DNA of 64,000 nucleotides, taken from NCBI GenBank assembly GCA_015068305.1, contig SVKV01000001.1, forward strand, positions 1 through 64,000, written 5' to 3'. Both the position numbers and the translations under genes were made by a program. This document shows positions 1 through 64,000 of the stretch, piece by piece (position 1 is the stretch's first letter; every line of letters begins with the position of its first letter). Origin of the DNA: Oscillospiraceae bacterium (GTDB lineage Bacteria; Bacillota; Clostridia; Oscillospirales; Oscillospiraceae). The notes below the pieces were generated by a model. It saw nothing but the letters and a program-made list of their open reading frames with translations, searched no databases and was not told the DNA's origin.

Positions 1-120
1 GTGGCCGAGCGTTAGCGAGGTCGGATGAGGTGTAGCCGCAAAGCGGCGTTTAATCCTCTTTTTACACCTCATCAGTCACCTTCGGTGACAGCTTCTCCTC
101 AAGGAGAAGCCTTTGACAAT
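1..120. repeat. 120-bp intergenic repeat, copy 1
   Basis: This stretch recurs as its reverse complement at 32454-32573 with one mismatch that I can find. It contains small internal palindromes (for example GTCACCTTCGGTGAC and CTTCTCCTCAAGGAGAAG). It lies at the window edge, so its left boundary is not visible. No convincing ORF spans it. Confidence 0.9.
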
Positions 121-123
121 AAT

Positions 124-140
124 CGGCAAACTCCAATTTG
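124..140 (+). repeat. 17-bp island-end motif, right end
   Basis: CGGCAAACTCCAATTTG is one copy of the motif that bounds repeat islands across the window. Here it closes the island that holds the 120-bp repeat; the matching left end would be outside the window. Confidence 0.7.
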
Positions 141-168
141 AAAGCCTCTCCGTTGGGAGAGGCTTTTC
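141..168. terminator. Hairpin terminator downstream of the first operon
   Basis: AAAGCCTCTC pairs with GGAGAGGCTTT around a short loop, followed by TTCTT on the plus strand. It directly follows the stop codon of the minus-strand gene ending at 169 and probably ends that operon, perhaps bidirectionally. Confidence 0.6.
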
Positions 169-651
169 TTATCCGATGATGATCACCTGGCCGGTTTCCT
201 CGTTATAGGCCGCTTCAACGGTTTGGTTTACATAATCTTCAAGACCGAGGCCGAACATATTCCGGTGGGTGTGAAAAATGGAGTGGGTATCGGCGGCAAA
301 CTTGTTGCCGTCGGCGTCCTCCAGCAGCACCGTAAATTTGATGGTGTCCCGGACACTGCCGCCCTTGGGATTGCAGAGCTTGGTTTTACAGAAATGGTAG
401 CTGCCGGGACAGCGGAAAATGTTGAAGGTTCGCATAGCACAGAAAACCAGAATGGGGCCGATGACGATGGCAATGGTTACCCAGATCATTACAGTCTGTT
501 CGCCGGAGTGGTAGTGGTAGCCCCGGGTGCTGAGCCAGAAAATCAGCAGCAGAATCGGGATGCACACCGCACAGATGAACAGGTACATCTTCACATAGGC
601 CATATCCAGGGAATACCAGAGCTTCCGGCGGATCTCTTTTACATCCTTCAT
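169..651 (-). CDS. Small membrane protein of unknown function
   Basis: Predicted 160-residue protein starting MKDVKEIRRK. The ORF-track start is far upstream inside the neighbouring gene; the ATG at 651 overlaps the preceding stop by 4 bp (ATGA), the usual sign of translational coupling. Two hydrophobic helices (about residues 24-43 and 54-72) are followed by a soluble C-terminal domain rich in beta-strand-like sequence, with cysteines around residues 72-93. I do not recognise the family. It is the last gene of the hfl operon and is probably made together with the coiled-coil protein upstream. Location in the membrane is inferred from hydrophobicity only. Confidence 0.6.
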   Translation of the reverse strand: MKDVKEIRRKLWYSLDMAYVKMYLFICAVCIPILLLIFWLSTRGYHYHSGEQTVMIWVTIAIVIGPILVFCAMRTFNIFRCPGSYHFCKTKLCNPKGGSVRDTIKFTVLLEDADGNKFAADTHSIFHTHRNMFGLGLEDYVNQTVEAAYNEETGQVIIIG

Positions 652-1388
652 AGACTCTCCTCCAGCTGTTTTCGGAAATCGGTGACCTTGCGCTGCAGTT
701 TTTCCACCTGGCCGATGGCTTCGTTGATCCGGTCCATCCGGGTATACTGGGTAGCGGAACTGAGGAAGACCGTGGGTTCCAGGAAATAGCAGTGCAGTTC
801 CAGCGGAATTTCCAGAGCATCCAGCGCTTCTTTCAGCCGCAGCAGCCAGATTTTGCAGGCCTCGCCGGCTGCTTCCGGGGCGGAGTAGATATCTGCCAGA
901 TCCTGCCGGGATTTGAGTTGGCCGGCATTGGTGCCGTTGAACTGATTCCGACGCTGGGTCAAAAGGGCCCGGTTTGCTTCCAGCAGGGGCGTGACCGCTT
1001 CCGCGCAGTACAGTGCCTCCAGCCGGTGCCATTCCCGGCTTCCGTCGTTGCAGGCTTCCCAGGCCGGAAGGGCGGCAAGCTGTGCTTCCAGCTCTGCCAG
1101 CCGGGCAGATACCGCCTCTTTCTCCCGCTGGGCGGCGGCCAGCGCGGTTTCCGCTTTCTGAACGCCATGGCGCAGGGCGGTTTCGGCTTCCTCTTTTTTG
1201 CCTGAGAGTTTGTCCCGCAAGGACCGGAAGCTGCCGCCGTATTCCAGCTGCGCCACCTTGGCCTCCCGGAGGTCAAACATTGCCTGCCGCAGGGCTTCTT
1301 CCGACCGGGCCAGCTGTTGCTTCAGCCGGAGCAGCTGCACTTCCAGACAATAACGGTCTTGAGTTTGGACGAAAGTCCGATTCTCCAT
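648..1388 (-). CDS. Coiled-coil protein of unknown function
   Basis: The 246-residue protein is mostly helical and charged, with long heptad-like stretches from about residue 15 to 105 (rich in Leu, Glu, Lys, Arg, Ala) and another helical segment at the C terminus. No signal peptide or membrane segment is visible and no catalytic motif was recognised. The start is preceded by GGAGGTG at good spacing. It lies 87 bp after hflC with a perfect hairpin between, and overlaps the small membrane-protein gene by 4 bp. A structural or scaffolding role with the membrane protein is a guess from the arrangement. Confidence 0.65.
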   Translation of the reverse strand: MENRTFVQTQDRYCLEVQLLRLKQQLARSEEALRQAMFDLREAKVAQLEYGGSFRSLRDKLSGKKEEAETALRHGVQKAETALAAAQREKEAVSARLAELEAQLAALPAWEACNDGSREWHRLEALYCAEAVTPLLEANRALLTQRRNQFNGTNAGQLKSRQDLADIYSAPEAAGEACKIWLLRLKEALDALEIPLELHCYFLEPTVFLSSATQYTRMDRINEAIGQVEKLQRKVTDFRKQLEESL

Positions 1389-1409
1389 GAAATCACCTCC
1401 ATGTTTCGT

Positions 1410-1440
1410 ATCGGGCAGTAATGCTGGATTACTGCCCGAT
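1410..1440. repeat. Perfect 13-bp stem hairpin between hflC and the coiled-coil gene
   Basis: ATCGGGCAGTAAT pairs perfectly with ATTACTGCCCGAT around a 5-base loop. There is no U-tract after it on the minus strand, so it may be an mRNA-processing or stabilising hairpin, or a palindromic repeat, more likely than a classical terminator. Confidence 0.6.
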
Positions 1441-1475
1441 TGTCAGTCGCGAATTGCCTGCCGGTGCATACCGGC

Positions 1476-2351
1476 TCAATTAGCGCCGGTGAGGATCTGG
1501 GCAAGCTCGGATTCTCCGTCCAGGATGACGGTCTTTTCCTTGCCGGTGAGGCTCTGCTTCAGAGCATCCAGGGCCAGGGTGAATTCGTAGAATTCCTTCT
1601 TGTCGTCGGTGTTGTAGGCCTCTGCCAGCAGCCGCATGTACTCGGCCTCACCCTCAGCCTCCAGCTTGGCGGCCTCGGCCTGGGCGTTGGAGACGATGAT
1701 ATTCACCTGCTTATCCACGTCGTTGCGGATGATGGAGGCATCGTAGTTGCCGTCGGCGGTGTACTTTTCGGCCATCTGATTCCGCTCGGAGATCATCCGG
1801 TTGTAGACCGCATTCAGATTGGAGTCGGGCAGATCAAAGCGCTTGATCTTCACGTCCTCCACGTTGATGCCGTACTGCTTGGCCAGGGCATCCACGTCGG
1901 TGGCGATGCCTGCATAGATGTCGTTGCGCTTGGCGCCGTCTTCCATATTGATGATGTCCGCCTGGGCCAGGGTACCCATAACGGTCTTCAGCTCATTGTA
2001 GGTCAGAGCGTTCAGACGCTCCTCTGCCACGGTGGCATTGCCCAGGGTCTGGTAGAACAGCTTGGGGTCGTTGATGGACCAGAGGATGTAGCAGTCCACG
2101 GTCATATTCTGCTTGTCGGAGGTCAGAACCTCAGAGGGCGGAATGTCGTAGAACTGGGTGGCCTTGGTGAAATAGCGGATATGATCCAGGAAGGGGACCT
2201 TGAAGTGGAGGCCCGGCTGGGAAGTGGTTTCAATGATCTGGGAGAACCGGACGGTACAGGCGTACTCGTTTTCCCGGACAGTGTACATGGAGTTGGTGAT
2301 GCCCAGGATCAGAACCAGGGCGATGAGCAGGGCAATCATTTTGAATTTCAT
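1476..2351 (-). CDS. hflC: SPFH/band-7 protein HflC
   Basis: A 291-residue membrane-anchored SPFH protein. One N-terminal helix (about residues 4-22) is followed by the band-7 domain (VRENEYACTVRF onward) and a helical Ala/Glu-rich region (about 215-260) typical of HflC oligomerisation. In E. coli HflC with HflK forms a large membrane cage that modulates the FtsH protease; the same job is inferred here. It starts 1 bp after hflK, so the two are translationally linked and likely stoichiometric. It is somewhat shorter than the enterobacterial protein. Confidence 0.88.
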   Translation of the reverse strand: MKFKMIALLIALVLILGITNSMYTVRENEYACTVRFSQIIETTSQPGLHFKVPFLDHIRYFTKATQFYDIPPSEVLTSDKQNMTVDCYILWSINDPKLFYQTLGNATVAEERLNALTYNELKTVMGTLAQADIINMEDGAKRNDIYAGIATDVDALAKQYGINVEDVKIKRFDLPDSNLNAVYNRMISERNQMAEKYTADGNYDASIIRNDVDKQVNIIVSNAQAEAAKLEAEGEAEYMRLLAEAYNTDDKKEFYEFTLALDALKQSLTGKEKTVILDGESELAQILTGAN

Positions 2352-2352
2352 A

Positions 2353-3369
2353 TTAGTTCACACCTCCGTCAGAAGTGGTATCCACCAGAGATTCCAGGGG
2401 CAGCAGCATCTGCACATCGTCGCCTGCGCCGGAGGAAGTGTTGATGTACAGCTTCACACCGGGGAGGATGTCCTGGATGGCTTCGTAGTACATACGGGAT
2501 CTGGTGATCTGGGGGTTTTTGGCGTATTCTTCGTACATGGCGGTGAACATGGCCACCTGCTCACGGGCTTCGTTGATACGCTTCTGTTTCAGATATTCGG
2601 CGTTCTGGGTCAGCTTGTCCGCCTGGGCCTTGGCCTGGGGCAGCTGGGCATTCTGATAGGCCTTGGCATCGTTGACCACGGTTTCTGCCTTCTGCTTGGC
2701 GGTTTCCACAGCTTTGAAGGCCTCGATGACATCCTGGGTGGGAGGTTCTGCATCCTGAATCTTCACGTCCACCAGAGTCAGACCGATGTCGTACTCGGAA
2801 AGAATGTCGGTAACCAGGGTCTTGACCTGCATCTGGATGTTTTCCTTGCCGTCGGTCAGCACGGAATCGACGGTGGAGGAGCCCACCACGTTGCGGACCT
2901 GGCTCTGGATCAGATTTTTGAGGATCAGCTCCGGCTCGTCGGAGGAGAAGAGATAGGCCTGGGGATTGGAGATCTTGTACTCGACGAAGAAGTCCACGTT
3001 GACGATGTTGTAGTCACCGGTGATCATGGAGCTTTCGTTGTCCACAGGAATGCCATAGTAATCGTTGCCTGCGGTGGTGTAGCCCAGCTCGATCTTCTGG
3101 TAAACGTTGACGTCCACCTTATGTACCTGCTGGATGCCGAAAGGAAGCTTGAAGTGGACGCCGGCATCCACCACATCGGTGACCTTGCCGAAGGTGGTGA
3201 CCACGGCCTGCTGCTTGTCATTGACGGTGTAGAAGCAGCTCAGAGCACCGGAGGCCAGGATGATCGCCAGGAACACCAGGATCACGGTGCTGCCCATTTT
3301 TTTGAAGCTGGTCTTTTTCTTGGGGGGCTTTCCCTCGTTCTGAGGGGGCCACTGGAAGTTGTTGTCCAT
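2353..3369 (-). CDS. hflK: SPFH/band-7 protein HflK
   Basis: A 338-residue protein with a short Pro/Lys-rich cytoplasmic N terminus (PPQNEGKPPKKK), a single membrane helix (about 27-48), the SPFH domain (VNDKQQAVVTTFGKV onward) and a coiled helical tail. HflK normally has a Pro/Gly-rich N-terminal tail, which is why this one is called HflK and its partner HflC. Together they are expected to form the HflKC membrane microdomain complex around FtsH; no ftsH is in the window. It is the third gene of the operon driven from about 4356-4384. Confidence 0.88.
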   Translation of the reverse strand: MDNNFQWPPQNEGKPPKKKTSFKKMGSTVILVFLAIILASGALSCFYTVNDKQQAVVTTFGKVTDVVDAGVHFKLPFGIQQVHKVDVNVYQKIELGYTTAGNDYYGIPVDNESSMITGDYNIVNVDFFVEYKISNPQAYLFSSDEPELILKNLIQSQVRNVVGSSTVDSVLTDGKENIQMQVKTLVTDILSEYDIGLTLVDVKIQDAEPPTQDVIEAFKAVETAKQKAETVVNDAKAYQNAQLPQAKAQADKLTQNAEYLKQKRINEAREQVAMFTAMYEEYAKNPQITRSRMYYEAIQDILPGVKLYINTSSGAGDDVQMLLPLESLVDTTSDGGVN

Positions 3370-3411
3370 ATGGGTATTCTCCTTTTATATTAATGTGTTT
3401 GCCGTGTGAGG

Positions 3412-3753
3412 TTACTGCCGCTCAAAGTCCAGGAACCGGGTGCCCTGGAAATGGAGCTTGCCGCTGTCGCCTTCCACCAGGTAGCCGAACCGGTCCCGGG
3501 GGATCTGAAGCTCCAGCCGGTCGCCGGACTCGAACTGGAAGGTGGCGAAGTAGGTGGTGTGGGCATGGTCACCCCGGACATGGGTCCGCTTGGTGACCAC
3601 GGTCGCTGCTGAGGTCAATCGGGGAGATGCGTCGTTTTTCCGCTCGGATTTGGCATTTTTCACCAGAGTGCTGATCAGCACACCGATCACCAGGCCAAAG
3701 ACACCGAGAAACATGATGGGGAAAATGAAATCAATAATACCGAACATGGCCAT
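3412..3753 (-). CDS. DUF2500 family membrane protein
   Basis: The 113-residue protein has one N-terminal membrane helix (about 8-30) and a small beta-rich domain containing YFATFQFESGDRLELQIP and GYLVEGDSGKLHFQGTRFLDFER, which matches my memory of the DUF2500 (E. coli YhhM-like) pattern. Its function is not known. It lies 18 bp after the DUF1836 gene and 42 bp before hflK, so it is probably co-transcribed with both; membrane quality control is a possible theme of the operon but is not shown by the sequence. Confidence 0.7.
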   Translation of the reverse strand: MAMFGIIDFIFPIMFLGVFGLVIGVLISTLVKNAKSERKNDASPRLTSAATVVTKRTHVRGDHAHTTYFATFQFESGDRLELQIPRDRFGYLVEGDSGKLHFQGTRFLDFERQ

Positions 3754-3771
3754 TTTACTGTTTTCCTTTCT

Positions 3772-4323
3772 TTATTCCAGATCTGCGATCATTCCATCTG
3801 CCTGATCCTTCAGCCGGGCGGCGATCCAGGCGGTGAGCATGATCCGCAGGACCTGGGTGACTTTTTTTCTGGCGCCGGGGTAGGGCTCTGTGTAGTTTGC
3901 CATCACTTCCTCCAAAGCTTCGCCCCATTCGGTGGTGCCGCCGATGTGGCGGGCCCGGGCGGCCAGGCTGACGAATTTGAAGTAGAGGACTGCGTCGTCG
4001 ATGATGTCGTCACTTTCGTCGGTGAGGGAGCCGTTGATGTAGCTCAGAAGGGAACAGATCTGTTCCAGCGGCAGAGCTCCCTTGAGCATATTGATGATAA
4101 TGATCCGGCAGACCTGCTCCATATTATACCGCTTGTTCTGGGGGGGAGCGAGAAATCCCCGCTTGACCCAGTTCTGAACGGTGTAGGTCTCAAGACCTGT
4201 GATGCTGGAAACCTGGCTCAGGGACAGACCGCCGGCCAGGAACATGGACTGAAACAGTCCGTCGGTCCGGTCGGCATTGCTGCGCAGACCTTCCAGGGTG
4301 GTTCCGGGTATGATCCAGTTCAT
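3772..4323 (-). CDS. DUF1836 family MerR-like DNA-binding protein
   Basis: A 183-residue protein with a helix-turn-helix segment at about residues 35-62 (LSLSQVSSITGLETYTVQNW, then WVKRGFLAPPQNKRY) followed by an all-helical C-terminal half. The KRGFLAPPxxKRY pattern and the following IIIINMLKGALPLEQI helix fit DUF1836 (B. subtilis YkrK-like) proteins, which are thought to be MerR-like regulators without a defined effector. It is the first gene of the hfl operon, has an AGGAGGT ribosome site and sits next to a strong divergent promoter region, so autoregulation is plausible but unproven. Confidence 0.7.
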   Translation of the reverse strand: MNWIIPGTTLEGLRSNADRTDGLFQSMFLAGGLSLSQVSSITGLETYTVQNWVKRGFLAPPQNKRYNMEQVCRIIIINMLKGALPLEQICSLLSYINGSLTDESDDIIDDAVLYFKFVSLAARARHIGGTTEWGEALEEVMANYTEPYPGARKKVTQVLRIMLTAWIAARLKDQADGMIADLE

Positions 4324-4355
4324 TGGGGGTACCTCCTTTGCTTTCTGGTACTATG

Positions 4356-4384
4356 ATATTACCACATGGACATATGACTGTCAA
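4356..4384 (-). promoter_or_regulatory. Promoter of the DUF1836-hflKC operon
   Basis: On the minus strand TTGACA, a 17-bp spacer and TAATAT stand about 35 bp before the start codon at 4323. It is a near-consensus vegetative promoter. Confidence 0.7.
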
Positions 4385-4462
4385 GAGGGGTCATAAAACA
4401 TTTACAAATCGTACACAATTAGAAATGTGCCTTTCCGAAGGACGGCAAAACGCGATTCCCTC

Positions 4463-4491
4463 TTTACGGAAGCAAATTTCTGTTGTACAAT
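4463..4491 (+). promoter_or_regulatory. Promoter of the zinc-ribbon protein gene
   Basis: TTTACG, 17-bp spacer, TACAAT, located about 30 bp before the start of the next gene. The -35 hexamer is weak (4 of 6). Confidence 0.45.
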
Positions 4492-4523
4492 AGAGAACAT
4501 AAAGATAATGGGAGGGTATGACC

Positions 4524-4943
4524 GTGAACTGCGTCAAATGCGGCAGAGAAATCGAAAATGACCAGGTGTTCTGCCAGACATGTCTGGAGGCCATGGAAGC
4601 CTATCCGGTGAAACCCGGCACCGTGGTACATATCCCGAAGCACCCGGAAGAGGAGCTTGAGAAAAAGCCTGCGCCCCGGAAGAAGGTGCTGACACCGGAA
4701 GAGCAGATCCGGCGGCTGAAGAAAAAGGTCCTGGGCCTGCGGATCGGTCTGGCGGTGATGCTGCTGGTCTGCGGTCTGCTGTGCTTTGCGGTGGGCCGGG
4801 TAGCTTCGGAGCTGGACTTCTACCGGTTCCTGGGCAAGAACTATAACACGGTGGAAACACCTCCGACGAAACCGGCGGCAACGGTTGCCCCCACTGAGGC
4901 ACCCACCGAGACCCGCTGGCTGCCGGAGATCACCGAGCCTTAA
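4524..4943 (+). CDS. Zinc-ribbon single-pass membrane protein
   Basis: Product of about 139 residues. An N-terminal CVKCG...CQTC zinc-ribbon pair is followed by a Lys/Glu-rich linker with a short coiled region (PEEQIRRLKKKV), one membrane helix (about 73-95) and a Thr/Pro/Ala-rich outer tail. The ORF track begins at ATG 4518, but GGAGGG ends only 1 base before that codon; the in-frame GTG at 4524 sits 7 bases from it and is the better start. Family not recognised beyond zinc-ribbon. It lies just before the parS-parAB region, in the same direction. Confidence 0.6.
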   Translation: MNCVKCGREIENDQVFCQTCLEAMEAYPVKPGTVVHIPKHPEEELEKKPAPRKKVLTPEEQIRRLKKKVLGLRIGLAVMLLVCGLLCFAVGRVASELDFYRFLGKNYNTVETPPTKPAATVAPTEAPTETRWLPEITEP

Positions 4944-4948
4944 CCCGA

Positions 4949-4964
4949 TGTTTCACGTGAAACG
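4949..4964. promoter_or_regulatory. parS centromere-like site 1
   Basis: TGTTTCACGTGAAACG matches the bacterial chromosomal parS consensus TGTTTCACGTGAAACA at 15 of 16 positions. ParB binds such sites to nucleate the origin-partition complex. It falls just after the preceding stop codon. Confidence 0.85.
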
Positions 4965-5148
4965 CCGGCAGCGTCGGCAGGCAATTCGTGCAAGGTGCGC
5001 TGCGCTGCCCTGCTGCCCACCCGCTCGGTAACGTTAGATTTCGGAGCACGACACAAAAAGGTCGGACCGAATAAGAATTGCCGAACCGGGTTGATGGGGC
5101 AGGTCGCCTGACCTCTGCCAGTCACGCCATGATCACCAGCCATTGGCT
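4965..5148. repeat. Spacer between the two parS sites, with a dispersed repeat
   Basis: No gene was found in these 184 bp. The first part resembles sequences at about 25730-25786 and 32362-32420: each has a CAATKCGTGC-GGTGC core and then a stretch near CCGCTCGGTAACG or a diverged form of it. It looks like a degenerate intergenic repeat lying between the parS sites. Confidence 0.45.
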
Positions 5149-5164
5149 GGTTTCACGTGAAACA
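5149..5164. promoter_or_regulatory. parS centromere-like site 2
   Basis: GGTTTCACGTGAAACA matches the parS consensus at 15 of 16 positions, differing only at the first base. It ends 4 bp before the -35 of the parA promoter, so ParB bound here could also repress parAB. Confidence 0.85.
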
Positions 5165-5168
5165 ATGG

Positions 5169-5197
5169 TTGATTTCCGGAAAACACCTTGCTATAAT
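5169..5197 (+). promoter_or_regulatory. parAB promoter
   Basis: TTGATT, 17-bp spacer, TATAAT; the start codon of parA follows at 5225 with an AGGAGG ribosome site. It adjoins parS site 2. Confidence 0.7.
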
Positions 5198-5224
5198 ACC
5201 TAGGAAACATACAGGAGGATAGAA

Positions 5225-5980
5225 ATGGGAAAGATAATTGCGGTCGTCAATCAGAAGGGCGGCGTGGGCAAGACCACCACCGCCGTGAATCTGACGGCAG
5301 CCCTCCATGACCTGGGTCTGAAGGTCCTGCTCTGTGACTTTGACCCCCAGGCCAATGCCACCTCCGGCCTTGGGGTGGATAAAAAGAAAATCAAGAATTC
5401 CGTTTACGATGTGGTTATCAACGATGTGCCCGCTTCCGCTGCCGTTGTCCGGACAAAGTTTGGCGATGTGCTGCCCAGCCATCCGGACCTGGCCGGTGCC
5501 GGCGTGGAGCTGCTCAGCGTGCCCAACCCCAACCACCGGCTGGGAGAAGCCCTGAAGGAAGTAAAGGACAGCTACGATGTGATCTTCATTGACTGCCCCC
5601 CTTCCCTGGAGCTGCTGACGCTGAACGGCCTCTCTGCTGCAGACAGCATTCTGGTCCCCGTCCAGTGCGAGTACTACGCTCTGGAGGGCCTTTCGGATCT
5701 GATGGCAACATTACGGATGGTGAAGAAGCGGATCAACCCCCGACTGGAGATCTTCGGCGTGGCGCTGACCATGTTCGATGGCAGAACCAATTTCTCCACC
5801 CAGGTGGCCCAGGAGGTCCGCCGCCACTTCCCCGGCAAGGTCTTTGCCACCGTCGTTCCACGGAACATCCGTCTGGCGGAGGCCCCCAGCCACGGACTTC
5901 CCGTGATGGCATACGACCGGAGCAGCCGGGGCGCTGTGGCCTACAAAGCTATGGCGGAGGAAATAAAAAGAAAACTGTAA
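5225..5980 (+). CDS. parA: Chromosome-partition ATPase ParA (Soj)
   Basis: The 251-residue protein has the deviant Walker A KGGVGKTT at residues 11-18, a Walker A' DFDPQAN near 39-45 and a Walker B-like VIFIDCPPS near 118. This is a short, chromosomal Soj-type ParA without an N-terminal DNA-binding extension. ATP-dependent dimers bind DNA non-specifically and move ParB-parS complexes, and Soj proteins also influence DnaA. It is followed by parB and preceded by two parS sites, the full partition module. A chromosomal parAB cluster usually lies near the replication origin, so this part of the window may be origin-proximal. Confidence 0.95.
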   Translation: MGKIIAVVNQKGGVGKTTTAVNLTAALHDLGLKVLLCDFDPQANATSGLGVDKKKIKNSVYDVVINDVPASAAVVRTKFGDVLPSHPDLAGAGVELLSVPNPNHRLGEALKEVKDSYDVIFIDCPPSLELLTLNGLSAADSILVPVQCEYYALEGLSDLMATLRMVKKRINPRLEIFGVALTMFDGRTNFSTQVAQEVRRHFPGKVFATVVPRNIRLAEAPSHGLPVMAYDRSSRGAVAYKAMAEEIKRKL

Positions 5981-6070
5981 TGCAAAATGCAAAATGCAGA
6001 ATGCAGAATGAAGGTGTCGGCCGTGCCGACATGATTAAAATATGGCCAAGGACATGGGATATTCTGCGTA
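5981..6070. repeat. ATGCAAAATGCAGAATGC-type repeat between parA and parB
   Basis: TGCAAAATGCAGAATGCAGAATG is present directly after the parA stop, in part as tandem 7-mers. Related tracts occur at 14278-14355 and 16808-16925, and a looser one at 8331-8415. Confidence 0.6.
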
Positions 6071-6115
6071 ATGCGTTTCGATTTCTGCATTTATCATGAC
6101 GAAAGGAATGATACA

Positions 6116-6979
6116 ATGGCATCAAACAAGGGATTGGGCAAGGGCCTTGGGGCGCTGCTGGGTGATTTTGAAGAGATCACCGCAGAAAAGAGCGCCTACC
6201 AGCTCCTGCCGATCTATAAAGTAGAGCCCAATCCGGACCAGCCCCGGCGGGACTTTGACGAGGAAGAGCTCCAGGCGCTGGCCGATTCCATCACGGAGCA
6301 TGGCATCATCCAGCCTCTGACGGTGCGGCAGCTCAGCAGCGGCTACTACCAGATCATCGCCGGTGAACGGCGCTGGCGGGCAGCCCGGATCGCAGGACTT
6401 TCCGAGGTCCCTGTGGTGGTCATGGAGGCTGACGATAAAAAAGCCATGGAGCTGGCGCTGATCGAAAACCTCCAGCGGCAGGACCTGAACCCCGTGGAAG
6501 AAGCCCTGGGCTACCAAAGCCTCATGGAAGACTACGGTCTGACCCAGGAGGATGCGGCCAGACGGGTGGGAAAATCCCGGCCTGCGGTGGCAAACGCCCT
6601 GCGTCTGCTGAATCTTACCCCCGAGGTGCTGGAAAAGGTACGCGCCGGAGAACTGACCGCCGGTCACGCCCGGGCGGTTCTGACGCTGAAAACCGAGAAG
6701 AAGCAGCTGGCTGCCGCCCAGAAGATCGCAGCCCTGGGACTTTCAGTCCGGCAGGCGGAGCTGCTGTGCCGGAACATGGCAAAGGAAGCTCCCCCGGTAA
6801 AGGAAGAAACCACCCTGAAGGTGGACTATGTGGCCGAGTGCGAGAAGCAGCTGAGCAAGCACCTGGGCCGGGGCGTTAAGATCGTCAACGGCAAGCGCAA
6901 GGGCCGCTTTGAACTGGAATTCTACGGACAGGAAGACCTGCAGGTTTTGCTGGACGCACTGATGAAACTTCAAAAATAA
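6116..6979 (+). CDS. parB: Chromosome-partition protein ParB (Spo0J)
   Basis: A 287-residue CTPase and centromere-binding protein. The N terminus has the KGLGKGLGALL leader typical of ParB, the ParB/sulfiredoxin CTP-binding fold follows with GERRWRAARIAGL and ENLQRQDLNPVEEA, then a helix-turn-helix (LTQEDAARRVGKSRPAVANALR) that reads parS and a C-terminal dimer domain. The ORF track starts 15 codons earlier; the ATG at 6116 was chosen because AAAGGA stands 8 bp before it and family members begin with this leader. It should load on the two parS sites just upstream of parA. Confidence 0.95.
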   Translation: MASNKGLGKGLGALLGDFEEITAEKSAYQLLPIYKVEPNPDQPRRDFDEEELQALADSITEHGIIQPLTVRQLSSGYYQIIAGERRWRAARIAGLSEVPVVVMEADDKKAMELALIENLQRQDLNPVEEALGYQSLMEDYGLTQEDAARRVGKSRPAVANALRLLNLTPEVLEKVRAGELTAGHARAVLTLKTEKKQLAAAQKIAALGLSVRQAELLCRNMAKEAPPVKEETTLKVDYVAECEKQLSKHLGRGVKIVNGKRKGRFELEFYGQEDLQVLLDALMKLQK

Positions 6980-7002
6980 CATCTCAAAGAGAGGTAATTG
7001 AT

Positions 7003-8337
7003 ATGCTGGATATTATGAAGATCAGACTGAACCCCGACGAAGTGAAGGCCGGTCTGAAGGCAAAAGAAGTGGACTGCGATGCCATTGTGGATCGCATCCT
7101 GATGCTGGACAAGGAAATCAAGGCTCTGAAGACTTCTTCCGAGACCAAGACTGCCCAGAAGAACAAGATCTCCAAGGAAAACGGCAAGCTCTTCGGCATG
7201 AAGAAGGGCCTGGAGAAGAAGGGTGAGGACACCTCTGCTGTGGATGCCCAGATTGAGGCAAACAAGGCAGAGTCCGTCCGTCTGGACAACGCCGTTGCGG
7301 AAGAGGCTGCCCTGCTGAAGGAAAAGACCGCCGAATTCCGCACCTGCATGCTGGCCCTGCCCAACCTGCCCGATGCCGACCTGTTGCCCGGCGGCAAGGA
7401 GAACAACCAGCCCCTGCGCTACATCGGCGAGAAGCACTCCTTTGACTTCGAGCCCAAGCACCATGTGGACCTGTGCACCAGCTTAGGCCTCATCGACTAC
7501 GAGCGTGGTGTCAAGCTGGCCGGCTCCGGCAACTGGATGTACACCGGCATGGGCGCACGGCTGGAGTGGGCACTGCTGAACTACTTCATCGACACCCACA
7601 CCGCCGACGGCTACGATTTCATCCTGCCTCCCCACATGCTGGAGTACGCCTGCGGTGAGACCGCCGGCCAGTTCCCCAAGTTCGCCGACGAGGTCTTCAA
7701 GATCGCCAACCATCCCACCGAAGGCGGCATCTTCTACATGCTGCCCACCGCTGAGGCTGCCCTGGCTTCCGTCTACCGGGATGAGATTCTGACCGAGGCT
7801 GACCTGCCCAAGAAGTTCTTTGCCTACACCCCCTGCTTCCGCCGTGAGGCAGGTTCCCACCGTGCCGACGAGCGGGGCATGGTCCGGGGCCACCAGTTCA
7901 ACAAGGTGGAAATGTTCCAGTTCACCACCGCCGAGGGCTCCGATGCCGCATTCGATGAGCTGGTCACCAAGGCAGAGGCTCTGGTTGCCGGTCTGGGCCT
8001 CCACTTCCGCACTGTGAAGCTGGCAGCAGGCGACTGCTCCGCATCCATGGCCAGAACCTACGATATCGAGATTCTGATCCCCTCCATGAACGGCTACAAG
8101 GAAGTCTCCTCCGTTTCCAACGCCCGTGACTACCAGGCTCGCCGGGGCAACTGCCGCTACCGCCGTGCCGACGGCAAGCTGGACTTCGTCCACACCCTGA
8201 ACGGCTCCGGCCTGGCTACTTCCAGAATTTTCCCCGCCATCGTGGAGCAGAACCAGAGAGCCGACGGCTCCGTGGTGGTTCCCGAGGTGCTGCGCAAGTA
8301 CCTGGGCGGCATCGAAGTCATTGAGCCCAAGAAATGA
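7003..8337 (+). CDS. serS: Seryl-tRNA synthetase
   Basis: The 444-residue class II synthetase has an N-terminal long helical arm (about residues 30-105, Lys/Glu-rich) that grips the long variable arm of tRNA-Ser, then motif 2 (FRREAGSHRADERG...HQFNKVEMF) and motif 3 (NGSGLATSRIFPAIVE). The motif 3 LATSR and motif 2 SHRADERG differ a little from the common LAVGR/SHGRDTRG, suggesting a lineage variant. It starts 23 bp after parB with no leader, so no T-box can precede it and it appears to be co-transcribed with parAB. Confidence 0.94.
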   Translation: MLDIMKIRLNPDEVKAGLKAKEVDCDAIVDRILMLDKEIKALKTSSETKTAQKNKISKENGKLFGMKKGLEKKGEDTSAVDAQIEANKAESVRLDNAVAEEAALLKEKTAEFRTCMLALPNLPDADLLPGGKENNQPLRYIGEKHSFDFEPKHHVDLCTSLGLIDYERGVKLAGSGNWMYTGMGARLEWALLNYFIDTHTADGYDFILPPHMLEYACGETAGQFPKFADEVFKIANHPTEGGIFYMLPTAEAALASVYRDEILTEADLPKKFFAYTPCFRREAGSHRADERGMVRGHQFNKVEMFQFTTAEGSDAAFDELVTKAEALVAGLGLHFRTVKLAAGDCSASMARTYDIEILIPSMNGYKEVSSVSNARDYQARRGNCRYRRADGKLDFVHTLNGSGLATSRIFPAIVEQNQRADGSVVVPEVLRKYLGGIEVIEPKK

Positions 8338-8415
8338 GGAATGAGGAATTAGGAATGAGAAATGATTCTTTACGTCTTCATCAATTCCTAATTCCTAATT
8401 CATAATTCCGAATCA
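8331..8415. repeat. Inverted GGAATTAGGAATGA-type repeat before mscL
   Basis: GGAATGAGGAATTAGGAATGA on the left arm mirrors TCCTAATTCCTAATTCATAATTCC on the right arm, giving a long imperfect hairpin between serS and mscL. It is a looser relative of the ATGCAAAATGC repeats elsewhere in the window. Confidence 0.6.
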
Positions 8416-8432
8416 AGAAAGGAACGATACAT

Positions 8433-8900
8433 ATGTCCAAAAAAATGAAGCCCTCCTGGTGGGATGAGTTTATCGCCTTTGCCGTTAAGGGCAATGCCAT
8501 GGCGCTGGCTGTCGGTACCATCATCGGTGCTGCTTTCTCCACCATCACCAAGAGTCTGACCGATGACATCATCATGCCCATCATTGCCATCTTCATGGGC
8601 GGCATCGACTTCTCCGAAATGAAGATCGTCCTGCCCCGGCTCTTCGGACCTGAGAAGCTGGATGAAGCCGGCAACGTGATTCTGAACACCCTGAACTACG
8701 GCAACTTCATCTCCGCCGTCATCAACTTCGCCATTCTGGCCCTGGTGGTGTTCTGGCTGGTCAGGAGCCTGAACAAGCTCAGCGAGCTGGGCAAGAAGAA
8801 GGAAGAAGAGGCCGCTGCTGCCGAGCCTCCCGCACCTCCCGCACCCTCCGCTGAGGAAGTTCTGCTGACCGAAATCCGGGATTTGCTGAAAAACAAATAA
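8433..8900 (+). CDS. mscL: Large-conductance mechanosensitive channel
   Basis: A 155-residue channel that opens under membrane tension to release solutes during hypo-osmotic shock. The first helix carries the MscL signature FAVKGNAMALAVGTIIGAAF, TM1 is about residues 20-45, then GGIDF in the periplasmic-type loop, and TM2 about 90-112. The C-terminal part is extended by an Ala/Pro/Glu-rich linker (EEEAAAAEPPAPPAP) before the conserved terminal helix (LLTEIRDLLKNK). It forms a homopentamer in characterised bacteria. It is followed by a strong terminator and separated from serS by a repeat. Confidence 0.93.
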   Translation: MSKKMKPSWWDEFIAFAVKGNAMALAVGTIIGAAFSTITKSLTDDIIMPIIAIFMGGIDFSEMKIVLPRLFGPEKLDEAGNVILNTLNYGNFISAVINFAILALVVFWLVRSLNKLSELGKKKEEEAAAAEPPAPPAPSAEEVLLTEIRDLLKNK

Positions 8901-8901
8901 C

Positions 8902-8931
8902 AAAAAGCCCCCAAACACGGGGGCTTTTTAG
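8902..8931 (+). terminator. Terminator after mscL
   Basis: AAAAAGCCCCC-aaacac-GGGGGCTTTTT gives a strong stem with a U-tract. Confidence 0.9.
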
Positions 8932-8968
8932 CATTATGTAGAATTAAACGAAACTTATCGATAAATGT

Positions 8969-8997
8969 TTGACAAATAAAGTCTGATTCTATATAAT
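8969..8997 (+). promoter_or_regulatory. nfnAB promoter
   Basis: A perfect consensus pair, TTGACA and TATAAT with a 17-bp spacer, 60 bp before nfnA. Strong constitutive expression is expected. Confidence 0.9.
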
Positions 8998-9056
8998 GAA
9001 GAATGCTGAGAAAAAACATATTTAACATAGAAGATTTCAGAAAGGACGGATCATTC

Positions 9057-9911
9057 ATGTTCAAAATTGTTCGCAAGAAGGAGCTGAACTCCGCTGTCAC
9101 CCTGATGGAGATCGAGGCACCCTTCATTGCAAAGAAGGCCAAGGCCGGTCAGTTCATCATCTTCCGCATCGATGAGAAGGGCGAGCGTGTTCCCCTGACC
9201 ATCGCAGGTTACGACCGTGAGGCCGGTACCGTTACCATCATCTTCCAGAAGGTCGGCTTCTCCACCATCGCGCTGGGCGCTATGAACGAAGGCGACTACA
9301 TCCTGGATTTCGTCGGCCCCCTGGGCAAGCCCACTCCTGTTGAGGGCAAGAAGAAGGTCTGTGTCGTTGGCGGCGGCGTCGGCTGCGCCATCGCTCTGCC
9401 CTCTGCCCGCGGCTTCAAGGAAGCAGGCGCTGAGGTTACCGTCATTGTCGGTTTCCGCAGCAAGGACATCGTCATCCTGGAAGAGGAATTCAAGGAAGTT
9501 GCTGATCACTTCATTCTGATGACCGACGACGGCACCTACGGCCGCCACGGCCTGGTCACCCAGCCCCTGAAGGAGCTGCTGGAGGCCGGTGAGCAGTTCG
9601 ACGAGGTTCTGGCAATCGGACCCATCCCCATGATGAAGTTCGTTTCCCTGACCACCAAGCCCTTCGGCACCCATACCTCCGTCTCCCTGAACCCCATCAT
9701 GGTCGACGGCACCGGCATGTGCGGCGGCTGCCGCGTCACCGTTGGCGGCGAAGTGAAGTTCGCCTGCGTCGACGGCCCCGAGTTCGACGGCCACCAGGTT
9801 GACTTTGCCGAGCTGATGAGCCGCAACAGCACCTACCGCTGCCGCGAAGCTGAAGTTACCGAAACCCACGCCTGCCGCATGGAAGCCATGGGCAAGGCTC
9901 TGATCAAGTAA
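9057..9911 (+). CDS. nfnA: NADH-dependent ferredoxin:NADP+ oxidoreductase, small subunit NfnA
   Basis: This 284-residue flavoprotein belongs to the ferredoxin-NADP reductase family used in electron-bifurcating NfnAB (and sulfide dehydrogenase SudB). An N-terminal FAD-binding barrel is followed by an NAD-binding domain (VCVVGGGVGCAIALPSA at about 101-117) and a C-terminal [2Fe-2S] cluster motif (GMCGGCRVTVGG...FACVDGPEFDGH). NfnAB couples NADH and reduced ferredoxin to NADPH formation. The start at 9057 follows AAAGGAC; the track start is 18 codons too early. nfnB follows 16 bp later. Confidence 0.9.
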   Translation: MFKIVRKKELNSAVTLMEIEAPFIAKKAKAGQFIIFRIDEKGERVPLTIAGYDREAGTVTIIFQKVGFSTIALGAMNEGDYILDFVGPLGKPTPVEGKKKVCVVGGGVGCAIALPSARGFKEAGAEVTVIVGFRSKDIVILEEEFKEVADHFILMTDDGTYGRHGLVTQPLKELLEAGEQFDEVLAIGPIPMMKFVSLTTKPFGTHTSVSLNPIMVDGTGMCGGCRVTVGGEVKFACVDGPEFDGHQVDFAELMSRNSTYRCREAEVTETHACRMEAMGKALIK

Positions 9912-9927
9912 GAAGGAGGATACTGTA

Positions 9928-11313
9928 ATGGCTAACATGACTCTGGTTAAGACCCCCATGCCCGAGCAGGATCCCAAGGTCCGTGCCCGCAACTTCAAGG
10001 AAGTTACCCTGGGCTACACTGCAGAAATGGCCATCGAAGAGGCTGGCCGCTGCCTGAAGTGCAAGAACCCCAAGTGTGTCGAGGGCTGCCCCGTTAACGT
10101 CCGGATCCCCGAGTTCATCGGCAAGGTCCAGGAGGGCGACTTCAAGGCTGCTTACGAAATCATCACCTCCACCAACGCACTGCCAGCTCTGTCCGGCCGT
10201 GTCTGCCCCCAGGAGACCCAGTGCGAAGCCCGCTGCGTCCGCGGCATCAAGGGTGAGCCCGTTGCCATCGGCCGTCTGGAGCGTTTTGTTGCTGACTGGT
10301 ACCGTGAGAACATCAATGCAATGCCCGAGAAGGTGGAATCCAACGGCATCAAGGTTGCTGTCGTCGGTTCCGGCCCTGCCGGCATGACCGCTGCTTCCGA
10401 CCTGGCCAAGCTGGGCTACCAGGTTACCATGTTCGAAGCTCTGCACACTGCAGGCGGCGTTCTGGTTTACGGCATCCCCGAGTTCCGTCTGCCCAAGGCA
10501 CTGGTGGCCAACGAGATCACCAAGCTGCAGGCCCAGGGCGTTGAAGTCATGACCAACATGGTCATCGGCCGCGTTCTGACCATCGACGAGCTGTTCGAGA
10601 TGGGCTACAAGGCTGTCTTCGTGGGCTCCGGCGCAGGTCTGCCCATGTTCATGAACATCCCCGGCGAGTCCCTGGTTGGCGTTATGTCCGCCAACGAGTA
10701 CCTGACCCGTACCAACCTGATGAAGGCTTACGACGAGTCCGCCGATACCCCCGTTGTGAAGTCCAAGGCTGTTGCTGTCGTCGGCGGCGGTAACGTTGCT
10801 ATGGACGCTGCCCGCTGCGGCATGCGTCTGGGCGCTGAGCATGTTTATGTTGTCTACCGCCGCGGTGAGGCTGAGATGCCCGCCCGTCTGGAAGAGAAGC
10901 ATCATGCCAAGGAAGAGGGCATCGAGTTCAAGACTCTGTGCAACCCCATCGAGATCCTGGGCGATGAGAACGGCCGTGTCTGCGGCATGAAGTGCATCCG
11001 TATGGAACTGGGCGAGCCCGATGCTTCCGGCCGCCGCCGTCCCATCGAGATCCCCGGCTCCGAGTTCATCCTGGATGTGGACACCGTCATCATGTCCCTG
11101 GGCACCAACCCCAACCCCCTGATCCGCTCCACCACTCCCGGTCTGGAGACCAACCGCAAGGGCTGCCTGATTGTCAACGAGAACGAGATGACCACCCGCG
11201 AGGGCGTCTTCGCCGGCGGCGACGCTGTTACCGGCGCTGCTACCGTCATTCTGGCAATGGGCGCAGGCAAGAAGGGCGCTGCTGCCATCGACCGCTTCAT
11301 CAAGGGCGAGTAA
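9928..11313 (+). CDS. nfnB: NfnB, glutamate-synthase-small-chain-like bifurcating subunit
   Basis: The 461-residue protein has an N-terminal di-[4Fe-4S] domain (CLKCKNPKCVEGCPV and CPQETQCEARCVRG) followed by FAD- and NADPH-binding Rossmann domains (VAVVGSGPAGMTAASDLA and VAVVGGGNVAMDAARC). It is a GltD-like fold and could be misread as glutamate synthase small subunit; the immediately upstream nfnA and the absence of a gltB homologue in the window favour NfnB. The complex uses flavin-based electron bifurcation to link ferredoxin, NADH and NADPH, important in fermentative anaerobes. Confidence 0.9.
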   Translation: MANMTLVKTPMPEQDPKVRARNFKEVTLGYTAEMAIEEAGRCLKCKNPKCVEGCPVNVRIPEFIGKVQEGDFKAAYEIITSTNALPALSGRVCPQETQCEARCVRGIKGEPVAIGRLERFVADWYRENINAMPEKVESNGIKVAVVGSGPAGMTAASDLAKLGYQVTMFEALHTAGGVLVYGIPEFRLPKALVANEITKLQAQGVEVMTNMVIGRVLTIDELFEMGYKAVFVGSGAGLPMFMNIPGESLVGVMSANEYLTRTNLMKAYDESADTPVVKSKAVAVVGGGNVAMDAARCGMRLGAEHVYVVYRRGEAEMPARLEEKHHAKEEGIEFKTLCNPIEILGDENGRVCGMKCIRMELGEPDASGRRRPIEIPGSEFILDVDTVIMSLGTNPNPLIRSTTPGLETNRKGCLIVNENEMTTREGVFAGGDAVTGAATVILAMGAGKKGAAAIDRFIKGE

Positions 11314-11325
11314 TAAGTTTTATGT

Positions 11326-11359
11326 AAACCTCCGTGCGACCGCACGGAGGTTTCTTTTT
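11326..11359 (+). terminator. Terminator after nfnAB
   Basis: AAACCTCCGTGCG pairs with CGCACGGAGGTTT, followed by CTTTTT. Confidence 0.9.
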
Positions 11360-11385
11360 GCAGTATTCCAAATTATATGGAACTA

Positions 11386-11402
11386 CAAATTGGAATTTGT
11401 CG
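11386..11402 (-). repeat. Island A left-end motif
   Basis: CAAATTGGAATTTGTCG, the reverse complement form of the island-end motif CGAYAAA-N4-AATTTG. Confidence 0.75.
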
Positions 11403-11564
11403 TTTAGTTGCTATGGCGCGGGAGCGCCCAAGGCTCCCCTTGTCAGGGGAGCTGTCAGCCGAACAGGCTGACTGAGGGGTAGTGTTCTCTCCCTCCGGCA
11501 AAAATCAAAGATTTTTGCCACCTCCCTCATCAGAGGGAGGCTTTGGCTGGGTGCGAACCCGGAG
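11403..11564. repeat. Island A interior palindromic repeats
   Basis: No gene was found. The interior has several palindromes: AAGGCTCCCCTTGTCAGGGGAGC, CAGCCGAACAGGCTG, AAAAATC...GATTTTT and CCTCCCTCATCAGAGGGAGG. These resemble the dispersed AGGCTCCCC...GAGGGAGGC repeats known from many gut Clostridia. It lies between the nfnAB terminator and the rimP promoter. Confidence 0.65.
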
Positions 11565-11581
11565 CGACAAACTGTAATTTG
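11565..11581 (+). repeat. Island A right-end motif, first copy
   Basis: CGACAAACTGTAATTTG. The conserved outer bases CGACAAA and AATTTG match the left end while the four central bases differ. Confidence 0.75.
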
Positions 11582-11620
11582 GCCGGGGCAGTCTGTAACG
11601 TATTGCCTGTCGGGGCAACC

Positions 11621-11637
11621 CGATAAACTGAAATTTG
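11621..11637 (+). repeat. Island A right-end motif, second copy
   Basis: CGATAAACTGAAATTTG, a second right end 56 bp beyond the first, separated by CAGTCTGTAACGTATTGCC and CGGGGCAACCCG-type palindromic sequence. Confidence 0.75.
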
Positions 11638-11712
11638 CATTCTGGTGCCCGACATTAGGCATAATTTCACGAAAAAATAAGAAAATATTTAGATAAAAGA
11701 GCCAAAAGCCTC

Positions 11713-11741
11713 TTGCAAATCCGAACAAAGGATGTTATAAT
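11713..11741 (+). promoter_or_regulatory. Promoter of the rimP-nusA-infB operon
   Basis: TTGCAA, 17-bp spacer, TATAAT, followed 27 bp later by a hairpin and then rimP. Confidence 0.7.
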
Positions 11742-11767
11742 CCTAATGTACGATAGTAGGAAGTGTG

Positions 11768-11794
11768 AGAGAGGCGGAGACGCCTCTCTTTCTT
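11768..11794 (+). terminator. Leader hairpin before rimP, possible attenuator
   Basis: AGAGAGGCG-gaga-CGCCTCTCT followed by TTCTT lies between the promoter and the rimP start. In B. subtilis the homologous ylxS-nusA leader contains a terminator through which NusA limits its own synthesis; the position here suggests a similar feedback, which is inference. Confidence 0.6.
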
Positions 11795-11807
11795 ATTGAG
11801 GTTTATT

Positions 11808-12260
11808 ATGAAAGTTACTGAGATTGTTGCAAAACTGGCAGAGCCTGTTGTGAAGGCTCACGGCTGCGAGCTCTGGGACGTGGAATACGTCCGGGAGGGC
11901 GACCAGCGTTTCCTGCGGATCTTCCTGGACAAGGAGACCGGTGTGGACATCAATGACTGCGAGGCCATCTCCAGAGCCATGGATCCCCTGCTGGACGAAG
12001 CCGACCCCATCGCGGAAAGCTACCACTTTGAAGTCTGCTCCGCAGGTCTCGAGCGGACCCTCAAGCGCCCCGGCGACTTTGAACGCTTCATGGGAAGCAA
12101 CATCACCGTCAAGCTGTACCGGCCCCGGAACGGCCTGAAGGAGATCCCCTGTGTTCTGACCGGCTACGATAACGGCCGTATCACCGTCACCGCCGGTAAG
12201 GAAATCATTACCTTTGAAAAATCCGAGGTCGCCCTGGTGCGGCTTCGTGTCGAATTTTAA
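11808..12260 (+). CDS. rimP: Ribosome maturation factor RimP
   Basis: The 150-residue two-domain protein assists 30S subunit assembly. N-terminal RimP domain (VTEIVAKLAEPVVKAHGCELWDVEYV, then FLRIFLDKETGVDINDCEAISR) and C-terminal SH3-like domain (about residues 85-150, SNITVKLYRP...GRITVTAGKEIITFEKSEVALVRL). The ORF-track start is a TTG at 11796; the ATG at 11808 fits better because GAGG stands at correct distance and the family begins near here. It is the first gene of the conserved nusA operon. Confidence 0.93.
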   Translation: MKVTEIVAKLAEPVVKAHGCELWDVEYVREGDQRFLRIFLDKETGVDINDCEAISRAMDPLLDEADPIAESYHFEVCSAGLERTLKRPGDFERFMGSNITVKLYRPRNGLKEIPCVLTGYDNGRITVTAGKEIITFEKSEVALVRLRVEF

Positions 12261-12292
12261 CCGTTACAACTAAATAGGAGGAACAAATCAAA

Positions 12293-13402
12293 ATGGCTAG
12301 AAATACCAAGAAGAAGCAGCCCGAAGCACACAAGATCGACTGTGCGGAAGTTTTTGCCAGCCTGCGGGATCTGGAGAAGCTGAAGGGCATTCCTGTTGAC
12401 TATATGGTCGAGCGGATGAAGCAGGGCATGGCCAATGCTTACCGCAAGGACCGGGAAGACCGCCGGGACGTCCCCGCTGACAATGTGGTGGTGGACCTCA
12501 GCGAGAGCGGTCTGTCCGTTCATGTTGTGAAGACCGTTGTGGAGGAGCTGGAGGATACCGCTCTGGAGATCCACATCGACGCAGCCCGGAACATCAACCC
12601 CGACGCCCAGGTGGGCGATACCCTGCACATCCCCGTGGACGTGGAGAAGTTCAGCCGCATCGCTGCCCAGACCTTCAAGCAGGTGGTCATCCAGGGCATT
12701 CGCGAGGCTGAGCGGGGCGTGGTTTACGAAAGCTACTCTTCCAAGGCCCAGGAGCTGCTCACCGGCACCGTCCTGCGCATCGATCCCTCCGGCGATATCT
12801 TTGTCCGTCTGGGCACCGGCAACGAGCAGAACGATGCTGTGCTCCGTGCCTCCGAGCAGATTCCCGGCGAGACCTACGAGCCCGGCGATCTGATCCGTGT
12901 TTACGTTCTGGAGGTCCACCGTGCAAACCGCGGTCCTCTGGTCCATGTTTCCCGTACCCACCCCAACCTGGTCCGGCGTCTGTTCGAGCTGGAAACTCCC
13001 GAAATCGCTGAGGGACAGGTGGAAGTCCGCAACATCGCCCGGGAAGCAGGTTCCCGCTCCAAGATGGCCGTCCGTGCCACTATGGAGGGCATCGATCCCG
13101 TTGGCGCCTGTGTCGGTCCCCGTGGCGGCCGTGTGGGTGCAGTTGTTGACGAGCTGTGCGGTGAGAAGATCGACATCGTGGTCTGGTCCGAGGATCCCTG
13201 CGAGTATGTCCGCAGCGCTCTGAGCCCCGCCGATGTGATCTCCGTGACCCTGGTTCCCGGCCAGAAGGCCTGCAAGGTCCTGGTTCCCGATGACCAGCTG
13301 AGTCTCGCCATCGGCAAGGAAGGCCAGAATGCCCGCCTGGCTGCAAGACTGACCGGCTACAAGATCGACATCAAGCCCGCCTCCCAGGCTGAGGCTGAAT
13401 AA
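12293..13402 (+). CDS. nusA: Transcription elongation/termination factor NusA
   Basis: A 369-residue RNA polymerase-binding factor affecting pausing, termination and antitermination. N-terminal RNAP-binding domain (residues about 15-130), S1 domain (about 145-210, LLTGTVLRIDPSGDIFVRLG) and two KH domains (GACVGPRGGRVGAVVDELCGEKIDIV and LAIGKEGQNARLAARLTGYKIDI). As in other Bacillota it lacks the acidic C-terminal repeats of the E. coli protein. Its leader hairpin upstream of rimP is a likely autoregulation site. A repeat element separates it from rnpM. Confidence 0.95.
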   Translation: MARNTKKKQPEAHKIDCAEVFASLRDLEKLKGIPVDYMVERMKQGMANAYRKDREDRRDVPADNVVVDLSESGLSVHVVKTVVEELEDTALEIHIDAARNINPDAQVGDTLHIPVDVEKFSRIAAQTFKQVVIQGIREAERGVVYESYSSKAQELLTGTVLRIDPSGDIFVRLGTGNEQNDAVLRASEQIPGETYEPGDLIRVYVLEVHRANRGPLVHVSRTHPNLVRRLFELETPEIAEGQVEVRNIAREAGSRSKMAVRATMEGIDPVGACVGPRGGRVGAVVDELCGEKIDIVVWSEDPCEYVRSALSPADVISVTLVPGQKACKVLVPDDQLSLAIGKEGQNARLAARLTGYKIDIKPASQAEAE

Positions 13403-13410
13403 TCACACAA

Positions 13411-13540
13411 TGTCATTGCGAGGAGGCCTGAAAGGCCGACGTGGCAATCCGCATCTTTGCGATGCAGAGCATCGCGCGGCTCCAAAGAGCCGCAAGAGAA
13501 CGGATTCCCACGCCAGTCTGAAGACTGGCTCGGAATGACG
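13411..13540. repeat. TGTCATTGCGA...TCGGAATGACG palindromic element between nusA and rnpM
   Basis: An imperfect 130-bp inverted repeat: TGTCATTGCGAGGAGGCC...GTGGCAATCCG on the left, CGGATTCCCACGCCAGTC...CTCGGAATGACG on the right, with inner palindromes (GCGATGCAGAGCATCGC, GCGGCTCCAAAGAGCCGC). Related copies lie at 40014-40153 and 54334-54476. It is a widespread bacterial repeat type and sits inside an essential operon. Confidence 0.75.
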
Positions 13541-13566
13541 GTGAAGAATCGAAGGAGGCAGCAAAT

Positions 13567-13839
13567 ATGCAAAAAAAGATTCCCCAGCGGCAGTGTATGG
13601 GCTGCCGGGAAAGAAAGGCAAAGCGGGAGCTGATCCGCATCGTCCGCATGACCGACGGCAACGTCACCGTGGATTTCGGCGGCAAGCTCAACGGCCGGGG
13701 TGCTTACATCTGCCCCAATGCCGAATGCCTGAAGAAAGTACAGCGGTCCAAGGCTCTGGAACGGAGTCTGGAGACTGCCATCCCCGAAGAAGTATACGAC
13801 CGCCTGGCGCGGGAAATGGAGGCAGGATTAAATGGATAG
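13567..13839 (+). CDS. rnpM: RNase P modulator RnpM (YlxR, DUF448)
   Basis: A 90-residue RNA-binding protein. The N-terminal signature PQRQCMGCRERKAKRELIRIVR and the GRGAYICPNAECLKKVQ segment are typical of the YlxR/DUF448 fold. In B. subtilis YlxR was shown to bind RNase P RNA and renamed RnpM. It lies between nusA and ylxQ as in most Bacillota and overlaps ylxQ by 8 bp. It follows an inserted palindromic repeat that separates it by 164 bp from nusA. Confidence 0.9.
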   Translation: MQKKIPQRQCMGCRERKAKRELIRIVRMTDGNVTVDFGGKLNGRGAYICPNAECLKKVQRSKALERSLETAIPEEVYDRLAREMEAGLNG

Positions 13840-14248
13840 AGCATTGAATTACCTGGCTCTGGCCCGCAAGGCTGGTCTTGCCGAGCTGGGCGAGGAGCCT
13901 GTGGGTGCCATCACCCGGGCCGGCAAGGGCTATCTGGTGGTGGTTGCATCCGATGCATCCGACCACACCTGGCGCCGGGCCAAGAGCTTTGTGGCCGGCA
14001 CCGAGCAGCAGTGTGTCAAGGTAACCTTTACCAAGGAGGAGCTGGGCTTCGTCGTCGGAAGACAGAGCCTGGCCATCGCTGCCGTTACGGACCCCGCCAT
14101 GGCAGCATCCATGGTCAGGGCACTGCCGGATGCACCCAGGCATGCCGCAGCGCTGGCTGTGCTGGAAGAGAAGGCAGCCAAGCTGAAGCAGCGCAAGGAT
14201 GAGGCCAAGGCCCACAAGCGGAACGTCCGCTTCGGAAAGAAGAAATAA
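13832..14248 (+). CDS. ylxQ: L7Ae-family RNA-binding protein YlxQ
   Basis: The 138-residue protein belongs to the L7Ae/L30e/S12e/Gadd45 superfamily, which binds kink-turn RNA. Visible signature: ALNYLALARKAGLAELGEE...KGYLVVVASDASDHT. Its C-terminal 35 residues are basic and helical (LKQRKDEAKAHKRNVRFGKKK), longer than the usual ~100-residue YlxQ. It overlaps rnpM by 8 bp and precedes infB, the standard operon position. A role in RNA metabolism is inferred from the fold. Confidence 0.82.
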   Translation: MDRALNYLALARKAGLAELGEEPVGAITRAGKGYLVVVASDASDHTWRRAKSFVAGTEQQCVKVTFTKEELGFVVGRQSLAIAAVTDPAMAASMVRALPDAPRHAAALAVLEEKAAKLKQRKDEAKAHKRNVRFGKKK

Positions 14249-14277
14249 GTAAGTTAAACCAACTTTGCAGGTGGTCA

Positions 14278-14355
14278 TGAATGCGTCATGCATGATGCAA
14301 AGTGCAAAATGGAATGCGCTCATTCTGCATTCTGCATTTTGCATTCTGCATTTGT
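14278..14355. repeat. ATGCAAAATGC-type inverted repeat between ylxQ and infB
   Basis: Left arm CATGATGCAAAGTGCAAAATGGAATGC and right arm GCATTCTGCATTTTGCATTCTGCATTT form a long imperfect hairpin. It belongs to the same family as the tracts after parA and infB. Confidence 0.7.
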
Positions 14356-14387
14356 GACAGCCTGTCACATTTTGGAGGTGCGTTATA

Positions 14388-16766
14388 TTGAGTTTTGTGA
14401 AGTATCGTTTGAAGGAAGTGGCTACCGATTTCGGCACCACGCCCAAGGAAATTGCAGAAATCATCGGCAAGTTCGGTGAGCGCCCCAAGTCCAACACCCA
14501 GGTTCTGACCGATGCAGAGCTGAACTGCGTGTTTGACTACATGACCAAGACCCACCAGATCAGCTCCATTGAGCAGGTCTTTGCAGCTGCCAAGAAGGCA
14601 GAGCCCAAGCCCGCTGCCCCCAAGGCAGAGGCTCCCAAGCAGCCCCAGAATCAGAACCGTCCTCAGCAGGGCGGCCAGAACCGTCCCCAGCAGGGCGGTC
14701 AGAACCGTCCCCAGCAGCCTCAGCAGCAGGCCCGTCCCCAGCAGCCCGCCGCTCCCCAGAAGCCTGCGGAGCCCGAGCGGAAGCGGGAGCGCCGGGTGGT
14801 GGATACCTCCGCGGTCCAGGTCAATGCCAACCGCTTTGCCGATGTTGACAATCTGGTTTCCGAGAAGGTTCAGAATTACCAGGGCGGCAAGCAGCGCATC
14901 GGCGGCAAGGGTGCCAAGCAGCAGAAGCAGCAACAGAACCTCAAAAAGGGCAACAAGTCCCGCAACGAGGAGCAGGAAAAGATGCGCCGCCTCCAGATGG
15001 AGGTTGCCCGGAAGGCTCCCACCGTGGTCAAGATCCCCGATGAGATCACCGTTGCAGAGCTGGCTTCCCGGATGAAGAAGACCGTGGCCGAAGTCATCAA
15101 GTGTCTGATGAAGAACGGCGTCATGGCCGCCATGAACCAGACCATCGACTTTGATACCGCCGAATTTGTGGCCACCGAGCTGGGCTGCAAGGTGGAAAAG
15201 GAAATCACCGTCACCATCGAGGAGCGGATCATCGACGACCATGTGGACTCCGCCGAAGAGCTGGAGACCCGTGCTCCCGTCGTTGTTGTCATGGGTCACG
15301 TTGACCACGGCAAGACCTCTACTCTGGACGCCATCCGCAAGACCTCTGTCACCGCAGGCGAAGCCGGCGGCATCACCCAGCACATCGGTGCTTATACCGT
15401 GGATGTGAACGGCCAGATGATCACCTTCCTGGATACCCCCGGCCACGCTGCCTTTACTTCCATGCGTGCCCGCGGCGCCAAGTCCACCGACATCGCCATT
15501 CTGGTGGTTGCTGCCGACGACGGCATCATGCCCCAGACCATCGAATCCATCAACCACGCCAAGGCCGCTGAAGTGCCTCTGATCGTGGCCATCAACAAGA
15601 TGGATAAGCCCACCGCAAACCCCGACAAGATCAAGGAGCAGCTGACCAAGTATGACCTGATCCCCGAGGAGTGGGGCGGCGACACCATCATCGTGCCCAT
15701 CTCCGCCAAGACCGGCATGGGTCTGGACGACCTGCTGGAAATGGTCCTGCTGACCGCCGAGGTCCAGGAGCTGAAGGCCAACCCCAACCGCCGGGCAAAG
15801 GGCACCGTCATCGAAGCAAGATTGGACAAGACCCGTGGCCCCGTGGCTACCCTGCTGGTCCAGAACGGCACCCTGAAGCAGGGCGATATCGTCATCGCCG
15901 GTACTTCCGTGGGCCGTGTCCGCGTCATGACCAACGACAAGGGCCGCACCGTCAAGACCGCCGGTCCCTCCATTCCTGTTGAGATCACCGGCCTTGCCGA
16001 GGTTCCCACCCCCGGCGACGAATTCAATGCCGTTACCGACGAGCGTATGGCAAGAGAACTGGTGGAGCAGCGCAAGCAGGCTCAGAAGGATGCCGCTGCA
16101 AAGCTCCAGCAGAAGGTCACTCTGGATAACCTCTTCAGCCGGATGCAGGAAGGCGAGATGAAGAACCTGAACCTGATCGTTAAGGCCGACGTTCAGGGCT
16201 CCGCCGAGGCTGTGAAGGCATCCCTGGAGAAGATCTCCAACGAGGAGGTCCGGGTCAAGGTCATCCATGCCGGTGTCGGCGCCATCAACGAGTCCGACGT
16301 GCTGCTGGCCTCCACCTCCGGTGCCATCATCATCGGCTTCAACGTCCGTCCCGACTCCGGTGCCCAGGCATCCGCCCAGCGCACCAACGTGGATATGCGG
16401 TTCTACCGTGTTATCTACGATGCCATCGACGAGATCGAAGCTGCCATGAAGGGCATGCTGGCTCCCAAGTTTGAGGAAGTGGTCCTGGGCCACGCCGAAG
16501 TCCGCCAGACCTACAAGGTTTCCGCCATCGGCACCGTTGCCGGCTGTATGGTCAAGGACGGCAAGGTTACCCGTGACGGCCAGGTCCGCATCCTGCGCGA
16601 CAACATCGTCATTTACGAAGGCGAGATCGGCTCCCTGCAGCGGTTCAAGGATGCTGCCAAGGAAGTCACCGCCGGCTACGAATGCGGCATGACCATTGCA
16701 GGCTACAACGATATCAAGGAATTCGATATCTTCGAGTGCTTCGCAATGCAGGAAGTGAAGAGATAA
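14388..16766 (+). CDS. infB: Translation initiation factor IF-2
   Basis: A 792-residue GTPase that brings initiator tRNA to the 30S subunit. The N terminus has an IF2_N module, then a low-complexity Gln/Pro/Asn linker with three QNRPQQ-type repeats (about residues 85-125), a second IF2_N module, the G domain (G1 GHVDHGKTS near 303, G3 DTPGH, G4 NKMD) and C-terminal barrel domains. The start codon is TTG at 14388 behind GGAGGTG; I see no better ATG. The linker is unusually proline/glutamine-rich. An intergenic repeat lies on each side of the gene. Confidence 0.95.
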
Positions 16767-16771
16767 AATCA

Positions 16772-16809
16772 AAAGCCAGCCGCCGCAGTTGCGGCAGGCT
16801 GGCTTTTTC
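16772..16809 (+). terminator. Terminator-like hairpin after infB
   Basis: AAAGCCAGCC...GGCTGGCTTTTT. It could reduce transcription into rbfA-nrnA-truB-ribF, which otherwise appears to be the same operon. Confidence 0.8.
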
Positions 16810-16925
16810 CAATGCAAAATGTAAAGTGCAGAATGCAGAATGATTGTATCGCTTCGCGATGAATTTAAAAAATGCCCACAGGGCATACCACAATTTTGCA
16901 TTTTGCATTCTGAATTCTGCATTCG
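16808..16925. repeat. ATGCAAAATGC-type inverted repeat between infB and rbfA
   Basis: Left arm AATGCAAAATGTAAAGTGCAGAATGC; right arm TTTTGCATTTTGCATTCTGAATTCTGCATT. Small palindromes (ATCGCTTCGCGAT, ATGCCCACAGGGCAT) lie between the arms. Confidence 0.75.
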
Positions 16926-16979
16926 TTTACGGACAAGGTAACGAAAGCGGCAGAAACTATAAATCAAGGAGGCTAATAT

Positions 16980-17342
16980 ATGGCATCCAATCGAATCAAC
17001 CGAATCAACGAAGAGATGCAGAAGTCCATCGCAGGCAAGCTGCGCTCTGTAAAAGATCCCCGGGTGGCCGGCACCATGATCTCCGTCACCCGTGTGGAAA
17101 CCACACCCGACCTGCGCTATGCGAAGGTCTATGTCAGCTTCCTGGAGGAATCCAAGGCCAAGGACGCCATGAAGGGCCTCCAGTCCGCCGGTGGCTGGCT
17201 CCGCCGGGAAGTCGGCAATGAGCTGAAGCTGCGCTACACCCCCGAGCTGGTCTGGGCGCTGGACGATTCCATCACCTACGGCGCAAAAATGCTGGAGATC
17301 ATCAACAATCTGCCCTACGGTAACCACGATGACGAGGAATGA
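16980..17342 (+). CDS. rbfA: Ribosome-binding factor A
   Basis: A 120-residue KH-type protein that binds immature 30S subunits and helps 16S rRNA 5'-end processing. The RbfA signature is clear: NRINEEMQKSIAGKLRSVKDPRVAGTMISVTRVETTPDLRYAKVYVSFLEE, and LRREVGNELKLRYTPELVWALDDSITYGAKM. Starts after AAGGAGG. It overlaps nrnA by 14 bp. Confidence 0.95.
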   Translation: MASNRINRINEEMQKSIAGKLRSVKDPRVAGTMISVTRVETTPDLRYAKVYVSFLEESKAKDAMKGLQSAGGWLRREVGNELKLRYTPELVWALDDSITYGAKMLEIINNLPYGNHDDEE

Positions 17343-18267
17343 TTGCGCAGCATGGCTGCTGGAACATGACAATTACTGCATCCTGACCCACGTCCGCCCC
17401 GACGGCGATACCATGGGCAGTGCCGCTGCCCTCTGCGTGGGCCTGCGGCAGCTGGGAAAGAATGCCCATCTGCTGCAAAACGACGGGGTCTCCCCTTTCC
17501 TGGACCGGTGCCAGCTGGGACTGACCAATAATTGGCCCGAAGACGGCGATACTCTGGTGTGCGTGGATGTGGCCTCCCCCGGTATGCTGCCGGAGGACTG
17601 GAAGTGCCTGCAGGACCGGATCGACCTGCGGATCGACCATCATGGCACTGCCACCTCCTTTACCCCCGGCGAACTGGTGGACTCCAGCGCCGCTGCCTGC
17701 GGCGAGATCGTCTATGATGTGCTGATGGCCATGGGCTGTGAGATGACCAAGGAAATTGCCTGGCGGCTGTATATCGCCATTTCCACCGATACCGGCTGCT
17801 TCCGCTATGCCAATACCACCGCCAACACCTACCGGGTGGCGGCAGCCTGCGCCGAAACTGGTGCGGAGCTCTACCCCATTACCCAGGAGCTTTTTGACAC
17901 CACCTCCATTTCCGAGCTGAAGCTTCAGAACTGGATGGTGGATCACGCGGTGTTCCTCTGCGGCGGCAAGGCGGCGGTCTGCGCCATCCCCCCGGAGCTG
18001 GAGGAATCTGTTTCCAAGGAGGACCTGGAGGGGATCTCCGGATTCCTGCGGTCCATCGAGGGCGTGAAAATCTCCGCCACCATCCGCAAGACGGAAACCG
18101 GCTGCAAGATGTCCGTCCGGGCAATCCCCGGCTTTGACGCTGCAGCGGTTTGCAGGAAATTCGGCGGCGGCGGACACAAGGGCGCAGCCGGTGCAAGCCT
18201 TTCCATGTCCATGGAAGAGGCAGCCCGGGCGGCAGCGGAAGCTTTGACGGAAGTGGTGGCAGGCTGA
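17329..18267 (+). CDS. nrnA: DHH-family oligoribonuclease/pAp phosphatase NrnA
   Basis: The 312-residue phosphoesterase contains DHH-domain motifs HVRPDGDTMGSAAAL, VDVA, RIDHHG and STDTGCFRYANTT, and the DHHA1 substrate-binding motif GGGGHKGAAG near the C terminus. NrnA degrades short RNA oligonucleotides and dephosphorylates 3'-phosphoadenosine 5'-phosphate in B. subtilis. It overlaps rbfA (14 bp) and truB (1 bp), so translation is coupled. Placement in the rbfA-truB gap is standard for Bacillota. Confidence 0.93.
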   Translation: MTRNDCAAWLLEHDNYCILTHVRPDGDTMGSAAALCVGLRQLGKNAHLLQNDGVSPFLDRCQLGLTNNWPEDGDTLVCVDVASPGMLPEDWKCLQDRIDLRIDHHGTATSFTPGELVDSSAAACGEIVYDVLMAMGCEMTKEIAWRLYIAISTDTGCFRYANTTANTYRVAAACAETGAELYPITQELFDTTSISELKLQNWMVDHAVFLCGGKAAVCAIPPELEESVSKEDLEGISGFLRSIEGVKISATIRKTETGCKMSVRAIPGFDAAAVCRKFGGGGHKGAAGASLSMSMEEAARAAAEALTEVVAG

Positions 18268-19139
18268 TGAACGGAATTGTAATCGTAGACAAGCCCCAGG
18301 GCTGGACCAGCCAGGATGTGACGGCCCGGCTCCGCCGGGTGTTCAATACCCGGCGCATCGGTCACGGCGGCACTCTGGATCCCATGGCCACCGGTGTTCT
18401 GCCGGTTTTTGTGGGCCGGGGCACCCGGGGCGTGGAGTTCTTCGAACACGCGGAAAAGACCTATGAGACGGTGCTGCAGCTGGGTATGACCACCGATACC
18501 GAGGATACCACCGGTACGGTGCTGGAAACCCGGGATGTTCACATTTCCGAAATGGAAATGTCCGAAATTCTGTCACAATTCCGGGGTAAAATCATGCAGG
18601 TACCCCCCATGTATTCTGCGCTGAAAATAAACGGCCAAAAATTAGTGGACCTGGCCCGGAAGGGCAAGACCGTGGAGCGGCAGCCCCGGGAAATTGAGAT
18701 TTTTGAGCTGGAGCTGCTGGAGTTTGCCGGCAGCACTGCCCGGCTTCGGGTCCGGTGCTCCAAAGGCACCTATATCCGCACCCTGTGCAAGGATATCGGA
18801 GAGGCCCTGGGCTGTGGCGGCTGTATGGCCGAATTGCGCAGAGTCCAGGCGGGAGAATATACCATTGAGGAGGCCGTTCCCCTGCAGGTGCTGCTGGATA
18901 CGGACAAGCCGGAAGAATATCTTCGTCCGGTGGACTCTATGTTTCGCAATTACCCGGCGGTGACCCTCTCTTCCAACCAGGAAAAGCGCTGCCGCAACGG
19001 CAACTGCTTTTCCCTGCAGCTGGAGCCGGGTACTTACCGGGCTTACAGCAAGGTCGGCGAATTTTTGATGCTGGCCAAAGTGGAAGATAATATTATGTCA
19101 ACCATTAAGAGCTTCTTCGAGGTAGAAGAAGGAAAATAA
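18267..19139 (+). CDS. truB: tRNA pseudouridine-55 synthase
   Basis: A 290-residue enzyme that makes pseudouridine at position 55 in the tRNA T-loop. Motifs: N-terminal GIVIVDKPQGWTSQDVTARLRR, catalytic aspartate in GHGGTLDPMATGVLPV, and RCSKGTYIRTLCKDIGEALG. The ORF-track version begins 39 codons upstream inside nrnA; the ATG at 18267 forms a TGATG overlap with the nrnA stop and gives the usual family N terminus. Confidence 0.95.
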   Translation: MNGIVIVDKPQGWTSQDVTARLRRVFNTRRIGHGGTLDPMATGVLPVFVGRGTRGVEFFEHAEKTYETVLQLGMTTDTEDTTGTVLETRDVHISEMEMSEILSQFRGKIMQVPPMYSALKINGQKLVDLARKGKTVERQPREIEIFELELLEFAGSTARLRVRCSKGTYIRTLCKDIGEALGCGGCMAELRRVQAGEYTIEEAVPLQVLLDTDKPEEYLRPVDSMFRNYPAVTLSSNQEKRCRNGNCFSLQLEPGTYRAYSKVGEFLMLAKVEDNIMSTIKSFFEVEEGK

Positions 19140-19159
19140 CGAATGAAAGAGGTGATGAT

Positions 19160-20059
19160 ATGGCTGAACCCAAGCGGATTTTTGCCCTGGGTTTTTTCGA
19201 CGGAGTCCATCTGGGCCACCAGGCGCTGCTGAAGGAATGCTGCCGCCTGGCCAGGGAAAGAAACTGCGAAACTGCCGCCATCACCTTTGACAATCACCCC
19301 CAGGCCCTGTTTTCGGACCGGATTCCGGTGCTGCTGAGCAGCGTCCCGGACCGGAAGGCGCTGCTGCGCCGCTATGGCATGGACCGGATCCTGGTGCTGC
19401 CGGTAACGGCGGAGGTCATGTCCACCCCCTGGAAAGACTTTCTGGAGGATCTGCTGGACCGGGGTGCCGCGGGCTTTGTCTGCGGCGATGATTTTCGGTT
19501 CGGTGCCCGGGGAGAAGGCGATGCCCAAAAGCTGAGGGAATTCTGCGAATCCCGGGCCCTTCCCTGCCGTGTGGTGTCGGAGCAGGTGCTGGACGGCAAA
19601 CGGATTTCCTCCACCCGGATCCGGGGCAAGATCGAGGAAGGCAATATGGAATCTGCCACCCGGCTTCTGGGTCATCCCCATACCCTCACCGGACGGGTGG
19701 TCCACGGCCACCGGCTGGGCCGGAAACTGGGCTTTCCCACAGCCAATCTGCTGCTGCCCCCGGGGGTTGCCACACCGAAGTTCGGCGTGTATGCCTGCCG
19801 GGCCATTGTGGATGGGGTGGCCTACCCGGCGGTGACCAATGTGGGCACCCGGCCCACGGTATCCGGCACCGGCATCACTGTGGAGCCCTGGATCCTGGAT
19901 TTTGAGGGGGACCTCTATGACCGGGAGATCCTGCTGGAATTCTACTATTTCCTCCGGCCGGAAACCAAATTCCCGGACCTGGAGAGCCTCCGGCGGGAGA
20001 TCCGGCACAACGGTGAGCAGACCCGGGCGTATCTGAACGCCCTGCAGGGGGAGAAATAA
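19160..20059 (+). CDS. ribF: Bifunctional riboflavin kinase/FAD synthetase
   Basis: A 299-residue enzyme converting riboflavin to FMN and FAD. The N-terminal adenylyltransferase domain has GFFDGVHLGHQALL (HxGH-like) and GDDFRFGARGEGD and ends with RISSTRIRG; the C-terminal flavokinase domain has GHRLGRKLGFPTANL. It closes the canonical truB-ribF pair. The next gene starts 1 bp after its stop. Confidence 0.94.
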   Translation: MAEPKRIFALGFFDGVHLGHQALLKECCRLARERNCETAAITFDNHPQALFSDRIPVLLSSVPDRKALLRRYGMDRILVLPVTAEVMSTPWKDFLEDLLDRGAAGFVCGDDFRFGARGEGDAQKLREFCESRALPCRVVSEQVLDGKRISSTRIRGKIEEGNMESATRLLGHPHTLTGRVVHGHRLGRKLGFPTANLLLPPGVATPKFGVYACRAIVDGVAYPAVTNVGTRPTVSGTGITVEPWILDFEGDLYDREILLEFYYFLRPETKFPDLESLRREIRHNGEQTRAYLNALQGEK

Positions 20060-20060
20060 T

Positions 20061-21116
20061 ATGAAACAGATCAAGAGATTTTTGGCGCTGCTGCTGAGCT
20101 TTGCGGTGGTCTGCGCCGTTCCCGTTCTGGCTGCAGAAACGGAAAGCAATACCCTGCTCCCCATCTATGTGGGCGTGCAGCGGCTGGAAAACATCCCGGA
20201 AAGCTGGAATCCTCTGGAGGAAACCGATGCAGATCAGAAGACGATCCTCCGGCTTACCGGCGAGACCCTCTACCGGCAGGATGAAACCGGTGCGGTGGTG
20301 CCGGCTCAGGCAACGGAGCTTCCGGTGGATGTGACGGCGGAATTTGCCGGTTCCTACGGCATACCGAAGAATGCCCGCCGGGGCTATGCCTTCTCCATCG
20401 ATATCCGTCCCGATGCCCGGTGGGAGGACGGCAAGACCGTCAATGCGGCGGACTGGTTCTTCACCGTGGAGCGGCTGCTGGAAACAGGCCGGTTCCCTCT
20501 GGAAATCGTCAACTACGAAGCCTTCCGGCAGGGTGCCACCCGGCCCTCCGATCAGATCATCTCTTTGAAGGAGGCGGGCTTCGGCAGCGTGGCCGAGGCG
20601 GAAGCAGCGGGCCATACGGATTTTTACATCGATCTGGAGGGCTTCTGGGGCCTCACCACAGGCTGGCTCCGGATCACAGACCGGACCCGGCTGCAGGATG
20701 CGGCCATTCCCTCGGGCTGTGAGGAGATGTATCTGACGGCAGAGTATCTGTACCGGAATTACCTCAGCGACAGCGGCAGCCAGAAGATGTTCCAGAGCGA
20801 ATTCGTGGGAATCCCGGTGGCTTTGGGCCAGCAGCTGATCATGGCGGATGTGGGCCTGGTGGCCATGGAAAACCGGCTGGTGCTGATTTTGCAGGAACCC
20901 ACCACATGCGGGTACGTGGCCTGCGCCCTGACGGAGCTGGTGCCGGTGCGGCCCAGCGGCTACAGCGATCACTACGGCACCCGGGACAGCTATGTGTCCT
21001 GCGGTCCCTACCGGATTACATCCGTTTCCGGGGCGGAAATCACCCTGGAGCCCAATCCCCATTGGACCGGCGCCGAGGCAGAGTTTAAGAATATCTTTTG
21101 CCGGGCTGACGGATGA
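20061..21116 (+). CDS. Truncated oligopeptide-type solute-binding protein
   Basis: The 351-residue protein has a classical signal peptide (MKQIKRFLALLLSFAVVCAVPVLA, no lipobox cysteine) and the first lobe of an SBP_bac_5 domain: FSIDIRPDARWEDGKTVNAADWFFTVERLL and DSYVSCGPYRITSVSGAEITLEPNPHW. Family members are about 500-600 residues; this one stops right after the NPHW motif, so the second lobe is missing. No continuation was seen in other frames before the next promoter. It follows ribF by 1 bp and has no ABC genes beside it. It may be a degraded gene or an exported one-lobe protein. Confidence 0.7.
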   Translation: MKQIKRFLALLLSFAVVCAVPVLAAETESNTLLPIYVGVQRLENIPESWNPLEETDADQKTILRLTGETLYRQDETGAVVPAQATELPVDVTAEFAGSYGIPKNARRGYAFSIDIRPDARWEDGKTVNAADWFFTVERLLETGRFPLEIVNYEAFRQGATRPSDQIISLKEAGFGSVAEAEAAGHTDFYIDLEGFWGLTTGWLRITDRTRLQDAAIPSGCEEMYLTAEYLYRNYLSDSGSQKMFQSEFVGIPVALGQQLIMADVGLVAMENRLVLILQEPTTCGYVACALTELVPVRPSGYSDHYGTRDSYVSCGPYRITSVSGAEITLEPNPHWTGAEAEFKNIFCRADG

Positions 21117-21125
21117 GATTGCCAC

Positions 21126-21154
21126 TTGTGCAACATCGAAAATTGTAGTATAGT
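21126..21154 (+). promoter_or_regulatory. Promoter of the CapA-like gene
   Basis: TTGTGC, 17-bp spacer, TATAGT in the gap between the truncated binding protein and the CapA-like gene. Confidence 0.5.
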
Positions 21155-21190
21155 AAAGAAACAACGAAGTCTGAATCAGGAGGATGTCTT

Positions 21191-22519
21191 ATGGCCCAGG
21201 ACCGGGACGAACTGAATAAGCGCCGGCAGGCCCGGGAAGAACAGCGCAGAAAGCGCAAGAAAGCCCAGCGGCTGATGAGAATCCGTCTGATTGCGGCGGC
21301 TCTGGTGCTGATCGCCTGCGGCGCGGGAATTTACTACATGATCGGCAACACAGACAAGCCTGCAGTTTCCGTGGAGGCAACGTTGCCGGAGGTGGAGGAA
21401 ACCGAGGCTCCGGAGACGGAGGCTCCCACGGAAAGAACGGCCAATCTGGAGCAGGCCCCGGTGCGGGTCAAGCTGGTGGCCGGCGGCGACCTGAATGTGA
21501 CGGACCAGGTGGTCTGGGCCGGCCAGGAGGGCGGCGAATTTGACTATACCAAGGCTTTTATGGACGTGGCTCCGATTCTGTCGGAGGCGGACCTGTCCTT
21601 CCTGAATTTTGAGGGCAATGTCTGCGGTGCTCCCTACGGCAGCGCAACCACCTCTGCCCCCCAGCAGATGATCGAGGCGCTGAAGCAGGCCGGTGTGGAT
21701 ATGCTGCAGGTGGCAAACTCCTGCTCCATTACCAACGGCATGCTGGGCCTGACCTCCACGCTGAATAATATCCGGGCAGCAGGCATCGAAACCCTGGGCG
21801 CTTACACCTCCACCGAGGAATTTGAGCGGACCAAGGGCTACACCATCTGCACCGTCAACGATGTGAAGATCGCTTTTGTGGCCTTCACCAAGGGTGTGGG
21901 CAGCTTGGGTATGCCTGCCGGCAGCGAAAAATGCGTCAACATCCTCTATGAGGATTACTACACCAACTACCAGAAGATCGATAAGGCCCGGATCCAGTCC
22001 GTTCTGAAGGCGGCGGAGTCCGAAAAACCCGATCTGACCATTGCCCTGCTCCACTGGGGCAGCGAGTACAACGATACCATCTATGAGACCCAGGAGGACA
22101 TCGTCTACATCATGCAGGAGGCCGGTGTGGATGTGATCATCGGCACCCACCCCCACCGGGTGCAGCATGTGGAATACGATGATCTGACGGGCCGGCTGGT
22201 GGCCTATTCCCTGGGCGATTTCTTCGGCGACGGTAAGAAGGACGGCACCTTCTACTCCATCCTGCTGGAGCTGGAGATCACCAAGGACTATGAGGCCGGC
22301 ATCACCCGGGTGACGGACTGGACCTATATTCCGGTGTACACCCTGTCGGAAACCGAATGCGACGGCGACCGCCGGGTGATCCGCATTGACAATGCGATCT
22401 CCGCCTATGAGACGAATTTCGTGGACAAGGTCACGGCATCCTGCTATGAGAATCTGAAGTTTGCCCGGGACCGTATCAGCGCCCGTATCGTGCCCCCGCC
22501 CGAGGAGGACAAGAAATAA
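21191..22519 (+). CDS. CapA/PgsA-family metallophosphatase-like protein
   Basis: A 442-residue protein: basic cytoplasmic N terminus, one membrane helix (about 29-51), a Thr/Glu/Pro linker, then a PGA_cap domain. The domain motifs are LVAGGDLNVTDQV, LNFEGNV, ALLHWGSEYN, IIGTHPHRVQ and YSLGDFFGD, which form a calcineurin-like dinuclear metal site. Members act in poly-gamma-glutamate or cell-envelope polymer synthesis; the substrate here is unknown. No other capsule gene is adjacent. Own promoter and terminator, so monocistronic. Confidence 0.85.
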   Translation: MAQDRDELNKRRQAREEQRRKRKKAQRLMRIRLIAAALVLIACGAGIYYMIGNTDKPAVSVEATLPEVEETEAPETEAPTERTANLEQAPVRVKLVAGGDLNVTDQVVWAGQEGGEFDYTKAFMDVAPILSEADLSFLNFEGNVCGAPYGSATTSAPQQMIEALKQAGVDMLQVANSCSITNGMLGLTSTLNNIRAAGIETLGAYTSTEEFERTKGYTICTVNDVKIAFVAFTKGVGSLGMPAGSEKCVNILYEDYYTNYQKIDKARIQSVLKAAESEKPDLTIALLHWGSEYNDTIYETQEDIVYIMQEAGVDVIIGTHPHRVQHVEYDDLTGRLVAYSLGDFFGDGKKDGTFYSILLELEITKDYEAGITRVTDWTYIPVYTLSETECDGDRRVIRIDNAISAYETNFVDKVTASCYENLKFARDRISARIVPPPEEDKK

Positions 22520-22524
22520 TCCCT

Positions 22525-22558
22525 ACCCCCATCCGATCCCCGGATGGGGGTGTCTTGT
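22525..22558 (+). terminator. Terminator after the CapA-like gene
   Basis: ACCCCCATCCG-atcc-CGGATGGGGGT followed by GTCTTGTCT; strong stem, modest U-tract. Confidence 0.75.
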
Positions 22559-22567
22559 CTGTATAGG

Positions 22568-22975
22568 CAAATTGGAATTTATCGCTCCGATGACCGATGT
22601 TACTTTCTTGTTTCCGAACAAGAAAGTAACCAAAGAAATCGGCTAAAGGGTGGCTTTTTACAAAGACGCCTCCCTTTAGAATCCCCCTCCGAAACAGGCA
22701 AGGCCCGCAGAATTTCTACTAAGTGCGCAAGTGTTCCGACTTGCGCCCTGCCGAATTACCCTGGAACCTTCCCTGCGGAGCAAACCTTCAGATTTTCTGC
22801 ATGCAAGCGTTCAAAAATCGGAACATTTTTGAATGCTGGACGGCGATGCGGCGGGTGGATTCTTAAGGAGGGCGCATTTGCCCGTAGCGCCTCCTTAAGT
22901 CGGCTTCTTTGGGGCACCTTTCTTGCCGAAACAAGAAAGGTGCGAAAACTTAACGTATCGACAAACTGTAATTTG
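22568..22975. repeat. Island B: 408-bp two-hairpin element with terminal inverted motifs
   Basis: It is bounded by CAAATTGGAATTTATCG (22568-22584) and CGACAAACTGTAATTTG (22959-22975). Inside are hairpin 1 (TTACTTTCTTG...CAAGAAAGTAA), then CCAAAGAA, a variable middle, a conserved core containing CAAAAATCGGAACATTTTTG, and hairpin 2 (CACCTTTCTTG...CAAGAAAGGTG). The element at 45283-45659 has the same parts in reverse orientation with a different middle. The 171-codon ORF across it has no ribosome site and is not conserved in the other copy. Confidence 0.85.
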
Positions 22976-22996
22976 AAGATCTCCTGCGGTTTTTTC

Positions 22997-23025
22997 TTGC
23001 TATTTTACCGATTTGCCGATATAAT
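22997..23025 (+). promoter_or_regulatory. ansA promoter
   Basis: TTGCTA, 17-bp spacer, TATAAT, starting 22 bp after island B. Confidence 0.7.
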
Positions 23026-23076
23026 AAATATTGGCTTACTGTCTAACCCAATATCATGATCCGGAGGATACGCTCC

Positions 23077-24072
23077 ATGAATGAGAAAAAGAAAATTCTG
23101 CTTCTGACCACCGGCGGCACCATCGCCTCGGTGCCCGGCGGCGAGGGTCTGGAACCCATGCGCAGCGGCGTGATGGAGCGGGAGCTGGAGCTTCTGCGAA
23201 CCTATTATGAGATCAGCGTCCTGGATGTGATGTGCCTGGATTCTTCCAACATCCGTCCCGAAGAGTGGCAGCAGATCGCAAGGGAGATTTTTCATAACAG
23301 AGCCGGCTTCGACGGCATCGTGGTGTCCCACGGTACCGATACCATGGCCTATACCGCCTCTGCTGTGACCTTTATGCTGCCGGATATCGACCTTCCGGTG
23401 GTGTTCACTGGTTCCCAGCTGCCCCTGCGGGACATGCTTTCCGACGGCCCCGACAATCTGCGCACCGCCTTTGCTATGGCTGCCTCCGGCTGCCCCGGTG
23501 TATTCCTGGCCTTTGACCGGAAGGTGATGCTGGGCTGCCGGGCGGTGAAGGTCCGGGCCTCCGGCTTTTCTGCCTTCGAGAGCGTCAATGCCCGCTATGC
23601 AGGCCGTGTCAGCAATCTGGGCCTGGTTCTGGATGAGGAAGTGCTGCCCAAACGGAAGGGCGAAGCACGGCTGAAGCCGGATGTGAGCAAGAATGTGTTT
23701 CTGCTGAAGCTGACGCCGGGTCTGAATCCGGCGGTATTCGATATGCTGGCAGCCATGGGCTACCGGGGTATCGTGGTGGAAGCCTTCGGCCTGGGCGGTT
23801 TCAACGTGCTGGGCAAGAGCCTCCGGGGCATCCAGCGGGCCGTGGAGGACGGCGTGTCCGTGGTGGTCACCACCCAGTGCCTCTACGATTCTTCCGACCT
23901 GCGGGTCTATCAGGTGGGCAACCGCCTGCTGGACATGGGCGTGATCCAGGGCCGGGATATGACTTCCGAAGCCGCTATGACCAAGCTGATGTGGGCCATT
24001 GGCCAGGGCTATGAGCAGGAGGAAATTGCAGCCCTGTTCGAGCAGAATCTGGCCGGTGAGGTCACTGCATAA
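23077..24072 (+). CDS. ansA: Type I L-asparaginase
   Basis: The 331-residue enzyme hydrolyses asparagine to aspartate and ammonia in the cytoplasm. Active-site threonines and partners are visible in LLTTGGTIASV (about 8-18) and VVSHGTDTMAYTA (about 81-93), plus FTGSQLP. No signal peptide, so a cytoplasmic type I enzyme rather than the periplasmic type II. The ATG at 23077 was chosen over 23056 because GGAGG stands 9 bases before it. Confidence 0.93.
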   Translation: MNEKKKILLLTTGGTIASVPGGEGLEPMRSGVMERELELLRTYYEISVLDVMCLDSSNIRPEEWQQIAREIFHNRAGFDGIVVSHGTDTMAYTASAVTFMLPDIDLPVVFTGSQLPLRDMLSDGPDNLRTAFAMAASGCPGVFLAFDRKVMLGCRAVKVRASGFSAFESVNARYAGRVSNLGLVLDEEVLPKRKGEARLKPDVSKNVFLLKLTPGLNPAVFDMLAAMGYRGIVVEAFGLGGFNVLGKSLRGIQRAVEDGVSVVVTTQCLYDSSDLRVYQVGNRLLDMGVIQGRDMTSEAAMTKLMWAIGQGYEQEEIAALFEQNLAGEVTA

Positions 24073-24107
24073 GTATTCTCTGAATCATAAAACTAGGAGG
24101 TAGTGTT

Positions 24108-25715
24108 ATGGATCCTATTTATGTTACCGGACACCGAAACCCCGATACAGACTCCATCGTTGCTGCCCTGGCCTATGCCGCCCTGCGCAATGCCTGCGGC
24201 GACCGGGAATTCGAAGCCGCCTGTCTGGGCGAACCCTCCGATGAAACCAAGACCATTCTGGACCGCTTCGGCTTCCGGATGCCCAAGCGGATATACAATA
24301 TGTACAACCAGATCCGGGACCTGGATTTCCTGCGGCCGCCGGTGCTGAGTACCGCCGTTACCGTGGGCCGGGCCTGGGATATCATGCAGGAAAAGAATAT
24401 CAGCACCCTTCCCGTTGCCAATGAGGACGGCACCCTCTACGGTGTTCTGTCCCGGGACCATGTGGCGACCTATCACATGAATCTGATCACCGAAAGTGTC
24501 CTGCAGGAAGTGCCGCTGTTCAACGTGCTGTCGGTGCTGGAGGGTACCGTGATCAACGAAGCCGGCGAAACCACCGATACCGTCTGGGGCAACGTGAGCA
24601 TTGCCCTGCCCCGTCAGCAGGAGACGGTGGACTGGGATTCGGATTCCATCGTCATCTGCGGCCATCAGCCGGAGCTGATCCGCAAGGCCCTGGAGCTGAA
24701 TGTCAACTGCCTGGTGCTGTGCGAGACGGAGCTGACCGAGGAACTGCGAAATCTTCCCACCAAGACCTGCATCATCACCACCCCCTTTGATGCCTACCGG
24801 GCATCCCGGCTGATCTTCCAGTCCAGCCCCATCGGCCGGATCTGCCGCACCGAAAATATCACCGTGTTCCATACCGACGACCGGGTGGAGTTTGCAAAGG
24901 AAGAGGTGCTGAAGCACAAGGAATCCGGCTACCCCATCCTGGACGAAAAGGAACAGATCGTGGGCATGATGAACCGGTATCATCTGCTGCGTCCCCGGCG
25001 CAAGCGGGTGGTTCTGGTGGACCACAACGAAGCCAGCCAGTCCGTTCCCGGTCTGGACGAGGCAGAGATCCTGGCCATCATCGACCACCACCGGATCGCG
25101 GACATCGAGACCACCAATCCCATTTACCTGCGCAATGAGCCCGTGGGCTCCACCAATACCATCATCGCCGATATGTTCCGGGAGCGGGGCTTGATCCCCA
25201 CCCCCAATATGGCAGGACTGATGGCTGCGGCTATTTTGTCCGATACAGTCATGTTCAAATCCCCCACCTGCACCGACCGGGATATCAAGGCGGCCCAGCG
25301 GATGGCCAGAATCGCCAATGTTACCCTGGAATCTCTGGGTAAGCTGATCTTCTCCACCTCCATCAGCAACAAGCCCGGCCTGATCATGCTGAACCGGGAC
25401 TACAAGGAGTTCCACATCGCCGGCCATCCCATCGCCGTTTCCCAGGTGACCTGCATGGATTCTCCCGTGATTTTGGAACGCAAGAACGAGCTGCTGACGC
25501 TGATGAAGGACATCTGCAAGGAAAAGGGACTGTCGCTGATGATTCTGATGGTCACCGACGTTCTGCTGGAGGGCAGCCACATCATCTATGTGGGCAGCGA
25601 CGAAACCATCCAGCAGGCATTTTCCGTCACACCCAAAGACAACTGCGCATTCCTGCCCCATGTGATGAGCCGGAAGAAGCAGATCATCCCCATGCTGAGT
25701 ATGCTGTGGGGCTAA
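24108..25715 (+). CDS. CBS/DRTGG-domain manganese-dependent inorganic pyrophosphatase
   Basis: A 535-residue family II pyrophosphatase with a regulatory insert. The DHH catalytic domain starts with VTGHRNPDTDSIVAALAYA (metal-binding H and D residues) and continues after the insert with VLVDHNE and IIDHHRIAD; the C-terminal DHHA2 domain has the RKKQ-type substrate-binding motif (SRKKQIIP). Between them lie two CBS motifs split by a DRTGG domain (about residues 65-300). In characterised clostridial enzymes the CBS pair senses AMP/ADP and diadenosine polyphosphates. It removes PPi from biosynthesis and may tune this to energy state. Confidence 0.92.
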   Translation: MDPIYVTGHRNPDTDSIVAALAYAALRNACGDREFEAACLGEPSDETKTILDRFGFRMPKRIYNMYNQIRDLDFLRPPVLSTAVTVGRAWDIMQEKNISTLPVANEDGTLYGVLSRDHVATYHMNLITESVLQEVPLFNVLSVLEGTVINEAGETTDTVWGNVSIALPRQQETVDWDSDSIVICGHQPELIRKALELNVNCLVLCETELTEELRNLPTKTCIITTPFDAYRASRLIFQSSPIGRICRTENITVFHTDDRVEFAKEEVLKHKESGYPILDEKEQIVGMMNRYHLLRPRRKRVVLVDHNEASQSVPGLDEAEILAIIDHHRIADIETTNPIYLRNEPVGSTNTIIADMFRERGLIPTPNMAGLMAAAILSDTVMFKSPTCTDRDIKAAQRMARIANVTLESLGKLIFSTSISNKPGLIMLNRDYKEFHIAGHPIAVSQVTCMDSPVILERKNELLTLMKDICKEKGLSLMILMVTDVLLEGSHIIYVGSDETIQQAFSVTPKDNCAFLPHVMSRKKQIIPMLSMLWG

Positions 25716-25812
25716 GCGGCAAGTTGCCGCCCACAATGCGTGCACGGTGCATGCTGTGTCGCCACCCTGTGTTGCTTGGTATCGCAACTGCGATGGACGG
25801 AAGCAATGAAAG
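25716..25812. repeat. Intergenic repeat-like segment before holB
   Basis: CACAATGCGTGCACGGTGCATGC resembles CAATGCGTGCCCGGTGCAGC at 32369 and CAATTCGTGCAAGGTGCGC between the parS sites. No gene was seen. Confidence 0.4.
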
Positions 25813-25824
25813 ATGGAGGAAAGT

Positions 25825-26769
25825 ATGGCCTTTGAAACCCTGCTTGGCAATGAACGGCTGAAGGAAAATTTAATAAGCAGCCTGAGCAGGGGCCATGTTT
25901 CCCATTTTTATCTGATATCCGGCCCCGCCGGCTCCGGCAAGCATACCCTGGCCCGGCTGCTGGCGGCGGCGATCCTCTGCAAGGACAGCCGGCGCCCCTG
26001 CGGTAGCTGCAGTGCCTGCCGGAAGGTTTTTGCCAACAACCACCCGGATTTTATCACCGTGGAGGACCCGGAGCATAAGACCACTGCGGTCAAAATCGTC
26101 CGGGAAATGCGGGACGATATGTTCATCCGGCCCAACGAGGCGGATTACAAGATCTACCTGTTCCCCCAGGAGCTGGGTATTGAGGGCCAGAACGCTTTGC
26201 TGAAGATTCTGGAGGAGCCGCCTTCCTATGGTGTGTTCATTCTGCTGGCGGACAATCCGGAAAAGCTGCTGCCCACGGTCCGGTCCCGGTGTACGGAGCT
26301 TGCGCTCCGGGGCCTGCCGGAGGAAACCCTCAGGGCGGCGCTGGGCCGGGAATTTCCCGACGCATCGGAGGAGGACATCCGGGGTGCGGCGGTCCGCAGC
26401 GGCGGATTTCTGGGCCAGGCCCGGAATCTGCTCAGCGGAGCGGGTGTCACCCCTCAGACCGAGGGCTTTGTCCGGGGCTATGCCGGAGGGGATTCCCTGG
26501 CTCTGGTCCAGGTGTTGGTGCCCATGGAAAAATGGAAGCGGGACCAGCTGATTGAGGAGCTGGAAAGCTGGCTCATTCTGCTGGAGAATGCTCTGGCCAG
26601 CCGGGCAGGTCTTCCTGCCATTTCTTCCCTGGAGCGGACCATTGCTGCCCAGCGCAGCTCCCAGGAACTGATGAACGGGGTCCGCAGCATCCAAAAGGCC
26701 CTGGAATATGCCCGGGGCAATGTTTCCCCGGCGGCAATCTGCGGCTGGCTCCGGTGGGAACTGAAATAA
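25825..26769 (+). CDS. holB: DNA polymerase III delta' subunit
   Basis: A 314-residue AAA+ clamp-loader subunit. Walker A-like GPAGSGKHT (about residues 31-39), zinc-binding CGSCSACRK, NALLKILEEPP sensor region and the SRC motif (VRSRCTEL). Together with the tau/gamma and delta subunits it loads the beta clamp. ATG 25825 is preceded by GGAGG; the track start at 25813 overlaps that ribosome site. Followed 50 bp later by ricT, the same neighbour as in B. subtilis (holB-yaaT). Confidence 0.92.
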   Translation: MAFETLLGNERLKENLISSLSRGHVSHFYLISGPAGSGKHTLARLLAAAILCKDSRRPCGSCSACRKVFANNHPDFITVEDPEHKTTAVKIVREMRDDMFIRPNEADYKIYLFPQELGIEGQNALLKILEEPPSYGVFILLADNPEKLLPTVRSRCTELALRGLPEETLRAALGREFPDASEEDIRGAAVRSGGFLGQARNLLSGAGVTPQTEGFVRGYAGGDSLALVQVLVPMEKWKRDQLIEELESWLILLENALASRAGLPAISSLERTIAAQRSSQELMNGVRSIQKALEYARGNVSPAAICGWLRWELK

Positions 26770-26819
26770 TACAGCGCACTCTGGCGGCATGGGCCGCTTG
26801 ACGATATAAGGAGTTTACT

Positions 26820-28076
26820 ATGGAAGACGAAATCAAGACTGTCCCGGAGCAGGAAACCACCGTGGAAGTGGTGGACATCCAGTTCCGCCAGGGACAGAAG
26901 GTATATTATTTTGACCCGGCGGGTTTTGCCTGCAAGGCGGGCGATCATGTGATCATCGATACCGCTCGGGGCCCGGAGTACGGCATCTGTGCCGGCGGCA
27001 ACCATTTCATCCCGGAAAAGGATGTGGTGGCACCCCTGCGCAGCGTGCTGCGGCTGGCAACTGCCGAGGACGAAAAAACGGTAGCCCGGAACCGGGCCGA
27101 GGAAAAGCGGGCCTATGAGATCTGCCTGCAGAAAATCGCGGATCACGGCCTGGATATGCAGCTGGTGTCGGCTGAGTATGCCTTTGACGGCAGCAAGATC
27201 CTCTTCTTCTTCACCGCCGACGAGCGGGTGGATTTCCGGGAGCTGGTCAAGAATCTGGCCTCCATTTTCCACACCCGCATCGAACTGCGCCAGATCGGCG
27301 TCCGGGACAAGGCCAAGATGGTGGGCGGTCTCGGCATCTGCGGCCGGCCCTTCTGCTGCGCCAGCTTCCTGGATGATTTCCAGCCGGTGTCCATCAAAAT
27401 GGCCAAGACCCAGAATCTTTCCCTGAATCCCACCAAGATCTCCGGCACCTGCGGCAGACTCATGTGCTGCCTCAAGTATGAGCAGGAGGCCTACGAGGAT
27501 CTGCTGCGCAATGCACCCAAGGCAGAGTCCTTTGTGGATACCCCCGACGGCCGGGGTACCGTGGTGGAAGTGGACCTGCTGCGGCAGCGGGTGAAGGTCC
27601 GGATGGAGGATGCTCCGGAGACCATTACGGTGTTCTCCAATGAAGACATCGCCATTTTGCGCAGCGGCAAGGCCAAGAAGAACGATCCTCCCATCCCTGC
27701 AGATCTGGCACCCATTTCCGGCAGCGGCAAGCGGGCCCGGAAGCTGGATAAGGAAGAGGAGCCTGTGCTGCTGGAGCCCATCCGGTTCCGCTACAGCACC
27801 GAGAAAATCGTGGAAGAGCCGGAGGAAGCAATCCCGGAGGAACTGACCGAAACGGAAGAAAACCGGGAGCCCGGTGAGGGCAAATCCCGTTCCCGGCGCC
27901 GCCGCAGAGGCAAATCCGAGGGCAAAAAGCCCGACCAGCCCAAGGAACAGCCCCGGAAGGAGCCGGAAGAAGCTCCCGCTGAGGCTGCAGAATCCGGCGA
28001 GGAGAACCCCAAAAAGCCCCGCCGCCGCAACCACCACCGCCGTTACCGCAAGCCCAAGCAGCAAAACGAAAGCTGA
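26820..28076 (+). CDS. ricT: RicT/YaaT PSP1-domain protein with a long basic tail
   Basis: The 418-residue protein has the PSP1 domain (residues about 15-265) with the paired cysteine motifs ICGRPFCCASFL and CGRLMCCLKYE. In B. subtilis RicT (YaaT) with RicA and RicF forms an Fe-S Y-complex that regulates RNase Y and phosphorelay proteins. B. subtilis RicT is about 275 residues; here a disordered tail of about 140 residues follows, with acidic then Arg/Lys-rich runs (SRSRRRRRGK, RRRNHHRRYRK), suggesting an RNA-binding extension. It follows holB as in other Bacillota. Confidence 0.88.
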   Translation: MEDEIKTVPEQETTVEVVDIQFRQGQKVYYFDPAGFACKAGDHVIIDTARGPEYGICAGGNHFIPEKDVVAPLRSVLRLATAEDEKTVARNRAEEKRAYEICLQKIADHGLDMQLVSAEYAFDGSKILFFFTADERVDFRELVKNLASIFHTRIELRQIGVRDKAKMVGGLGICGRPFCCASFLDDFQPVSIKMAKTQNLSLNPTKISGTCGRLMCCLKYEQEAYEDLLRNAPKAESFVDTPDGRGTVVEVDLLRQRVKVRMEDAPETITVFSNEDIAILRSGKAKKNDPPIPADLAPISGSGKRARKLDKEEEPVLLEPIRFRYSTEKIVEEPEEAIPEELTETEENREPGEGKSRSRRRRRGKSEGKKPDQPKEQPRKEPEEAPAEAAESGEENPKKPRRRNHHRRYRKPKQQNES

Positions 28077-28090
28077 AACAGGAGTAATTG

Positions 28091-30163
28091 ATGAAAAAGA
28101 AGTACAACCTTAAAACTGTAAAACTACCGGCCTGGCTCTTTGTAGCGGTTATGATTCCGCTGTATGAGGCCTTTCTCTATTTTGCAACAGCAGAAAATTA
28201 TTTGTTCAAAAGATTTGCGACCATTTTGATCCTGGCCATGGGCTTTTCCTGTGCGCTGGCGCTGATTGTCAGTCTGTTCCCTCCAAAGGTGCAGAAATGG
28301 CTGGCTTTTTCGGTGGTATTCCTGCTGGCAGTGCTCTATATTACCCAATACTTCATTCGGGATGCTTATCAGGTGTTTATGACCTTCGAGGGCATTCTCA
28401 ACGGCGCAGGTAATGTGGCAACCAACTATCTGGACGTGGTTGTGAGCCTTCTGCTGCGTAATCTTTGGAAGATTCTGCTGCTGTTGCTGCCAATTGCGCT
28501 GTATGCCCGCTTCGTCCGGGTGCCCAGGACCCGCTGGCTGAGCCGGTTTTGTCTGCTTTGTGTGGCGCTGTCCATGTATATGATGGGCCTGGGCCTGGTG
28601 TACCGGTTTGATATGGATGCTGAGAAGTTCTCCGGCACCACGGCTTTTAATGACGCGGTGGAATCCTTCGGCCTGAATATGGGTATTGGAATGGACCTGC
28701 TGAGGGGGGATGGGAAAGAAACTCTGGAGTTTGAGATCTCTGACTTTGCACCGGTTACGGAAGCACCGACAGAGGCGGAAACCAGAGAGCCTGTCTCTGC
28801 AGTTCCCACCGCAACGGAATTGCCCGGTGAGACGGTGCCCCAGGAAACGGAACCCGCGAAGGTACTGCAGCCCCACACCCTGGGTCTTGATTTCCAGAAG
28901 CTGGCGGAAGCAGAAGAAATAGATCAGATTGCTGCGGTCCATCAGTATATGGCCAGCCAGACTCCGGCGATGGAAAACGAGTATACCGGCCTGTTTGCCG
29001 GGAAGAATCTGATTCTCATCACGGCGGAGGCATTCTCCCAGTATGTGGTTGATGAGGAACGGACACCGACCTTGTACCGGATGATGACCGAGGGTATCTA
29101 TTTTACGGATTACTATCAGCCCACCTGGGGCAGCGGCACCACCGGCGGCGAGTACAGCAACCTTCTGAGCCTGGTGCCCTATGACAGCACCAGGAGCATG
29201 CAGGAAGTGATTCAGCAGGATATTTTCCACACCATGGGCAAGCAGCTCCAGAAGCAGGGCTATGCATCCGCTGCATTCCACAACAATGACTACACCTACT
29301 ATAACCGCCACAAAACCCATACCCATCTGGGTTACGATATTTTCATGGGTGAAGGCAACGGCATGGAAGAAGGCCTGACGAGAATGTGGCCCCAGAGCGA
29401 TGAGGAAATGTTCAAGTTCACCATCCCGCAGTATATCGACAAACAGCCCTTCAGCCTATACTATATGACGGTTAGCGGCCATGCGACTTACACTTTCGAC
29501 AGTAACAGTGCGGCCAGAAAGAATCAGGAATATGTAAAAGACCTGGATTACTCAGGCGTCGTCAAGGCTTACCTTGCCTGCAATATGGAAATGGAGCACT
29601 CCATGGCCTATCTGCTGGAACAGCTGGAAGAAAAAGGGATTGCCGATGATACGGTGGTGGTCATCGCCACGGACCATTATCCCTACGGTCTGGTGCCCAG
29701 TGAAACCTGGGGAACCAAGAAAAATTATTTGCGGGAGCTCATTGGTCAGCCCGTCAGCGATTCCTTCATCCGGGACAAGTCTGCCTTGATCATCTGGAGC
29801 GGTTGCCTGGAAGATATGGATCTTCGGGTGGATGACCCGGTTATGAGTTTGGATATTCTGCCCACTTTGTCCAACCTCTTTGGCGTGGAGTATGACTCCC
29901 GTCTGATGTGCGGCCGGGATATCTTCTCCGAGGAAGAGCCCCTGGCATTCTGGCTGGACGGCAGCTGGAAAACGGATAAAGGCAGCTACAGCGACGGTAA
30001 GTTCACCCCCGCAGAGGGTGTGACAGTGGATGAAGAATATATCCAGCGGGTCAAAACAACAATCAGCAATAAGAAGACATTTTCCCAGGCAGTTACCTTC
30101 TATAATTACTTTAATTATATTACCGCTGCACTGGATGGGAGCAACCCAACTGCTGCAGAATAA
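28091..30163 (+). CDS. LTA-synthase-family membrane sulfatase-like protein
   Basis: A 690-residue protein with about five N-terminal membrane helices (residues 10-185), a Thr/Glu/Pro linker (about 215-260) and a C-terminal sulfatase/phosphatase domain. Key features are LILITAEAF (metal site), GSGTTGGEYSNL with the likely nucleophile threonine, FHNNDYTYYNR and VVVIATDHYP. Members transfer glycerol-phosphate from phosphatidylglycerol to lipoteichoic acid or similar polymers outside the cell; which polymer is not decidable here. ATG 28091 was chosen over TTG 28088 because AGGAG is 7 bases before it. Confidence 0.85.
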   Translation: MKKKYNLKTVKLPAWLFVAVMIPLYEAFLYFATAENYLFKRFATILILAMGFSCALALIVSLFPPKVQKWLAFSVVFLLAVLYITQYFIRDAYQVFMTFEGILNGAGNVATNYLDVVVSLLLRNLWKILLLLLPIALYARFVRVPRTRWLSRFCLLCVALSMYMMGLGLVYRFDMDAEKFSGTTAFNDAVESFGLNMGIGMDLLRGDGKETLEFEISDFAPVTEAPTEAETREPVSAVPTATELPGETVPQETEPAKVLQPHTLGLDFQKLAEAEEIDQIAAVHQYMASQTPAMENEYTGLFAGKNLILITAEAFSQYVVDEERTPTLYRMMTEGIYFTDYYQPTWGSGTTGGEYSNLLSLVPYDSTRSMQEVIQQDIFHTMGKQLQKQGYASAAFHNNDYTYYNRHKTHTHLGYDIFMGEGNGMEEGLTRMWPQSDEEMFKFTIPQYIDKQPFSLYYMTVSGHATYTFDSNSAARKNQEYVKDLDYSGVVKAYLACNMEMEHSMAYLLEQLEEKGIADDTVVVIATDHYPYGLVPSETWGTKKNYLRELIGQPVSDSFIRDKSALIIWSGCLEDMDLRVDDPVMSLDILPTLSNLFGVEYDSRLMCGRDIFSEEEPLAFWLDGSWKTDKGSYSDGKFTPAEGVTVDEEYIQRVKTTISNKKTFSQAVTFYNYFNYITAALDGSNPTAAE

Positions 30164-30167
30164 TGAA

Positions 30168-30202
30168 ACGCCCTATGCCATTTGGCATAGGGCGTATGTT
30201 TT
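30168..30202. terminator. Bidirectional terminator
   Basis: ACGCCCTATGCCA pairs with TGGCATAGGGCGT, followed by ATGTTTT. It serves the convergent LTA-synthase-like gene and the minus-strand gene ending at 30201. Confidence 0.85.
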
Positions 30203-31247
30203 ACCGATTGCCTGCAACTACGATGGGCCGCAGGGCGCTGTACTTGTCATAGCGGGTGTCGTTGGTGGTGGCCAGGAACACCAGCTGGGCCGTGGGATCC
30301 GGCACCGTGATCTTGGCCGCCGCGGCATCCACATCCTTGGCGCCCACATTTTCCAGATAGAGCCGGGACATGCCGCCTTCAGGAAGGGCAAAGGCCGTAT
30401 CGTTGGTGGCGAAGGAAACGGTGAAATTGGCGCTGCCGCAGGTTTCCACCAGCTTGTTGGCCGCTGCCTGGATGGCGGCGGCAGGATCGCCGCTGAACCG
30501 GATCCGGTCGGAGGAGGGGATCCGGAACTCCGTAAAGACCACTTCATCAAAGCCCAGGGTCCGCAGTTCCTCGGTGATCTGGATCAGCCAGTTGATACTG
30601 CCGGAGTCCGTGGGGTCCAGCCAGTAGCAGTTCTGGTCGTCCTCCCAGCCGTAGCCGTTGGAGGTTTTCAGGAAGAAGGCATTGCGCTGGATCACGAAGT
30701 TGCGCTCCCGGAAGGCAGGAACCAGGGCGATGGCGTAGAGATTCCGGCTGGTGATCTCCCGGATCAGATCATCCACTGCGGCGGTATCGATGTTGGAGGC
30801 CATTTCCGCATAGGTCAGCTGAGAGGTGTAGTTGAACCGGCCGTAGATATTTTTCAGCTCCAGCAGCACGGCGGAGCCTGCCGGCAGGGTGGCTACCGCA
30901 TCCTTGACACTCTGGACATTCTCAATGAGCACATCCTGGTCAACATAGTAGCCGGAAAGCTGGGTCAGCTCTGCGGAGGTGTTGATGGCGTCGGAGCCTT
31001 CGTTGATGTAAATGGGGATGGTCTCGTCCAGGGCCGGGGGTGCTGCCACCTGGCCGCCGCCGATCCGCTCCGGCAGGTCCAGGTTGATGGTGGCTCCCTC
31101 CCGGGAGTAGACCACGTACCGCTCTGCCCAGATGACCCAGCAGAACCAGATCAGAATCAGCAACATCACCACGATGGCGGTGATGAGGCCGGCTCTCTGG
31201 AGGCGGCGCTTGGCGGTAAAGGTTAAATTCCAGTTGGGTAAACGCAT
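30201..31247 (-). CDS. Putative glycoside-hydrolase-like TIM-barrel protein (DUF4015-like)
   Basis: A 348-residue protein with a basic N terminus, one membrane helix (about 21-44) and an outer domain. The segment LYAIALVPAFRERNF, then WLDPTDSGSINWLIQITEELRTLGFDEVVFTEFRIPS resembles the barrel core of DUF4015 putative glycoside hydrolases, in which the Phe-Asp-Glu and Arg-Phe-Pro residues near the strand end are conserved. The assignment is by pattern only; enzymatic activity is unproven. It starts 3 bp after the prmA stop and is co-transcribed. Confidence 0.55.
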   Translation of the reverse strand: MRLPNWNLTFTAKRRLQRAGLITAIVVMLLILIWFCWVIWAERYVVYSREGATINLDLPERIGGGQVAAPPALDETIPIYINEGSDAINTSAELTQLSGYYVDQDVLIENVQSVKDAVATLPAGSAVLLELKNIYGRFNYTSQLTYAEMASNIDTAAVDDLIREITSRNLYAIALVPAFRERNFVIQRNAFFLKTSNGYGWEDDQNCYWLDPTDSGSINWLIQITEELRTLGFDEVVFTEFRIPSSDRIRFSGDPAAAIQAAANKLVETCGSANFTVSFATNDTAFALPEGGMSRLYLENVGAKDVDAAAAKITVPDPTAQLVFLATTNDTRYDKYSALRPIVVAGNR

Positions 31248-31250
31248 AGA

Positions 31251-32183
31251 TTATCTCCTTTTTGCGGTGACACAGCGCCAGTCTTCCCTGGCGCGGACAG
31301 AGGTAATGGTAAGGTCCGCCTTTTCCAGGGCGGCGGTCACGTCGGGAAGCCGCACATCCAGAATGCCGGAGCAGATGAGGGTGCTGCTTTCTGTGAGGAA
31401 CCGGGGCAGCACCGGGGAAAGTCCGATGATCACATCGGCCACGATGTTCACCAGAACCAGGTCGTATTCCTTTTCGGCCAGCTGCTCCATCAGAGCAGTG
31501 TCCTCGGTCACATTTCCGGTGAGAGCGGCAAATTCCGGCGCGGCGAAGCCGTTGTAGGCGGCATTTTCCCGGGCGATATCCTCTGCCTTGGGGTCAATGT
31601 CCACGCCGATGGCAGAGGCTGCACCCAGCCGCAGGGCGGCGATGGACAAAATGCCGCTGCCGCTGCCCAGATCCAGACAGCGGTAGCCCTCCGTCACGGT
31701 TTCCTCCATGGCTTCCATCACCATCTGGGTGGAGGCATGGGCACCGGTGCCGAAGGTCAGACCGGGGTCCAGAATGATGGGGGTCCGGCCCTGGGTATCC
31801 TCCGCCTGCCAGTAGGGCACCACAATGAGGTTTTTGCCCACTTCCACGGCGGGGTAATTGTCCTTCCAGCTTTCCTCCCAGTCAGTCTCCGCCAGAGCGG
31901 CGATGCTCATGGAAAGATTCAGCTTCTGCACCGCCTTCCGCAGCTTTGCAAGGCCGGCTTCGTCAGAATCTTCCAGATAGATCTTGATGTGGGAAAGTCC
32001 CTGGAGCTTTTCCTGGAGATCTTCGTCGATGTAATCCCAGTAAGCCCGGTTCTCGTCTAAAAATGTTTCAAACTCCGCCTGGTCCTCGATGACCAGTTCC
32101 GCAAAGCCCTGGGCCGTCAGAGCGGCGGCGGTGGACTCAATATGTGCAGAGTCGGTGTCGATGGTAATTTCAAGCCATGCCAT
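31251..32183 (-). CDS. prmA: Ribosomal protein L11 methyltransferase
   Basis: A 310-residue SAM-dependent enzyme that trimethylates L11. N-terminal L11-recognition domain (WLEITIDTDSAHIES...), then the methyltransferase fold with DPGLTFGTGAHASTQM, SAM loop LDLGSGSGILSIAALRLGA, acidic VDIDPKA and the NIVADVI catalytic-loop motif. The ORF-track start is 22 codons upstream; ATG 32183 has AGGAGG at proper spacing. Confidence 0.93.
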   Translation of the reverse strand: MAWLEITIDTDSAHIESTAAALTAQGFAELVIEDQAEFETFLDENRAYWDYIDEDLQEKLQGLSHIKIYLEDSDEAGLAKLRKAVQKLNLSMSIAALAETDWEESWKDNYPAVEVGKNLIVVPYWQAEDTQGRTPIILDPGLTFGTGAHASTQMVMEAMEETVTEGYRCLDLGSGSGILSIAALRLGAASAIGVDIDPKAEDIARENAAYNGFAAPEFAALTGNVTEDTALMEQLAEKEYDLVLVNIVADVIIGLSPVLPRFLTESSTLICSGILDVRLPDVTAALEKADLTITSVRAREDWRCVTAKRR

Positions 32184-32220
32184 GGCCCAATCCTCCTGTA
32201 TGGATGCCGATATTTTCTCC

Positions 32221-32249
32221 ATTGTACCGCAAAAGAGGAAAAATAACAA
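32221..32249 (-). promoter_or_regulatory. prmA promoter
   Basis: Minus strand: TTGTTA, 17-bp spacer, TACAAT, about 38 bp before the prmA start. Confidence 0.65.
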
Positions 32250-32334
32250 CCGGGAAAGTCTTAATTTTTTATGTAGTACTATCTATTTTGGAAAAAGTAG
32301 TATATAATACTGTTAAATTTCATTTTGAGGATTT

Positions 32335-32622
32335 CAAATTACAGTGTATCGGGATGCCCCGATAGGCAATGCGTGCCCGGTGCAGCAATTGTCGTAACTG
32401 CCCTAACCCGCTCGGTATCGTTCCTGCGGTAGTCAAATTGCAGTTTATCGATCATTGTCAAAGGCTTCTCCTTGAGGAGAAGCTGTCACCGAAGGTGACT
32501 GATGAGGTGTAAAAAGAGGACTAAACGCCGCTTTGCGGCTACACCTCATCCGACCTCGCTAACGCTCGGCCACCTTCCCCTCAAGGGGAAGGCTTAGGAA
32601 CAGATCGACAAATTCCAATTTT
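32335..32622. repeat. Island C: composite repeat island
   Basis: Left-end motif CAAATTACAGTGTATCG (32335-32351), an internal left-end motif CAAATTGCAGTTTATCG (32434-32450) and right end CGACAAATTCCAATTTT (32606-32622). Between the first two is the GCAATGCGTGC repeat; between the last two is the 120-bp repeat and a CCTTCCCCTCAAGGGGAAGG palindrome. The right end lies 24 bp before the next start codon. No gene was found here. A TATAAT-like box at 32303 lacks a good -35. Confidence 0.8.
32454..32573. repeat. 120-bp intergenic repeat, copy 2
   Basis: Reverse complement of 1-120 with one mismatch found. It is the interior of island C and must have moved or converged recently, given the near-identity across more than 32 kb. 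Confidence 0.9.
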
Positions 32623-32645
32623 ACCTTCTGTATCAGGAGAAAACT

Positions 32646-33911
32646 ATGACCACGATTCTTGAATTACTTCCCGGCATCACCCTGCGGTGCTTTGCCGACA
32701 GCTGCTTCAAGCAGGGGTGCCTCAGCTTTGCCATGATCCGGCCCATGTGCGCCCAGGAAGCGGCGCTGAATGCGCTGATCCCGGCGGTGCTCCTCCGGGG
32801 CACCCGGAAATGCCCCGACCTGCGCTCCATCACCCTGCGATTGGACGATCTCTACGGCGCCACCCTGGGGACCCAGGTCCGCCGGGTGGGCGATTACCAG
32901 ACCACGGGCCTTTACTGCGCCTTTCTGGAGGACCGCTATGCCCTGCCGGGGGATCAGATTCTGGGGCCCATGGTGGACTTTCTCCGGGAGGTGCTGCTGG
33001 AGCCGGTGACGGAAAAGGGCGGCTTCAGTGAGGCCTTTGTGGACAGCGAGAAGCGCAACCTCATCGCCACCATCGAATCCGAGCTCAACGACAAACGGGC
33101 CTATGCCATGGGCAGGATGATCCGTTCCATGTGCAGGGCCGATTCCTTCGGAATCCCCCGGCTGGGCGATGCGGAGTCCGTGGCGGCCATCACTGCCCAG
33201 GGGGCCTATGCGCATTTTCAGAAGATCCTGCGGGAGAGCCGCATCGACATCTTCTATGTGGGCTCCGCTCCGGCGGAAAAGGTTGCCCAGCTTCTGATGC
33301 CCATGCTCCGGGAGATTGACAGAAATTATGTAAACCTTCCGGACCAGACTGCCTTCCATGATGACGGAGGCGGGGATCTGGTTGAGGAAATGGATGTGGC
33401 CCAGGGAAAGCTGTGCATGGGCTATGTGACCCCGGTGACCAACCGGGACGAAGATTTCGTCCCCATGCAGGTGATGAACACCGTTTTCGGTGCGGGAATG
33501 ACCTCCAAGCTGTTTGTCAATGTCCGGGAAAAGCACAGCCTCTGCTATGCCATCGGCTCCGGCTACTACGGCTCCAAGGGAATTGTGACGGTGTCCGCCG
33601 GCATCGATTTTGATAAGGAGCAGCAGACCCGGGAGGAAATCGGGCGCCAGCTGGATGCCATCCGCTGCGGCGATATCACCGACGAGGAGCTGACTGCCGC
33701 CAAGGAGGCGCTGCTGTCCTCCCTCCGGGGAACCCACGACTCCCCCGGCTCCATCGAAGGCTACTACGCCACCGCCGCCTTAAGCGGCATGAAGCTGACC
33801 CCCGCAGCCTATATGGAGGCGGTCCGGGGGGTAACCAAGGCGGATGTGGCCCGGATGGCCGGCCTTTTGCAGCCCCATACCACCTATTTTCTGAAAGGGG
33901 TAAGCCAATGA
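32646..33911 (+). CDS. ymfF: M16-family peptidase-like protein (YmfF type, non-catalytic half)
   Basis: The 421-residue protein has the M16 fold but I see no HxxEH zinc motif. Features of the second M16 type of subunit are visible, including GMTSKLFVNVREKHSLCYAIGSGYYGSKGIVTVSAGI (the substrate-side R/Y pocket motif of inactive subunits). The adjacent gene carries the zinc motif, so the two probably form a heterodimer like YmfF-YmfH of B. subtilis. Related proteins are linked to EF-P lysine modification and peptide processing. Overlaps the next gene by 4 bp. Confidence 0.85.
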   Translation: MTTILELLPGITLRCFADSCFKQGCLSFAMIRPMCAQEAALNALIPAVLLRGTRKCPDLRSITLRLDDLYGATLGTQVRRVGDYQTTGLYCAFLEDRYALPGDQILGPMVDFLREVLLEPVTEKGGFSEAFVDSEKRNLIATIESELNDKRAYAMGRMIRSMCRADSFGIPRLGDAESVAAITAQGAYAHFQKILRESRIDIFYVGSAPAEKVAQLLMPMLREIDRNYVNLPDQTAFHDDGGGDLVEEMDVAQGKLCMGYVTPVTNRDEDFVPMQVMNTVFGAGMTSKLFVNVREKHSLCYAIGSGYYGSKGIVTVSAGIDFDKEQQTREEIGRQLDAIRCGDITDEELTAAKEALLSSLRGTHDSPGSIEGYYATAALSGMKLTPAAYMEAVRGVTKADVARMAGLLQPHTTYFLKGVSQ

Positions 33912-35191
33912 CCAAATTTGAATACCCCGAGCTGGGCGAGGTGCTCTATAAGGACCGGCTTTCCAACGGCCTGACGGTCTGCGTGGTGCCCCGGCCGGGC
34001 TTTTCCCGGAAATTAGCCTATTTTGTGACGGATTTCGGCTCCATCCATACGGATTTTACCCTGGAGGGCCGGGAATACCATGTTCCCGGGGGCATCGCCC
34101 ATTTTCTGGAGCATAAGATGTTCGACCTTCCGGGCAACCGGGATGTGTCCGCGGAACTGGCGGCCCTGGGTGCCGGCACCAATGCCTTCACCAGCTACGA
34201 TATGACCGCCTATTATATCACCTGCACGGAGCATTTCGAGGAAGCCCTGGGGCTGCTGCTGGAATTTGTGTCCACCCCCTATTTCACCGAGGAAAGCGTT
34301 GCCAAGGAAATGGGCATCATCGACCAGGAGATCGGCATGAACGAGGATGCTCCGGACAGCCGCTGTTTTGAAAATCTGATGCAGAGCATGTACCGGCAGC
34401 ACCCCATCCGGATCCCCATTCTGGGTACCTCCGAGACCATTCGCCAGATCACTCCGGATATGCTCTATGCCTGCCACCGGGCCTTCTACACCCCGGGCAA
34501 TATGATGCTGTGCGTCATCGGCGACGTGGATCCAAACCGGGTGGCGGAAATTGCTCTGGAAATCCTGGGCCCGGAGGAACGGCCTGTGGGACAGAAGCTG
34601 CGGCCCTGGCAGGAGGATATGACCGTCGCCGGGGAGAACAGCCGGATGGAGATGGAAGTGGCCATGCCCATGTTCAATCTGGCCTTCAAGGCAGAGCCCA
34701 CCGGCAAGGGCGCGGCGGCCATCCGCCAGGAAATCGTGGCGGACCTGGCGGCGGAGGCACTCTTCGGCGAATCCTCCCGGCTGTATCTGAAGCTTTACGA
34801 GGAGGGCCGCATCGATTCCTCCTTTGGCGGCGGCTTTGAGACCATCGACGGTATGGCCATGCTCCTGTGCTCCGGCGACAGCGACGACAGCGAGGGCGTC
34901 CGCCGGGAAATTCTGACCCAGGCGGAGCAGCTCTGCCGGGAAGGTATCGGGGAAGCAGATTTTTTGCGGATGAAGCGCAGCGCCTTTGGCCGACGGATCC
35001 GGGATCTGGACAGCTTCGACTCCACCTGCTTCCGGCTGTGTGCCTATGAGCTGTCGGATTTTGATTATTTTGACTTTCCCGGGATCTACCGCAGTGTGGA
35101 AGCCACGGAGATCCGGGAATTTCTGCGCCGGGTGGTGCAGCAGCAGCGCTGCGCCATGTCTGTGATCAACCCCTTGAAGGAGGAAAACTGA
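33908..35191 (+). CDS. ymfH: M16-family zinc peptidase (YmfH type, catalytic half)
   Basis: A 427-residue metallopeptidase. The inverted zinc motif HFLEHKMF (about residue 63) and the downstream glutamate region (SVAKEMGIIDQEIGMNEDAPD) are present, as is the HRAFYTPGNMMLCVIGDVD strand. It starts inside the last codons of its partner (ATGA overlap) and its own stop overlaps lgt by 1 bp. Peptidase activity is well supported; the natural substrate is not known. Confidence 0.88.
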   Translation: MTKFEYPELGEVLYKDRLSNGLTVCVVPRPGFSRKLAYFVTDFGSIHTDFTLEGREYHVPGGIAHFLEHKMFDLPGNRDVSAELAALGAGTNAFTSYDMTAYYITCTEHFEEALGLLLEFVSTPYFTEESVAKEMGIIDQEIGMNEDAPDSRCFENLMQSMYRQHPIRIPILGTSETIRQITPDMLYACHRAFYTPGNMMLCVIGDVDPNRVAEIALEILGPEERPVGQKLRPWQEDMTVAGENSRMEMEVAMPMFNLAFKAEPTGKGAAAIRQEIVADLAAEALFGESSRLYLKLYEEGRIDSSFGGGFETIDGMAMLLCSGDSDDSEGVRREILTQAEQLCREGIGEADFLRMKRSAFGRRIRDLDSFDSTCFRLCAYELSDFDYFDFPGIYRSVEATEIREFLRRVVQQQRCAMSVINPLKEEN

Positions 35192-36045
35192 TGTATACTG
35201 AAATTTCGTTCCCGTCCTTTGGGATCACCCTGGATCCCCCCAAGTATCTCCAGGTGGGCCCGCTGATGATCTATTATTACGGCGTCATCATCGCCTTCGG
35301 TCTGATCCTGGCGGTGCTCTACGGCTGCAAGCGGAGCCGGGAGTTCGGCATCCGGGAAGACGATGTGGTGGATGGCGTGCTGTGGGTGACCCCCTTTGCC
35401 ATTGCCTGCGCCCGGGCCTATTACTGCATTTTCTCCTGGGACCGGTACGCAGACAACCCCATTGAGGTGTTCTACATCTGGGAGGGGGGCCTGGCCATCT
35501 ACGGCGGCGTGCTGGGCGCGCTGATCGGCGTGCTGGTGTTCTGCCGGATCAAGAAAATCAAGTTTACCGCATTGCTGGATCTGGTGCTCATCGGTTTTCT
35601 CATCGGCCAGAGCATCGGCCGCTGGGGCAATTTCATGAACCGGGAGGCCTTCGGCGGGGAAACCATGAGCTTTTTCCGGATGGGCCTGCTGAATTCCTAC
35701 AACAACACGGTCTATTTCTATCATCCCACCTTCCTGTATGAGTCGGTGTGGAATGCCTTGGGCTTTGTGATCCTCCACTTCGCATCCAAGCACCGGAAGT
35801 ACGACGGCCAGATCGCCCTGGGCTATGCCGCCTGGTACGGCCTGGGCCGGGCCTTCATCGAGGGCCTGCGGACGGACTCCCTCTACTGGGGCCCCTTCCG
35901 GGTCAGCCAGCTGCTGGCGGCTGCCAGCTGCTTTGCAGCGGTGATTGCCCTGCTGGTGCTGTCTTTCAAAAAGCACGACCCTGCTGCCATGCAGGTGAAC
36001 CGGGTGAAGGCTGCAAAGGAAGCAGAACCCAAAACCGAAGAATAA
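35191..36045 (+). CDS. lgt: Prolipoprotein diacylglyceryl transferase
   Basis: A 284-residue multi-pass enzyme that moves diacylglycerol from phosphatidylglycerol to the lipobox cysteine of prelipoproteins. About seven membrane helices. The Lgt signature GRWGNFMNREAFGG is intact near residue 145, with GGLAIYGGVLGA and the C-terminal YGLGRAFIEGLRTD motif. The last 25 residues are charged (KKHDPAAMQVNRVKAAKEAEPKTEE). Coupled to ymfH by a TGATG overlap; followed by a terminator. Confidence 0.94.
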   Translation: MYTEISFPSFGITLDPPKYLQVGPLMIYYYGVIIAFGLILAVLYGCKRSREFGIREDDVVDGVLWVTPFAIACARAYYCIFSWDRYADNPIEVFYIWEGGLAIYGGVLGALIGVLVFCRIKKIKFTALLDLVLIGFLIGQSIGRWGNFMNREAFGGETMSFFRMGLLNSYNNTVYFYHPTFLYESVWNALGFVILHFASKHRKYDGQIALGYAAWYGLGRAFIEGLRTDSLYWGPFRVSQLLAAASCFAAVIALLVLSFKKHDPAAMQVNRVKAAKEAEPKTEE

Positions 36046-36048
36046 AGG

Positions 36049-36079
36049 AATCCCCACACCGAAAGGTGTGGGGATTTTT
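36049..36079 (+). terminator. Terminator after lgt
   Basis: AATCCCCACACC-gaaa-GGTGTGGGGATTTTTG: perfect stem and U-tract. Confidence 0.9.
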
Positions 36080-36087
36080 GTTAGCTC

Positions 36088-36747
36088 TTATTCCCAGAAA
36101 CGGCGGGCGCAGATATAACGCTCGGTAAAGTAATTTCCGGCCAGGTTCATTTCAGACACCGGATGCTCGGAATTCCGGGCTGCGATGAACTTGTCACCGC
36201 CGATGTAGATGCCGCAGTACTGAATGGTGCCGGGCTCGTCGTTGTAGAAGAACACGGCGTCACCGGGCAGCAGGTCTTCCTTCTCGATTTCCTCGCCGAA
36301 GGTGGCCAGCTCCTTGGTGGTCCGGGGAACCTTGATGCCGAATTCCCGGAAGCAGTAGTACAGCAGACCCGAAACGTCGAAGGCATCGGGGCCGGCAGCG
36401 GCGCTGCCGTAGGGCTTTTCCAGCTGCTCCCTGGCAAGCTCTGCAACCTGGTCGCCGATGGTCAGATCATCCGAATCCTCGGGCGCTGCAGTGGGTGCTT
36501 CCGTGGGAGCCTCGGTGGGGGCTTCCGTAGGTGCTTCTGTGGGAGCCTCCGTGGGAGCTTCGGTGGGAGCTTCCGTGGGAGCCTCGGTAGGTGCTTCCGT
36601 GGGCGCTTCCGTAGGAGCCTCAGTGGGGGCTTCGGTGGGTACAGCGGTCTCGGGAACAAATTCCGTAGGCGGGGTGCTGTATTTGCCGCAGGCTGCCAGG
36701 CTGACGCACAGGGCAAGAATCAGTAATAAGCAACTCATCTTTTTCAT
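36088..36747 (-). CDS. NlpC/P60-like lipoprotein lacking catalytic Cys and His
   Basis: A 219-residue lipoprotein: signal peptide with lipobox LAAC, then about a dozen PTEA repeats (residues about 32-90) as a wall-spanning spacer, then an NlpC/P60-like domain (DQVAELAREQLEKPYG onward). In peptidoglycan hydrolases the domain carries DCSGL and HVGIYIG; here the first reads FDVSGLLYYC (Cys to Val, codon GTT) and the second QYCGIYIG, so cysteine and histidine are both missing. It is therefore probably a binding or scaffold domain. The ATG at 36747 was chosen over the track start because GGAG precedes it and it gives a proper signal peptide. Confidence 0.8.
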   Translation of the reverse strand: MKKMSCLLLILALCVSLAACGKYSTPPTEFVPETAVPTEAPTEAPTEAPTEAPTEAPTEAPTEAPTEAPTEAPTEAPTEAPTEAPTAAPEDSDDLTIGDQVAELAREQLEKPYGSAAAGPDAFDVSGLLYYCFREFGIKVPRTTKELATFGEEIEKEDLLPGDAVFFYNDEPGTIQYCGIYIGGDKFIAARNSEHPVSEMNLAGNYFTERYICARRFWE

Positions 36748-36844
36748 AGCAAAAAACTCCAGTTTCAATAGATTGCGCATTTTTCTGCCGTGAAGAAGTA
36801 CGCTGGGGGGATTATAGCACACTTGCGGATAGAAATCAACCGAA

Positions 36845-37633
36845 TCAGCTCAGCAGGATCCGGTCGTTGTCCAGACCCTGGCTCCGGAAGAGATGCAGCA
36901 GATCGTCGGGAGTCAGCCCGGCCCGCTGCTCATTTTTCAGATCCAGCAGGATATGGCCGCCCTCCATCATGATGGTCCGGTTGCCCAGGGCCAGGGAGGA
37001 TGCCAGATTGTGGGTGATCATCAGACAGGTGATGCCGTGCTCTGCGACGATTTTTTTCGTCAGCTCCAGCACGATTTCTGCGGTGCCCGGGTCCAGAGCG
37101 GCGGTATGCTCATCCAGCAGCAAAATCTTCGGCGTGACCAGGGTGGCCATCAGAAGGGTCAGGGCCTGGCGCTGGCCGCCGGAGAGGAGGCCCACCGGCT
37201 GGTTCATCCGGTCCTCCAGACCCAGATTCAGCATGGCAAGACGGTCCCGGAATTCTGCCCGGTCAGCGCGGCTCACCATGGAGAAGGGAGATTTGGCGTG
37301 GTTTGCCCGGAGGTAAGCCAGAGCCAGATTCTCCTCGATGGTCATATTGGGGGCGGTGCCCTTCAGCGGATCCTGGAAGAGCCGGCCGATTTCCTTGCTG
37401 CGCTTATAGTCGGGCAGCTTCGTGATGTCTTTGCCGTCCAGATAAACCTTGCCGCTGTCCGGCAGGTAAGTACCGGCGATGGTATTGAAGAGGGTGGATT
37501 TTCCCGCGCCGTTGGAGCCCAGGATGGTGACGAAATCCCCCTTTTCCAGGTGGAGATTCAAGTTTTCCAGAGCCTTTTTCTCATTGACGGTGCCGGGATT
37601 GAAGGTAAGGGAAATGTTTTCCAGTTTTAGCAT
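36845..37633 (-). CDS. ABC transporter ATP-binding protein (TrpZ/BPD_transp_2-associated type)
   Basis: A 262-residue ATPase. Walker A GSNGAGKSTLF (about residues 38-48), signature LLSGGQRQALTLLMA, Walker B KILLLDEHTAALD and H-loop MITHN are all present. Start ATG 37633 follows GGAGG; the track start is 19 codons upstream. The set ATPase + permease + lipoprotein resembles the TrpXYZ-type amino-acid/ABC_sub_bind systems. The permease gene ends 1 bp before this start. Confidence 0.88.
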   Translation of the reverse strand: MLKLENISLTFNPGTVNEKKALENLNLHLEKGDFVTILGSNGAGKSTLFNTIAGTYLPDSGKVYLDGKDITKLPDYKRSKEIGRLFQDPLKGTAPNMTIEENLALAYLRANHAKSPFSMVSRADRAEFRDRLAMLNLGLEDRMNQPVGLLSGGQRQALTLLMATLVTPKILLLDEHTAALDPGTAEIVLELTKKIVAEHGITCLMITHNLASSLALGNRTIMMEGGHILLDLKNEQRAGLTPDDLLHLFRSQGLDNDRILLS

Positions 37634-37634
37634 C

Positions 37635-38489
37635 TCATTTACCTCCCTTGTTCTTTTTGATGTTGGGCAGGGCAATGGCGCAGGCCACAATCACGGCGGA
37701 AACCAGCTTCAGACACTCACTGGGAAGGTCTAAGCGCAGGGCGATGGCGATGATGAACCGGTAGAGGATGCAGCCGATGATGGCGCCCAGAACCTTCATC
37801 CAGACCTTGCCCCGGCGGAAAACAGTCTCGCCGATGATGAGGCTGGCCAGACCGATGATCACCATGCCGGTGCCCAGATTGATGTCGGCGGTTTTCTGGT
37901 ACTGGGCCAGCACCGCGCCGGACAGGGCCGTGATGGAATTGGAGATGCAAAGACCAATGGTGACGGTGAAGCCGGTGTTGATGGAGGAGGCACGGACCAT
38001 ATCCGGGTTATCGCCGGTGGCCCGGATGGATAATCCTAACCGGGTATTGAGGAACAGCACCATCGCCGCACCCGCCAGAAGGGTGATGATCATGGCCAAA
38101 ATCAGCCGGGAGCCGGGGAAAAGTGTAAAAATGGTGGCGGAGCGGAGCATATTCACATTGGAGGAAAAGCCCATGACAGCCAGATTCACGGTGTAAAGGC
38201 CGGTGTTGGTGATGATGCCGGCAAGAATCGAGGGAACGCCCCATTTGGTCTGAAGCGCCGCGGTGATGAAACCGGCGCAGCTGCCTGCCAGCATGGCGGC
38301 GGGCAGTGCAAGATAGGGATGGCCCGTCAGGGCCACCGTGGCGGACACGGCGCAGCCCAGGGTGAAGGCACCGTCGGTGGTCATATCGGCGATATTCAGG
38401 ACCCGGAAGCTCAGAAACAGGGCCAGGGCCACCAGCGCGTAGATGAAGCCCAGCTCCAGTGCGCTGGTCACGATTGCCATAGAAAACAT
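37635..38489 (-). CDS. ABC transporter permease (BPD_transp_2 family)
   Basis: A 284-residue permease with eight to nine hydrophobic helices. The sequence LSFRVLNIADMTTDGAFTLG is a hallmark of the permeases that pair with ABC_sub_bind proteins, and NTRLGLSIRATGDNPDMVRASSINT contains the EAA-like cytoplasmic loop. ATG 38489 was preferred over TTG 38495 because AGGAG lies 8 bases before it. Middle gene of the three-gene transporter. Confidence 0.88.
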   Translation of the reverse strand: MFSMAIVTSALELGFIYALVALALFLSFRVLNIADMTTDGAFTLGCAVSATVALTGHPYLALPAAMLAGSCAGFITAALQTKWGVPSILAGIITNTGLYTVNLAVMGFSSNVNMLRSATIFTLFPGSRLILAMIITLLAGAAMVLFLNTRLGLSIRATGDNPDMVRASSINTGFTVTIGLCISNSITALSGAVLAQYQKTADINLGTGMVIIGLASLIIGETVFRRGKVWMKVLGAIIGCILYRFIIAIALRLDLPSECLKLVSAVIVACAIALPNIKKNKGGK

Positions 38490-38510
38490 GATCAATGCTC
38501 CTTTGAAGGA

Positions 38511-39488
38511 TTAGTCAACGATTGTGGAAACAGCCTGAACCGTATTGGCCATGGTATTGAACACGGCGTAGTCGATACCCAGAGCCTTGGCGGTATCGTC
38601 ATTGACGGTGATGATGCCGCCTTCCATCACATGGAATTCGGGAACCGCGCCGCCCAGGATGATGTCCATTGCCACGGTGGCGGCATAGGTGCCAAGCTCG
38701 GTGTAGTTGACACCGCAGGTGACGAAGGAACCGGCCTGGACGAAGGAATCGGCGCCGGTATAATGGGCGATGCCTGCATCACAGAGGATCTCGGCAACAG
38801 AGGGAGCCACGTTCATCACAGCATTGTCGGTGGGGGTAAAGACGGCATCGCAGCGGCCAACCAGAGCGGTGGCGGCGGTGATGACTTCATCGGCGGTGTT
38901 GCCGGTCTTTTCGATGTAGGGAATGCCCTTGGCATCCAGATATGCCTTGGCTTCAGCGATGGGCTTTTCGGAGTTGGGCTCGGACAGGGAGTACAGCAGA
39001 CCCACAGTCTGGATATCGGGATCGGCGGCAAACATCATGTCCAGAATGAAGGGGGTGTTCAGCGCGTCGGAAACGCCGGTGACATTGCTGTAGCCGGTGA
39101 GGCCTGCGCCCTCGGGATCGGAAACGGCGGCGTAGACAATGGGAACATCCTTGCCCTCGGTGCCGGTGAGTACATACTGGGCAGCCAGCGTGGCGATGGG
39201 AATAATGGCATCATAGTTTTCGGCGGCCACATCGGCACCGATCTGAGCCAGGATGGAGGTGTCATTCTGGCCGTTGTAGTGCTCGACCTGGATCTGCTTG
39301 CCCTGATCGGCGGCCATCTTTTCCAGCTGGGCGGTGACGGCATCGCTGATCTCATCCAGAGAGGAATGGTCCAGCTGCTGGACGATGGCGACTTTCAGAG
39401 TGCCGTCATCGGCAGCCTGGGCACCGCAGCCGGCAAAGAGGGACAGGGTCAAAATAGCGGTTAACATAACACAAATCAGCTTTTTCAT
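38511..39488 (-). CDS. ABC transporter substrate-binding lipoprotein (ABC_sub_bind family)
   Basis: The 325-residue lipoprotein begins MKKLICVMLTAILTLSLFAGC, with the lipobox FAGC, and has a two-lobed periplasmic-binding fold of the PF04392 type (VAIVQQLDHSSLDEISDAV; PIVYAAVSDPEGAGL; VFTPTDNAVMN). Streptococcal relatives (TrpX) take up tryptophan, but the ligand cannot be read from the sequence. The transcript starts with a T-box leader, so uptake is induced when one tRNA is uncharged. Confidence 0.88.
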   Translation of the reverse strand: MKKLICVMLTAILTLSLFAGCGAQAADDGTLKVAIVQQLDHSSLDEISDAVTAQLEKMAADQGKQIQVEHYNGQNDTSILAQIGADVAAENYDAIIPIATLAAQYVLTGTEGKDVPIVYAAVSDPEGAGLTGYSNVTGVSDALNTPFILDMMFAADPDIQTVGLLYSLSEPNSEKPIAEAKAYLDAKGIPYIEKTGNTADEVITAATALVGRCDAVFTPTDNAVMNVAPSVAEILCDAGIAHYTGADSFVQAGSFVTCGVNYTELGTYAATVAMDIILGGAVPEFHVMEGGIITVNDDTAKALGIDYAVFNTMANTVQAVSTIVD

Positions 39489-39510
39489 AATGGTTTCTCC
39501 TTTAATTTTT

Positions 39511-39570
39511 TCAGATTATCATATGGCGGACGCTGGTCAGGGGTCGCCATCGTTTGGTAAGAAGCTTCAT
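39511..39570 (-). CDS. Short 19-codon leader ORF downstream of the T-box
   Basis: Between the T-box terminator and the binding-protein gene lies ATG...TGA coding MKLLTKRWRPLTSVRHMII, with GGGAGGAA 7 bases before the ATG, as strong as the sites of real genes here. It is basic and has one Trp codon. It could be a translated leader peptide or an accident; its stop is 22 bases from the next ATG. Too short for the ORF track. Confidence 0.4.
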   Translation of the reverse strand: MKLLTKRWRPLTSVRHMII

Positions 39571-39574
39571 AAGA

Positions 39575-39878
39575 TATTCCTCCCGAAAAAGAAAAATGCC
39601 CTCATTCCCCCAAAGGGAACAAGGACAGAAAGAACATTTCTGCGGTACCACCTTGTTTGCCGCGAAAATGCGGCCACCTCAGCAACGGTGCCAACACACC
39701 GTCTGCCCTTAACGCAGGCAATACGTCATCGGATACTCAGGGATTCTTCCCCTTTCCCCCTGCCCTCGGCGGCCCATTTGCTGCCCCGCTTTTCGCTCCG
39801 TTCTCAGCTGTACGGAACTCTCTGTGGATGCGCTGACAGTTTTACTTCCGCGTCTTTGGTTTGATGCAGTATCGGATT
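39575..39878 (-). promoter_or_regulatory. T-box riboswitch upstream of the ABC transporter
   Basis: The minus strand carries the T-box core AAGGTGGTACCGCAG (39640-39654), which pairs tRNA's free acceptor end, preceded by a Stem I with an AGAGAG box and a GCTGAGAACGG arm. The competing terminator is CCTTGTTCCC...GGGAATGAGGGC followed by a U-rich run (39583-39622), and AACAAGG can form the antiterminator with CCTTGTT. The bulge reads UGGU. The specifier is not certain; AUC (Ile) in GGAAGAAUCCCUGAG is my best reading. Confidence 0.85.
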
Positions 39879-39884
39879 ACAGTC

Positions 39885-39913
39885 ATTAAACCATGCAATT
39901 GTCCGTTTGTCAA
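39885..39913 (-). promoter_or_regulatory. Promoter of the T-box leader
   Basis: Minus strand: TTGACA, 17-bp spacer, TTTAAT, placing the transcript start near 39878. Confidence 0.75.
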
Positions 39914-39942
39914 GAACTATTTTCCTTGCCACGCGGAATGGG

Positions 39943-39971
39943 TTGCCATCAAAGCCGGAATGTGATAAAAT
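39943..39971 (+). promoter_or_regulatory. Promoter-like site before island D
   Basis: TTGCCA, 17-bp spacer, TAAAAT on the plus strand, reading through island D toward the gene at 40213. Confidence 0.45.
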
Positions 39972-39979
39972 GAGGAAAA

Positions 39980-40195
39980 TAAATTGGAGTTTGTCGCGCA
40001 GTCTACCCTAATATGTCATTGCGAACCAGTGCGCACACTGGTGTGGCAATCCGTTCTCTAAAATGTTGCGTTTTCAATGGTAGTTACGGATTTATTATAA
40101 CGTTTGGAGATGCGGATTGCCACGTCGGGGCATGGCCCCTCCTCGCAATGACATGATTGGTAGTGCGTTGCAACAGAACGCCAAACTGTAATTTG
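39980..40195. repeat. Island D: TCATTGCGA-type element within end motifs
   Basis: Bounded by TAAATTGGAGTTTGTCG (39980-39996) and CGCCAAACTGTAATTTG (40179-40195). The interior (40014-40153) is an inverted repeat: TGTCATTGCGAACCAGTGCGC...GTGGCAATCCG left, CGGATTGCCACGTCGG...CCTCGCAATGACA right. No gene was seen. The right end is 18 bp before the next start codon, with the ribosome site in between. Confidence 0.8.
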
Positions 40196-40212
40196 AAGAA
40201 AGGATGTTTTCC

Positions 40213-40674
40213 ATGGATCACGGAATAAAAGCTGCGGAGCTTTTTTTGAGCGGCTATAACTGCGCCCAGGCGGTGGCGGTGGCCTTCTGCGATGTGACGG
40301 GAATGGATGAAAAAACCGCCGCCCGGACGGTCTCCGCCTTTGGCGGCGGCATGGGGCGGCTCCGGGAGGTCTGCGGCGCGGTCAGCGGCATGTTCTTCGT
40401 GCTGTCGGTGCTTTACGGCTACGATACCCCCGGTGATGACGTGAGCAAAAAAGAGCTTTACACCCAGGTCCAGGCCCTGGCAGCGGGCTTCCGGGAAAGC
40501 TGCGGCAGCATCGTCTGCCGGGAGATCCTGAAAAATCCCCCCACGGACCCCACCCCCAGTCCCCGGACTGCGGAATACTACAAATCCCGGCCCTGCGCCC
40601 GGATGGTGAAAACCGCGGCGGATCTGATGGATGAATTTATAAAGAATCACCCCCTGGAGGAGCCCCATGGATGA
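40213..40674 (+). CDS. C_GCAxxG_C_C family protein
   Basis: A 153-residue cysteine-containing protein of the C_GCAxxG_C_C family (PF09719): GYNCAQAVAVAFCD at about 14-27, FGGGMGRLREVCGAVSGMFFVL at about 45-66, and two later cysteines (SCGSIVC). Function is unknown; members are common in anaerobes and the cysteines may bind metal or a cofactor. ATG 40213 is 8 bases from AAAGGA; the track's 40204 overlaps that ribosome site. Overlaps the next gene by 8 bp. Confidence 0.85.
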   Translation: MDHGIKAAELFLSGYNCAQAVAVAFCDVTGMDEKTAARTVSAFGGGMGRLREVCGAVSGMFFVLSVLYGYDTPGDDVSKKELYTQVQALAAGFRESCGSIVCREILKNPPTDPTPSPRTAEYYKSRPCARMVKTAADLMDEFIKNHPLEEPHG

Positions 40675-41170
40675 TCTGATCTACAACCAGCGGAAAATCC
40701 CCAAAAATCAGTGGCGCTACGGATTCCGCTCCAGCGCGGCCACCGGCTGCGGCTGGATCGCCACCTATAATTCCCTGCGGCTGCTGAACTACCGGGCAGA
40801 GCCCAAAGATCTGATCCGCTACTATGAGCGGCAGCTGCCGCTGATCCACGGCAATGCGGGCACTTCCGTTTGGGGCCCGGCCCTCTTCTTCCTGCACCAT
40901 GGCTTCCGGGTGCAGGTCAGCGCCAGGCGGAAGAAATTCGATGAAATGGCGAAAAATGCCGATGTGTGCATCCTCTTCTACCGCTGGCGGCGGAAGTTCC
41001 GATTCGGTGCCCATTTTGTGACGGTCCGCTATGCTGACGGCAGGTTTACAGGCTACAATACCTACCGCAATTCCGAGGGCCCGGATTCCTACGGCCACAG
41101 CCTGGAGGCGTTCCTCAAAGAGAAAAAGTATTTTGGCCCGGTGCTGATTGCCATCAAAGACAAACGGTAA
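40667..41170 (+). CDS. Papain/C39-like cysteine-protease-fold protein
   Basis: The 167-residue protein has an order of residues typical of papain-like folds: Cys in SSAATGCGWIATYNSLRL (about 22-39), His in FGAHFVTVRYADG (about 113-125) and Asn in TGYNTYRNSEG. No signal peptide or membrane segment. Its neighbour is a C_GCAxxG_C_C protein with an 8-bp overlap, implying joint production. The catalytic assignment is by position and spacing only; a peptidase or an amidase-like activity would both fit. Confidence 0.55.
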   Translation: MDDLIYNQRKIPKNQWRYGFRSSAATGCGWIATYNSLRLLNYRAEPKDLIRYYERQLPLIHGNAGTSVWGPALFFLHHGFRVQVSARRKKFDEMAKNADVCILFYRWRRKFRFGAHFVTVRYADGRFTGYNTYRNSEGPDSYGHSLEAFLKEKKYFGPVLIAIKDKR

Positions 41171-41171
41171 A

Positions 41172-41206
41172 AAAAGACCTGCTTGAAAGCAGGTCTTTTC
41201 CTTTTG
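41172..41206. terminator. Bidirectional terminator
   Basis: AAAAAGACCTGCTT-gaa-AGCAGGTCTTTTCC between convergent genes. Confidence 0.9.
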
Positions 41207-41368
41207 TTATTTGCCGCAGCTTCCGCTGCAGCCGCTGCAGCCGCCGGAGCAGTTTCCGCTGTAGGGACAGCCGACGCAGGTCTTGCCGGCCTTTTTCTCC
41301 TTGCGGATGTAGAGTCCGGCCAGGCCCAGGATCAGGGCGACCACGGCGATAATGACGAAATCAATCAT
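41207..41368 (-). CDS. FeoB-associated Cys-rich membrane protein
   Basis: A 53-residue protein absent from the ORF track: MIDFVIIAVVALILG then LAGLYIRKEKKAGKTCVGCPYSGNC... with seven cysteines in the last 23 residues (CVGC, C, C, C, C). One membrane helix (about 3-22) followed by a basic stretch and a Cys/Gly/Ser tail fits the FeoB_associated family. It starts 3 bp after the feoB stop, so it is the third gene of the feo operon and probably a small accessory subunit for iron uptake. Confidence 0.85.
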   Translation of the reverse strand: MIDFVIIAVVALILGLAGLYIRKEKKAGKTCVGCPYSGNCSGGCSGCSGSCGK

Positions 41369-41371
41369 AGC

Positions 41372-43372
41372 TTAGTTCTTTCTGCCGCTGAGGGCCAGTT
41401 CTTTATCGGTTTTATGGATCAGTACAGCCAGGATGCCGGCAAAGAGCACCACGAAGGCGATGCCGGGCAGGAAGCCGGCGCCGAAGGAGCCGGTGGTGAT
41501 GAGGGTGCCGATCTGATAGACCAGAATACCCACGGTGAAGCCCACGCCGAACTGCAGTCCGATGCCTGCCCAGAGCCACTTGCGGCTCTTCATTTCGGCG
41601 TTCATGGCACCGATGGCAGCGAAGCAGGGGGGCGTGAAGAGGTTGAACATCAGGTATGCCAGAGCAGCCACCTTGGTAATGGCGAAAACGGAGGCAACTT
41701 CCGCACCGGCACCTTCCATCAGAGCCAGTTCATCCACATCGATGAGGTTCTCCAGACCCACGAAGCAGACGGCCAGGGTGCCCACCACATTCTCCTTGGC
41801 GATGAAGCCGGTGACGGCGGCTGCTGCCAGCTGCCAGCTGAGGACACCCACAATGGGCACCAGCAGATAAGCAAAGGGTCCGGCGATGGTTGCCAGGATG
41901 GAGGCATCGGCAGACTCGGCCACGGTGAAGCTCCAGGTAAAGGTCTGCATGATCTGCACGGCGGTGTTGCACAGCAGGATGATGGTACCGGCCTTGACGA
42001 TGTAGGCCCAGCCCCGGCTGCACATGGAGCCGAAGGCCCGCTTCAAAGAGGGCAGCTTGTACTCCGGCAGCTCCATGATGAAGAAGGACTTCTTCTTCGC
42101 GCCGGTGATCTTGTTGACCAGCAGAGCACCGATGAAGATCAGGAAAATGCCTGCAAAGTACATCAGCGTACCCACCCAGGAGGCATCCTCAAAGAAGGCA
42201 CCGGCAAAGAGGGCGATGACGGGGAGCTTGGCACCGCAGGGCATGAAGGGTGCCAGCATGACGGTGGCACGGCGCTCCCGCTCATTACGGATAGTCCGGG
42301 CAGCCATGACGCCGGGGACTGCGCAGCCGGTGGTGATGACGAAGGGAATGACGGACTTGCCGGAGAGGCCCACCTTCTTGAAGATGGGATCCAGCACCAC
42401 GGAAACCCGGGCCATATAGCCGCAGTCTTCCAGCAGGGCGATGAGGAAATACATCACCATCACCAGGGGCAAAAATCCGATGACCGCAATGACGCCGCCG
42501 ATGATGCCGTCGATCAGCAGGGCCTGGAGGATATCGGAGGCACCGGCATTGGCAATTGCCTCGCCTACCATGGCCTGGAAGCCCTCCAGCCAGGCGACCA
42601 ATGTGTCTGCCAGCCAGGGACCCAGGGTGGACTGGGAAATGTCAAAGACCAGGAACATGACCAGGGCGAAAATCGGGATGCCCAGCCATTTGTTGGTGAG
42701 GATATCGTCGATCCGGTCCTGGAAATTCCGTTTGTTGGTTTTGATCTTCCGGGTCTCCACTTCCCGGACGATCCGGTTGACGAACTCAAAGCGCTTCCGG
42801 TCGGCGGCCACCACCGCCTCCTTGCTGCTCAGGTCCACATTGCCCTGGTTATAGGGCGCGGTCTGGCCCTTGCCCACCAGCGCCACCGCGGCGGAAACCA
42901 CCTTGCTCAGGTCATCGTGATCGGAGTCGGTGGAAACGGTCTCAATAACCGGGCAGCCCAGCTTTTCGGAAAGGGCATCGGTGTCGATGACGGTTTTCTT
43001 CTTCTCGTTGATGTCGGCCTTGTTCAGAGCCACCACCACGGGAATGCCCAGCTCCAGCAGCTGGGTGGTGAAGAACAGGCTGCGGCTCAGGTTTGTGGCG
43101 TCCACGATGTTGATGATCACATCGGGATTCTCGTTTTTGACATAGGAGCTGGTGATGCTCTCTTCGGAAGTGAAGGGAGACATGGAGTATGCACCGGGCA
43201 GGTCCACGGCAGTCAGGTTATCCAGCTGTCCGCAGAACATCTTCCGGACGGGGTGCTCCTTTTTCTCAACGGTAACACCGGCCCAGTTGCCAACCTTCTC
43301 GTTGGCACCGGTGAGGGCGTTGTACATGGTGGTCTTGCCGCTGTTGGGATTGCCGGTCAAAGCAATGCGCAT
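41372..43372 (-). CDS. feoB: Ferrous iron transporter FeoB
   Basis: A 666-residue inner-membrane Fe(II) importer. N-terminal G protein domain: G1 GNPNSGKTT (about 7-15), G3 DLPGAYSM, G4 NKAD. Then a helical GDI-like segment (about 160-215) and two Gate regions with membrane helices (TTGCAVPGVMAARTI; conserved CGAKLPV). Starts after GGAGGAA. Upstream are feoA and TTAG-N6-CTAA operators, so iron-responsive repression is likely. Confidence 0.94.
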   Translation of the reverse strand: MRIALTGNPNSGKTTMYNALTGANEKVGNWAGVTVEKKEHPVRKMFCGQLDNLTAVDLPGAYSMSPFTSEESITSSYVKNENPDVIINIVDATNLSRSLFFTTQLLELGIPVVVALNKADINEKKKTVIDTDALSEKLGCPVIETVSTDSDHDDLSKVVSAAVALVGKGQTAPYNQGNVDLSSKEAVVAADRKRFEFVNRIVREVETRKIKTNKRNFQDRIDDILTNKWLGIPIFALVMFLVFDISQSTLGPWLADTLVAWLEGFQAMVGEAIANAGASDILQALLIDGIIGGVIAVIGFLPLVMVMYFLIALLEDCGYMARVSVVLDPIFKKVGLSGKSVIPFVITTGCAVPGVMAARTIRNERERRATVMLAPFMPCGAKLPVIALFAGAFFEDASWVGTLMYFAGIFLIFIGALLVNKITGAKKKSFFIMELPEYKLPSLKRAFGSMCSRGWAYIVKAGTIILLCNTAVQIMQTFTWSFTVAESADASILATIAGPFAYLLVPIVGVLSWQLAAAAVTGFIAKENVVGTLAVCFVGLENLIDVDELALMEGAGAEVASVFAITKVAALAYLMFNLFTPPCFAAIGAMNAEMKSRKWLWAGIGLQFGVGFTVGILVYQIGTLITTGSFGAGFLPGIAFVVLFAGILAVLIHKTDKELALSGRKN

Positions 43373-43440
43373 GGGAAAATTCCTCCTGTAAGATGGATTA
43401 ATTCTGGTTATTTCACGGCGATGCCGAAAAATACAAGGTA

Positions 43441-43456
43441 GTTAGACGCGGCTAAC
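43441..43456. promoter_or_regulatory. DtxR-type operator 1, between feoA and feoB
   Basis: GTTAG-ACGCGG-CTAAC, an inverted repeat with a 6-bp spacer; flanking A and T extend it to AGTTAG/CTAACT. Same pattern as the two sites upstream of feoA. Confidence 0.6.
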
Positions 43457-43503
43457 TAAATGCCAAAGGCAACCGGCGTCCTGCCGGTCCGGCAAGCCGC
43501 CGA

Positions 43504-43716
43504 TCAGATTTTGATGGCTGCAGCCAGCTGATTGTCGATGGAGTAGCGGCCATCCTTGATGGACACCACGCAGGTGCCCTTCTTCCGGGAAATGACGGTG
43601 ATGGGTTCGCCGCTGTAGCAGCCCAGGGAGAACAGGAATGCGTCCAGCTCCTCGTCATCCGTTTCGATCCGCTGAATGATGTATTCTTTTCCTTCTGTTG
43701 CAGACAGTAAGTTCAT
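43504..43716 (-). CDS. feoA: Ferrous iron transport protein FeoA
   Basis: A 70-residue SH3-like small protein (LLSATEGKEYIIQRIETDDEELDAFLFSLGCYSGEPITVISRKKGTCVVSIKDGRYSIDNQLAAAI) that supports FeoB. The ATG at 43716 was chosen; the track start is a GTG three codons earlier that coincides with the GGGTGA ribosome site. 131 bp separate it from feoB, more than usual, and that gap holds an operator. Confidence 0.9.
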   Translation of the reverse strand: MNLLSATEGKEYIIQRIETDDEELDAFLFSLGCYSGEPITVISRKKGTCVVSIKDGRYSIDNQLAAAIKI

Positions 43717-43750
43717 AAAAATCACCCGATGGAGCCTTCGGCGCCGGGGA

Positions 43751-43766
43751 ATTAGTCGAGGCTAAC
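43751..43766. promoter_or_regulatory. DtxR-type operator 2, upstream of feoA
   Basis: ATTAG-TCGAGG-CTAAC, within the feoA 5' leader. Confidence 0.65.
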
Positions 43767-43784
43767 CGAAGACATGAAATAGGG

Positions 43785-43800
43785 ATTAGCAACCGCTAAC
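43785..43800. promoter_or_regulatory. DtxR-type operator 3, at the feoA transcription start
   Basis: ATTAG-CAACCG-CTAAC, immediately downstream of the predicted transcription start, so a bound repressor would block promoter clearance. Its start is 34 bp from the start of operator 2. Confidence 0.7.
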
Positions 43801-43809
43801 CACATACCT

Positions 43810-43838
43810 ATGATAACGCCGCTGCCAGCATTTGTCAA
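43810..43838 (-). promoter_or_regulatory. feoAB promoter
   Basis: Minus strand: TTGACA, 17-bp spacer, TATCAT, followed by operators 3 and 2. Confidence 0.75.
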
Positions 43839-43878
43839 TACCTTTTCCGGTGATTTTTGGGTCTTTTTCCCGGGGTAC

Positions 43879-43907
43879 TTGCAAAAAATATGGGAATATG
43901 GTATAGT
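43879..43907 (+). promoter_or_regulatory. Promoter of the DtxR-family gene
   Basis: TTGCAA, 17-bp spacer, TATAGT, about 32 bp before the regulator start. Divergent from the feo promoter. Confidence 0.65.
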
Positions 43908-43939
43908 AAGTCCAAACATCGGAAAGGGAGGGACGCCCC

Positions 43940-44311
43940 ATGGGACTGCATGAATCCGCAGAAATGTATCTTGAAACCATCTATCAGCTGCTGCAGGAGC
44001 GGGGCAGTGTCCGCAGTGTGGATGTGGCGGAGTCCATGGGCTATTCCAAGCCCAGTGTCAGCCGGGCCGTTGGTCTGCTGAAGCAGGGGGGCTACCTGCT
44101 GATGGACAAGGACGGATCTCTCACTTTGACGGAAGCGGGTCTGATCACCGCACAAAAGGTCTATGAGCGGCACACCATTCTGACCGGACTTCTGATCCGG
44201 CTGGGTGTCAGCCCGGAAACCGCCGCAGAGGATGCCTGCAAAATGGAGCACGTCATCAGCGACGAGACCTTTGATGCTATGAAAAAGCATATGCGCCAGT
44301 ACACTGAATAA
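43940..44311 (+). CDS. DtxR/MntR-family metal-dependent repressor
   Basis: A 123-residue regulator with an N-terminal winged helix (SAEMYLETIYQLLQERGSVRSVDVAESMGYSKPSVSRAVGLLKQGGYL...) and the DtxR dimer/metal domain (ERHTILTGLLIRLGVSPETAAEDACKMEHVISDETF). It ends before the SH3 domain of IdeR/DtxR, as in MntR. The Glu-His-containing helix (E-R-H-T and KMEHVIS) is where metal ligands sit in the family. Divergent from feoAB with three TTAG-N6-CTAA sites beside it, so an Fe-sensing role is inferred. Confidence 0.88.
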   Translation: MGLHESAEMYLETIYQLLQERGSVRSVDVAESMGYSKPSVSRAVGLLKQGGYLLMDKDGSLTLTEAGLITAQKVYERHTILTGLLIRLGVSPETAAEDACKMEHVISDETFDAMKKHMRQYTE

Positions 44312-44319
44312 ATACACAA

Positions 44320-44350
44320 CGGGTGGAGCTTTTGCTCCACCCGTTTTCTT
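44320..44350. terminator. Terminator after the DtxR-family gene and trxB
   Basis: CGGGTGGAGC-tttt-GCTCCACCCGTTTTCTT; also usable on the minus strand for trxB. Confidence 0.85.
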
Positions 44351-45257
44351 ATTGCTCTAAGTACCGGCAGGCGGCCATGGCTGCGATGGCGCCGTCGGCA
44401 GAGGCTGTAACCACCTGGCGGATCCGCTTGCTGCGGCAGTCACCGGCCACGAAAATGCCGGCAGTTTGCGTGGCACAGCTTTCATCTGTGTCGAAATAGC
44501 CCCAGTCGTTGAGGGTTTCCAGAGCGGCGAAGGGCTCGTTTTCCGGCATCAGACCCACAGCCAGGAAGGCACCGTCCACCCGGATTTCGGAATCCGCACC
44601 GGTTTCGTCGTTGTGGAGCTTCAGCCCCGTCAGCTTGCCGTTTTCGGTTTCGTATTCGGAAACCACCGTGGAGAAGAGGACCTTCACATTGTCCTTTTCC
44701 GCCAGAGCATCGGCAAGTCTCTGCTCGCCGGTGAAGAAGGCCAGATTCTGGACAATGGTAACGCTGCGGCACACATCCGCCAGCAGCAGGGCCTCCTGGA
44801 GGGCGGAGTTGCCGCCGCCGATCATGGCAACATCCTGGCCTGCATAGAAGGCACCGTCGCAGACGGCGCAGAAGCTGATGCCGCTGCCGATCAGTTCTTC
44901 CTCATGGGCAAGACCCAGGGTCCGGTGCTTGACACCCAGAGCCAGGATCACGGTTTTTCCTTCAAAGGTGCTGCCCTCTTCGGTGTAGACTTTCATAATG
45001 GGGCCGGGCTCCACGGAAATCACATTTTCCAGCTCCACATCGGCACCCAGGTTCATCACCTGCTCTGTCAGCTTATCGGCAAATTCGGCGCCGCTGATCT
45101 GGATGGTGCCGGGGATGTTTTCCACCTTGGGGGAGTAGGCGATCTGGCCGCCGAAGCCGTTCTTTTCGATGACCAGCACGGACTTTCCGGCCCGGAGGCC
45201 GTAAATGGCAGCGGTCAGGCCGGCGGGTCCACCGCCGACGATGATAATGTCGTGCAT
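44349..45257 (-). CDS. trxB: Thioredoxin reductase-like FAD oxidoreductase
   Basis: The 302-residue flavoprotein has an N-terminal FAD motif (IIIVGGGPAGLTAAIYGLRAGKSVLVIE), the redox pair CAVC (about residue 133), an NAD(P)H motif (VAMIGGGNSALQEALLLADV) and the C-terminal GIFVAGDCRSK. It reduces thioredoxin in classical cases; the dinucleotide motif and cofactor preference are not resolvable. ATG 45257 has AAGGA upstream, while the ORF-track version adds 66 residues that run into the repeat island. A redoxin-fused nrdD is the next gene upstream, suggesting a shared reduction pathway. Confidence 0.88.
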   Translation of the reverse strand: MHDIIIVGGGPAGLTAAIYGLRAGKSVLVIEKNGFGGQIAYSPKVENIPGTIQISGAEFADKLTEQVMNLGADVELENVISVEPGPIMKVYTEEGSTFEGKTVILALGVKHRTLGLAHEEELIGSGISFCAVCDGAFYAGQDVAMIGGGNSALQEALLLADVCRSVTIVQNLAFFTGEQRLADALAEKDNVKVLFSTVVSEYETENGKLTGLKLHNDETGADSEIRVDGAFLAVGLMPENEPFAALETLNDWGYFDTDESCATQTAGIFVAGDCRSKRIRQVVTASADGAIAAMAACRYLEQ

Positions 45258-45282
45258 AAGAATCCTTCTTTCAAAAGTAAGG

Positions 45283-45659
45283 TAAATTGAAATTAATCGA
45301 TCAGATAAATTGATTCGCACCTTTCTTGTTTCGGCAAGAAAGGTGCCCAAAGAAGCCGAGTAAAGGGGCGCTACGGACAAATGCGCCCCCTTTACAATCC
45401 CCCGCCGCATCGCCATCCAGCATTCAAAAATGTTCCGATTTTTGAACGCTTGCATTCTGCAAATCTGAAGATTTGCTCCGCAGAGCCCGCTGAAAATCGG
45501 GACATTTTCAGTGGGCGGTGGTCAAAAGCGGCGGGAGTGGGGTCCGGGGCGAGGATGCGATTTGCCCGTAATGCCTCGCCCCGGACGACTTCTTTGGTTA
45601 CTTTCTTGTTCGGACACAAGAAAGTAACATCTGTCGTCTGACAGATAAACTGTAATTTA
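45283..45659. repeat. Island E: two-hairpin element, second copy
   Basis: Bounded by TAAATTGAAATTAATCG (45283-45299) and AGATAAACTGTAATTTA (45643-45659). Relative to island B it lies in reverse orientation and keeps the same order of parts: hairpin TTTCTTG...CAAGAAA, GACTTCTTTGG, variable middle, core with CAAAAATGTTCCGATTTTTG, and a second TTACTTTCTTG...CAAGAAAGTAA hairpin. The 91-codon ORF across it has no ribosome site. It starts 26 bp upstream of trxB. Confidence 0.82.
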
Positions 45660-45665
45660 AAATAC

Positions 45666-45693
45666 AAATAAGAAGCCGGGCTTGCGCCCGGCT
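45666..45693 (-). terminator. Terminator after nrdD
   Basis: Minus strand GAGCCGGGCGCAAGCCCGGCTTCTTATTT: perfect stem and partial U-tract. Confidence 0.8.
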
Positions 45694-45702
45694 CTATAAA
45701 AT

Positions 45703-48093
45703 TTACAGGGTTGCCAGGAACTTCTTGATTTCAGGAACGCCGTAGTACTTGGTGGCGTTTTCGCCATCGGTGACAACCAGGGTGGGAGCACCCTTGATAT
45801 CAAACTTGCGGCACAGCTCCACATTTTCCTCAGCGATCAGCTTTTCGTAGCTGATGCCTGCCTTGCCCAGCAGATTCTCGGCAATGCGGCAGTTGGGGCA
45901 GGTGACCCGGGTGAACAGGATCAGTTTGCCTTCCGTCACAGCGGGAGCTGCAAGCTCCTCCTTCACAGCCTTGATGGCCTCGGTGACAGGAAGCTCTTCC
46001 TTCTTGACGGTGCCCTTCAGCACGGAAGTGCCGATGTTGTAGACCTTCCGGTCCTTGAACTCCTGGCTCTTGCCGTCGTTCCAGTTCTGCACGGGGCGGT
46101 AGTAGCCGGTGATGCGGCTGTAAACCTCGGTCTTCTTACCGCAGATGGGGCAGGTGTACTGCTCACCGGTGATGTAGCCGTGGTCAGCGCAGACGGAGTA
46201 GGTGGGGCTCATGGTGTAGTAGGGCAGCTTGTGGTTCTCAGCGATCTTCCGGACCAGAGCAGCGGCAGACTGCCAGTCGGGCAGCTTCTCGCCCAGGAAG
46301 GCGTGGAAGACGGTGCCGGAGGTGTAGCGGGTCTGGAGCTCGTCCTGGATTTCCAGAGCGGAGAAGATGTCCTCGGTGTAGCCCACGGGCAGGTGGGAGG
46401 AGTTGGTGTAGTAGGGAGTGCCGTTCTCGTTGGCGGTGATGATGTCGGGATACTGTTCCTTGTCGTGCTTGGCGAAGCGGTAGGTGGTGGACTCGGCGGG
46501 AGTAGCCTCCAGGTTATACAGGTCGCCGTACATCTCCTGGTAGTCGGACAGGCGCTCGCGCATGTGGTCCAGCACTTCCTTGGCAAATTCCTGAACCCGC
46601 TTGTCGGTCAGATCGGCCCGGAGCCACTTGGCGTTCAGACCCACCTCGTTCATGCCGATGAGGCCGATGGTGGAGAAGTGGTTGGCGAAGGTGCCGAGAT
46701 ACCGCTTGGTGTAGGGATACAGGCCGTTTTCCAGCAGCTGGGTGATGACGGTACGCTTGGTCTTAAGGCTGCGGGCAGCGATGTCCATCAGCTTGTCCAG
46801 CCGGGCATAGAAGTCTGCCTCATCCTTGGCAAGGTATGCGATCCTGGGCAGGTTGATGGTGACAACACCGATGGAGCCGGTGGATTCGCCGGAGCCGAAG
46901 AAACCGCCGGACTTCTTGCGCAGCTCCCGCAGGTCCAGTCTCAGACGGCAGCACATGGAGCGGACATCGGAGGGTTCCATATCGGAATTGATGTAGTTGG
47001 AGAAATAGGGGGTGCCGTACTTGGCGGTCATTTCGAACAGCAGCTTGTTGTTCTCGGTCTCGCTCCAGTCGAAGTCCCGGGTGATGGAGTAGGTGGGGAT
47101 GGGATACTGGAAGCCGCGGCCATTGGCGTCGCCTTCGATCATGATCTCGATGAAGGCCTTGTTGACCATGTCCATTTCCTTCTTGCAGTCGCCGTAGGTG
47201 AAGTCCATTTCCTTACCGCCGACAATGGCAGGCTGATCCTTCAGGTCGGGGGGGCAGACCCAGTCCAGGGTGATGTTGGAGAAGGGTGCCTGCGTACCCC
47301 AGCGGCTGGGAGTGTTGACGCCGTAGATGAAGGACTGGATGCACTGCTTGACTTCCTTCTGGCTCAGATTGTCGATCTTGACGAAGGGAGCCAGGTAGGT
47401 ATCGAAGGAGGAGAATGCCTGTGCGCCGGCCCATTCGTTCTGCATGATGCCCAGGAAGTTGACCATCTGGTTGCACAGGGTGGAGAGGTGGCCTGCGGGA
47501 GAAGAGGTGATCTTGCCGGGAACACCGCCCAGACCTTCCTGGATCAGCTGCTTCAGGCTCCAGCCTGCGCAGTAGCCGGTGAGCATGGAAAGGTCGTGCA
47601 GATGCAGCGCAGCGGACCGGTGGGCTGCGGCGATCTCATTGTCATAGATCTCAGTCAGCCAGTAGTTGGCGGTGATGGCGCCGGAGTTAGAGAGGATCAG
47701 ACCGCCCACGGAGTAGGTGACGGTGGAGTTTTCCTTCACGCGCCAGTCGTTGATCTGCAGGTAGTTATCCACCAGATCCTTGTAGTTGAGCAGAGCGGAG
47801 TTGACATTGCGGACCTTCTCCCGCTGCTTACGGTACAGGATGTAGGCCTTGGCCACATCGCCGTAACCGGCATCGGAGAGAACCTTTTCCACGCTGTCCT
47901 GGATGTCTTCCACAGCAATCTGGTCGTCCTTGATCTTGGCCTCAAAATCGGAGGTGACCTGCAGAGCCAGCAGATTGATGACGCTGGGATGGTAGTTCTT
48001 TTCCAGAGCCTCGAAAGCCTTGATCATGGCAGCGGAGATTTTGGAAATTTCAAACTCGACGGTGGTGCCGTCGCGCTTCAGCACACGATACAT
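45703..48093 (-). CDS. nrdD: Anaerobic ribonucleoside-triphosphate reductase with fused redoxin domain
   Basis: A 796-residue class III reductase that makes deoxyribonucleotides without oxygen. An N-terminal ATP-cone (MYRVLKRDGTTVEFEISKISAAMIKAFE...), the reductase body, zinc-type cysteines (CADHG, CPICG) and the glycyl-radical loop RITGYYRPVQNWNDGK are visible. After this, residues about 725-796 form an extra thioredoxin-like domain with CPNC (LFTRVTCPNCRIAENLLGKAGISY) and FDIKGAPTLVV. Usual NrdD stops before that. The start at 48093 follows AAAGGGG; the track extends to a promoter region. Confidence 0.93.
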   Translation of the reverse strand: MYRVLKRDGTTVEFEISKISAAMIKAFEALEKNYHPSVINLLALQVTSDFEAKIKDDQIAVEDIQDSVEKVLSDAGYGDVAKAYILYRKQREKVRNVNSALLNYKDLVDNYLQINDWRVKENSTVTYSVGGLILSNSGAITANYWLTEIYDNEIAAAHRSAALHLHDLSMLTGYCAGWSLKQLIQEGLGGVPGKITSSPAGHLSTLCNQMVNFLGIMQNEWAGAQAFSSFDTYLAPFVKIDNLSQKEVKQCIQSFIYGVNTPSRWGTQAPFSNITLDWVCPPDLKDQPAIVGGKEMDFTYGDCKKEMDMVNKAFIEIMIEGDANGRGFQYPIPTYSITRDFDWSETENNKLLFEMTAKYGTPYFSNYINSDMEPSDVRSMCCRLRLDLRELRKKSGGFFGSGESTGSIGVVTINLPRIAYLAKDEADFYARLDKLMDIAARSLKTKRTVITQLLENGLYPYTKRYLGTFANHFSTIGLIGMNEVGLNAKWLRADLTDKRVQEFAKEVLDHMRERLSDYQEMYGDLYNLEATPAESTTYRFAKHDKEQYPDIITANENGTPYYTNSSHLPVGYTEDIFSALEIQDELQTRYTSGTVFHAFLGEKLPDWQSAAALVRKIAENHKLPYYTMSPTYSVCADHGYITGEQYTCPICGKKTEVYSRITGYYRPVQNWNDGKSQEFKDRKVYNIGTSVLKGTVKKEELPVTEAIKAVKEELAAPAVTEGKLILFTRVTCPNCRIAENLLGKAGISYEKLIAEENVELCRKFDIKGAPTLVVTDGENATKYYGVPEIKKFLATL

Positions 48094-48169
48094 ATCTTTT
48101 TCCCCTTTCGTTTTGTCAAAAGAAATACAGGCGACTGCCGCGCCTGGTGAATTGCGTGACATCGCCTGT

Positions 48170-48198
48170 ATTATATCGGATAAATATGGTATTGTCAA
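48170..48198 (-). promoter_or_regulatory. nrdD promoter
   Basis: Minus strand: TTGACA, 17-bp spacer, TATAAT, a perfect consensus, about 80 bp before nrdD. NrdR box 1 overlaps its -35. Confidence 0.85.
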
Positions 48199-48211
48199 CA
48201 ATATATTGTGT
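48196..48211. promoter_or_regulatory. NrdR box 1
   Basis: CAACAATATATTGTGT fits the palindromic NrdR consensus ACACWATATAWAGTGT-like core. It overlaps the nrdD -35 hexamer. Confidence 0.75.
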
Positions 48212-48228
48212 TTCTTTTTTGATTCTGA

Positions 48229-48244
48229 ACACAATATATAGTAT
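48229..48244. promoter_or_regulatory. NrdR box 2
   Basis: ACACAATATATAGTAT lies 33 bp from box 1, about three helical turns, as tandem NrdR sites usually do. NrdR represses ribonucleotide reductase genes when dATP is high. Confidence 0.75.
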
Positions 48245-48250
48245 GTTATG

Positions 48251-48955
48251 TTACCCTCTGACATTAATCTCCAGAGCAAAGGGCTTCAAAAGTTCGACAA
48301 AAGCTGCCATTTGGGTGGGATTCGGCGCACTCAGACCGGAGAAAACCACGGTGTCCCGGTCCACAAAGGGCTGCAAAAATATTTTTTTGACGGGCTTATC
48401 CCCGGCGATTTTATGTAACCACCGGCCCATCTCCAGAATGGAGCCTTCATCGTGGAGGGGATCCACCACAGTGGTGCGAAACTCCGAATCCACCGCCCCG
48501 CTCATCAGGAAGGCCGCACTTTCTTCAATGGCAGCCAGATCCACTTTGGGCAGGCCGCAGGTTTCGGCGTACCGGGAGGGGCCGTTCTTGATGTCCATGG
48601 CCACATAGTCCACCAGCCCCGCTTCCACCAGCTCCCTGAGGATTGCCGGGCGGCTGCCGTTGGTATCCAGCTTCACGGAAAAGCCCAGGGCCTTGATGTC
48701 AGCCATCAGCTCTTTCAGCCCGGCGGACAGGGTGGGTTCCCCGCCGCTGATGCACACCGCATCCAGAAGTCCCTTCCGCTTGCTCAGAAAGGACAGAAAC
48801 TCTTCTTTCGTCATCAGCGGCTCCGCCTTCCCCTCCAGCAGCTCCGCGTTGTGGCAGAAGGGGCAGCGGTAATTGCAGCCGAAGAGAAAGACGGTGCAGG
48901 CCACCTTGCCGGGATAATCCAGCAGGGTCATTTTTTGCAAACCGGAAATATTCAT
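48251..48955 (-). CDS. nrdG: Anaerobic ribonucleotide reductase activating radical-SAM protein
   Basis: A 234-residue radical SAM enzyme: CNYRCPFCHN provides the CxxxCxxC for the [4Fe-4S] cluster (about residues 27-34), with ISGGEPTL SAM-binding motif and KLDTNGSRP. It creates the glycyl radical on NrdD. Its length and the N-terminal MNISGLQKMTLLDYPGKVACTVFLFGCN mark the longer NrdG2-like type. ATG 48955 is preceded by GGGAGG. It lies upstream of nrdD, which has its own NrdR-controlled promoter. Confidence 0.9.
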   Translation of the reverse strand: MNISGLQKMTLLDYPGKVACTVFLFGCNYRCPFCHNAELLEGKAEPLMTKEEFLSFLSKRKGLLDAVCISGGEPTLSAGLKELMADIKALGFSVKLDTNGSRPAILRELVEAGLVDYVAMDIKNGPSRYAETCGLPKVDLAAIEESAAFLMSGAVDSEFRTTVVDPLHDEGSILEMGRWLHKIAGDKPVKKIFLQPFVDRDTVVFSGLSAPNPTQMAAFVELLKPFALEINVRG

Positions 48956-48984
48956 AGGCACCTCCCGAGATCGTTCTTTTCCTT

Positions 48985-49013
48985 ATTATAGCACACTCCG
49001 GCCCCTCTGAACA
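48985..49013 (-). promoter_or_regulatory. nrdG promoter-like -10 box
   Basis: Minus strand TATAAT at 48985-48990 about 30 bp before nrdG; the -35 (CTGTTC) is poor. Confidence 0.4.
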
Positions 49014-49015
49014 GA

Positions 49016-49048
49016 CCAAAAAAACCGGGTCACCTTTCGGTGACCCGG
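49016..49048 (-). terminator. Displaced ppdK terminator
   Basis: Minus strand CCGGGTCACC-gaaa-GGTGACCCGG followed by TTTTTTT. Together with the relic at 49060-49085 it looks like the original end of ppdK, now 1.7 kb away from the gene. Confidence 0.8.
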
Positions 49049-49059
49049 AAATGATTGGA

Positions 49060-49085
49060 TATTAGCCCTTGATGGCAGCCTGTGT
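49060..49085 (-). repeat. Relic of the ppdK 3' end (att-like duplication)
   Basis: Minus strand ACACAGGCTGCCATCAAGGGCTAA would read TQAAIKG-stop. It parallels the true ppdK end, which reads AAQAAIKTGEA-stop; CAGGCTGCYATCAA is shared (13 of 14 identical). Read as an insertion duplication. Confidence 0.6.
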
Positions 49086-49330
49086 TGCTACTATCAAGGG
49101 CAGGAGAAAAATCCTGCGTCACCACCACTTTCGTAGTAGATTTGCGTTTTCCTTCCAATTTGCAGTGCCGGGGCTCGTCTGGATCACCATCAAAGCGCAA
49201 ATACCAGTCAAATCCGTCTTTTGAGACCACGATCTTCACCACGAAGGCTTCGATCACCGATTCGGGAACATCCTGTCCCTCGTCGATGTGGGTGTATCCC
49301 GCATAAAAAATCCCTCTTGTGTGTATCAAA
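49086..49330 (-). pseudogene. C-terminal fragment of a serine site-specific recombinase
   Basis: On the minus strand an open stretch reads GYTHIDEGQDVPESVIEAFVVKIVVSKDGFDWYLRFDGDPDEPRHCKLEGKRKSTTKVVV. The VIEAFV-KI-V-KDGFDWYLRFDG pattern resembles the C-terminal part of clostridial large serine recombinases (DUF4368-like region). The catalytic and DNA-binding parts are missing and no start is evident, so this is a remnant. The ORF of the track (49030-49425) extends beyond it in both directions and is not the gene. Family call is by pattern recognition only. Confidence 0.5.
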
Positions 49331-49363
49331 CTTTGACAGCACACAGGAGGGATAATCATACTA

Positions 49364-50143
49364 TTACAGATTTTTTGCGAAGAGGCGAAGTGAATTATCA
49401 CGTAGGATCTTCTGTTTGTCCTCACGAGGAATTAGTGCAAACTCAATACGACCGCGCTGGAAAGCAGCAGAATATGTATCTGTTCCAAAAAGAATTCTAT
49501 CAGCACCCACACGGCTGTAGGCATACTCCACCATCAAATTGTTGGAACTGGCAATACCGGATGTATCCGTGTAAACATTTTTATGCTTGGCGAACTCCAC
49601 TGCATCCACATAGGCTTCACCACCCAAATGGGCAACGATAAATGTCACGTCCGGGTACTTGTCCGCCAGTGGCAAAATGTAAGATGCTTCTTTTTCCACA
49701 TGGATCAGTACGACTGTATGGAACCGGGATGCCAGAGAGAAAATCGTATCCGCGTATTCTTCCAGAGAATAGCCATGATTTAGCGGATGTAATTTAATAC
49801 CCACACACTTTTTATGCTGAAGCATCCATTCTGCCTGCTGAAGTGTCTCCTCGATTCTGGGGTCAATCACCACCCACTGATAAAGGCAATCCACCTCATC
49901 AATCAGCCTGTGCATATATTCGTTCTCTTCTGGTATCATCTCTGTACTGAGAACAGAGGCAAACGTGCTGGCAAACATCTTCTCAATACCTGCCGCACGG
50001 TTAATCACAATTAAATCATCCAAGTCAGCAGAATAACCCTCATGGGTTTTTGTATCATAAGGACTGCCATGGTTAATGTGCGTGTGCATATCGATAGCAA
50101 TGAGATCAAGTGGGAACGCTATAGGACAGATCAAAGGGTTCAT
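49364..50143 (-). CDS. Amidohydrolase-family metal-dependent hydrolase
   Basis: A 259-residue TIM-barrel hydrolase (Amidohydrolase_2 type). Metal-binding and catalytic positions are visible: DMHTHINHG (HxH), GIKLHP, VLIHVEKEA, IVAHLGG and FGTDTY (final Asp). Substrate is unknown. Its base composition looks more AT-rich than its neighbours, and it sits between a recombinase remnant and a structured repeat within the insertion at ppdK, so it is probably cargo acquired by transfer. A GTG at 50146 is an equally plausible start (7 bases from AAAGGAG). Confidence 0.8.
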   Translation of the reverse strand: MNPLICPIAFPLDLIAIDMHTHINHGSPYDTKTHEGYSADLDDLIVINRAAGIEKMFASTFASVLSTEMIPEENEYMHRLIDEVDCLYQWVVIDPRIEETLQQAEWMLQHKKCVGIKLHPLNHGYSLEEYADTIFSLASRFHTVVLIHVEKEASYILPLADKYPDVTFIVAHLGGEAYVDAVEFAKHKNVYTDTSGIASSNNLMVEYAYSRVGADRILFGTDTYSAAFQRGRIEFALIPREDKQKILRDNSLRLFAKNL

Positions 50144-50146
50144 CAC

Positions 50147-50618
50147 GCAAAAACTCCTTTCATATATTTGTATTGCTATTATAGCATTTCTTATTCGAAG
50201 TAGTCAAATTACTGATGGCAAAAACAATTCCGAAACTTTGTAATGCCTGACGGCACTTTCGGTTATAAAGTAACCAACTTATAAAACTGAGCGTTTAACT
50301 CAACCAATAAGGCAACAGAAGTTGCCAACTGCCTTTACGCAGTTTGCGGCTTTTGACCCGGCCGTCCGTATGGCCTTAGCCGATGAATCATCGGCGGTCA
50401 AAAATCTTGCTTCGGAAACACTGTTCCAATTGAGATTGCGATGAGAATACAACAAAAAATAATTGATGTCAATATGAGAAAACTGATATTTTCCCTGTTA
50501 TTCTGTGGATTGCTCCATTCTTAAAACAAATATGTCCAATCCTAAGGAACTGGACATAGCGCCTTAAGGTTCTGTTTTGCATTATAGCTGAATCGTCAAA
50601 TCTGGTATTAAACTGAAA
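50147..50618. other. Structured, gene-free segment of the ppdK insertion
   Basis: About 470 bp without a convincing ORF. From 50231 to 50403 there is an unbroken series of stem-loops: CCGAAA/TTTCGG enclosing TGCC/GGCA; GGTTA/TAACC; TGAG/CTCA; GGCAAC-agaa-GTTGCC; AACTGC/GCAGTT; then a closing stem TTTTGACC/GGTCAAAA around two hairpins (GGCC/GGCC and CCGATGA-a-TCATCGG). It may be a structured RNA or a mobile-element end; neither strand is favoured. The remainder is AT-rich and featureless. Confidence 0.55.
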
Positions 50619-50651
50619 ACCCGGGTTGCCATTTCTGGTAACCCGGGATAA
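50619..50651 (-). terminator. Current ppdK terminator
   Basis: Minus strand CCCGGGTTACC-agaaat-GGCAACCCGGG followed by TTTTCAGTTT. It probably ends the present ppdK transcript; the stem resembles the displaced one at 49016-49048. Confidence 0.75.
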
Positions 50652-50772
50652 AACTTATTCAGATGAAAACCTCACATGTGAGATCTTCCCACTGAGAGGG
50701 TCTTAAATACTGACCCTTGGCTTTTCTATACTCTTGAGCTTCCTCGTATCCGATGGAAACCCACAGTACAGA

Positions 50773-53406
50773 TTAGGCCTCCCCAGTTTTGATAGCAGCC
50801 TGAGCAGCGGCCAGACGTGCGATGGGCACGCGGAAGGGGGAGCAGGAAACGTAGTCCAGGCCGATCTTGTGGCAGAACTCGACGGACATGGGGTCGCCGC
50901 CGTGCTCGCCGCAGATGCCGTAGTGCAGCTTCTTGCCGGTGGCCTTAGCCTTGGAGACAGCCATCTCCATCAGCATGCCGACACCGGTCTGGTCCAGCTT
51001 GGCGAAGGGATCGTTCTCGTAGATCTTGCCTGCGTAGTAGGCATCCAGGAACTTGCCTGCGTCGTCGCGGGAGAAGCCGAAGGTCATCTGGGTCAGGTCG
51101 TTGGTGCCGAAGCAGAAGAACTCAGCTTCCTTGGCAATCTCGTCTGCGGTCAGGCAGGCGCGGGGGATCTCGATCATGGTACCGACCTCGTACTTCAGCT
51201 CAACGCCTGCAGCAGCGATTTCAGCATCGGCGGTCTTGACCACAACGTCCTTGACGAACTTCAGTTCCTTCACGTCGCCAACCAGGGGGATCATGATCTC
51301 GGGAACATTGTTCCAGTCGGGATGACGCTTTGCAACAGCAATGGCTGCACGGATGACAGCCTTGGTCTGCATCTTGGCGATCTCGGGGTAGGTGACGGAC
51401 AGACGGCAGCCGCGGTGACCCATCATGGGGTTGAACTCATGCAGGGAAGCGATGATGTCCTTGATCTGCTGAACAGTCTTGCCCTGAGTGGCAGCCAGAG
51501 CGGCGATGTCTTCCTCAGTGGTGGGAACGAACTCGTGCAGAGGGGGATCCAGGAAGCGGATGCAGACGGGGTTGCCCTCCATGACCTCGTACAGGCCCTC
51601 GAAGTCAGCCTGCTGCATGGGCAGGATCTTCTCCAGAGCGGCTTCGCGCTCTTCGACGGTGTCGGAGCAGATCATCTCGCGGAAGGAGCCGATACGGCCT
51701 TCCTCGAAGAACATGTGCTCGGTACGGCACAGGCCGATGCCTTCTGCGCCCAGCTCGCGAGCCTTCTTGGCATCACGGGGGGAGTCGGCGTTGGTGCGGA
51801 CGGACAGACGGCGGTACTGGTCAGCCCAGGCCATGATGCGGCCGAACTCGCCGGCGATCTCAGCGTCCTTGGTGGGGATCAGGCCGTCGTAGATGCAGCC
51901 GGTGGAGCCGTCCAGGGACAGGAAGTCGCCCTCGTGGTAGGTCTTGCCGGCCAGGACGAACTGCTTGTTCTCCTCGTCCATCTTGATCTCGGTGCAGCCG
52001 GAAACGCAGCAGGTGCCCATGCCGCGGGCAACGACAGCAGCGTGGGAGGTCATGCCGCCGCGGACGGTCAGAATGCCTTCAGCAGCCATCATGCCTTCGA
52101 TATCTTCGGGGGAAGTCTCCAGACGGACCAGAACGACCTTCTCACCGCGCTCATGCCATGCCTTGGCATCTTCTGCGGTGAAGACGATCTTACCGGCAGC
52201 AGCGCCGGGGGAAGCAGCCAGAGCGCGGCCCACAGGGGTAGCTGCCTTCAGAGCAGCAGCGTCGAACTGGGGATGCAGCAGGGTGTCCAGAGTTCTGGGC
52301 TCGATCATAGCCACAGCCTTCTTCTCGTCGATCATGCCCTCGTCAACCAGGTCGCAGGCGATCTTCAGAGCAGCGGGAGCGGTACGCTTGCCGTTACGGG
52401 TCTGCAGCATATACAGCTTGCCGTTCTCGACGGTGAACTCCATATCCTGCATATCACGGTAGTGGTTCTCCAGGATCTGGCAGACGTTGGTGAACTGAGC
52501 GAAAGCCTCGGGGAACTTCTCAGCCATCTCGGAGATGGGCATGGGAGTACGAACGCCGGCCACAACGTCTTCGCCCTGGGCGTTGGTCAGGAACTCGCCG
52601 AACAGCTTCTTCTCGCCGGTGGCGGGGTTACGGGTAAATGCAACGCCGGTGCCGCAGTCGTCACCCATGTTGCCGAAGGCCATGGACTGAACGTTGACAG
52701 CGGTGCCCCAGGAGTAGGGGATGTCGTTCTCGCGGCGGTAGATGTTTGCACGGGGGTTGTCCCAGGAACGGAACACGGCCTTGACGGCGCCCATCAGCTG
52801 TTCCTTGGGGTCGGAGGGGAACTCTGCGCCGATCTTGGCCTTGTACTCAGCCTTGAACTGGTTTGCCAGTTCCTTCAGATCCTCAGCGGTCAGATCCACG
52901 TCCAGGGTGACACCCTTGGCTTCCTTCATCTCGTCGATCAGGACTTCGAAGTACTTCTTACCAACTTCCATAACGACGTCGGAGTACATCTGGATGAAGC
53001 GGCGGTAGCAGTCGTAAGCCCAGCGGGGGTTGCCGGACTTGGTGGCCAGAACTTCCACAACGTCCTCGTTCAGACCCAGGTTCAGGATGGTGTCCATCAT
53101 GCCGGGCATGGAGGCACGGGCGCCGGAACGGACGGAGACCAGCAGGGGGTTCTCCTTGTCACCGAACTTCTTGCCGGTGATGGCTTCCAGCTTTTCAACA
53201 TATTCCATGATTTCAGCCTGGATGTCAGCATTGATCTGACGGCCGTCCTCATAGTACTTGGTGCAGGCCTCGGTGGAAATGGTGAAACCCTGGGGAACGG
53301 GAAGACCGATGTTGGTCATTTCGGCCAGGTTTGCACCCTTGCCGCCCAGGAGTTCGCGCATAGAGCCGTTGCCTTCAGTAAACAGATAAACATACTTGTG
53401 AGACAT
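50773..53406 (-). CDS. ppdK: Pyruvate, phosphate dikinase
   Basis: An 877-residue enzyme interconverting pyruvate + ATP + Pi and PEP + AMP + PPi, used for PPi-linked glycolysis or gluconeogenesis in anaerobes. N-terminal nucleotide-binding domain (YLFTEGNGSMRELLGGKGANLAEM), the phosphohistidine in GGMTSHAAVVARGMG (about residue 450), and the PEP-domain active cysteine in EFCHKIGLDYVSCSPFRVPIARLAAAQAA. The ORF-track start lies 7 codons upstream; ATG 53406 fits the family. Its last residues (KTGEA) appear to come from an insertion that replaced the old end. Confidence 0.95.
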   Translation of the reverse strand: MSHKYVYLFTEGNGSMRELLGGKGANLAEMTNIGLPVPQGFTISTEACTKYYEDGRQINADIQAEIMEYVEKLEAITGKKFGDKENPLLVSVRSGARASMPGMMDTILNLGLNEDVVEVLATKSGNPRWAYDCYRRFIQMYSDVVMEVGKKYFEVLIDEMKEAKGVTLDVDLTAEDLKELANQFKAEYKAKIGAEFPSDPKEQLMGAVKAVFRSWDNPRANIYRRENDIPYSWGTAVNVQSMAFGNMGDDCGTGVAFTRNPATGEKKLFGEFLTNAQGEDVVAGVRTPMPISEMAEKFPEAFAQFTNVCQILENHYRDMQDMEFTVENGKLYMLQTRNGKRTAPAALKIACDLVDEGMIDEKKAVAMIEPRTLDTLLHPQFDAAALKAATPVGRALAASPGAAAGKIVFTAEDAKAWHERGEKVVLVRLETSPEDIEGMMAAEGILTVRGGMTSHAAVVARGMGTCCVSGCTEIKMDEENKQFVLAGKTYHEGDFLSLDGSTGCIYDGLIPTKDAEIAGEFGRIMAWADQYRRLSVRTNADSPRDAKKARELGAEGIGLCRTEHMFFEEGRIGSFREMICSDTVEEREAALEKILPMQQADFEGLYEVMEGNPVCIRFLDPPLHEFVPTTEEDIAALAATQGKTVQQIKDIIASLHEFNPMMGHRGCRLSVTYPEIAKMQTKAVIRAAIAVAKRHPDWNNVPEIMIPLVGDVKELKFVKDVVVKTADAEIAAAGVELKYEVGTMIEIPRACLTADEIAKEAEFFCFGTNDLTQMTFGFSRDDAGKFLDAYYAGKIYENDPFAKLDQTGVGMLMEMAVSKAKATGKKLHYGICGEHGGDPMSVEFCHKIGLDYVSCSPFRVPIARLAAAQAAIKTGEA

Positions 53407-53434
53407 CTCTAATGTTACCCCTTTCAAAATGTTT

Positions 53435-53455
53435 CAGGTGCTCCCTTGGCACCTG
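53435..53455 (-). promoter_or_regulatory. Leader hairpin upstream of ppdK
   Basis: CAGGTGC-caaggga-GCACCTG in the 5' leader, with no U-tract; may affect mRNA stability or translation. Confidence 0.4.
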
Positions 53456-53496
53456 ATTTTTGGCATAATATCGGATAATGAATTTATCGCCCAAAT

Positions 53497-53525
53497 AGTA
53501 TAGCACGGGCATTTCGGAAAAGCAA
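53497..53525 (-). promoter_or_regulatory. ppdK promoter
   Basis: Minus strand: TTGCTT, 17-bp spacer, TATACT, about 90 bp before the start codon. Confidence 0.6.
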
Positions 53526-53584
53526 ACCTTTTTTATACAAATATTCACATTTTTCCTGTTTTTGGGGGAAGGCGACAAAATAAG

Positions 53585-53615
53585 AACGAAAGAAGGCCCC
53601 GAAACGGGGCCTTCC
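53585..53615 (-). terminator. Terminator after lexA
   Basis: Minus strand AAGGCCCCG-ttt-CGGGGCCTTCTTTCGTTCTT. Confidence 0.85.
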
Positions 53616-53662
53616 ACAGCAAAAGTGACAATTGACAGATGCAAAGATAATGTTGAAAAAGA

Positions 53663-54241
53663 TCAATATTCCCGGATGACACCCTTGACAATGCCGATAA
53701 TCTCCGCTTCGGATCCGTCGATGGGGGCATAGCTGTCGTTTTCCGGCATCAGCCACACCTGGCCGGACCGTCTGCGCAGCCGCTTGACGGTGGCTTCATC
53801 ACCGATCCGGGCCACCACGATCTGGCCGTCGTCGGCGGCAGCCTGGGGCCGGACCACCACCAGGTCGCCGGGAAGAATCGCCGCGTTAATCATGCTGTCG
53901 CCCCGGACCCGCAGTGCAAAGCAGCTGGGATCACCGTCCCAGGAAATGCTTCCTTCCTGGTTCTCCACCGCCAGAATGGGCAGACCTGCCGTGACCACAC
54001 CGATCACCGGGATCTGACCGGGCCGGGCGGTGGTGACGATGGCCCGCTTGCGGCCCTTGGCACCGGGGGAGGCCAGCAATCCCTTCTCCTGGAGGGCCTG
54101 GAGATGGTAGCTGACGGAGGCGGTGGAGCGCAGTCCCACGGCGGCGCCGATCTCCCGGACAGAGGGAGAGTAGCCGTTCTCCTGAATGAATTGGTTTACA
54201 TAATCAACAATCAGCTGGGCTTTGTTGCTGGTTCTGGGCAT
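53663..54241 (-). CDS. lexA: LexA repressor
   Basis: A 192-residue SOS regulator. The N-terminal winged helix (NKAQLIVDYVNQFIQENGYSPSVREIGAAVGLRSTASVSYHLQALQEKG) is followed by the S24-type self-cleaving domain: Ala-Gly site in VVTAGLPI, catalytic serine in RGDSMINA and lysine in DEATVKRLRR. It should repress DNA-repair genes until RecA-DNA filaments trigger cleavage. I saw no clear GAAC-N4-GTTC operator in its own upstream region. It lies 40 bp from the left end of island F. Confidence 0.93.
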   Translation of the reverse strand: MPRTSNKAQLIVDYVNQFIQENGYSPSVREIGAAVGLRSTASVSYHLQALQEKGLLASPGAKGRKRAIVTTARPGQIPVIGVVTAGLPILAVENQEGSISWDGDPSCFALRVRGDSMINAAILPGDLVVVRPQAAADDGQIVVARIGDEATVKRLRRRSGQVWLMPENDSYAPIDGSEAEIIGIVKGVIREY

Positions 54242-54280
54242 AGGGATACCTCCTGTAAGAGTGGAGTGTGGAGAGTGAAG

Positions 54281-54505
54281 TGAATTGGAATTTATCGATC
54301 TGTTGGAATGATGGCATCCTAACGGATGCCAGGGTTACGGATTGCCACACCAGTGTGCGCACTGGTTCGCAATGACAGTATTTTTCGGTACATTCCGCAC
54401 CATTTTTAGCGCAGCCAACCACCAGGCTTCCATGTCATTGCGAGGAGGCCTGAAAGGCCGACGTGGCAATCCGTTACTCCAAACGAAACGATAAACTGAA
54501 ATTTG
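54281..54505. repeat. Island F: TCATTGCGA-type half-elements within end motifs
   Basis: Bounded by TGAATTGGAATTTATCG (54281-54297) and CGATAAACTGAAATTTG (54489-54505). The interior has GGATTGCCACACCAGTG...TTCGCAATGACA (54334-54377) and then TGTCATTGCGAGGAGGCC...GTGGCAATCCG (54433-54476), the reverse order of the arms in island D. No gene was found. The segment 54506-54644 is AT-rich and may hold the promoter of the next gene. Confidence 0.78.
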
Positions 54506-54644
54506 AAATTACCTTATCTAAATATTAGCACAAATGAACGAAAAAAGGAAGCTAAAAATTTGATTTTTCCTCGACGGGAAGGGAGAAAATTTTCAAAAGC
54601 CGGGGCATATACTGTTCGGAGTGTATTTTGAAAGGAATGATGGT

Positions 54645-55109
54645 ATGAATCCCTACGATCCCCAGAAGGCGGCCCGGGTCTGGCAGCGGGTGCAGCAGGC
54701 CCAGCCCCAGGAGCAAAGGCCGGGCAGTGAGGACAATCTGAAGGAACTGATCATGAACGAATGGGAGGCGGCGGCCACCTATGCCCAGCTGGCCCGACAG
54801 CTGCAGCAGAAGGAAGGGGCGGTTTTACAGCGGCTCAGCCGGGAGGAGCATGCCCACGGGGCCTGCCTGCGGGGTATGTACAGTCTGAAAGCCGGGGAAA
54901 AATGCCCGGTACATATGCCCAGGCTGGGGAAAGAGCCTCCGGAGGTGACCCTGCGCCGGTGCTACGGTCTGGAAATGCGCAGCCTCAAGGCCTATGAGGC
55001 CAAATGCGATGACCCGGAATACGGCCATGTATTTGCAAAGCTTGCGGACCAGGAGCGGGAGCACTGCATGGCGCTGCTGGGGGTCATCGGAGGACTGGAG
55101 AAGAAATAG
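54645..55109 (+). CDS. Ferritin-like/rubrerythrin-type diiron protein
   Basis: A 154-residue helical protein. A Gln/Pro-rich N terminus (QQAQPQEQRPGSEDN) precedes a four-helix bundle with the expected iron ligands: NEWEAAATYAQLA (Glu), REEHAHG (E..H), YGLEMRSLKAYE (Glu) and DQEREHC (E..H). Rubrerythrin relatives reduce peroxide; this one lacks a C-terminal rubredoxin domain. ATG 54645 has AAAGGA 8 bases upstream; the track adds eight codons from an alternative start. Confidence 0.7.
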   Translation: MNPYDPQKAARVWQRVQQAQPQEQRPGSEDNLKELIMNEWEAAATYAQLARQLQQKEGAVLQRLSREEHAHGACLRGMYSLKAGEKCPVHMPRLGKEPPEVTLRRCYGLEMRSLKAYEAKCDDPEYGHVFAKLADQEREHCMALLGVIGGLEKK

Positions 55110-55151
55110 CTGCGGCAAGAGCCAGCACACCGGTCCCCTTTCCATAAAATG

Positions 55152-55182
55152 AAAAAGCCTCGCCTTTGGGCGGGGCTTTTTT
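55152..55182 (+). terminator. Terminator after the ferritin-like gene
   Basis: AAAAAGCCTCGCC-ttt-GGGCGGGGCTTTTTT. Confidence 0.88.
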
Positions 55183-55431
55183 GCAAATCGCATCCGCCCC
55201 TGTTCACATTCGGATCACCACACCCCGTGGCACCAATAACAGTAAGGTTTGGGATACCTCCAACCGCTGCCTCAATGTGGTCATCAATAACCTGAAGGGT
55301 ATCTTTTTCGATGACGATGACTTCAAGCATATGTCCTGCAGCGTCGAGGCCGGCTGGGGCAAAATCGGTATAACAAAGATAAGAATTTGTGATCATGAGG
55401 ACCTGAAAAAGTTCGATATTTTCCGCTAAAA
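55183..55431 (+). pseudogene. Possible gene remnant of unknown family
   Basis: An open frame on the plus strand reads protein-like sequence (PRGTNNSKVWDTSNRCLN, then SVEAGWGKIGITKIRI and CDHEDLKKFDIFR) ending in TAA at 55429, but it has no start codon or ribosome site and begins inside the previous terminator. The opposite strand also stays open here. I do not recognise it. Confidence 0.3.
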
Positions 55432-55481
55432 CAAGCAAAAACTGTGATTGTGCAAAAAGGATGGAAATAGCATGGGTGTTA

Positions 55482-55490
55482 TGATATAAT
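55482..55490 (+). promoter_or_regulatory. Extended -10 promoter of the sensor operon
   Basis: TGATATAAT (TGN plus TATAAT) about 50 bp before the first sensor gene; the -35 is weak. Confidence 0.5.
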
Positions 55491-55539
55491 CCGTAAAAAG
55501 CAAGCTTCTGAGGCTGTGATAGAAAGAGAGGTGCCGGAA

Positions 55540-57858
55540 GTGTCATTGGCTTATGGAATCATCGCTCTGATTTCCCTGTGCATGATCGGACTGTGTGTTG
55601 CTGCAGATAAAAAGCGGGATATTTGGCTGCTTTTGGTATTTGTATCCGTGTCGCTTTGTAATCTTGGCTACTTTATGATTTCGGTGTCACCCAATTTAGG
55701 CGCTGCATTGAACTCCAATCGGATTGCCTATCTTGGCAGCGTATTTCTGCCGTTCTTTCTTCTGATGATGGTGTTGCGCTTCTGCGGAATGAAACGCAGC
55801 AAACCGTTGAAGATCATCCTTGTGGCTGTCGGTATCGTGATGCTCGGTATCACCACCAGCCCCGGTATCCTGCCGATCTATTACAGCACGGTGGATATTG
55901 AAATTTCGGATGGAGCAACGAAGCTGATACGGGATTACGGCCCGTTGCATGCACTGTACTATGTCTATCTGATTGGATATATGCTCTCGATGGTCGGTGT
56001 TGCAATTTACGCCATCGCAAAGCGGAAGATCCAATCCCGCAGCCATACGGCATTGCTCCTGTGCAGCGTGCTTTGCAATATTGCAATTTGGCTCGCCGAG
56101 CAATTCCTGCCCCGGGGCTTTGAATGGCTCTCGGTATCCTACATCCTGACAGAGTGTCTGATCCTCGCAATCTATTATTCCATGCAAAAGCAAGGACTTT
56201 TGGTGCAGGAGGGACAAACACAATCCTATACGATCAATGTGTTGCTGATCATATTTCTGCTGTTATTTGCAAACTTTGTCCGCGTCATTACCATGGATAC
56301 CACACCTGCGATGTACATCATCTCCCATGTGGTGGTGCTGATGATCTATCTTGGAATTCTCGTTTCCTGGGGGATATCAGTCTATGACCGCATCGTGAGC
56401 AGGAACATCCGTCGGCATCTGATCGCCCTCGTGGCGCTGATGATGTTCTGGATGCTTATGAGAACGCTGCGGCTCACGGTATTTTATCATGTTTTTCCTG
56501 TTGGTCAGTGGTGCTGGTATGCTTACTATATTTCGATGATTCTGATCCCTCAGCTTTGCCTGTTTGCTGCAAAGTATATCGGAAAACCCGAAGGATACCG
56601 GCTGCAAAAGAGATGGTATCTGATGTATATTCCTTCCATCATACTGATTGCAGGCATTCTGACAAATGATCTGCATCAGTTGGCATTCCGCTTCCACCTT
56701 GGCTATGAAATCGGCTGGGATGATTATGAGCGGACCTACCTGTATTATGCTGCGGTTGTTTGGATTTTCTCCTGTATTGTTTTTATGATCAGGGAAATCG
56801 TGAAACGCTGCCGCATTCCCGGAACCCACAAAACCATTTGGCTGCCCATCGCCACCCTTGGTGTCGGCGTTGCTTACTCCATATTTTATGCATTGGACAG
56901 TGACATTTTCGGCTTTATCGAAATGACGGCTGCTCTCTGCTTTACGGTAGTTGCCATTTGGGAGAGCTGCATTAAGACGGGACTGGTACAATCCAATACC
57001 CACTATGATGAATTGCTGAAATACTCCGGTCTGGGTGTTGCAGTCGTGGATTATGACTACATCGTGCATTACCGTTCAGACGATGCACAGGCCCTTACCA
57101 CAGCACAAATGAAGGCAGCAAAAACCGAGCCTGTCATGCTGGATGGCGGAATCCGCGTGTCCGGTTCGAAAATCCGCGGCGGTTATACCCTGTGGCAGGA
57201 GGATTTGTCCGAGCTGCTGGATATTCTGGATGAGCTGAAGGAGCTTCGAAGGGAACTGGAGGGCTCCAATGCTGTTTCCATGCAGAACTACCGGATGGAT
57301 AAGCAGATTCGTACCCTTGCGGAGAAGAACCGGCTCCATGATGCACTTCATAAGCAAACGGCCCACCAGATTGACCTGTTGAACGATTGGCTGAAGAAGC
57401 TGACCGCAACCGACGATCCGAAGGAAAAGAGAGAACTGCTTCGCCGCATCGTTGTGGTAGGTGCTTACCTCAAACGCCGCAACAATCTGATCCTTGTAAA
57501 TGAGCAGGACGGCATCATCAAAGCCGAAGAACTAAGCCTCAGCATTCAGGAAATGATGAAAAATCTGCAGCTTGCGGGCATCACCTGTGCCGCATCGGTG
57601 CAGTTTGAGAAAGATCTGCCTGCTGACGTGGCCATGAAGCTCTTTGATTTTTATGAATACGTGGTGGAAAATGCCTTTGAGGGCTTAAGCTGCCTGCTGG
57701 CCCGATTCTTCTGCCGGGATGATCGTTTCTACGCTTGTATGGATGCCGTGTGCAGTCTGGACCTGACAGCACTTGAAACTGAGTGTGTTTCTGTAAGCCG
57801 GTCTGACGAAAACTGCTATACCCTCTCTCTCGTGCTGGAAGGAGGTGGCGGCCAATGA
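55540..57858 (+). CDS. Tandem 7TM sensor with degenerate histidine-kinase region
   Basis: A 772-residue membrane protein. Two HisKA_7TM-like modules are recognisable: residues about 1-215 (contains NRIAYLGSVFLPFFLLMMVLRFCG) and about 230-470 (contains QLCLFAAKYIGKPE and IPSIILIAGILTNDLHQLAF), together 14 or so helices. A PAS-like segment and a coiled dimerisation helix follow (DKQIRTLAEKNRLHDALHKQTAHQIDLL), then a region with VVENAFEG that may be a worn N-box; I see no G-boxes. Start GTG 55540 has GAGAGG at correct distance. Overlaps the kinase gene by 4 bp. Confidence 0.65.
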   Translation: MSLAYGIIALISLCMIGLCVAADKKRDIWLLLVFVSVSLCNLGYFMISVSPNLGAALNSNRIAYLGSVFLPFFLLMMVLRFCGMKRSKPLKIILVAVGIVMLGITTSPGILPIYYSTVDIEISDGATKLIRDYGPLHALYYVYLIGYMLSMVGVAIYAIAKRKIQSRSHTALLLCSVLCNIAIWLAEQFLPRGFEWLSVSYILTECLILAIYYSMQKQGLLVQEGQTQSYTINVLLIIFLLLFANFVRVITMDTTPAMYIISHVVVLMIYLGILVSWGISVYDRIVSRNIRRHLIALVALMMFWMLMRTLRLTVFYHVFPVGQWCWYAYYISMILIPQLCLFAAKYIGKPEGYRLQKRWYLMYIPSIILIAGILTNDLHQLAFRFHLGYEIGWDDYERTYLYYAAVVWIFSCIVFMIREIVKRCRIPGTHKTIWLPIATLGVGVAYSIFYALDSDIFGFIEMTAALCFTVVAIWESCIKTGLVQSNTHYDELLKYSGLGVAVVDYDYIVHYRSDDAQALTTAQMKAAKTEPVMLDGGIRVSGSKIRGGYTLWQEDLSELLDILDELKELRRELEGSNAVSMQNYRMDKQIRTLAEKNRLHDALHKQTAHQIDLLNDWLKKLTATDDPKEKRELLRRIVVVGAYLKRRNNLILVNEQDGIIKAEELSLSIQEMMKNLQLAGITCAASVQFEKDLPADVAMKLFDFYEYVVENAFEGLSCLLARFFCRDDRFYACMDAVCSLDLTALETECVSVSRSDENCYTLSLVLEGGGGQ

Positions 57859-59132
57859 TGACTTGTTTCTATCAGGCAAGCTCCCTTTGGCAGACGGTCT
57901 TGCTGATTCTCAGCCAGCTTACGGTGATCTCCCTTGCAGCAGGTGCCATTGTGCTGTTTAAGCGAAAATGCAAGCTGACGAAACAGTTCGGCATGGGTGC
58001 GGTGTTTACGCTCAATGCGGTGATGTACATCGTGATGCAGCTTGACAGCCAGCTTACCGGAAATACGCAGGGTTTGCACCTTCATATTCCTTACGGGGTG
58101 CTTCTGGCTGTGACGCTGCTGTCTCTGGTATACGGTGCTTTTGCAGTCCTCAGCGAAACCGGAAACCGCAAGGCAATCAGCCATTCTTCTATCAAGGAGG
58201 CCTTTGATAATCTGCCGACCGCCGTTTGCTTCTTCAACGAGTCTGGATTGCCGGTGCTATGCAATCTTGCCATGCAGCGCTTCAGCTTTGCTGTCTGCGG
58301 TAAGGATGTGCAGTTTATTACCGACCTTGAAAGCTTCCTCTCCGATGATTTCGTTCCGGTTGCCGAAGTGCGAAAGGATGGCAAGGTGTTCATTCTGGAC
58401 GATGGCAGTGCCTGGCGGCTGGAAAAGCGAACCTTTACCCACGAAAGCGGAGAAAGCTATACCCAGTATATTGCCGCTGATGTGACGGACCTTCAGAAAA
58501 GCCGTGTGGAACTGACCAAAGAAAATGAGCAGCTTCGGTACGTGCAGGCAGAACTGAAGAGGCTTTCTGCAAATGTGGTGGCAATCACCCGGGAAGAAGA
58601 GATTTTGAATACTAAAATGCGTGTCCACGATGAAATGGGCAAATGCCTTGTGGCCGCACAGAAGTATCTGAAAACGGATTGTACGGAAAGCATTCCGGAC
58701 AGTCTGGCGGCCGCCTGGCAGCGGGCGGTGTCCATGCTGAAATACAGCAACGACACACCGGATGAGGATATGCTGCTGCAGATCCGAAAGACCTGCGAAT
58801 ATGTGAAGCTGGCATTTGTCCAGACGGGTGATCTTCCGAAACAGGAACGTGTTGCGTACCTGCTTACCTGCGCAGTGCGGGAATGTGTGACCAATGCTGT
58901 CCGGTATGCGGAGGCTACCGAACTGCACGCTGCGTTTGCCGAAAATGAAACGGAAGCAACCGTAACCGTCACCAACAACGGAAAAATTCCGGAGTGGGAG
59001 ATTGTGGAGGGCGGCGGCCTTTCCACCCTGCGCCGCCGGGTGGAGCGTGCAGGCGGTGTTATGACCGTCCAATCCTTCCCGGAATTCAAACTGACGGTGA
59101 CCGTGCCCAAAGAAAAGGAGGGGGTATTATGA
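57855..59132 (+). CDS. NarL-type sensor histidine kinase
   Basis: A 425-residue kinase with about three membrane helices (residues 12-100), a PAS-like domain (AFDNLPTAVCFFNESGLPVLCN) and a HisKA_3-style transmitter: phospho-acceptor His in KMRVHDEMGKCL (about 255), N-box CAVRECVTNAVRYAEA and G-box GGGLSTLRRRV. Reading ATGA it overlaps the upstream sensor by 4 bp and the response regulator by 4 bp. The upstream protein may be a co-sensor because its own catalytic motifs are missing. Signal unknown. Confidence 0.8.
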   Translation: MMTCFYQASSLWQTVLLILSQLTVISLAAGAIVLFKRKCKLTKQFGMGAVFTLNAVMYIVMQLDSQLTGNTQGLHLHIPYGVLLAVTLLSLVYGAFAVLSETGNRKAISHSSIKEAFDNLPTAVCFFNESGLPVLCNLAMQRFSFAVCGKDVQFITDLESFLSDDFVPVAEVRKDGKVFILDDGSAWRLEKRTFTHESGESYTQYIAADVTDLQKSRVELTKENEQLRYVQAELKRLSANVVAITREEEILNTKMRVHDEMGKCLVAAQKYLKTDCTESIPDSLAAAWQRAVSMLKYSNDTPDEDMLLQIRKTCEYVKLAFVQTGDLPKQERVAYLLTCAVRECVTNAVRYAEATELHAAFAENETEATVTVTNNGKIPEWEIVEGGGLSTLRRRVERAGGVMTVQSFPEFKLTVTVPKEKEGVL

Positions 59133-59983
59133 TTCGCGTGCTGATCGTAGAGGATCAGAAAATGGCCCAGGAGAATATGGAAGCCATTATCCGTTCCAGT
59201 GAAAATTACACCCTTGCGGGCATGATCTCAAATGCGGCGGACGCAGAACTGTTCTGTATGCGTACGAATGTGGATCTGATTCTGATGGATGTTTGTACAG
59301 CCCGGGATGAAAGCGGCATCGATGCCTGTGCCGTCATCAAGAAGAAGTTTCCCCATATCAAAGTCATCATCGTCACCTCCATGGCTGAGCATACCTTTAT
59401 CGAAAAAGCGAAGGAAGCTCATGCAGACAGCTTCTGGTACAAGGATGCCAGCCGGGGTGAGTTGCTGACGGTTATGGATCAGACCATGTCGGGAGAAACC
59501 GTCTTCCCGGATAAAACCCCGGAGGTAAAGCTGGGCCTTACCACCAGCTATGAGCTGACGAATGCGGAACTGGATGTGCTCCGGGCATTGATGCAAAGCA
59601 CCTCCGACGAGGATGCGGCAAAAATGCTGAACTGTTCCAAGGCCAACATCCGTTGGCATGTGGGTAAGATTCTGGAGAAGACCGGTTACCGCACCCGCAT
59701 GGAATTGCTGATCGCCGTGGCATCCAAGAATCTCATTATGCTCAAGCAAATAACTGCCATGGATATAGAAAATGCGTCCCAAGGGGACGCATTTCTTTTA
59801 TGTCTGGGTCAAATCCTGTTGGCTTTGCGGTACTGGCCCGGGGTCATACCGGTCTTTTTCTTGAAAAGCCGGATGAATGCGGATGCATCGGTGTTGCCGA
59901 TTTCTGTGACAATTTCCTGCACATTGGTGTCCGTTTCCCGCAGAAGCTGCATGGCCCTTTCCATTTTGATGTTGGTCACATAG
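59129..59983 (+). CDS. NarL/LuxR-type response regulator with run-on C terminus
   Basis: The regulator starts MIRVLIVEDQKMAQENME; receiver aspartate in LILMDVCTA (about residue 53) and LuxR-type HTH in ELTNAELDVLRALMQSTSDEDAAKMLNCSKANIRWHVGKILEKTGYRTRMELL (about 145-200). The normal domain ends near 59745, but the frame continues another ~80 residues through a terminator hairpin and into the antisense of the AraC gene. A stop (TAA at about 59754) lies in the next frame, so a small frameshift or a sequencing error could explain it. Confidence 0.75.
   Translation: MIRVLIVEDQKMAQENMEAIIRSSENYTLAGMISNAADAELFCMRTNVDLILMDVCTARDESGIDACAVIKKKFPHIKVIIVTSMAEHTFIEKAKEAHADSFWYKDASRGELLTVMDQTMSGETVFPDKTPEVKLGLTTSYELTNAELDVLRALMQSTSDEDAAKMLNCSKANIRWHVGKILEKTGYRTRMELLIAVASKNLIMLKQITAMDIENASQGDAFLLCLGQILLALRYWPGVIPVFFLKSRMNADASVLPISVTISCTLVSVSRRSCMALSILMLVT
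59770..59800. terminator. Hairpin between the convergent regulator genes
   Basis: AAATGCGTCCC-aa-GGGGACGCATTT followed by CTTTT. In the current reading frame it is inside the response-regulator ORF, which argues that the true stop lies upstream. Confidence 0.75.
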
Positions 59984-62073
59984 TCCGAAATACCGATGCC
60001 GGTGTACTCCCGGAAAATCTTTCTCATGCTGGGCGCAGAAATGGAGAAATGCTCGGCGATGGTGCTGATTTGGAAGTTATAAGAGAAGCAATGCTGCTCG
60101 ATATACTCTACAAGCTGTGGGCCCAAATCAGACTCGGATGTGACTGCTTTGGGTGCGCCGATGGCATTCTGGATAATCCGCTGCAGCGCGGTGAAGAATT
60201 CGTCGATGTTGTCGTAGTCTGTCAGTTTGGTGATGTCCAGATTGTCCGAAGAAGAATTGGAGTAGCCAACGTTCATAAATGCGGGCATTTTCTTCAGAAC
60301 GGAGAACGTGTCATAGCAGATGTATTTTGCAGAGTGCAACGTACAGTGGGGGGATTTGGCATAAGCATTCAGCCGGTAGATGGCTTCAGAAGCGGCCTCC
60401 GCATCCTTGGACAGCAGGGCAGAAGCCAGCAGACTGATGTCCTCTGTGGGATAAATCAACTCATTCTTATCGATGTTGCACATCTCCTGGGTGATCAGGC
60501 AGTCCTTACCGTAAATCAGACGGTAATCCAGTGCGTTGGTGGCTTCCAGATAGGATTTACCTACATACTCATAGGAACCGTAATAGGAACCCATGCCAAT
60601 GGAGGTCAGGATATCGGCCTGGTCCAGAAGACGCTGTTTGATGGTGGCGATTACATTTTTGTAAGCGGCCAGGTCATCACTGTCGCTGTTAAGGACGATA
60701 ATCAGTTTGCCTGCAAAAAGCAGGTCCTTGATTTGGATGCTGATATTGTCCGGCAGTTCATCCCGGATGGCATCCAAAACCAAATTGAAATCGATGTTGG
60801 AATCTTCATCGGAATTGGATTCCACCAATACACATGCCACCGCATAGTACTTCTTGGTGAACGAAATATTCAGTTTCCGGCAGGCAGCGGCAAACTCTGT
60901 TTCCGAAGAAAAATTGCCGCAGATCAGATCCTTCAGGAAGTGGTCGATCAGGCCGTATTTGGAATTGCTGATCAGCTCAGACATATTGCTGTTTTGCTCA
61001 AAGGTGTCGTCAAATACCTTTTTGAACAGCAGAAGTTCGTTTCGGGCATTCAGCGTCGTTGGCTGTTTGGACTGAATCCAGTCAGCCAGCGTGCGGATGG
61101 GGACATAGCTGCGCTTCATACCATAGCCAACCAGAAATACACTCAATACCAATACGGCGGCAAGAATGGCAAAAGAGATATTGCGCATCTGGTAGATTGG
61201 CTGATAGGCCACGTGCTCGGGCAAGAACCGCACATAGTACAGACCGGTCTGGGCGGATTGGGAAATGAAGATGATGTTTTCGACACCGTTGACGGTCAAT
61301 CTCAGTATTTCGGCCGTGTCGGTGGAAGAACGGATGTAGTCGCAAATCTGCTGAATGGTGTCGGTAGATACATTGGAGGTAAGGTATGTCAAAAGCTGCT
61401 TGTCTGCATTCAGCAACAGGATGCTTTCCTCGGAATTTGTCTGGGATGCCCGGAATAGGTCGTGAATGGCCTCCCGGTTGATCAGAATGATGGAAACACG
61501 GGATGCATTCTGGGATTCATATTGAAACTCCGTATTGTAAACGGGAGAGAACAGATACAGTTCGTTTGGAACATTGCTTAGAGAATCGACGGGCCAGAAG
61601 GTGGGCGTGGTGACAGAGTTAATCATGGAAAGCACGGTGGCACAGGAATAGCCGTTTTGAAGCAAATCGGACATAAAGTTCTGCACCGGCAAATCTTCTG
61701 TGTGGAAAGTGCCTTTGGAGGAATAGAAGTAATTACTGTCCCGGATGTTGATGATAATGTTGTTAATGAAGTTGTGAGCAGAGGTGATTTCTTTGATGTT
61801 GGAAATCGCATTGCCGGGATTGTTCTGGAGCGAGTTTTTGGTCAAAGACGGATTCTGTTCAATGAGGGAGGGGATGTTGATGAATTCCAAAACCTTGATA
61901 TCCAGCGACTGCTGGATCAGCTCCAGTGAGGACTGGTTGGACTGGATGACTTCCTCTGTCAGGGTATTGTGAGAAAAAAGCAGCGCGGAACAGGTCGTAA
62001 CCACTGGTACGATTGCAATCAAAGAGAAGATAAGCAGATATTGGATGAACAGGGATGATTTGAATTTCATCAT
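59809..62073 (-). CDS. Membrane-anchored AraC-family regulator (YesN-like)
   Basis: The 754-residue protein has an N-terminal membrane helix (about 8-30), an extracytoplasmic dCache-like region (about 40-290), a second helix (about 300-322) and a C-terminal AraC HTH (about 660-750: HFSISAPSMRKIFREYTGIGISDYVTNIKMERAMQLLRETDTNVQEIVTEIGNTDASAFIRLFKKKTGMTPGQYRK). YesN-type regulators of carbohydrate loci have this design. It is divergent from an FAD oxidoreductase and a DapA/NanA-type lyase and probably activates them. Its 3' end is overlapped by the convergent response regulator. Confidence 0.88.
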   Translation of the reverse strand: MMKFKSSLFIQYLLIFSLIAIVPVVTTCSALLFSHNTLTEEVIQSNQSSLELIQQSLDIKVLEFINIPSLIEQNPSLTKNSLQNNPGNAISNIKEITSAHNFINNIIINIRDSNYFYSSKGTFHTEDLPVQNFMSDLLQNGYSCATVLSMINSVTTPTFWPVDSLSNVPNELYLFSPVYNTEFQYESQNASRVSIILINREAIHDLFRASQTNSEESILLLNADKQLLTYLTSNVSTDTIQQICDYIRSSTDTAEILRLTVNGVENIIFISQSAQTGLYYVRFLPEHVAYQPIYQMRNISFAILAAVLVLSVFLVGYGMKRSYVPIRTLADWIQSKQPTTLNARNELLLFKKVFDDTFEQNSNMSELISNSKYGLIDHFLKDLICGNFSSETEFAAACRKLNISFTKKYYAVACVLVESNSDEDSNIDFNLVLDAIRDELPDNISIQIKDLLFAGKLIIVLNSDSDDLAAYKNVIATIKQRLLDQADILTSIGMGSYYGSYEYVGKSYLEATNALDYRLIYGKDCLITQEMCNIDKNELIYPTEDISLLASALLSKDAEAASEAIYRLNAYAKSPHCTLHSAKYICYDTFSVLKKMPAFMNVGYSNSSSDNLDITKLTDYDNIDEFFTALQRIIQNAIGAPKAVTSESDLGPQLVEYIEQHCFSYNFQISTIAEHFSISAPSMRKIFREYTGIGISDYVTNIKMERAMQLLRETDTNVQEIVTEIGNTDASAFIRLFKKKTGMTPGQYRKANRI

Positions 62074-62152
62074 ATATTCTCAACCTCTCTTTCTGAAAAA
62101 TGCAAACCGATATGGTGTGCGCTTGCGGAACAATGGGCGCAATTCTTAACTT

Positions 62153-62158
62153 ATTATA
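62153..62158 (-). promoter_or_regulatory. -10 box of the AraC-family gene
   Basis: Minus strand TATAAT about 80 bp before the gene; the -35 is weak. Confidence 0.4.
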
Positions 62159-62225
62159 GCAGTTTTACGACATATCCGCCATAAGCAAAGCGGTTCTTTT
62201 CGAAAAAGCCGATTGTTTCATTTTG

Positions 62226-62268
62226 GCATATTTGGAAACGGGCTGCAGGTGACTTTTTTGCATATTTG
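62226..62268. promoter_or_regulatory. Direct repeat GCATATTTG in the divergent promoter region
   Basis: GCATATTTG occurs at 62226-62234 and 62260-62268, 34 bp apart, with similar flanks (TTG before, CGG shortly after). This could be an AraC-family binding pair. Confidence 0.4.
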
Positions 62269-62304
62269 ATTCGGAAAGAGCGCATTTATTCCGGATTTTG
62301 AGGG

Positions 62305-62321
62305 TGATAAACTGAAATTAC
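62305..62321 (+). repeat. Single island-end-like motif
   Basis: GTGATAAACTGAAATTA resembles the end motif but has mismatches at the outer bases, and no partner was seen nearby. It ends 23 bp before the FAD gene. Confidence 0.4.
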
Positions 62322-62343
62322 AAAGAACGAAAGGGGTGACCCG

Positions 62344-63693
62344 ATGGAACGCAATCATAGCTGGGATGTGGTTGTCCTGGGTGGAGGCGTATCCGGCTGT
62401 ATGGCAGCCTTTGCTGCTGCAAAGCAGGGTGCGAAAACATTGCTTGTTGAGCAGTATGGATTTTTAGGTGGATCCCTGACCAATGCCGGTGTGGGACCCA
62501 TGATGACCTTCCACGCAGGAAGCCGTCAGGTAGTCACCGGCCTGCCGCAGGAGCTGGTGGAGCGCATGTCTGCAAAACAAGGCTGCGTCGGCCATATTGA
62601 GGATACCACGGGATATGCCTCCTCTGTGACCCCCTTTGACGCAGAAATTATGAAACTGGTTCTGGATGAGATGGCGCAGGAGTTTGGTGTGGATGTGCTG
62701 TTTCATGCTACGCTGATCGATACAAATGTGGAAAACGGAACGGTCCATTCCATAAGGGTACAGACCAGGAGTGGAGCGTTGGAACTTCAGGGTACGGTGT
62801 TTATTGATGCAACCGGCGATGGTGCTTTGGCTTTTTCTGCCAGAGCGGATGTTCGGCAGGGAAGAGATACGGATGGCCTGTGTCAGCCCATGACTACAAA
62901 TATGAAGGTCTCTGGCGTGGATGTGAAAGCGCTGAAAGAAGAGATTCGGAAGAACCAGAGCAATTTCAATGTCAAGGACCTCACTTCCTTGGAGCGGTCT
63001 CCGCGGCTTTCCATGGCGGGTTTCTATAAGGAATTTAATAAGGCAAAAGCTGACGGCCTGTTACATACAGAACGCGAAGATGTGCTGCTTTTTGAAACGG
63101 TCAATCCGGGAGAAGTCATTGTCAACACGACCCGTATTATCAAGATGAATCCTGTGAATCCCTGGGACCTGTCAAAAGCAGAACAGGAAGGTCGGAAACA
63201 GGCACATGAGCTGATCCGGTTCTTCCGGGAATACTGCACCGGATTTGCCAATGCAATTCTGGTATCCACCGGTGTGCAGATCGGTGTACGGGAATCCCGC
63301 CGGGTCATGGGCGACTATGTGCTGACCCAGGAAGATCTGCTGGAATCCAAGTACTTTGTGGACACGGTTGCGTTGGGCGGTTATCCCATCGATATCCACA
63401 ATCCCACAGGTGCCAAGACAGCAACCACCCATTTGAGACCGGGACAGTACTACTTTATTCCGCTGCGGTCCCTGGTCGTAAAGGGCTTTGAAAACCTGAT
63501 GGTTTGCGGACGTTGTATGTCTGCCACCCACGAGGCAGGTGCAGCCATCCGGGTCACACCCATTGCCATGGGCGTGGGACAGGCTGCCGGTACGGCAGCG
63601 GGCCTTGCTGCAGCCAAGGATGTTCCTGTAAGAAGTCTGGAAACCGTCCAGGTCCATGATGCGCTGCTGAAACTGGGCGCCACAATTTTGTAG
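62344..63693 (+). CDS. FAD-dependent oxidoreductase (FAD_oxidored family)
   Basis: A 449-residue flavoprotein. FAD motif VVVLGGGVSGCMAAFAAAKQGAKTLLVEQ (about 10-38), GG motif in GFLGGSLTNAGVGPM, FIDATGDGALAFSA in the middle, and C-terminal VCGRCMSATHEAGAAIRVTPIAMGVGQAAGTAA. This is a PF12831-type enzyme; the substrate is unknown. It lies 12 bp before a DapA/NanA-family lyase gene, suggesting one small catabolic operon controlled by the divergent AraC-family gene. Confidence 0.85.
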   Translation: MERNHSWDVVVLGGGVSGCMAAFAAAKQGAKTLLVEQYGFLGGSLTNAGVGPMMTFHAGSRQVVTGLPQELVERMSAKQGCVGHIEDTTGYASSVTPFDAEIMKLVLDEMAQEFGVDVLFHATLIDTNVENGTVHSIRVQTRSGALELQGTVFIDATGDGALAFSARADVRQGRDTDGLCQPMTTNMKVSGVDVKALKEEIRKNQSNFNVKDLTSLERSPRLSMAGFYKEFNKAKADGLLHTEREDVLLFETVNPGEVIVNTTRIIKMNPVNPWDLSKAEQEGRKQAHELIRFFREYCTGFANAILVSTGVQIGVRESRRVMGDYVLTQEDLLESKYFVDTVALGGYPIDIHNPTGAKTATTHLRPGQYYFIPLRSLVVKGFENLMVCGRCMSATHEAGAAIRVTPIAMGVGQAAGTAAGLAAAKDVPVRSLETVQVHDALLKLGATIL

Positions 63694-63705
63694 GAGTGAT
63701 TTGTC

Positions 63706-64000
63706 ATGATTGAGAATATTGAGAAGTTCAAAGGCGTGTTTGTAGCATTTTATGCCTGCTACGACGATGACGGAAATGTCTCGGAAGGAAAAATTAAGAA
63801 GCTGGCCAACTGGTATGTGGAAAAGGGTGTCAATGGCCTGTATCTCACCGGTTCCAGTGGCGAAGGTATGATGCTCACCAAGGAAGAGCGGATGCAGACC
63901 GTTTCTGCGGTGATGGAAGCTGTTGGCGGCAAGACCACTGTTATTGCCCACGTGGGTGCTCCCAGCACTAAGGAAAGCTGTGAACTGGCCGCACAGGCAG
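63706..64000 (+). CDS. DapA/NanA-family lyase, 5' part
   Basis: The first 98 codons of a gene cut by the window end. IEKFKGVFVAFYACYDDDGNVSEGKIKKLANWYVEKGVNGLYLTGSSGEGMMLTKEERMQT shows the (beta-alpha)8 Class I aldolase opening with the pyruvate-binding GSSGEG motif (GSTGE-type in N-acetylneuraminate lyases, GTTGE in dihydrodipicolinate synthase). The neighbouring AraC regulator and oxidoreductase fit a sugar-acid or sialic-acid-like pathway better than lysine biosynthesis, but the catalytic lysine is outside the window. Confidence 0.75.
   Translation, partial: MIENIEKFKGVFVAFYACYDDDGNVSEGKIKKLANWYVEKGVNGLYLTGSSGEGMMLTKEERMQTVSAVMEAVGGKTTVIAHVGAPSTKESCELAAQA

Follow-up and report, generated by a model that had tools for sequence, protein, structure and literature searches.

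A likely MITE-like repeat with inverted, exchangeable arms and a predicted pseudoknot in an Oscillospiraceae genome

The first 64,000 nucleotides of contig SVKV01000001.1 of an Oscillospiraceae bacterium (assembly GCA_015068305.1), here called the window, carry two copies of a ~400-base mobile DNA repeat that is dispersed in the genome (Table 1). Copy B is in the spacer between a CapA-like and an asparaginase-like gene, and copy E is between trx/trxB-like genes in the opposite orientation. Their likeness is far above chance, with common blocks of 73, 83, and 38 nt at 86 to 97% identity, in keeping with the original prediction of one element present twice in inverted orientation; the motifs that it quoted are all found at the positions reported and coincide exactly with the element ends. 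Whole-element searches of the host genome (2.12 Mb in 62 contigs, 95% complete, gut Oscillospiraceae type) recover ~26 copies or part copies, with 90 to 100% identity over 380 to 417 nt at four places. Several copies are cut off at contig ends, since the assembly breaks at the repeat, and complete copies of this arm-bearing family span 377 to 429 bp. Elsewhere in the window, there is a match to the Rfam family SpF59_sRNA (RF02440), which was described in Streptococcus, at 50346-50400 on the minus strand (61 bits, E-value of 1.5e-8); a 12-nt repeat present 11 times in register at 36464-36655, apparently coding; and 24-nt repeats of the CAGAACCGTCCCCAGCAGGG type at 14652-14750, apparently in frame.

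Table 1. Repeat elements in the window and their component features
Feature	Coordinates	Strand	Evidence
Copy B, complete 408-bp element, left arm X1, right arm P1	22568-22975	+	Whole-element search and TIR pair
Left TIR CAAATTGGAATTTATCG	22568-22584	+	Exact pattern match; profile 28.9 bits
Hairpin a, left arm, S1 12 bp GTTACTTTCTTG/CAAGAAAGTAAC, loop 22611-22618	22599-22630	+	Pairing statistics
S2, left arm, loop side CCGA	22614-22617	+	Covariation
A-rich linker CAAAGAAA, left arm	22631-22638	+	
S2, left arm, linker side TCGG	22639-22642	+	Covariation
Hairpin b, left arm, X1 type CTAAAGGG...CCCTTTAG	22643-22679	+	Stem comparison, pairing
Hairpin c, left arm GCGCAAGTGTTCCGACTTGCGC	22725-22746	+	Pairing statistics
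Hairpin c, right arm, the originally predicted core TTCAAAAATCGGAACATTTTTGAA	22810-22833	-	Pairing statistics
Hairpin b, right arm, P1 type CTTAAGGAGG...CCTCCTTAAG	22862-22899	-	Stem comparison, pairing
S2, right arm, linker side, GCCGA on minus strand	22900-22904	-	Covariation
Hairpin a, right arm GCACCTTTCTTG/CAAGAAAGGTGC; inner bases 22925-22929 pair with 22900-22904	22914-22943	-	
Right TIR CAAATTACAGTTTGTCG	22959-22975	-	Pattern and profile match
Copy E, complete 377-bp element, arms Y and P2	45283-45659	-	TIR pair and arm typing
Copy E spacer, thioredoxin-like and thioredoxin reductase-like genes on either side	45283-45659		Gene names by eye
Same TIRs, unrelated hairpin interior, ~200-bp subfamily	11386-11581	.	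TIR pair and folding
Same TIRs, unrelated interior, 189-bp subfamily	32434-32622	.	TIR pair and folding
Same TIRs, GTCATTGCGA...TGGCAATCC interior	39980-40195	.	TIR pair and folding
Same TIRs, GTCATTGCGA...TGGCAATCC interior	54281-54505	.	TIR pair and folding

Each complete copy is bounded by CAAATTNNARTTTRTCG and its inverse, a 17-bp quasi-palindromic terminal inverted repeat (TIR). Allowing at most one mismatch, the TIR pattern has 108 matches versus 0 for the reversed control, and a TIR profile applied to 428 kb has 172 matches versus 2 for the reversed profile. The ends are of two kinds, starting with CAAATTGG and CAAATTAC, and an element usually has one of each. There are 50 convergent TIR pairs in the 428 kb, spaced 145 to 429 bp apart, and no large TIR-bounded element (TIR pair of >430 bp) was found there. 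By sequence, the TIR-bounded elements form five multicopy subfamilies, of which the arm-bearing element is one, and two singletons; representatives of every subfamily fold into hairpin-rich structures, and the interiors are unrelated. The genome RGIG2129 (G060) has ~412-bp elements with the same arm plan and another TIR, TAAATGATCGTTTATC (66 matches, control 0), and the TAAATGATCGTTTATC ends also enclose a second interior of 213 to 216 bp. With the same arm plan found between other ends and the same ends around other interiors, ends and interiors therefore evolve separately. Extra tandem units of ~100 bp, starting with CAAATTACAG and ending with CTGCGGTAGT, are frequent in TIR-bounded elements, as at L129 (17444-17543) and L137 (13603-13807). 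In G018, the spacer corresponding to that of copy B is occupied by another kind of TIR-bounded element, whose ends are TAAATTATCGTTTAGCG (L154, 950-1170). When viral contigs were scanned, the 16 and 25 TIR matches obtained were single and scattered and are taken as chance. In one viral contig whose sequence matches the locus in the host genome, an X-arm copy adjoins a gene judged capsid-like by eye (L242, 3500-4200; L008), and the repeat may travel on phages.

The arm-bearing element consists of two arms in inverted orientation, the left being of type X1, X2, or Y and the right of type P1, P2, P3, or Q. The classified copies are Y-P1 (six), X1-P1 and X2-Q (three each), Y-P2 and Y-P3 (two each), and X2-P1 and X1-Q (one each); all four combinations of X1 or X2 with P1 or Q occur, and the arms therefore reassort. 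The original prediction had described a nonconserved middle, and B and E are indeed no closer there than shuffled sequence, but the region, which is mostly the inner portion of the left arm, comes in two discrete, well-conserved types and does not vary freely. Identity is 90 to 99% among X1 copies and among X2 copies, and X and Y arms are 50% identical, compared with 49% for shuffled sequence, which rules out decay of the middles from one sequence. The predicted conserved core (CAAAAATCGGAACATTTTTG...GAATGC) is common to the P-type right arms but is replaced by Q in four copies (L006, L011, L015, and L023). The central proposal of common cores around middles that are not decayed versions of one sequence thus holds among the genomic copies. 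A protein-coding element was considered and rejected, since the KKVTKE frame is open in Y-P1 copies and broken in X1 copies, and no conserved reading frame was found in the element interiors. The ~120-amino-acid open frame (...NKKVTKE...) of Y-P1 copies (L005, L007, L009, L013, and others) is likely annotated as spurious hypothetical proteins.

From the outside in, an arm is composed of the TIR, hairpin a, a linker, hairpin b, and usually hairpin c. The hairpin a stem (S1) has 12 bp, with an invariant inner TTTCTTG/CAAGAAA and 5 variable outer base pairs; the linker, CAAAGAAR, is A-rich; and hairpin c, with the loop AATGTTCCGATT, is a GTTCCG-loop hairpin. The outer pairs of hairpin a are 95% Watson-Crick with their own partners versus 48% with others, and those of hairpin c 90% versus 53%, such that the hairpins first proposed from one stretch of DNA are borne out by covariation, two-sided changes keeping both S1 and hairpin c paired. 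Hairpin b stems differ by type yet remain paired (CTAAAGGG, CATAGGAGG, CCGGGGCGAGG, CTTAAGGAGG, GTAAAGGGG, ACCTAAGGGG, and CATAGGGG), although their pairing of 96% is no test, as the region was chosen for complementarity. In several species, the tip of hairpin b or its vicinity carries an inserted hairpin repeat of smaller size (TTGCCACCGGCAA ... GATTCGCTGCGCGGAGCACCACC), as at six loci (L012, L067, L074, L116, L035, and L052).

The loop of hairpin a is complementary to the bases 3' of the linker, a pairing predicted to form helix S2 of an H-type pseudoknot. The S2 pair sequences are CCGA/TCGG, TCGGC/GCCGA, CCTGC/GCAGG, TGGGC/GCCCA, GCCAT/ATGGC, GCTGA/TCAGC, CCGGC/GCCGG, and CCGC/GCGG. Independent arms were fetched across the class and order with a structural model, R1, that includes hairpin a and omits S2, and these have the further pairs TTTCGC/GCGAAA, ATAG/CTAT, and AATGT/ACATT. 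In shuffle tests, which take no account of shared ancestry, the mean longest S2 run is 3.91 versus 2.75 ± 0.13 with shuffled partners (0 of 2,000 shuffles reach it), and for the R1 matches it is 3.06 versus 2.23 ± 0.13 (0 of 3,000). Four of five S2 pairs in alignment A3 and three of four in A5 have two-sided changes, with no pair altered on a single side, and the whole structures on A3 and A5 outscore every one of 500 shuffles and every slid version; alignment A4, in which a linker-length variant is misaligned, was left out. At least four S2 pairs are present in just 38% of the distinct R1 arms, and by eye the pairing is not evident in most R1 matches outside the class. A single inherited event behind the S2 pairing would be implausible given the variety of pair sequences, and the comparisons support an S2 pseudoknot with two-sided covariation across species, which appears to be new here.

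R1 matches are present in 39 of 245 genomes and 26 of 126 genera sampled in the order, in 6 of 291 genomes sampled in the class, and in 9 of 399 in the phylum, the host genome being included in each count. Loci with the arm motif are in metagenome-assembled genomes of Oscillospiraceae, "Clostridia," and "Bacillota," many from animal gut. The arm is often single elsewhere, and the inverted pairs observed are in the host genome, RGIG2129, and G018. Lone hairpin a motifs directly adjoin apparent tRNA genes at two loci in other Clostridia (L221 and L229).

The 50 TIR elements are nearly all intergenic, with genes defined by simple open reading frame calls, and have no orientation preference relative to their flanking genes (++, 14; --, 12; +-, 12; -+, 11). 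At the copy B site, relatives keep both neighboring genes with a shorter spacer lacking the element; in G009 a terminator is followed by a promoter, and here the order is terminator, element, promoter. At the copy E site, 14 bp separate the aligned flanks in G012 versus ~398 bp here, the element being flanked by an intact terminator and an intact ribosome-binding region. Copies B and E are discrete insertions between the terminator of one gene and the leader of the next, and we infer insertion rather than loss because several relatives lack the element at each site. No target-site duplication was found in the flanks of the 50 TIR pairs, where only the extended end KT|CAAATT recurs. In RGIG2129, three copies (L104, L115, and L117) are interrupted by other DNA at a shared position in hairpin a of the right arm (CTTGCAGGGGCGG), possibly by IS30-type insertions, judging from the look of the interrupting DNA.

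A search for a partner enzyme gave no match to DDE_Tnp_1 and none above the cutoff to rve in the host genome, and none to Y1_Tnp (PF01797) in either the host (G000) or RGIG2129. No autonomous insertion sequence with the same TIRs was found in the 428 kb or with the three transposase domains, although a 62-contig, 95%-complete assembly could miss one. A 628-residue Mu/TnsB-type transposase with a weak rve match was rejected as the partner, there being no TIR-like sites in 12 kb. This transposase, at L287 (5590-7476; G000:C19), carries Mu-transpos_C and probably belongs to a distinct Tn7-like element.

The element is short with 17-bp TIRs, multicopy, intergenic, and without a transposase gene, and it is discretely inserted at sites that are empty in relatives. 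Because of these ends, size, copies, and empty sites, we consider it likely that this is a MITE-like nonautonomous mobile element with modular, inverted, pseudoknotted arms, moved by a putative enzyme acting in trans. As no target duplication was found, we use the term MITE-like and do not certify it as a MITE, noting that direct repeats flank only four of the database TIMEs (PMC4133298). A 17-bp TIR marks each end of a unit in which two arms face each other, each with a pseudoknotted hairpin a, a paired but changing hairpin b, and the GTTCCG-loop hairpin, as supported by covariation. Copies were inserted into intergenic spacers at discrete sites, as the orthologous empty sites show, and homologous recombination between copies probably exchanges arms and yields new combinations, judging from their reassortment. 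The ends are most likely recognition sites for a transposase or recombinase acting in trans and either absent from the assembly or unrecognizable in it, since five unrelated interiors have common ends and the ends differ in a related species. Most tentatively, the arms are most likely kept since the element passes through, or is recognized as, a folded single strand during mobilization or replication.

It is possible, if unlikely, that this last step alone should be replaced by functionless stem maintenance, in which template switching during replication rewrites hairpin strands of a passive MITE. By template switching, hairpin stems can arise and persist, and multibase compensatory changes can result (PMC8794818); the process suits hairpin b, whose stems change as blocks with constant loops (X1/X2 and P1/P2/P3). 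It also suits the near absence of G-T pairs, of which there are 6 versus 8 A-C mismatches in ~470 stem cells and 1 versus 2 in S1 of the independent R1 matches, both being small numbers. It explains poorly, however, the 4- to 5-nt pairing of loop and linker across a stem strand with an unpaired linker between, in at least eight sequences, or the invariant TTTCTTG/CAAGAAA and linker.

The same counts bear on whether the element is instead a family of structured noncoding RNA genes or cis-acting RNAs that has spread by duplication and in which the pseudoknot is conserved and an arm is variable. H-type RNA pseudoknots typically have an A-rich linker that crosses a long stem, as here; two-sided covariation is seen in S1, S2, and hairpin c; and the arm recurs across genera of the order. 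RNA helices tolerate G-U, but G-T is as rare as A-C here. This rarity and the absence of an orientation bias both argue against a gene-like RNA, and either a fold at the DNA level or template switching would be compatible with them. Rfam 15, searched with gathering and E-value thresholds, gave no relevant match (best, queA at 21 bits versus a gathering score of 52.6), and the inversion of arms within TIRs and the unrelated interiors with the same ends fit an RNA family poorly. We therefore regard it as improbable, although the originally suggested structured RNA with a variable arm was partly right, in that the covarying hairpins and pseudoknot support a selected single-strand fold.

Mobilization as single-stranded DNA, with an HUH-type enzyme (IS200/IS605- or REP/RAYT-like) reading the hairpin and pseudoknot, would account for structured hairpins near both ends, for the lack of target duplication, and for near-perfect Watson-Crick stems, as expected of DNA hairpins. 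We think this very unlikely, given the missing Y1_Tnp gene in both genomes and the inverted arms and truly inverted-repeat ends, unlike IS200/IS605, whose ends are not true inverted repeats. Least probable are the recombination cassettes of the original prediction, with a site-specific recombinase swapping the centre between constant ends; the same ends do enclose different interiors and arm types do reassort, but whole arms and hairpin b stems are exchanged rather than one insert between fixed sites, the interiors share no reading frame, and nothing indicates a site-specific cassette system.

Returning to the MITE-like reading, the element resembles bacterial MITEs such as Correia, ERIC, RUP, and TIMEs (PMC10969869) in being short, TIR bounded, multicopy, intergenic, hairpin forming, and free of a transposase gene, and TIMEs likewise keep their termini while their cores differ (PMC4133298). 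It differs in that neither a target duplication nor a partner insertion sequence was found, in its two inverted arms with a covarying pseudoknot, and in having five unrelated interiors with one set of ends and ends that change from one related species to another. BOX elements of Streptococcus pneumoniae (PMC3049150) are also composite, modular, highly folded intergenic repeats of variable length and module content, but are set apart by their boxA-(boxB)n-boxC architecture with tandem boxB, in contrast to exchangeable inverted arms with a pseudoknot. REP/BIME repeats with RAYTs (PMC2817692, PMC3733652) are similarly high-copy intergenic palindromic units that form composites, whereas the element here is far larger than a 20- to 40-nt palindrome in a genome with no Y1 transposase. 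In style, it comes nearest to BOX elements and to those MITEs that conserve their ends but vary in their cores (PMC3049150, PMC4133298, PMC10969869). The open-access literature searched (subscription journals and supplements being outside its scope) yielded no description of six core 14- to 16-mers or of Oscillospiraceae MITEs. In H-type pseudoknot RNAs, including the preQ1-I riboswitch and frameshift pseudoknots, an A-rich linker separates the hairpin loop from the 3' flank with which it pairs. The arms have the same pairing but differ in the 12-bp S1, the inverted pairs within a mobile repeat, and the lack of an Rfam match.

The usual view of MITE-like repeats is that they are decayed ends of transposons whose hairpins are incidental. 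In the present element, the hairpins are modules that can be exchanged, and two-sided changes preserve the pseudoknot in many different sequences, such that something probably reads the fold. A bolder proposal, which we think rather unlikely, is that mobility depends on the covarying pseudoknot of the element's own single strand, as DNA or RNA, with the arms being portable structured recognition modules that occur across the order either alone or in inverted pairs; the mobilizing system of each host species would fit its own terminal repeats to these modules. The TIR family is abundant, with 50 elements in 428 kb, and it breaks assemblies and creates spurious reading frames. It also raises the testable question of whether single-strand structures are under selection in small bacterial repeats and, if so, which enzyme they serve.
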